A stretch of DNA of 12,031 nt from Alphaproteobacteria bacterium (GTDB taxonomy: Bacteria > Pseudomonadota > Alphaproteobacteria > Rhizobiales > Rhizobiaceae). The position numbers and the translations under genes were made by a program. The notes below the pieces were generated by a model that made no database searches, was not told the origin of the DNA, and saw nothing but the letters and a program-made list of their open reading frames with translations. Location: the NCBI GenBank assembly GCA_017308345.1, contig JAFKFE010000505.1:2052-14082 (forward strand). Reading direction: 5' to 3'. Shown piece after piece: positions 1 through 12,031 of the stretch (positions within the stretch are counted from its first letter, which is position 1; each line of letters starts with the position of its first letter).

Positions 1-36
1 CGAATTCCAAAGCAAAGCCATGGAAGGAGCTTGCAG

Positions 37-489
37 ATGAAACGGTACGTCATATCGGCGCTATGCCTGGGGTTGTTGAGCACAACCGCGGCGAAGGCCG
101 ACACAACGACGGGCAGTCAGTCCTTCGGCATGTCGGCCGTCCAGGCGGCGGTCGGCAAATATGGCCAGGCTATCGGTTCAGACGTCAGGGGCATGAACCC
201 CCTCGGCAGCCTGGGCGGCAATGTCGGCTACAAGAACAGCGGCAGCGGCAATGTCGGCGCCTTCAACAGTGGCAGCGGCAATGTCGGCGCCTTCAACGGC
301 AACAGCAACACCTCGACGACGAGCGGCAACGGCAACATCGGCGCCTTCAACGGCAACGGCAACACCGGCGAATATGACGGCAACGGCAACATCGGCGCCG
401 GCAATGGCAACTTCAACGGCGGGTCGTTCAACGGCAACGGCAATGTCGGCGCCTTCAACGGCAACTTCAACGGACGGGGGAATCGCTGA
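37..489 (+). CDS. Secreted Asn/Gly-rich repeat protein (first of a coupled pair)
   Basis: This 150-residue protein begins with a classical Sec signal peptide: MKR, a hydrophobic core over about residues 4-17, and a likely cleavage after AKA near residue 21. The ATG at 37 is preferred over the in-frame TTG at 31 because GGAAGGAG lies at 22-29, seven bases upstream. After a spacer of about 35 residues, residues 60-150 are almost wholly Gly/Asn repeats of the type GN(V/I)GAFNGN. This period-five pattern resembles the XNXGX repeats of the Pentapeptide_2 family and mycobacterial MPTR proteins, and could form a beta-solenoid. No catalytic residues or cysteines are visible in the repeats. The protein is probably exported to the periplasm or cell surface. 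Its stop overlaps the next start (TGATG), so the two are co-translated. Its function is unknown; a structural, adhesive, matrix or ice-binding-like role is only speculation. Confidence 0.75.
   Translation: MKRYVISALCLGLLSTTAAKADTTTGSQSFGMSAVQAAVGKYGQAIGSDVRGMNPLGSLGGNVGYKNSGSGNVGAFNSGSGNVGAFNGNSNTSTTSGNGNIGAFNGNGNTGEYDGNGNIGAGNGNFNGGSFNGNGNVGAFNGNFNGRGNR
238..480 (+). repeat. In-frame GGCAACGGCAA-type tandem repeat, first block
   Basis: Degenerate tandem DNA repeats built on GGCAA(C/T)GGCAA(C/T) and GTCGGCGCCTTCAACGGC encode the GN(V/I)GAFNGN units of the first repeat protein. Near-identical units, such as GGCAATGTCGGCGCCTTCAA, occur at least three times. The array is therefore prone to slippage and length variation. 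Confidence 0.75.
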
Positions 490-956
490 TGACCGGCCTG
501 AAATCATCCGGGCCCGCCCGGCCCGGCGCGCGCCGGGTGGCGGCGAGGCTGCTTGATGGGAATAGCCTCGCGCTCGGCACCCTGCTTGCCGCGTTCCTGG
601 CCGCCGATGCCTCGACACTGGTCAGGATTGCCGACCTTCCAATCGTGGCCGGTGTCGCCAACGGCCTTGGCAACACCGGCAATTTCAACGGCAACGGCAA
701 TACCGGTAACTTCAACGGCAACGGCAACAGCGGCAATTTCAATGGCAACGGCAATTCAGGCAGCTTCAGCGGCAATTTCAATGGCGGCAGCTTCAACGGC
801 AACGCCAATTGCGGCAACGGCCACGGCAATGGCCAATCGTCCGACGGCAACGGCAACGGCAAGGGAGCCGCGGGCAATCCGGGCTTGTGCCAGTTCCTGA
901 AGGAGCTGAACGGCCGACTGGGACTGCCGCCCGGCACGATTCCGGATTTCGACTAG
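489..956 (+). CDS. Asn/Gly-rich repeat protein with hydrophobic N-terminus (second of a coupled pair)
   Basis: This 155-residue protein starts at the ATG whose A is the last base of the upstream stop (TGATG), which implies translational coupling. The N-terminus has an Arg-rich stretch (ARRVAARLL, about residues 14-22), then a hydrophobic segment (about 27-46). It could be a long signal peptide or a membrane anchor; the prediction is not clean. Residues 57-125 consist of GN(T/S)GNFNGN-type repeats, related to but distinct in wording from the upstream protein. The C-terminal 30 residues are non-repetitive (CQFLKELNGRLGLPPGTIPDFD). There are two cysteines, one in the repeat end (NANCGNG) and one in the tail, which could pair after export. 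No enzyme motif is seen. The pair likely arose by duplication and makes partner exported repeat proteins; this is inference. Confidence 0.7.
   Translation: MTGLKSSGPARPGARRVAARLLDGNSLALGTLLAAFLAADASTLVRIADLPIVAGVANGLGNTGNFNGNGNTGNFNGNGNSGNFNGNGNSGSFSGNFNGGSFNGNANCGNGHGNGQSSDGNGNGKGAAGNPGLCQFLKELNGRLGLPPGTIPDFD
661..855 (+). repeat. In-frame GGCAACGGCAA-type tandem repeat, second block
   Basis: Tandem units of the form GGCAA(T/C)TTCAACGGCAACGG encode GNFNGNGN repeats in the second repeat protein. The unit phrase (GNFNGN) differs from that of the first block (GAFNGN), so the two arrays seem to have homogenised separately after duplication. Confidence 0.7.
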
Positions 957-1008
957 TGGCACTGCACGGGGATTTTGATCAGTCGGCTCTGTTTGCGTCC
1001 CATCGCGA

Positions 1009-1067
1009 TCGTCATTCTAGGGTCTGCGCCGCGTCGCTTCGCTCCTTGCTCCGCCATAGAATGACGA
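1009..1067. repeat. Short palindromic intergenic element
   Basis: Perfect 11-bp outer arms TCGTCATTCTA (1009-1019) and TAGAATGACGA (1057-1067) flank a GC-rich core containing GCGTCGCTTCGCTCC. Near-identical CGTCATTCTA...TAGAATGACG elements are, to my recollection, widespread between genes in Mesorhizobium genomes. It sits between the convergent ends of the repeat-protein pair and the HAD gene, where it can form a long hairpin. It may work as a bidirectional terminator or mRNA-end stabiliser, or be a non-autonomous mobile repeat. Confidence 0.7.
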
Positions 1068-1122
1068 GGCCCGGCCGTTTCGGCCGATCTCGAACGCATG
1101 CGCCTGCCAACGCCGACATGGT

Positions 1123-1830
1123 TCAGGCCACGACGTCGACGATCGCGGTGAGGAAGCCGGAAAGATCGTCGGTGACGAAATCGACGTCGTCGTCGTTCGC
1201 CGGGTCGCGTTCCCAGATCTCCGAAAAGGTCGGCTCGAAATTGCGCGGCACCACAAGCACGGTCGTCATGCCGAGCGCTTTCGGCACCGCCAGGTTGCGC
1301 GCCAGATCCTCGAACATCACCGCATTGTGTCCCGTCACCGAATGCAATTCGGCGAAGCGCTCATAAGTCTGGCGCTCCGGTTTGGGATTGAGCCCCGCCG
1401 CGACGATGTCGAAGATGTCGTCGAAATGTTCCAGTATGCCAAGCTGGCGCGCGGTGCGCTCGGCATGCCTGCGGTCCCCATTGGTGAAGATGAATTTACG
1501 CCCCGGAAGCTGGCGGATCGCCGCGCCCAGCACCGGATCCGGAACCAGCCTCGAATAGTCGATGTCGTGCACCTTCTCGAGAAAGTCGTCGGGGTCGATG
1601 CCGTGCCGCTTCATCAGCCCGTTCAGCGTCGTGCCGTATTCCAGGTAGAGCTCCTTCTGCAGCTTGCGCGCATCATCGCGCGAAAGCGTCAGCAACTCGC
1701 CCACATAGGCGGTCATCTTCACGTCGATCTGCGCGAACAGGTTCGAGTGATGCGGATAGAGCGTGTTGTCGAGGTCGAACACCCAGTCGGTGACATGGGC
1801 GAAGCGGGCGGGATCGGGTGTCATTGTCAT
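1123..1830 (-). CDS. HAD-superfamily pyrimidine 5'-nucleotidase-like phosphatase
   Basis: This 235-residue protein has all four HAD motifs: motif I DLDNTLYPH with nucleophile D19 and acid/base D21, motif II FTNGD (T116), motif III NPKPE (K150) and motif IV FEDLARN (E174/D175). The DLDNTLYP and FTNGD wording, plus a helical cap over roughly residues 30-100, is typical of the SDT1/pyrimidine 5'-nucleotidase subfamily, which dephosphorylates UMP/CMP-type nucleotides in the cytoplasm. The actual substrate cannot be read from sequence. The ATG at 1830 (MTMTPDPARF) is chosen over the TTG at 1869, whose extra 13 residues look like non-coding leader. A second ATG lies two codons in. In other rhizobia I recall this gene beside argB; here argB is about 8 kb away. 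It stands alone, convergent with the upstream repeat-protein pair and divergent from the diguanylate cyclase. Confidence 0.88.
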   Translation of the reverse strand: MTMTPDPARFAHVTDWVFDLDNTLYPHHSNLFAQIDVKMTAYVGELLTLSRDDARKLQKELYLEYGTTLNGLMKRHGIDPDDFLEKVHDIDYSRLVPDPVLGAAIRQLPGRKFIFTNGDRRHAERTARQLGILEHFDDIFDIVAAGLNPKPERQTYERFAELHSVTGHNAVMFEDLARNLAVPKALGMTTVLVVPRNFEPTFSEIWERDPANDDDVDFVTDDLSGFLTAIVDVVA

Positions 1831-1859
1831 GGGTTTCTTATGGCATGCCGCTGCTGAGT

Positions 1860-1868
1860 TTATCCACA
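1860..1868 (+). promoter_or_regulatory. Consensus DnaA box (single)
   Basis: TTATCCACA matches the DnaA-box consensus exactly. It lies in the divergent intergenic region between the HAD gene and the diguanylate cyclase, next to an AT-rich stretch (1906-1920). Only one full-consensus copy was noticed, so it is not an origin; it could link either gene to DnaA or be chance. Confidence 0.4.
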
Positions 1869-1980
1869 ACTTAGGCGCGTCGAAAATTGTGAAAATCGCG
1901 TCTCAGTTCAAATTTTAAAAGTCCCGGAAAGGTGGCCTTTAACGCTTGCTGGCACAGAGGCTTTCCGTTGGGAGCAAGTG

Positions 1981-2742
1981 ATGAGTCGCATATTTCTGAA
2001 GGCCGCTGCCGTAGCATTCGCTTCGGTCGCTGTCTCGCTGTTGTTGACGCTGATTGTGGTTCCGGCAATGGGCTTTCCGATGAGCCGCGCCATCTGGCTG
2101 GCATCGACGGTGTGTCCGCTCGTGCTCGCCTGGGCCGCCAGCGCCGGCAGCTTCTGGCAGAGCGACCGGTTGCAGAATGCGCATCGCGAGCTTGCCCGCG
2201 CGCACGCGCAGCTCGCCGCCGCGCACCGGCGCCTGTCGGAGAAGGCAAGCCGCGACGATATGACCGGCATGCTCAACCGCGAGACCTTCTTTGCCGCGCT
2301 CGACGGTTCGCGGCGCAAAAGCGATCGCGGCGCGCTGCTCATCATCGATGCCGATCACTTCAAGAGGATCAATGACAATTACGGTCATCTGACCGGCGAC
2401 GAAGCGCTGCTTCTGATCGCCGGCGCCATCCAGCGCGGCGTTCGCAGGGGCGACGTGCTCGGCCGTATCGGCGGCGAGGAATTCGGCGCGTTCCTGGTCG
2501 GCGCCAGCGAACCGGAGGCCAAGCATGTCGCCGAACGCATCCGCCGCGAGGTCGAGCTGATCCGTTTCCGCCCCGTCGATGAGCGCACCGTGCCGCTCAC
2601 CGTCTCGATCGGAGGCATAAGCTGCGGCGAGAGCGCAACCGTTTCCGATCTGATGCGCGCCGCCGATCGCAGGCTCTACGAGGCGAAGAGCCGCGGCCGC
2701 AATCTTTCGATCCTCGACCGCGAGCTTCCGGAAGCGGCATGA
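1981..2742 (+). CDS. Membrane-anchored diguanylate cyclase (GGDEF)
   Basis: This 253-residue protein makes cyclic di-GMP from two GTP at the inner membrane. Two hydrophobic helices (about residues 7-29 and 36-57) are followed by an Ala/Arg-rich coiled-coil linker (about 62-90) and a GGDEF domain (about 90-245). The domain has the N-terminal DDMTGMLNR signature, the metal-binding DADHFKRIND stretch, and GGEEF at 164-168, which is expected to be catalytically competent. An allosteric I-site, RRGD (155-158), lies exactly five residues before GGEEF, so product inhibition is likely. The ATG at 1981 follows GGAG at 1971-1974; a GTG directly before it would fit less well. There is no EAL domain and no recognisable periplasmic sensor: the loop between helices is only about 6 residues. 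The signal is probably sensed through the membrane or a partner. It is monocistronic by appearance. Confidence 0.93.
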   Translation: MSRIFLKAAAVAFASVAVSLLLTLIVVPAMGFPMSRAIWLASTVCPLVLAWAASAGSFWQSDRLQNAHRELARAHAQLAAAHRRLSEKASRDDMTGMLNRETFFAALDGSRRKSDRGALLIIDADHFKRINDNYGHLTGDEALLLIAGAIQRGVRRGDVLGRIGGEEFGAFLVGASEPEAKHVAERIRREVELIRFRPVDERTVPLTVSIGGISCGESATVSDLMRAADRRLYEAKSRGRNLSILDRELPEAA

Positions 2743-2757
2743 AGTTTCGCCACGGGC

Positions 2758-2774
2758 GTTAGGAAAGCCCTAAC
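2758..2774. terminator. Small hairpin after the diguanylate cyclase gene
   Basis: GTTAGG-AAAGC-CCTAAC is a perfect 6-bp stem with a 5-nt loop, 15 bases after the GGDEF stop. No U-run follows, so it is at best a weak or Rho-assisted terminator or an mRNA 3'-end structure. Confidence 0.3.
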
Positions 2775-2806
2775 CATGTCCACATTCAACCGCGCTGAAC
2801 TTGCCC

Positions 2807-2824
2807 GTGAAACGCCGTTTTCAC
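2807..2824. promoter_or_regulatory. Inverted repeat upstream of the Tat-GMC operon
   Basis: GTGAAA-CGCCGT-TTTCAC, an 18-bp dyad, lies about 90 bases before the ATG at 2916. Its position suits an operator for the two-gene oxidoreductase operon. No regulator is encoded beside it, so the assignment is tentative. Confidence 0.3.
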
Positions 2825-2915
2825 CCAAGTCTGGCACGGAACTGGCCTCCTCGGCGGCATGTGTGCCGTTCAGGAACGGCATGCGTGGATCGAGGCCCCT
2901 ATCGAGAGACGTGTC

Positions 2916-3089
2916 ATGAGCAGGTTCATAAGAAAAATGTCGCGCCGCGCCACCGTGCAGGCGCTGATCGCACTGCCGGCGCTGAAGCTGTTCGGCAACC
3001 AGCCGGCCCCTGCCAACCCCGGCGGGATCGACCCCGATGAAATCGTCGAGATCGACGGCTGGATCCTTCGGCGGAGCGATCTCGCATGA
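2916..3089 (+). CDS. Small Tat-signal-like protein coupled to the GMC oxidoreductase
   Basis: This 57-residue protein begins at the ATG at 2916, after a modest GAGAG. It carries a twin-arginine motif (SRRATVQAL, about residues 8-16), a hydrophobic run (ALIALPALKLF) and a plausible signal-peptidase site after APA near residue 32. The acidic then Trp-containing tail (EIVEIDGWILRRSDLA) would remain as a mature peptide of about 25 residues. Its stop overlaps the next start (ATGA), so the two are translated together. In multi-subunit GMC dehydrogenases (gluconate, fructose and glucoside-3 types) a Tat-signal small subunit carries the leaderless flavoprotein across the membrane. Those subunits are usually well over 100 residues, so this would be a minimal version. 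It could also be only a conserved leader peptide. Confidence 0.65.
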   Translation: MSRFIRKMSRRATVQALIALPALKLFGNQPAPANPGGIDPDEIVEIDGWILRRSDLA

Positions 3090-4525
3090 TCTTCGACAGC
3101 TACGAGGCCTACAAGCAGGCCGGCTTCAAGCCCAAGGCCTGCGTTCTCGGCTCCGGCCCGGCCGGCACGACGATCGCCAGGAAGCTCGGCGCCGCGGGCA
3201 TTCCGGTCGTCGTCCTGGAGGCGGGTTCGCGCGAATTCAGCGACGAGTCGCAGGATTTTTACCGTGGCAAGACGGTCGGCGATTTCTATTTCGACCTCGA
3301 CATCACCAGGCTGCGTTTCATGGGGGGCTCGTCCAACCACTGGGCCGGCTGGTGCCGTGTGCTCGACAAGCAGGACTTCGAGCCCAAGGCCTGGGCGCCC
3401 GATACCGGCTGGCCGATCAGCCGCGCCGACATCGAGCCCTATCTGCCGGAAGTCCACGACATCCTCGAGCTTCCCGACTTCCGCCCCGATGTGCCGGTTT
3501 CGGACGACATCCGCTGGGTGCAATTGATCAAGAGCCCCGCGGTGCGCTTCGGCGAGAAATTCGCCGACGAGCTCGACAAGAGCGGCAACATCGCCGTCGT
3601 GCTCAACACCTACGCGACCGAGCTTACCGGCGACGGCAAGCGCGTCACCGGCGCCAGGCTTTGGTCGAACGGACAGGACGCCGGCACCTTCAGCGCGGAC
3701 TATTTCGTCACCTGCACCGGCGGGCTGGAGAACTCGCGGCTGCTGTTGTGGTCGAATGAGCGTTCGAATGGCGGCGTGGTGCCGAACGCGGCGGCGCTCG
3801 GCCGCTACTGGATGGAGCATCCGACCTTCGAGGGCGGCAACGCCATCCTCGCCAATTACTCGGAGTTCGAGGTCGATGACTCCAACGAGGCTTTCTTCTC
3901 GCCGACGCTTGCCGCGATGGAGCGGCTGCAAATCATGAATTTCGGCATCCGCCTGATCGAGAGCCCTTATCCCAATGTCAAGAAGCTGATCGCCGACCTC
4001 GCCTGCACCGCTCCGAGCATGGCGGAGTGGATGTCCTCGAAGCTCGACCAGCGGCTGCGCTGCGCGGCCCAGCTCTACGTCGCCTGGGAGCAGGCGCCGC
4101 TCGCCTCGAACCAGATCGAGCTGTCGAAGAGCGACGTCGACCACGCCGGCGTGCCGCGTATCGAACTGCACTGGAAGAAGTCGCCGCTCGAGCGCCGCAC
4201 CCTGCTCGAAGGACTGAGGCTTTTCGGGACGACGATGGCGCAGAAGAATCTCGGTCGCGTGCGCATCGACGACTGGATCAGCAATGGCGGCGATTACCCG
4301 ACCAACGAGGAGACGGCGGGACACCACCATATGGGCGGCACCCGCATGGGCACCGATGTCCTCAGGAGCGTCGTCGACGCCAATTGCAAGGTGCATGGCA
4401 TGGACAATCTCTATGTCGGCGGCTCCTCGGTGTTCTGCACGTCGGGCCAGTGCAACCCGACGACGACCATCACCGCGCTTGCCTGCCGGCTGGGCGAGCA
4501 TCTCGTCAAGGTGATCGCCGTCTGA
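3086..4525 (+). CDS. GMC-family FAD-dependent oxidoreductase
   Basis: This 479-residue flavoprotein of the glucose-methanol-choline superfamily oxidises an alcohol or sugar hydroxyl. The FAD Rossmann motif GSGPAG is at 22-27, with the ribose-binding Glu of VLEAG at 45. A flavin-contacting MGGSSNHWAGW follows at 79-89. The C-terminal GMC domain has the HHH of AGHHHMGGTRMG (413-415), expected to hold the catalytic base, and VGGSSVF...SGQCNPTTTITALACRLGEHL (444-473) with the second active-site Asn at 457. It has no signal peptide. The overlapping upstream 57-residue Tat-like protein may be its export partner, which would place it in the periplasm and make it a dehydrogenase rather than an oxidase. 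No cytochrome c subunit is adjacent. The substrate is unknown; pyranose/glucoside dehydrogenases are the closest style I recognise. Confidence 0.88.
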   Translation: MIFDSYEAYKQAGFKPKACVLGSGPAGTTIARKLGAAGIPVVVLEAGSREFSDESQDFYRGKTVGDFYFDLDITRLRFMGGSSNHWAGWCRVLDKQDFEPKAWAPDTGWPISRADIEPYLPEVHDILELPDFRPDVPVSDDIRWVQLIKSPAVRFGEKFADELDKSGNIAVVLNTYATELTGDGKRVTGARLWSNGQDAGTFSADYFVTCTGGLENSRLLLWSNERSNGGVVPNAAALGRYWMEHPTFEGGNAILANYSEFEVDDSNEAFFSPTLAAMERLQIMNFGIRLIESPYPNVKKLIADLACTAPSMAEWMSSKLDQRLRCAAQLYVAWEQAPLASNQIELSKSDVDHAGVPRIELHWKKSPLERRTLLEGLRLFGTTMAQKNLGRVRIDDWISNGGDYPTNEETAGHHHMGGTRMGTDVLRSVVDANCKVHGMDNLYVGGSSVFCTSGQCNPTTTITALACRLGEHLVKVIAV

Positions 4526-4590
4526 AGCCGAGGATGCGCGGCGGCACGGCCGCAATCGAAAAAAGGCGTATTGCTTGCCTGGAATGTTCA

Positions 4591-4625
4591 AGCGGCTCAG
4601 CTGCCTGGCGGGCAACCGAGCCGCT
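4591..4625. terminator. Hairpin between convergent GMC and phhA genes
   Basis: AGCGGCTC (4591-4598) pairs with GAGCCGCT (4618-4625), with an inner TGCC/GGCA stem (4602-4605 and 4611-4614). This gives a strong two-part hairpin midway between the two converging genes. No clear T-tract lies on either side. It is probably a bidirectional mRNA-end structure or Rho-aided terminator. Confidence 0.5.
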
Positions 4626-4652
4626 CCGATGTCGGCTGGGCGAAAACCGACC

Positions 4653-5486
4653 TCAGACGGTGGCCGGGTCGAGCGCCGACTGGCCTTTGAACCGCGCCAC
4701 GATGCCGGCGAGGTCGGCGCCGCCGAAAGCGTCGCGCAGCACGTCGAAGGACGGCAGCACGAAATAAGCGCGCTGGAACTTGTCGATCTCGTAGCCGGTG
4801 CGCATCACCGTCTCGAGGTCGAACGGCACATGGTGGGCATCCTTGCTTTCCACCGCGAACTGCAATTCGGTGAAGGATGACATCAGCCCGGCGCCGAAGG
4901 CTTTCAGCGGCTGGTCTTTCTCCTGGATGAGGCCGTACTCGGCGCTGTACCAGTAGAGCCTCGTGATCATCTCGTCGCCGCCGAGCGCGATCACGTCCTC
5001 GGCCTTCTCGCCATACATCTGCATGAAGTCGGCGAACACCGGCTGGGTCAGGATCGGCACATGGCCGAAGAAGTCGTGGAACATGTCCGGCTCGACGATA
5101 TAGTCGAGCTCCTGTCTCGTCCGCAGCCAGTTGGTCACCGGGAAGCGCCGGTTGGCGAGATGATCGAAGAAGGGGCCGGCCGGAATGAGGCCGGGCACCG
5201 CGACGATCTCCCAGCCCGTCAGCCTGGCTAGTTTCTCGCTCACCTCGTCGAAGTCGGGAATCCTGTCGAGCAGGCCGAGCGCGGCGACGCCGTCGAGATA
5301 GGAACGATGGGCGAGCTTCTTGGTCAGTTTCGTTTGGCGGTCGCACAGCGTGCGCCACACCGCCTGCTCCTCGGCTGAATAATCATACCCTTGAGCCACC
5401 GTGAAATCGCCGCGGCAGACCGAATAGTCACCGCGAAGGCCCAGGGCCGCGCATTCGGCGGCGTAATCGGCAATGCTGATCGTCAT
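4653..5486 (-). CDS. phhA: Phenylalanine 4-monooxygenase
   Basis: This 277-residue, non-heme-iron, pterin-dependent aromatic amino acid hydroxylase converts L-phenylalanine to L-tyrosine in the cytoplasm. It is of single-domain bacterial type: the length fits the family and there is no ACT regulatory domain. The iron ligands are visible as H137 and H142 in PDMFHDFFGHVP and E183 in YWYSAEYGL, at nearly the positions known in the Chromobacterium violaceum enzyme. Two ATGs stand in tandem. The second, at 5486, is chosen because AGGAGG then lies five bases upstream, whereas it is only two bases from the first. It is divergent from an Lrp-type gene that likely regulates it. The pterin-carbinolamine dehydratase gene (phhB) is not in this window. 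Confidence 0.95.
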   Translation of the reverse strand: MTISIADYAAECAALGLRGDYSVCRGDFTVAQGYDYSAEEQAVWRTLCDRQTKLTKKLAHRSYLDGVAALGLLDRIPDFDEVSEKLARLTGWEIVAVPGLIPAGPFFDHLANRRFPVTNWLRTRQELDYIVEPDMFHDFFGHVPILTQPVFADFMQMYGEKAEDVIALGGDEMITRLYWYSAEYGLIQEKDQPLKAFGAGLMSSFTELQFAVESKDAHHVPFDLETVMRTGYEIDKFQRAYFVLPSFDVLRDAFGGADLAGIVARFKGQSALDPATV

Positions 5487-5507
5487 CATATCCTCCTCGA
5501 AGATCGT

Positions 5508-5519
5508 GATCCGTGGATC
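5508..5519. promoter_or_regulatory. Palindrome in the phhA-lrp divergent promoter
   Basis: GATCC-GT-GGATC is a perfect 12-bp palindrome. It overlaps a 7-bp direct repeat GATCGTG (5502-5508 and 5516-5522), just upstream of phhA's ribosome-binding site. Lrp/AsnC proteins often bind short dyads in the shared promoter of the divergent target, so this is a candidate operator. A second palindrome, GCGATCGC, is at 5538-5545. Confidence 0.4.
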
Positions 5520-5625
5520 GTGGAGCGCAGTTTAGGAGCGATCGCCGAGGCAAATCAGCCTTGTTTGTAGCTCGTCGGCGAATTTCGAGGTAAAAGCACT
5601 CAAATCAACAAGAGATCGAGGAAAC

Positions 5626-6102
5626 ATGCCTCAATTCGACGATTTCGAGATCAAGATGCTCGACATCCTGCAGCGCGACGGCCGCAAGCCCGTGTCGGAG
5701 CTGGCGCAGCAGATCGGCCTGTCGACCACGCCCTGCGCGCGCCGCTTCGAGGCTTTGCAGGAAGCCGGCATCATCAAGGGCTTCGCCGCCGTGCTCAGCC
5801 GCCGCGCCGTCGGCCTGACGGTCGAGGTCTTCATCCAGGTGCGGCTGGTCAGCCACAGCGACGGTTCGCCCGAAAGCTTCATCGCCGCCGTGCAGCGCAT
5901 GGACGAGGTTTCGTCCTGCTGGACGATGACCGGCGACCACGATTTCCTGCTGCATGTCATGGTGCCGTCGGTGGACGACCTCAACGCCTTCGTCATGCAC
6001 CGGCTGATGCGGCTGCCCGGCGTGCGCGATGTGCATACGCAACTGGTGCTGCAGAACATCAAGGGCCCCGGCCACGTGCCGCTCAGCCATCTGCGGAAAT
6101 GA
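5626..6102 (+). CDS. Lrp/AsnC-family regulator, likely of phhA
   Basis: This 158-residue protein has a full-length Lrp/AsnC architecture: an N-terminal winged helix-turn-helix (DFEIKMLDILQRDGR...SELAQQIGLSTTPCARRFEALQEAGII, residues 6-50), then a RAM effector domain (about 66-150) with the usual GDHDFLLHVMVPSVDDL stretch. It should form dimers or octamers and bind an amino acid. The ATG at 5626 is preceded by GAGGA at 5618-5622. It is transcribed away from phhA across a 139-bp gap, the standard layout for a local regulator and its target. The natural inference is that phenylalanine or tyrosine is the effector and that it activates phhA. The effector is not readable from the sequence. Confidence 0.92.
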   Translation: MPQFDDFEIKMLDILQRDGRKPVSELAQQIGLSTTPCARRFEALQEAGIIKGFAAVLSRRAVGLTVEVFIQVRLVSHSDGSPESFIAAVQRMDEVSSCWTMTGDHDFLLHVMVPSVDDLNAFVMHRLMRLPGVRDVHTQLVLQNIKGPGHVPLSHLRK

Positions 6103-6116
6103 CCGGCAATCGGTCA
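6100..6116. terminator. Stop-to-stop inverted repeat between convergent genes
   Basis: TGACCG-GCAAT-CGGTCA is a perfect 6-bp stem formed by the two facing TGA stops and their next three bases. It is all that separates the Lrp gene from the converging membrane-protein gene. It may help end both messages, but it has no U-run and is short. Confidence 0.3.
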
Positions 6117-6449
6117 GGATGGCGAGCCGGCCTCGGTCTTGGCGTGCTCGGTCGGATTGGCGCTGTCGACCAGCGTGCCGAGGATGGTCAGGACGAAGGA
6201 GATGGCAAGCAATGCCAGGCCGCGTTGCAGATAGGCCTTCTCTTGGGTCAACTCGCCAAGTGCCTTCCTCAGCAGCGCCCTCTCTTGCGCGGCAAGCGCA
6301 GCCTGGTTCTGCACCGTCAACTTCAGCTCAGCCAGCTTGATGAGCGTTCCCCGCGAATCGATCGACAGGAAAGCCGGGGCGGCCAACAGGATGGCCGCGA
6401 GGAAGCCGCATGCGCCGCCCGCCACCAGCAGCCATGTCGCGGCGCCCAT
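6114..6449 (-). CDS. Small two-helix membrane protein, third gene of the XRE-flap operon
   Basis: This 111-residue protein belongs to no family I recognise. It has a transmembrane helix near residues 5-28, a charged, Gln/Ala/Leu-rich segment of about 45 residues with coiled-coil character (about 34-77), and a second transmembrane helix (about 78-96). A short polar tail ends it. This predicts a helical hairpin in the inner membrane with a central soluble coil. The ATG start overlaps the upstream stop (TGATG); the GTG directly before it is an equally possible start (GTGATG) with AAGGA about seven bases upstream. The overlap shows that it is the last member of the operon with the XRE-flap gene. 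The resemblance to holin-like or effector membrane proteins is only one of shape and is not evidence of function. Confidence 0.75.
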   Translation of the reverse strand: MGAATWLLVAGGACGFLAAILLAAPAFLSIDSRGTLIKLAELKLTVQNQAALAAQERALLRKALGELTQEKAYLQRGLALLAISFVLTILGTLVDSANPTEHAKTEAGSPS

Positions 6450-7387
6450 CACCCGCTTTCCTTCAGCGTTCGCGGCGGCTCCGGTATCGGCTCGGCCGAT
6501 GCGGCCGAGGCCGGTGCCTCCATGGCGGGCCTCCGCGATTCTATCTCCCGCGTCAGAATCTCCAGACTCTCGGGAATAGCCTCAAGCGCGGCATCCCTTG
6601 CGGCGGCGGCACGGGTTGCCGGCGAAACGGCGACATTGGTCTCGATCGCGACGTCGACCCGGACCGACCTTTCGCCCGAACGACTGTCATCATGCACCGC
6701 CACCACGGTGCCGGAGGTTCCGGCCGGCATGCGCAGGGATGTGTCTCGGGCCGATGCCTGCTTGCCGAAGATGGCGCGCAGCAACCTGCTCTCCGAGTCG
6801 TCCTTGTCGGGGGTCGTCTTGCCGACGAGAATGTCCCCTTCCCGCAGGTGGGCGCCAATCCTGGCGATCCCGTTGTCGTCGAGATGCCGTAGTGCCTCGT
6901 CGCCGGCATCGGGGATGTCGCGAGTTATCGTTTCCGGTCCGAACGCGGTGTCGTGAGTGGATATGCGATAGGTCCGCACGCGTACCGGGGAAGCGTCTCC
7001 GGCATCAGCCACTGCCGGCCAACGCTCGGCCGCCGGTTCTTCCGCAAGTCCAGCCGCCATGTCCTGCATCGGCGCCGCGGCAACCGCCGCGTTCTTCTCC
7101 TCCGCATGCAGGCTCAGCCGGGCTCCGCAGGCATCTGTGAAGAGATAGATGAAATCCAGCGGCGGCAGATGATCCAGCACGCCGCTCTCGACTTGCGAGA
7201 TCCGCGCCTGGCTGACGCCGAGCCTTGCGGCGATCGCCTGCTGGGTCAGGCCGGCCTGCTTGCGCAGCCCGCGCAGCAGGGCCGCCGTCTCACGGGCGGC
7301 GCGGACGCGCAACAGAGGGGCGGTGTAGGCGCTGTCCTGCTCGATCTCGCTGAGCAGCCTCGAATCATGATCGTTCACAGGGTCCAT
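6449..7387 (-). CDS. XRE helix-turn-helix protein fused to an RNAP beta-subunit (RpoB) flap-like domain
   Basis: This 312-residue protein starts at the ATG at 7387, which overlaps the upstream gene by 13 bases. A TTG at 7495 would add 36 unlikely residues. Residues 35-69 are an XRE/Cro HTH (LRKQAGLTQQAIAARLGVSQ...ISQVESG). After an Ala-rich linker (about 100-133), residues 136-232 match RpoB. FGPETITRDIPDAGDEAL resembles the RpoB stretch GPEEITRDIPNV, GDILVGKTTP (184-193) resembles GDILVGKVTP, and LLRAIFGKQAS (202-212) and RDTSLRMPAGTSGTVV (214-229) match the flap tip and the strand after it. In E. coli RpoB this is the flap, whose tip helix (around 900-909) binds sigma region 4. L202, L203, I206 and F207 line up with the flap-tip contacts L901, L902, I905 and F906. 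No RNAP active-site region is present. The tail (233-312) is Ala/Glu-rich and unknown. Comparison is from memory of RpoB. It is probably an antitoxin-like autoregulator; the role of the flap domain is open. Confidence 0.88.
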   Translation of the reverse strand: MDPVNDHDSRLLSEIEQDSAYTAPLLRVRAARETAALLRGLRKQAGLTQQAIAARLGVSQARISQVESGVLDHLPPLDFIYLFTDACGARLSLHAEEKNAAVAAAPMQDMAAGLAEEPAAERWPAVADAGDASPVRVRTYRISTHDTAFGPETITRDIPDAGDEALRHLDDNGIARIGAHLREGDILVGKTTPDKDDSESRLLRAIFGKQASARDTSLRMPAGTSGTVVAVHDDSRSGERSVRVDVAIETNVAVSPATRAAAARDAALEAIPESLEILTREIESRRPAMEAPASAASAEPIPEPPRTLKESG

Positions 7388-7761
7388 TCCAATTCCGATC
7401 CGACTGACAATCGCCACCTCACCAGATCGAGAAATGCCGGTTTCGTTGCCTTGCCGCCATCCGCTCCGGTCGCCCGTTCCGATCCGATGAGGCAAAAATC
7501 AAACGTTTCGGCGCGTCCGTCGCCCGGGATCGTGGCCGCGATCCGGAACGATAGCGACTGGAAGGTCCAGACATCCTGGAAGCCTTCCCGCTGCCAGAGA
7601 CCTCGCCTCTCGATGAACCCGTTTCGCCTGATGTCGCTGAGTTCATAGAGACAGCCGATGACCGCCGCGGCGTGGTCGCTGTCGATGACTTGACGCAACC
7701 ATTGCTCAATCTCGTTTCCGGCATGGAATCCGGGTCCGCTACGCACCCAAATTCTCACCAT
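7375..7761 (-). CDS. Putative RelE/HigB-like toxin, first gene of the XRE-flap operon
   Basis: This 128-residue cytoplasmic protein has no signal or membrane segment. GGGAG lies a few bases before the ATG at 7761. Its position (a small gene first, overlapping an XRE gene by 13 bases, with a palindromic operator at the promoter) is that of HigB-type toxins. The middle reads IERRGLWQREGFQDVWTFQSLSFRIAATI, then a FDFCLIGSE strand, then KPAFLDLVRWRL. This parallels the RelE/HigB order of a GLYELR-like strand, an R-x-hydrophobic strand, a short loop strand and a KTP-like C-terminal helix. The match is loose and key RNase residues cannot be assigned safely. The alternative is an unrelated small partner protein. 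The gene call itself is firm because of its RBS and overlap. Confidence 0.7.
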   Translation of the reverse strand: MVRIWVRSGPGFHAGNEIEQWLRQVIDSDHAAAVIGCLYELSDIRRNGFIERRGLWQREGFQDVWTFQSLSFRIAATIPGDGRAETFDFCLIGSERATGADGGKATKPAFLDLVRWRLSVGSELEWTL

Positions 7762-7773
7762 GCTCTCCCGGAA

Positions 7774-7791
7774 TATAATCCCTGGATTATA
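7774..7791. promoter_or_regulatory. Palindromic operator holding a TATAAT on each strand
   Basis: TATAATCC-CT-GGATTATA is a perfect 8-bp inverted repeat with a 2-bp centre. It lies 13 bases before the first gene of the minus-strand operon. Each arm contains a perfect -10 hexamer, one per strand. This is the classic arrangement for an XRE protein that represses its own promoter; it may act on the divergent radical SAM gene too. Confidence 0.75.
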
Positions 7792-7814
7792 AAATGTCTA
7801 GACTGATCGGTGAA
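7786..7814 (-). promoter_or_regulatory. Promoter of the XRE-flap operon
   Basis: On the minus strand TTCACC (7814-7809), a 17-bp spacer and TATAAT (7791-7786) form a near-consensus sigma70 promoter. The predicted start is near 7779, just before the GGGAG ribosome site of the first gene. The -10 lies inside the palindrome, so a bound HTH dimer would block it. Confidence 0.6.
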
Positions 7815-7958
7815 AGGCCGGATTGGTCGACACATTACGGCGGCCATACACTCCGGATGATTTTTGCGGAGATGCTGCACCAAAATTGCCCACCCCAAGC
7901 CAATTCCCACCCGCATGCAAGGCTAGGACCGGCGGATCGCAACCGCAAGAGGTCCGCC

Positions 7959-9527
7959 TTGAACATCGTGCTCATCAATCCGCCGCACACGGCCATCGGC
8001 AGCCGCGTGCCCGACGATCATCTGCCGCCGCTTGGGCTGCTGGCGATCGGAGGTCCTCTGATCGATTCCGGCCATCAGGTGCGCCTTGTCGACGCCGAAT
8101 TCGGGCCGATGCCGCTCACCACGCTGGTCGACGACGCCCTGAGCGGCGATCCGGATTTCATCCTGATCGGCCATTCCGGCTCGACCTCGGCGCATCCGAC
8201 CGCCTTGAAGATCGCGCAAATGGTCAAGGCGCGCGCGCCAAGCGTCATCCTTATCTATGGCGGCGTCTTCCCGACCTATCATTGGCGCGACATTCTCGCC
8301 GCTACGGATGTCTTCGACTTCATCGTGCGCGGCGAGGGCGAGGCGACCGCGTCGGCGCTGGTCGAGGCGATCGAGATGCGCCAGCCGGTGGCAAGCGTTG
8401 CCGGCATCGCCTATCGCGACGATTTCGGCCATCCCGTCGCCACGCAACCGGCCATGACCATTGCCGATCTCGATGCCTGGCGCGTCGGCTGGGAGCTGAT
8501 CGATCATCGCCGCTACTCCTACTGGGGCGGCAAGCGGGCGGTGGTCATGCAGTTCTCGCGCGGCTGCCCGCATCTGTGCAACTACTGCGGCCAGCGCGGC
8601 TTCTGGACCCGCTGGCGCCATCGCGATCCGGTCAGGTTCGCCAAGGAGATCGCCTGGTTGCATCGCGAGCACGGCGTCGAGCTGATCAACCTGGCGGACG
8701 AGAACCCGACCTCCTCGAAAAAGGCCTGGCGCGCCTTTCTCGATGCCATGATCGCCGAGAACGTGCCGGTGCTGATCGTCGGCTCGACGCGGGCCGACGA
8801 CATCGTGCGCGATGCCGATATCCTGCACCTCTACCGCAAGGCTGGAATCATCCGCTGGCTGCTCGGCATGGAGAACACCGACGAGGAGACGCTGGCGCTG
8901 ATCCGCAAGGGCGGCAGCACCAAGTCCGACCGCTCGGCGATCCGGCTGCTCAGGCGGCACGGCATCCTGTCGATGGCGACCTGGGTGGCCGGCTTCGAGG
9001 ACGAAACGCTCAGCGATCTCTGGCGCGGCTTCCGCCAGCTCATCGCCTACGATCCGGACCAGATCCAGGCGCTCTATGTGACGCCGCACAGATGGACGCC
9101 GTTCTTCCGCATCGCCCGCGACCGCAAGGTGATCCAGAAGGATGTCCGCCTCTGGGACTACAAGCACCAGGTGCTGCACATGACCCGGCTGAAGCCCTGG
9201 ATACTGTTCTTCGCCGTCAAGCTGATCGAGGTGGCCGTGCAGTCGCGGCCGAAGGCGCTGGCGCGCATCCTGTTCCATCCCGACCCGGAGCAGCGTCATT
9301 CGATGCGCTGGTACACCAAGATGGGCCGTCGCGTCTGGTTCCGCGAGGTCTGGGGTTTTCTGGCCCGCGATGGCCGCGTGAGCGATGGCCCGACGCTCGC
9401 CGAATTCTGGGGCGCGCCACAGGACGCCGAGGAGGAATCGATGATCTTTCAACGTCCGGGCAGCAAGCCGGCCACGCCCTTCATCGAATATCTAAGCAAG
9501 ACGAGCGAAAGAAGATTAGCCGGCTGA
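7959..9527 (+). CDS. B12-binding-domain radical SAM protein (BchE-like)
   Basis: This 522-residue class B radical SAM enzyme has an N-terminal cobalamin-binding-type Rossmann domain (about residues 1-145; opens NIVLINPPH, with PPLGLLAIGGPLIDSGHQV and VRGEGEAT). The radical SAM core follows, with the 4Fe-4S motif CPHLCNYC (C203, C207, C210). FSRGCPHLCNYC...FWTRWRHRDP...LADENPT strongly recalls BchE, the anaerobic Mg-protoporphyrin monomethyl ester cyclase. A DxHxxG cobalamin motif is not obvious, as is common in this class. The TTG at 7959 is chosen because AAGAGG lies six bases upstream and homologues start here. The ATG at 7794 would fall almost on the transcription start with no room for a ribosome site. 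No bch genes are nearby, so a chlorophyll role is doubtful; methylation or ring chemistry on a lipid or natural product is possible. Confidence 0.87.
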   Translation: MNIVLINPPHTAIGSRVPDDHLPPLGLLAIGGPLIDSGHQVRLVDAEFGPMPLTTLVDDALSGDPDFILIGHSGSTSAHPTALKIAQMVKARAPSVILIYGGVFPTYHWRDILAATDVFDFIVRGEGEATASALVEAIEMRQPVASVAGIAYRDDFGHPVATQPAMTIADLDAWRVGWELIDHRRYSYWGGKRAVVMQFSRGCPHLCNYCGQRGFWTRWRHRDPVRFAKEIAWLHREHGVELINLADENPTSSKKAWRAFLDAMIAENVPVLIVGSTRADDIVRDADILHLYRKAGIIRWLLGMENTDEETLALIRKGGSTKSDRSAIRLLRRHGILSMATWVAGFEDETLSDLWRGFRQLIAYDPDQIQALYVTPHRWTPFFRIARDRKVIQKDVRLWDYKHQVLHMTRLKPWILFFAVKLIEVAVQSRPKALARILFHPDPEQRHSMRWYTKMGRRVWFREVWGFLARDGRVSDGPTLAEFWGAPQDAEEESMIFQRPGSKPATPFIEYLSKTSERRLAG

Positions 9528-9551
9528 ATAGGTAAGTTCGCCGGTTGCCGA

Positions 9552-9571
9552 AACGGTGGGCTTGCCCCGTT
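9552..9571 (+). terminator. Hairpin at the end of the radical SAM gene
   Basis: AACG (9552-9555) pairs with CGTT (9568-9571), and GGG (9558-9560) with CCC (9565-9567), around a short loop with a 2-nt bulge. TCTTGTTA follows. It sits between the converging radical SAM and argB genes and touches the argB stop, so it is a plausible but imperfect terminator. Confidence 0.35.
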
Positions 9572-9575
9572 CTTG

Positions 9576-10469
9576 TTACGGAACGATCAGCGTGCCGGCG
9601 CCGTGCTCGGTGAACAGCTCCAGCAGCACCGAATGCGGCGTCTTGCCGTTGAGGATGACGACGCCTTCCACGCCGCGTTCGATCGCCTCGATGCAGGTCT
9701 CGACCTTCGGGATCATGCCGCCCGACACCGTGCCGTCCTTGATCAGCGCCTTCGCCTCGGCGACGGTCAGTTCGTCGATCAGCTTCTTGTTCTTGTCGAG
9801 CACGCCCGGCACGTCGGTGAGGAAGAGCAGGCGCGAGGCCTTGCAGGCGCCGGCGATCGCGCCGGCAAACGTGTCGGCGTTGATGTTGTAGGTGTGGCCG
9901 TCGCGGCCGGGCGCCACCGGCGCCAGCACCGGGATCATCTCCGAGCGCGCCAGAAGATCGAGCAGCGTGCGGTCGACCTCGACCGGCTCGCCGACGAAGC
10001 CGAGATCCAGCACCCGCTCGATGTTGGAATCCGGATCGATCATGGTCTTGCGCGCCTTTTCGGCGAACACCATGTTGCCGTCCTTGCCGCAGAGCCCGAT
10101 CGCCCACTCGCCCTCGGCGTTGATCAGCGCCACGATCTCCTTGTTGATCGAGCCGGCCAGCACCATCTCGACGATCTCGACCGTCTTCTGGTCGGTCACG
10201 CGCAGGCCGCCCTCGAATTTGGATTCGATGCCCATCTTGGTGAGCATCGCGCCGATCTGCGGCCCGCCGCCATGCACGACGATCGGGTTGACGCCGGACT
10301 GCTTCAGCAGCGCTATGTCGCGGGCGAACGCCTTGCCGAGCTCGGTGTCGCCCATGGCATGGCCGCCATATTTCACCACCACCGTCTTGTTCTCGTAGCG
10401 CTGCATATAGGGCAGCGCCCTGGAGAGCAGGGCGGCCTGCATTTCGGCGGTGGCGGTGATGTCCGTCAT
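9576..10469 (-). CDS. argB: Acetylglutamate kinase
   Basis: This 297-residue amino-acid-kinase-fold enzyme phosphorylates N-acetyl-L-glutamate with ATP in the second step of arginine synthesis in the cytoplasm. Diagnostic motifs are [10 protein letters not shown] with catalytic K33, [10 protein letters not shown] (64-73), the substrate-binding R90 in [23 protein letters not shown] (195-207), LTDVPGVLD (217-225) and GGMIPKVE with K255. The N-terminal extension helix (about residues 6-28) is the feature of arginine-inhibited hexameric enzymes, so feedback control by arginine is likely. The ATG at 10469 ([11 protein letters not shown]) is chosen; an upstream in-frame ATG at 10532 adds a Pro-rich, unconserved leader. 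The ribosome site is weak. It stands alone here, converging on the radical SAM gene. The GTPase gene engB, which I recall upstream of argB in other rhizobia, is not seen. Confidence 0.97.
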
Positions 10470-10527
10470 CGGTCGGGTTCCCGAACTGGCAAGGATTGGC
10501 GGCGTCTTAGCGGGAATTGCCGCGGGC

Positions 10528-10543
10528 CGCAAACGGCTTTGCG
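10528..10543. promoter_or_regulatory. Dyad upstream of argB
   Basis: CGCAAA-CGGC-TTTGCG is a perfect 16-bp inverted repeat, 59 bases before the argB start. It could be an operator or part of a 5'-leader hairpin. No known arginine-regulator site is matched. Confidence 0.3.
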
Positions 10544-10755
10544 CTCACAATGATGAAATCTGCAGATGGCCCGGGATCTAGCCCTGCATCCTCTCGCGGC
10601 GCGACGCTGGGCAAAATCTGCTGATCAGTGTCTTGACGTTGATAGAGATGTTCTGATGGCCAAAGGCGGCTAGTCGAAATTGCACAGGCGGTAGCACTAA
10701 ACATAGATGTTCCACTTGATTGCCCTAGGGCTCTACAAATACGCTCCTGCGTGCG

Positions 10756-10785
10756 TCGACAAATGATTGCAAGGGTTGTGATACT
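10756..10785 (+). promoter_or_regulatory. Candidate promoter of the nuclease gene
   Basis: TCGACA (10756-10761), an 18-bp spacer and GATACT (10780-10785) match the sigma70 hexamers at 5/6 and 4/6 positions. A transcript from near 10792 would include the GC hairpin at 10810-10829 just before the ATG. Confidence 0.35.
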
Positions 10786-10809
10786 GATCGGCAAGAAAGC
10801 CAATAAAAT

Positions 10810-10829
10810 CCCGCCGCGAAAGGCGGCGG
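10810..10829 (-). terminator. Minus-strand intrinsic-terminator-like hairpin
   Basis: CCGCCGC (10811-10817) and GCGGCGG (10823-10829) form a perfect 7-bp GC stem around GAAAG. Read on the minus strand it is followed by GATTTTATT, as in a Rho-independent terminator. No minus-strand gene lies before it. On the plus strand it sits seven bases before the nuclease ATG and could mask its ribosome site. Confidence 0.5.
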
Positions 10830-10836
10830 TCTGACC

Positions 10837-12024
10837 ATGACGCAATGGTCCGATAGTGCGCTTGAAGCCGAGATAAGGCGCGTTCAATCGGCTATTCAGG
10901 CATGGGCGGAGCGCCTCGATGTTTGGTTCGATTGCTGCTTCAAATCGTATCAGGAGCATGTGGACGGCGAGCCGCAGGACCCGCCCATCGTGACGTTGCT
11001 AATCTGTGAAGGCGGCCTCTATTCGATCCTCAGTGGCGAAGACGGAGGCGGACACGAGCCCGAGTTCCATGACCTGCTCAAAACTCTCGGCTACTTCTAT
11101 GAGAACAGGGACGGCGTCACGATGGCTATCTGCGCGGAAGATGCCGAGCTCTCATCTGCCTTCGCCGCCTATTTTCATTGGCAATGGGTTTGTAGCCTCA
11201 TCAAAGAGGATACGGGCGATGTCTACCAGGAACTGTTCGATCATTTCTCACATCGTCCTGACGACCTCAACCGGCTCCATTGGCGAGATTTCGAGACGCT
11301 GCTTTTTCGTATCTTCCAGAATCAAGGATTTGAGGCTGAGCTTGGACCGGGACGCGCGGACAACGGCGTTGATCTTCGGCTATGGCAGCGCGATCCGATA
11401 GGAGACGTTCTCACACTCGTTCAGGCCAAACGGTACGCTATCGGGAACAAGATAGACCTGACCCAGGTCGCCGCACTGTATGGGATTGCTACGTCAGAAG
11501 GTGCGGACAAAGCACTGTTTGTCACCACCTCAAGTTATGCGCCCGTCGCGCGCAACTTTGCCGGCCGAACTTCCGATCTCTTGAGGCTTGCCGAACGGGA
11601 GGATGTCGTAGAGTGGTGCGCGCGAGCAAGCGCTGGCATTATTGCCGATAAGTCGTCGCTGGTCTCGCCGGAATCCGTCGGCCGTGTCATTGCTGAGGTG
11701 GCCGCCGCGAGGAAGGACCCGAGGGTCCTAGAGACAAGCTTTGGATACAATATGGTTTTGAATAGCTTTGCCCTAGTCATAAAGGAAACGAAACACGCAG
11801 CGCTCTTGATGTCTCTGCCCCGCCGCACGCTTACCGACGACGGTTATGGACAACGTGGCACTGAGGTGCCGCTTTTCGACGGAACGACAATTTCGCGCCT
11901 CCAGGGCGATATGGTGTGGCGCGCCAAGCGCAAGCTCTATGATGGCCGCGTCGGCTATTGGGACGGGGAGCACCTGTTTCATGCCTGGAACGGTGAGCCG
12001 CAGAATTTCGATTATGTCGACTGA
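10837..12024 (+). CDS. Mrr-type PD-(D/E)xK restriction endonuclease-like protein
   Basis: This 395-residue soluble protein has three parts. Residues 1-140 are an unrecognised N-terminal region (Trp- and acid-rich, with LLICEGGLYSIL). Residues 145-265 are an Mrr-like nuclease domain with all core elements: WRDFETLLFRIFQNQGF (E153), GRADNGVDLRL (D179), VQAKRY (Q196-x-K198) and TQVAALYG...KALFVTTSSYAPVARNFA. The QxK form is typical of Mrr_cat domains that cut modified DNA. Residues 280-395 are a third, unknown region ending in YWDGEHLFHAWNGEPQNFDYVD. No methylase, ATPase or other restriction subunit is in the window, so it may be a solitary type IV-like defence nuclease. Third codon positions are more mixed than in the neighbours, which suggests horizontal gain. 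The start has a hairpin right before it and a poor ribosome site. Confidence 0.82.
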   Translation: MTQWSDSALEAEIRRVQSAIQAWAERLDVWFDCCFKSYQEHVDGEPQDPPIVTLLICEGGLYSILSGEDGGGHEPEFHDLLKTLGYFYENRDGVTMAICAEDAELSSAFAAYFHWQWVCSLIKEDTGDVYQELFDHFSHRPDDLNRLHWRDFETLLFRIFQNQGFEAELGPGRADNGVDLRLWQRDPIGDVLTLVQAKRYAIGNKIDLTQVAALYGIATSEGADKALFVTTSSYAPVARNFAGRTSDLLRLAEREDVVEWCARASAGIIADKSSLVSPESVGRVIAEVAAARKDPRVLETSFGYNMVLNSFALVIKETKHAALLMSLPRRTLTDDGYGQRGTEVPLFDGTTISRLQGDMVWRAKRKLYDGRVGYWDGEHLFHAWNGEPQNFDYVD

Positions 12025-12031
12025 TGGCTTT

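Follow-up and report, generated by a model that had tools for sequence, protein, structure and literature searches.

A Putative XRE-Type Autorepressor Carrying an RNA Polymerase Beta-Flap Domain in a Three-Gene Operon of Mesorhizobium

The analyzed stretch of Mesorhizobium DNA (12,031 nucleotides, hereafter the window) carries a compact three-gene operon on the minus strand. The first gene, P2 (7375–7761), encodes a protein of 128 amino acids (aa) that belongs to an unnamed family and overlaps by 13 nt the second gene, P1 (6449–7387), an uninterrupted frame of 312 residues in which an XRE-type helix-turn-helix (HTH) domain is joined to the flap domain of RpoB. The start of the third gene, P3 (6114–6452), overlaps the stop of the XRE gene; its product of about 112 aa has two hydrophobic segments, as read from hydropathy and the family alignment. 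Upstream of P2, a pattern scan revealed the perfect palindrome TATAATCC-CT-GGATTATA (7774–7791), which is proposed here as the operator of the XRE protein. Positions 7794–9527 encode a B12-binding radical-SAM protein that scored above the cut-off of the anaerobic cyclase BchE (TIGR02026; 537 bits, cut-off 481), although the genus is not known for photosynthesis. Farther along, an Mrr-like restriction endonuclease gene (10837–12024; PF04471, E = 2.2e-25) adjoins an argB-like gene; tblastn found no match to it within the compared stretch of Mesorhizobium sp. AR07. At the other end of the window (31–956), two adjacent frames of Gly-Asn-rich repeats (GNGNxGxFN) look secreted by eye.

The HTH domain of P1 (residues 35–98; 7094–7285, minus strand) exceeded the curated Pfam cut-offs of both PF13560 (residues 35–93; 44.9 bits, cut-off 27, E = 1.4e-11) and HTH_3 (PF01381; 37.7 bits, cut-off 23, E = 2.1e-9), and phmmer aligned it with HigA3 (PDB 6lty, E = 7.4e-5). 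The match to the Y4mF/HipB-like XRE antitoxins (TIGR03070) remained below the threshold (33.2 bits, cut-off 71.65), and P1 differs from those antitoxins in its larger size and in its RpoB pieces. The flap occupies residues 133–250 (6638–6991, minus strand) and corresponds approximately to residues 830–950 of Escherichia coli RpoB. RpoB domain 6 (RNA_pol_Rpb2_6, PF00562) matched residues 138–250 with 60.2 bits (cut-off 23.4, E = 2.5e-16), the NCBIfam rpoB profile matched residues 135–251 at its positions 786–905 of 1238 (E = 1.3e-31), and in the PDB sequence set residues 136–243 aligned with E. coli RpoB 832–943. Judged by these scores, the RpoB match is far beyond chance, and the fusion of an XRE domain to an RpoB flap, as described in the original prediction, was borne out by the Pfam, NCBIfam, and PDB alignments, the profile match covering the region where it was expected. 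With the flap domain of RpoB, P1 shares 113 aligned residues, including the tip helix core LLRAIFG (residues 202–208; 6764–6784, minus strand) and the core run GDILVGK; it differs in that its flap stands apart from the catalytic subunit, is joined to an HTH, and has after it no more than a remnant of the RpoB C-terminus. The matches also included the short PDB chains 2ly7, 3woe, and 3tbi. Residues 2–115 of the 3woe chain align with residues 134–244 of P1, and the titles of 3woe and 3wof describe gp39 of phage P23-45 bound to an isolated Thermus beta-flap domain; because of these constructs, the flap of P1 appears to be close to the unit that experimenters excise. A suggested Foldseek comparison did return RNA polymerase (RNAP) beta structures; however, the AlphaFold model behind it was poor (pLDDT 50, from a four-row alignment), so that it merely repeated the sequence match and added little.

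P1 is not a complete RNAP beta subunit. It scored 109 bits with the NCBIfam rpoB profile, for which the cut-off is 801, and only RpoB 835–960 and 1337–1360 (Sinorhizobium meliloti numbering) are represented convincingly. The second of these pieces contradicts the earlier statement that nothing else of RpoB is present, and it is best seen in the copy of strain AR07, where residues 274–297 correspond to S. meliloti RpoB 1337–1360 (of 1380) with 23 of 24 identical residues. At the DNA level, this piece is 82–88% identical to eight rhizobial rpoB copies (E down to 6.9e-23). The AR07 flap (residues 127–248) matches S. meliloti RpoB 835–960 with 63% aa identity, and its DNA is 74–76% identical to the same eight rhizobial rpoB copies and, over a shorter stretch, 70% identical to that of Pseudomonas. 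The flap and the C-terminal piece follow each other in the RpoB order, with about 376 codons absent between them. In the window copy and in that of a third genome, G106, the C-terminal piece is present only in a diverged form (EAIPESLEILTREIES and EAIPESLEILTREMES, respectively); in P1 of the window, this remnant spans residues 268–290 (6518–6586, minus strand), as aligned with the AR07 piece. The AR07 piece (locus L001, 6820–6891) lies next to a flap of much lower identity to RpoB; it is possible that it is less decayed than the flap owing to stronger constraint or to a later gene conversion. Its near-perfect preservation would also agree with a mimic of RNAP assembly, in which the flap, together with the C-terminal segment of beta, would bind beta' and either disturb or monitor core assembly, the C-terminus of beta lying against the N-terminus of beta'. 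However, the piece has decayed in two of the three carriers, and we consider such a role very improbable.

With up to 15 candidates scored per genome, the full fusion was found in at least three of 146 genomes of the genus, namely those of the window, G106 (83% identity), and AR07 (59–63%); AR07 and G134 share the same coordinates and an identical gene and were counted once, and this identity also assigns the genus of the window to Mesorhizobium. Matches to P1 at E ≤ 1e-5 were obtained in 143 of the 146 genomes, mostly to their own RpoB only, at about 50% identity. A species-wide scan with short peptide patterns, covering 84,980 species with one genome each, retrieved AR07 as the single relative. 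The three Mesorhizobium copies are syntenic, with the radical-SAM gene, P2, the XRE-flap gene, P3, a gene for an Lrp-type regulator, and an aromatic amino acid hydroxylase gene in this order. The architecture is thus no accident of one genome, since it recurs in three distinct species at one syntenic locus, and these carriers share LLRAIFG without change, in line with the expectation that homologs would conserve LLRxIF. Among plasmid and phage records, 65 and 14, respectively, matched P1. In no case did the match reach 80% of the query, and all of the matches listed fell within the flap residues (133 onward), i.e., within RpoB. Scanning viral contigs with about two short peptide patterns each revealed no fusion. 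On these comparisons, the XRE gene of one Mesorhizobium lineage has evidently gained two in-frame pieces of a rhizobial-type rpoB, which its relatives lack. In the open-access full-text literature searched, no description of a natural HTH/RpoB-flap protein was found, and an XRE autoregulator with a captured domain of this kind appears to be new with respect to that literature.

The conservation of the fusions was compared between the domains. The pN/pS ratio of residues 1–98 was 0.08–0.19. Between the window and AR07 copies, it was 0.18 for these residues, 0.49 for the linker, 0.62 for the tail, and 0.40 for the flap (95% interval 0.29–0.53); because the flap ratio overlaps those of the linker and the tail, selection on the flap can be called only moderate. 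The dS of the flap between AR07 and the other two carriers is 1.2–1.3, which places the synonymous sites near saturation. Invariant RpoB columns (63) were defined from the RpoB proteins of Mesorhizobium, Pseudomonas, Clostridioides, and Paenibacillus. The window and AR07 copies agree at 48 of these 63 columns versus 14 of 43 variable columns (p = 8.1e-6), and 39 of the 63 are retained in all three fusions. These values indicate that the flap is under moderate purifying selection and has kept RpoB-like constraints since the fusion, as would be expected of a folded flap. The more specific claim that selection holds the binding face found weak support in the invariant tip positions, all six of which are retained (vs. 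39 of 63 overall, P = 0.048). However, GDILVGK in the core is equally retained (7 of 7), and selection on the binding face is therefore inseparable from selection on the fold. In the window copy, the loop ahead of the flap-tip helix is shortened.

The proteins encoded on both sides of P1 belong to families that are unnamed in the four libraries searched and co-occur in scattered Alphaproteobacteria. P2 had no match in Pfam, NCBIfam, PHROG, or PADLOC and nothing significant in the PDB, and P3 gave only weak library matches, all below the cut-offs. Among the three Mesorhizobium carriers, P2 is the best conserved (83.5–93.7% aa identity, compared with 59–83% for P1 and 61–72% for P3). A Foldseek search with the AlphaFold model of P2 gave nothing at E ≤ 0.001, this model (pLDDT 45, three-row alignment) being too poor to inform. 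A plasmid-borne origin of P2 was considered and rejected, as two members of the family had no plasmid match. In HigBA operons, a small gene comes first, the XRE antitoxin gene lies downstream, and a palindrome is located on the promoter. The same layout was observed here, with a small first gene, an overlapping XRE gene, and a palindrome at the promoter. However, P2 showed no RelE/HigB homology: it matched no such family, and hhalign against Gp49-type proteins gave a probability of at most 0.3% with shallow profiles of 2–5 rows. The additional small protein with two hydrophobic segments is a further difference from HigBA. Since P2 failed this toxin homology comparison, shallow as the profiles were, the operon looks HigBA-like in layout only and is not classed there.

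Relatives of the operon were found outside the genus by means of P2. Within the genus, P2 occurs in at least three of 144 genomes, the same three as the fusion, apart from one dismissed match. A P2 profile search of 394 genomes of the family yielded at least five positive genomes (that of the window, G416, and three of another genus). A second draw from the family (337 genomes) recovered four known operons and one dismissed match among the candidates scored; likewise among the candidates scored, the order (347 genomes) and phylum (289 genomes) searches returned only the genome of the window, and the class search (289 genomes) added G863. The draws share genomes, and no more than 11–14 candidates per genome were scored in the large ones. 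P2 was present in one of four genomes in the genus of G416 and in four of ten in the genus of G441. A match in G020 (E = 7e-4) was dismissed because of two internal TGA codons, and one in G403 (locus L050; E = 8.6e-4, 52 residues) was judged to be due to chance, with no P2-XRE-P3 operon around it. Outside the genus, six relatives were examined. Each has an XRE gene after P2, and all but G416, for which no reading of P3 could be confirmed, supplied a P3-like protein for the alignment. Five of the relatives belong to the family of the window, and in these the operon adjoins a gene for an argB-like amino acid kinase; in Mesorhizobium, one radical-SAM gene lies between the two; the window copy of the kinase gene was assigned by PF00696, and the name argB and the copies of the relatives were read by eye. 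G863 belongs to another family, and its operon occupies a different genomic place.

In five of these relatives (G441, G397, G280, G1150, and G863), the XRE protein is short (115–161 aa) and has no flap; where scanned, it gave HTH matches only (Pfam for G441 and G280, NCBIfam for G863). The sixth, G416, encodes in the same operon an XRE protein of 394 aa (locus L037, 317–1501, minus strand) that carries a piece of an ABC ATPase (PF00005, E = 1.7e-24) of the PrtD type, known from type I secretion (TIGR01842, E = 1.5e-77; residues 143–374 of the frame against profile positions 306–537 of 544). Its Walker A (GPNGSGQSP) and Walker B (VVLDSP) motifs are degenerate and, judged by the canonical motifs, presumably without the catalytic lysine and glutamate. 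One small regulator gene has thus captured different housekeeping pieces in two lineages. Because five of the six outside relatives are flap-less and the sixth bears an ABC ATPase piece instead, the flap is unnecessary for the basic work of the operon, and the capture of a degenerate ATPase in G416 makes it less likely that the entire operon has a role specific to RNAP.

The same observations raise the possibility that the flap is a tolerated passenger, brought in by illegitimate recombination with 3'-ward gene pieces and kept lest misfolding spoil the repressor, without any role at RNAP. The captured pieces end near the C-termini of their donors, at RpoB residue 1360 of 1380 and at PrtD profile position 537 of 544; the ATPase piece looks catalytically dead, the RpoB C-terminal piece has decayed in most carriers, and the fusion is rare in the genus. 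A pure passenger would nevertheless be expected to be trimmed, and the RpoB-invariant columns, LLRAIFG included, are still protected despite the high dS of the flap. The explanation is somewhat doubtful but retains a considerable minority of the probability because of the moderate constraint on the flap, the flap-less relatives, and the ABC-bearing relative.

In shuffled sequences, 0.01 matches to the palindrome at 7774–7791 were expected with up to three mismatches, versus one observed. In a scan of the window for promoter-like sites, two on the minus strand had -10-like elements (TATAAT/TATATT) that overlap the palindrome, as did one on the plus strand. A common pattern, TATAAK-N6-MTTATA, was located just upstream of all nine operons, six times without mismatch, twice with one mismatch, and in AR07 with two; since it was derived from the same nine sequences, it is to be read as a footprint and not as an independent prediction. 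In 39 other loci used as a control (137,213 bases), the pattern occurred zero times with up to one mismatch and three times with up to two. Taken singly, three of the nine palindromes surpassed nearly all shuffles, and for the other six, 27–91 of 100 shuffles reached them. A stricter 21-mer was found once per genome in five of the nine genomes, always at the P2-XRE-P3 operon, and was absent from the other four; its reversed version gave no matches. The palindrome is shared by the operon of G863 despite the different family and genomic place. As the footprint is common to the operons, that of G863 included, and the 21-mer occurs only at this operon, the HTH, whether or not a flap is attached, most likely has a single local target. 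It is strongly suggested that P1 acts as a local autorepressor, binding the palindrome over the -10 region of its promoter and thereby repressing its own operon. The label "repressor" given in the original prediction gains support from this candidate operator, and autorepression is better supported than any role of the flap.

For the flap, we tentatively prefer, while granting it less than an even chance, a direct contact with sigma region 4 or NusA that is made while the repressor occupies its operator. P1, presumably as a dimer, would sit on the palindrome at its own promoter and display its flap domains, the tip helix of which would touch sigma region 4 (or NusA). The flap could then tune repression, either with RNAP being held or misplaced at the promoter or in response to free sigma. 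The flap has been described as a sigma- or TFIIB-binding SBHM domain (PMC7824862), and its tip as a hydrophobic hook that engages the final helix of sigma region 4 (PMC2988021), a contact that phages exploit. According to PMC3985653, lambda CI fused to the E. coli flap (831–1057) works as a two-hybrid bait, and binding of the phage factor P7 to it requires tip residues 900–909, L901, and I905; in the PDB alignment, L901 and I905 correspond to residues 202 and 206 of P1. This bait likewise joins an HTH repressor to an isolated flap; however, it is man-made (PMC3985653), whereas P1 is natural and is encoded in an operon with a proposed operator of its own.

The phage factors reported to act on the flap include P7, AsiA, gp39, and lambda N and Q (PMC3985653 and PMC2988021; title of 3woe), which brings a further explanation into consideration. 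The flap, and elsewhere the ABC piece, might bait a foreign factor, for example of a phage, whose binding would derepress P2 and P3 as effectors. The layout of a small gene overlapping an XRE gene resembles that of toxin–antitoxin systems, a small protein with two hydrophobic segments is encoded, and different housekeeping pieces occur in different lineages, all of which would fit such a guard. However, PADLOC assigned neither P2 nor P3 to a defence model and matched P1 in its HTH region only; in three genera the operon stays beside the argB-like kinase gene, not in a mobile island, and the short peptide patterns detected none in viral contigs. To our knowledge, no type I secretion ATPase has been reported as a phage target. 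We therefore regard a decoy function, although attractive, as unlikely. Also unlikely is the broader notion of the XRE autorepressor as a platform whose C-terminal sensors are captured housekeeping pieces (RNAP flap, ABC ATPase); a factor binding the genuine target would then recognize the repressor on its unique operator as well and release P2 and P3, which would amount to a bacterial integrated-decoy switch. The sole hint of defence in the vicinity is the Mrr-like nuclease gene, about 3 kb away.

The meaning of the fusion differs among these explanations. Even if the flap is a passenger, the locus would show that one small regulator gene has taken up, in frame, different pieces of host genes in two lineages. 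Plant immune receptors carry integrated decoys, and if the flap acts as bait, P1 would represent their bacterial counterpart. Contact of the flap with sigma region 4 or NusA, which we tentatively prefer, would make P1 a natural version of the DNA-bound beta flap built in the laboratory and might offer a route to study repression by sigma/flap contact outside RNAP.
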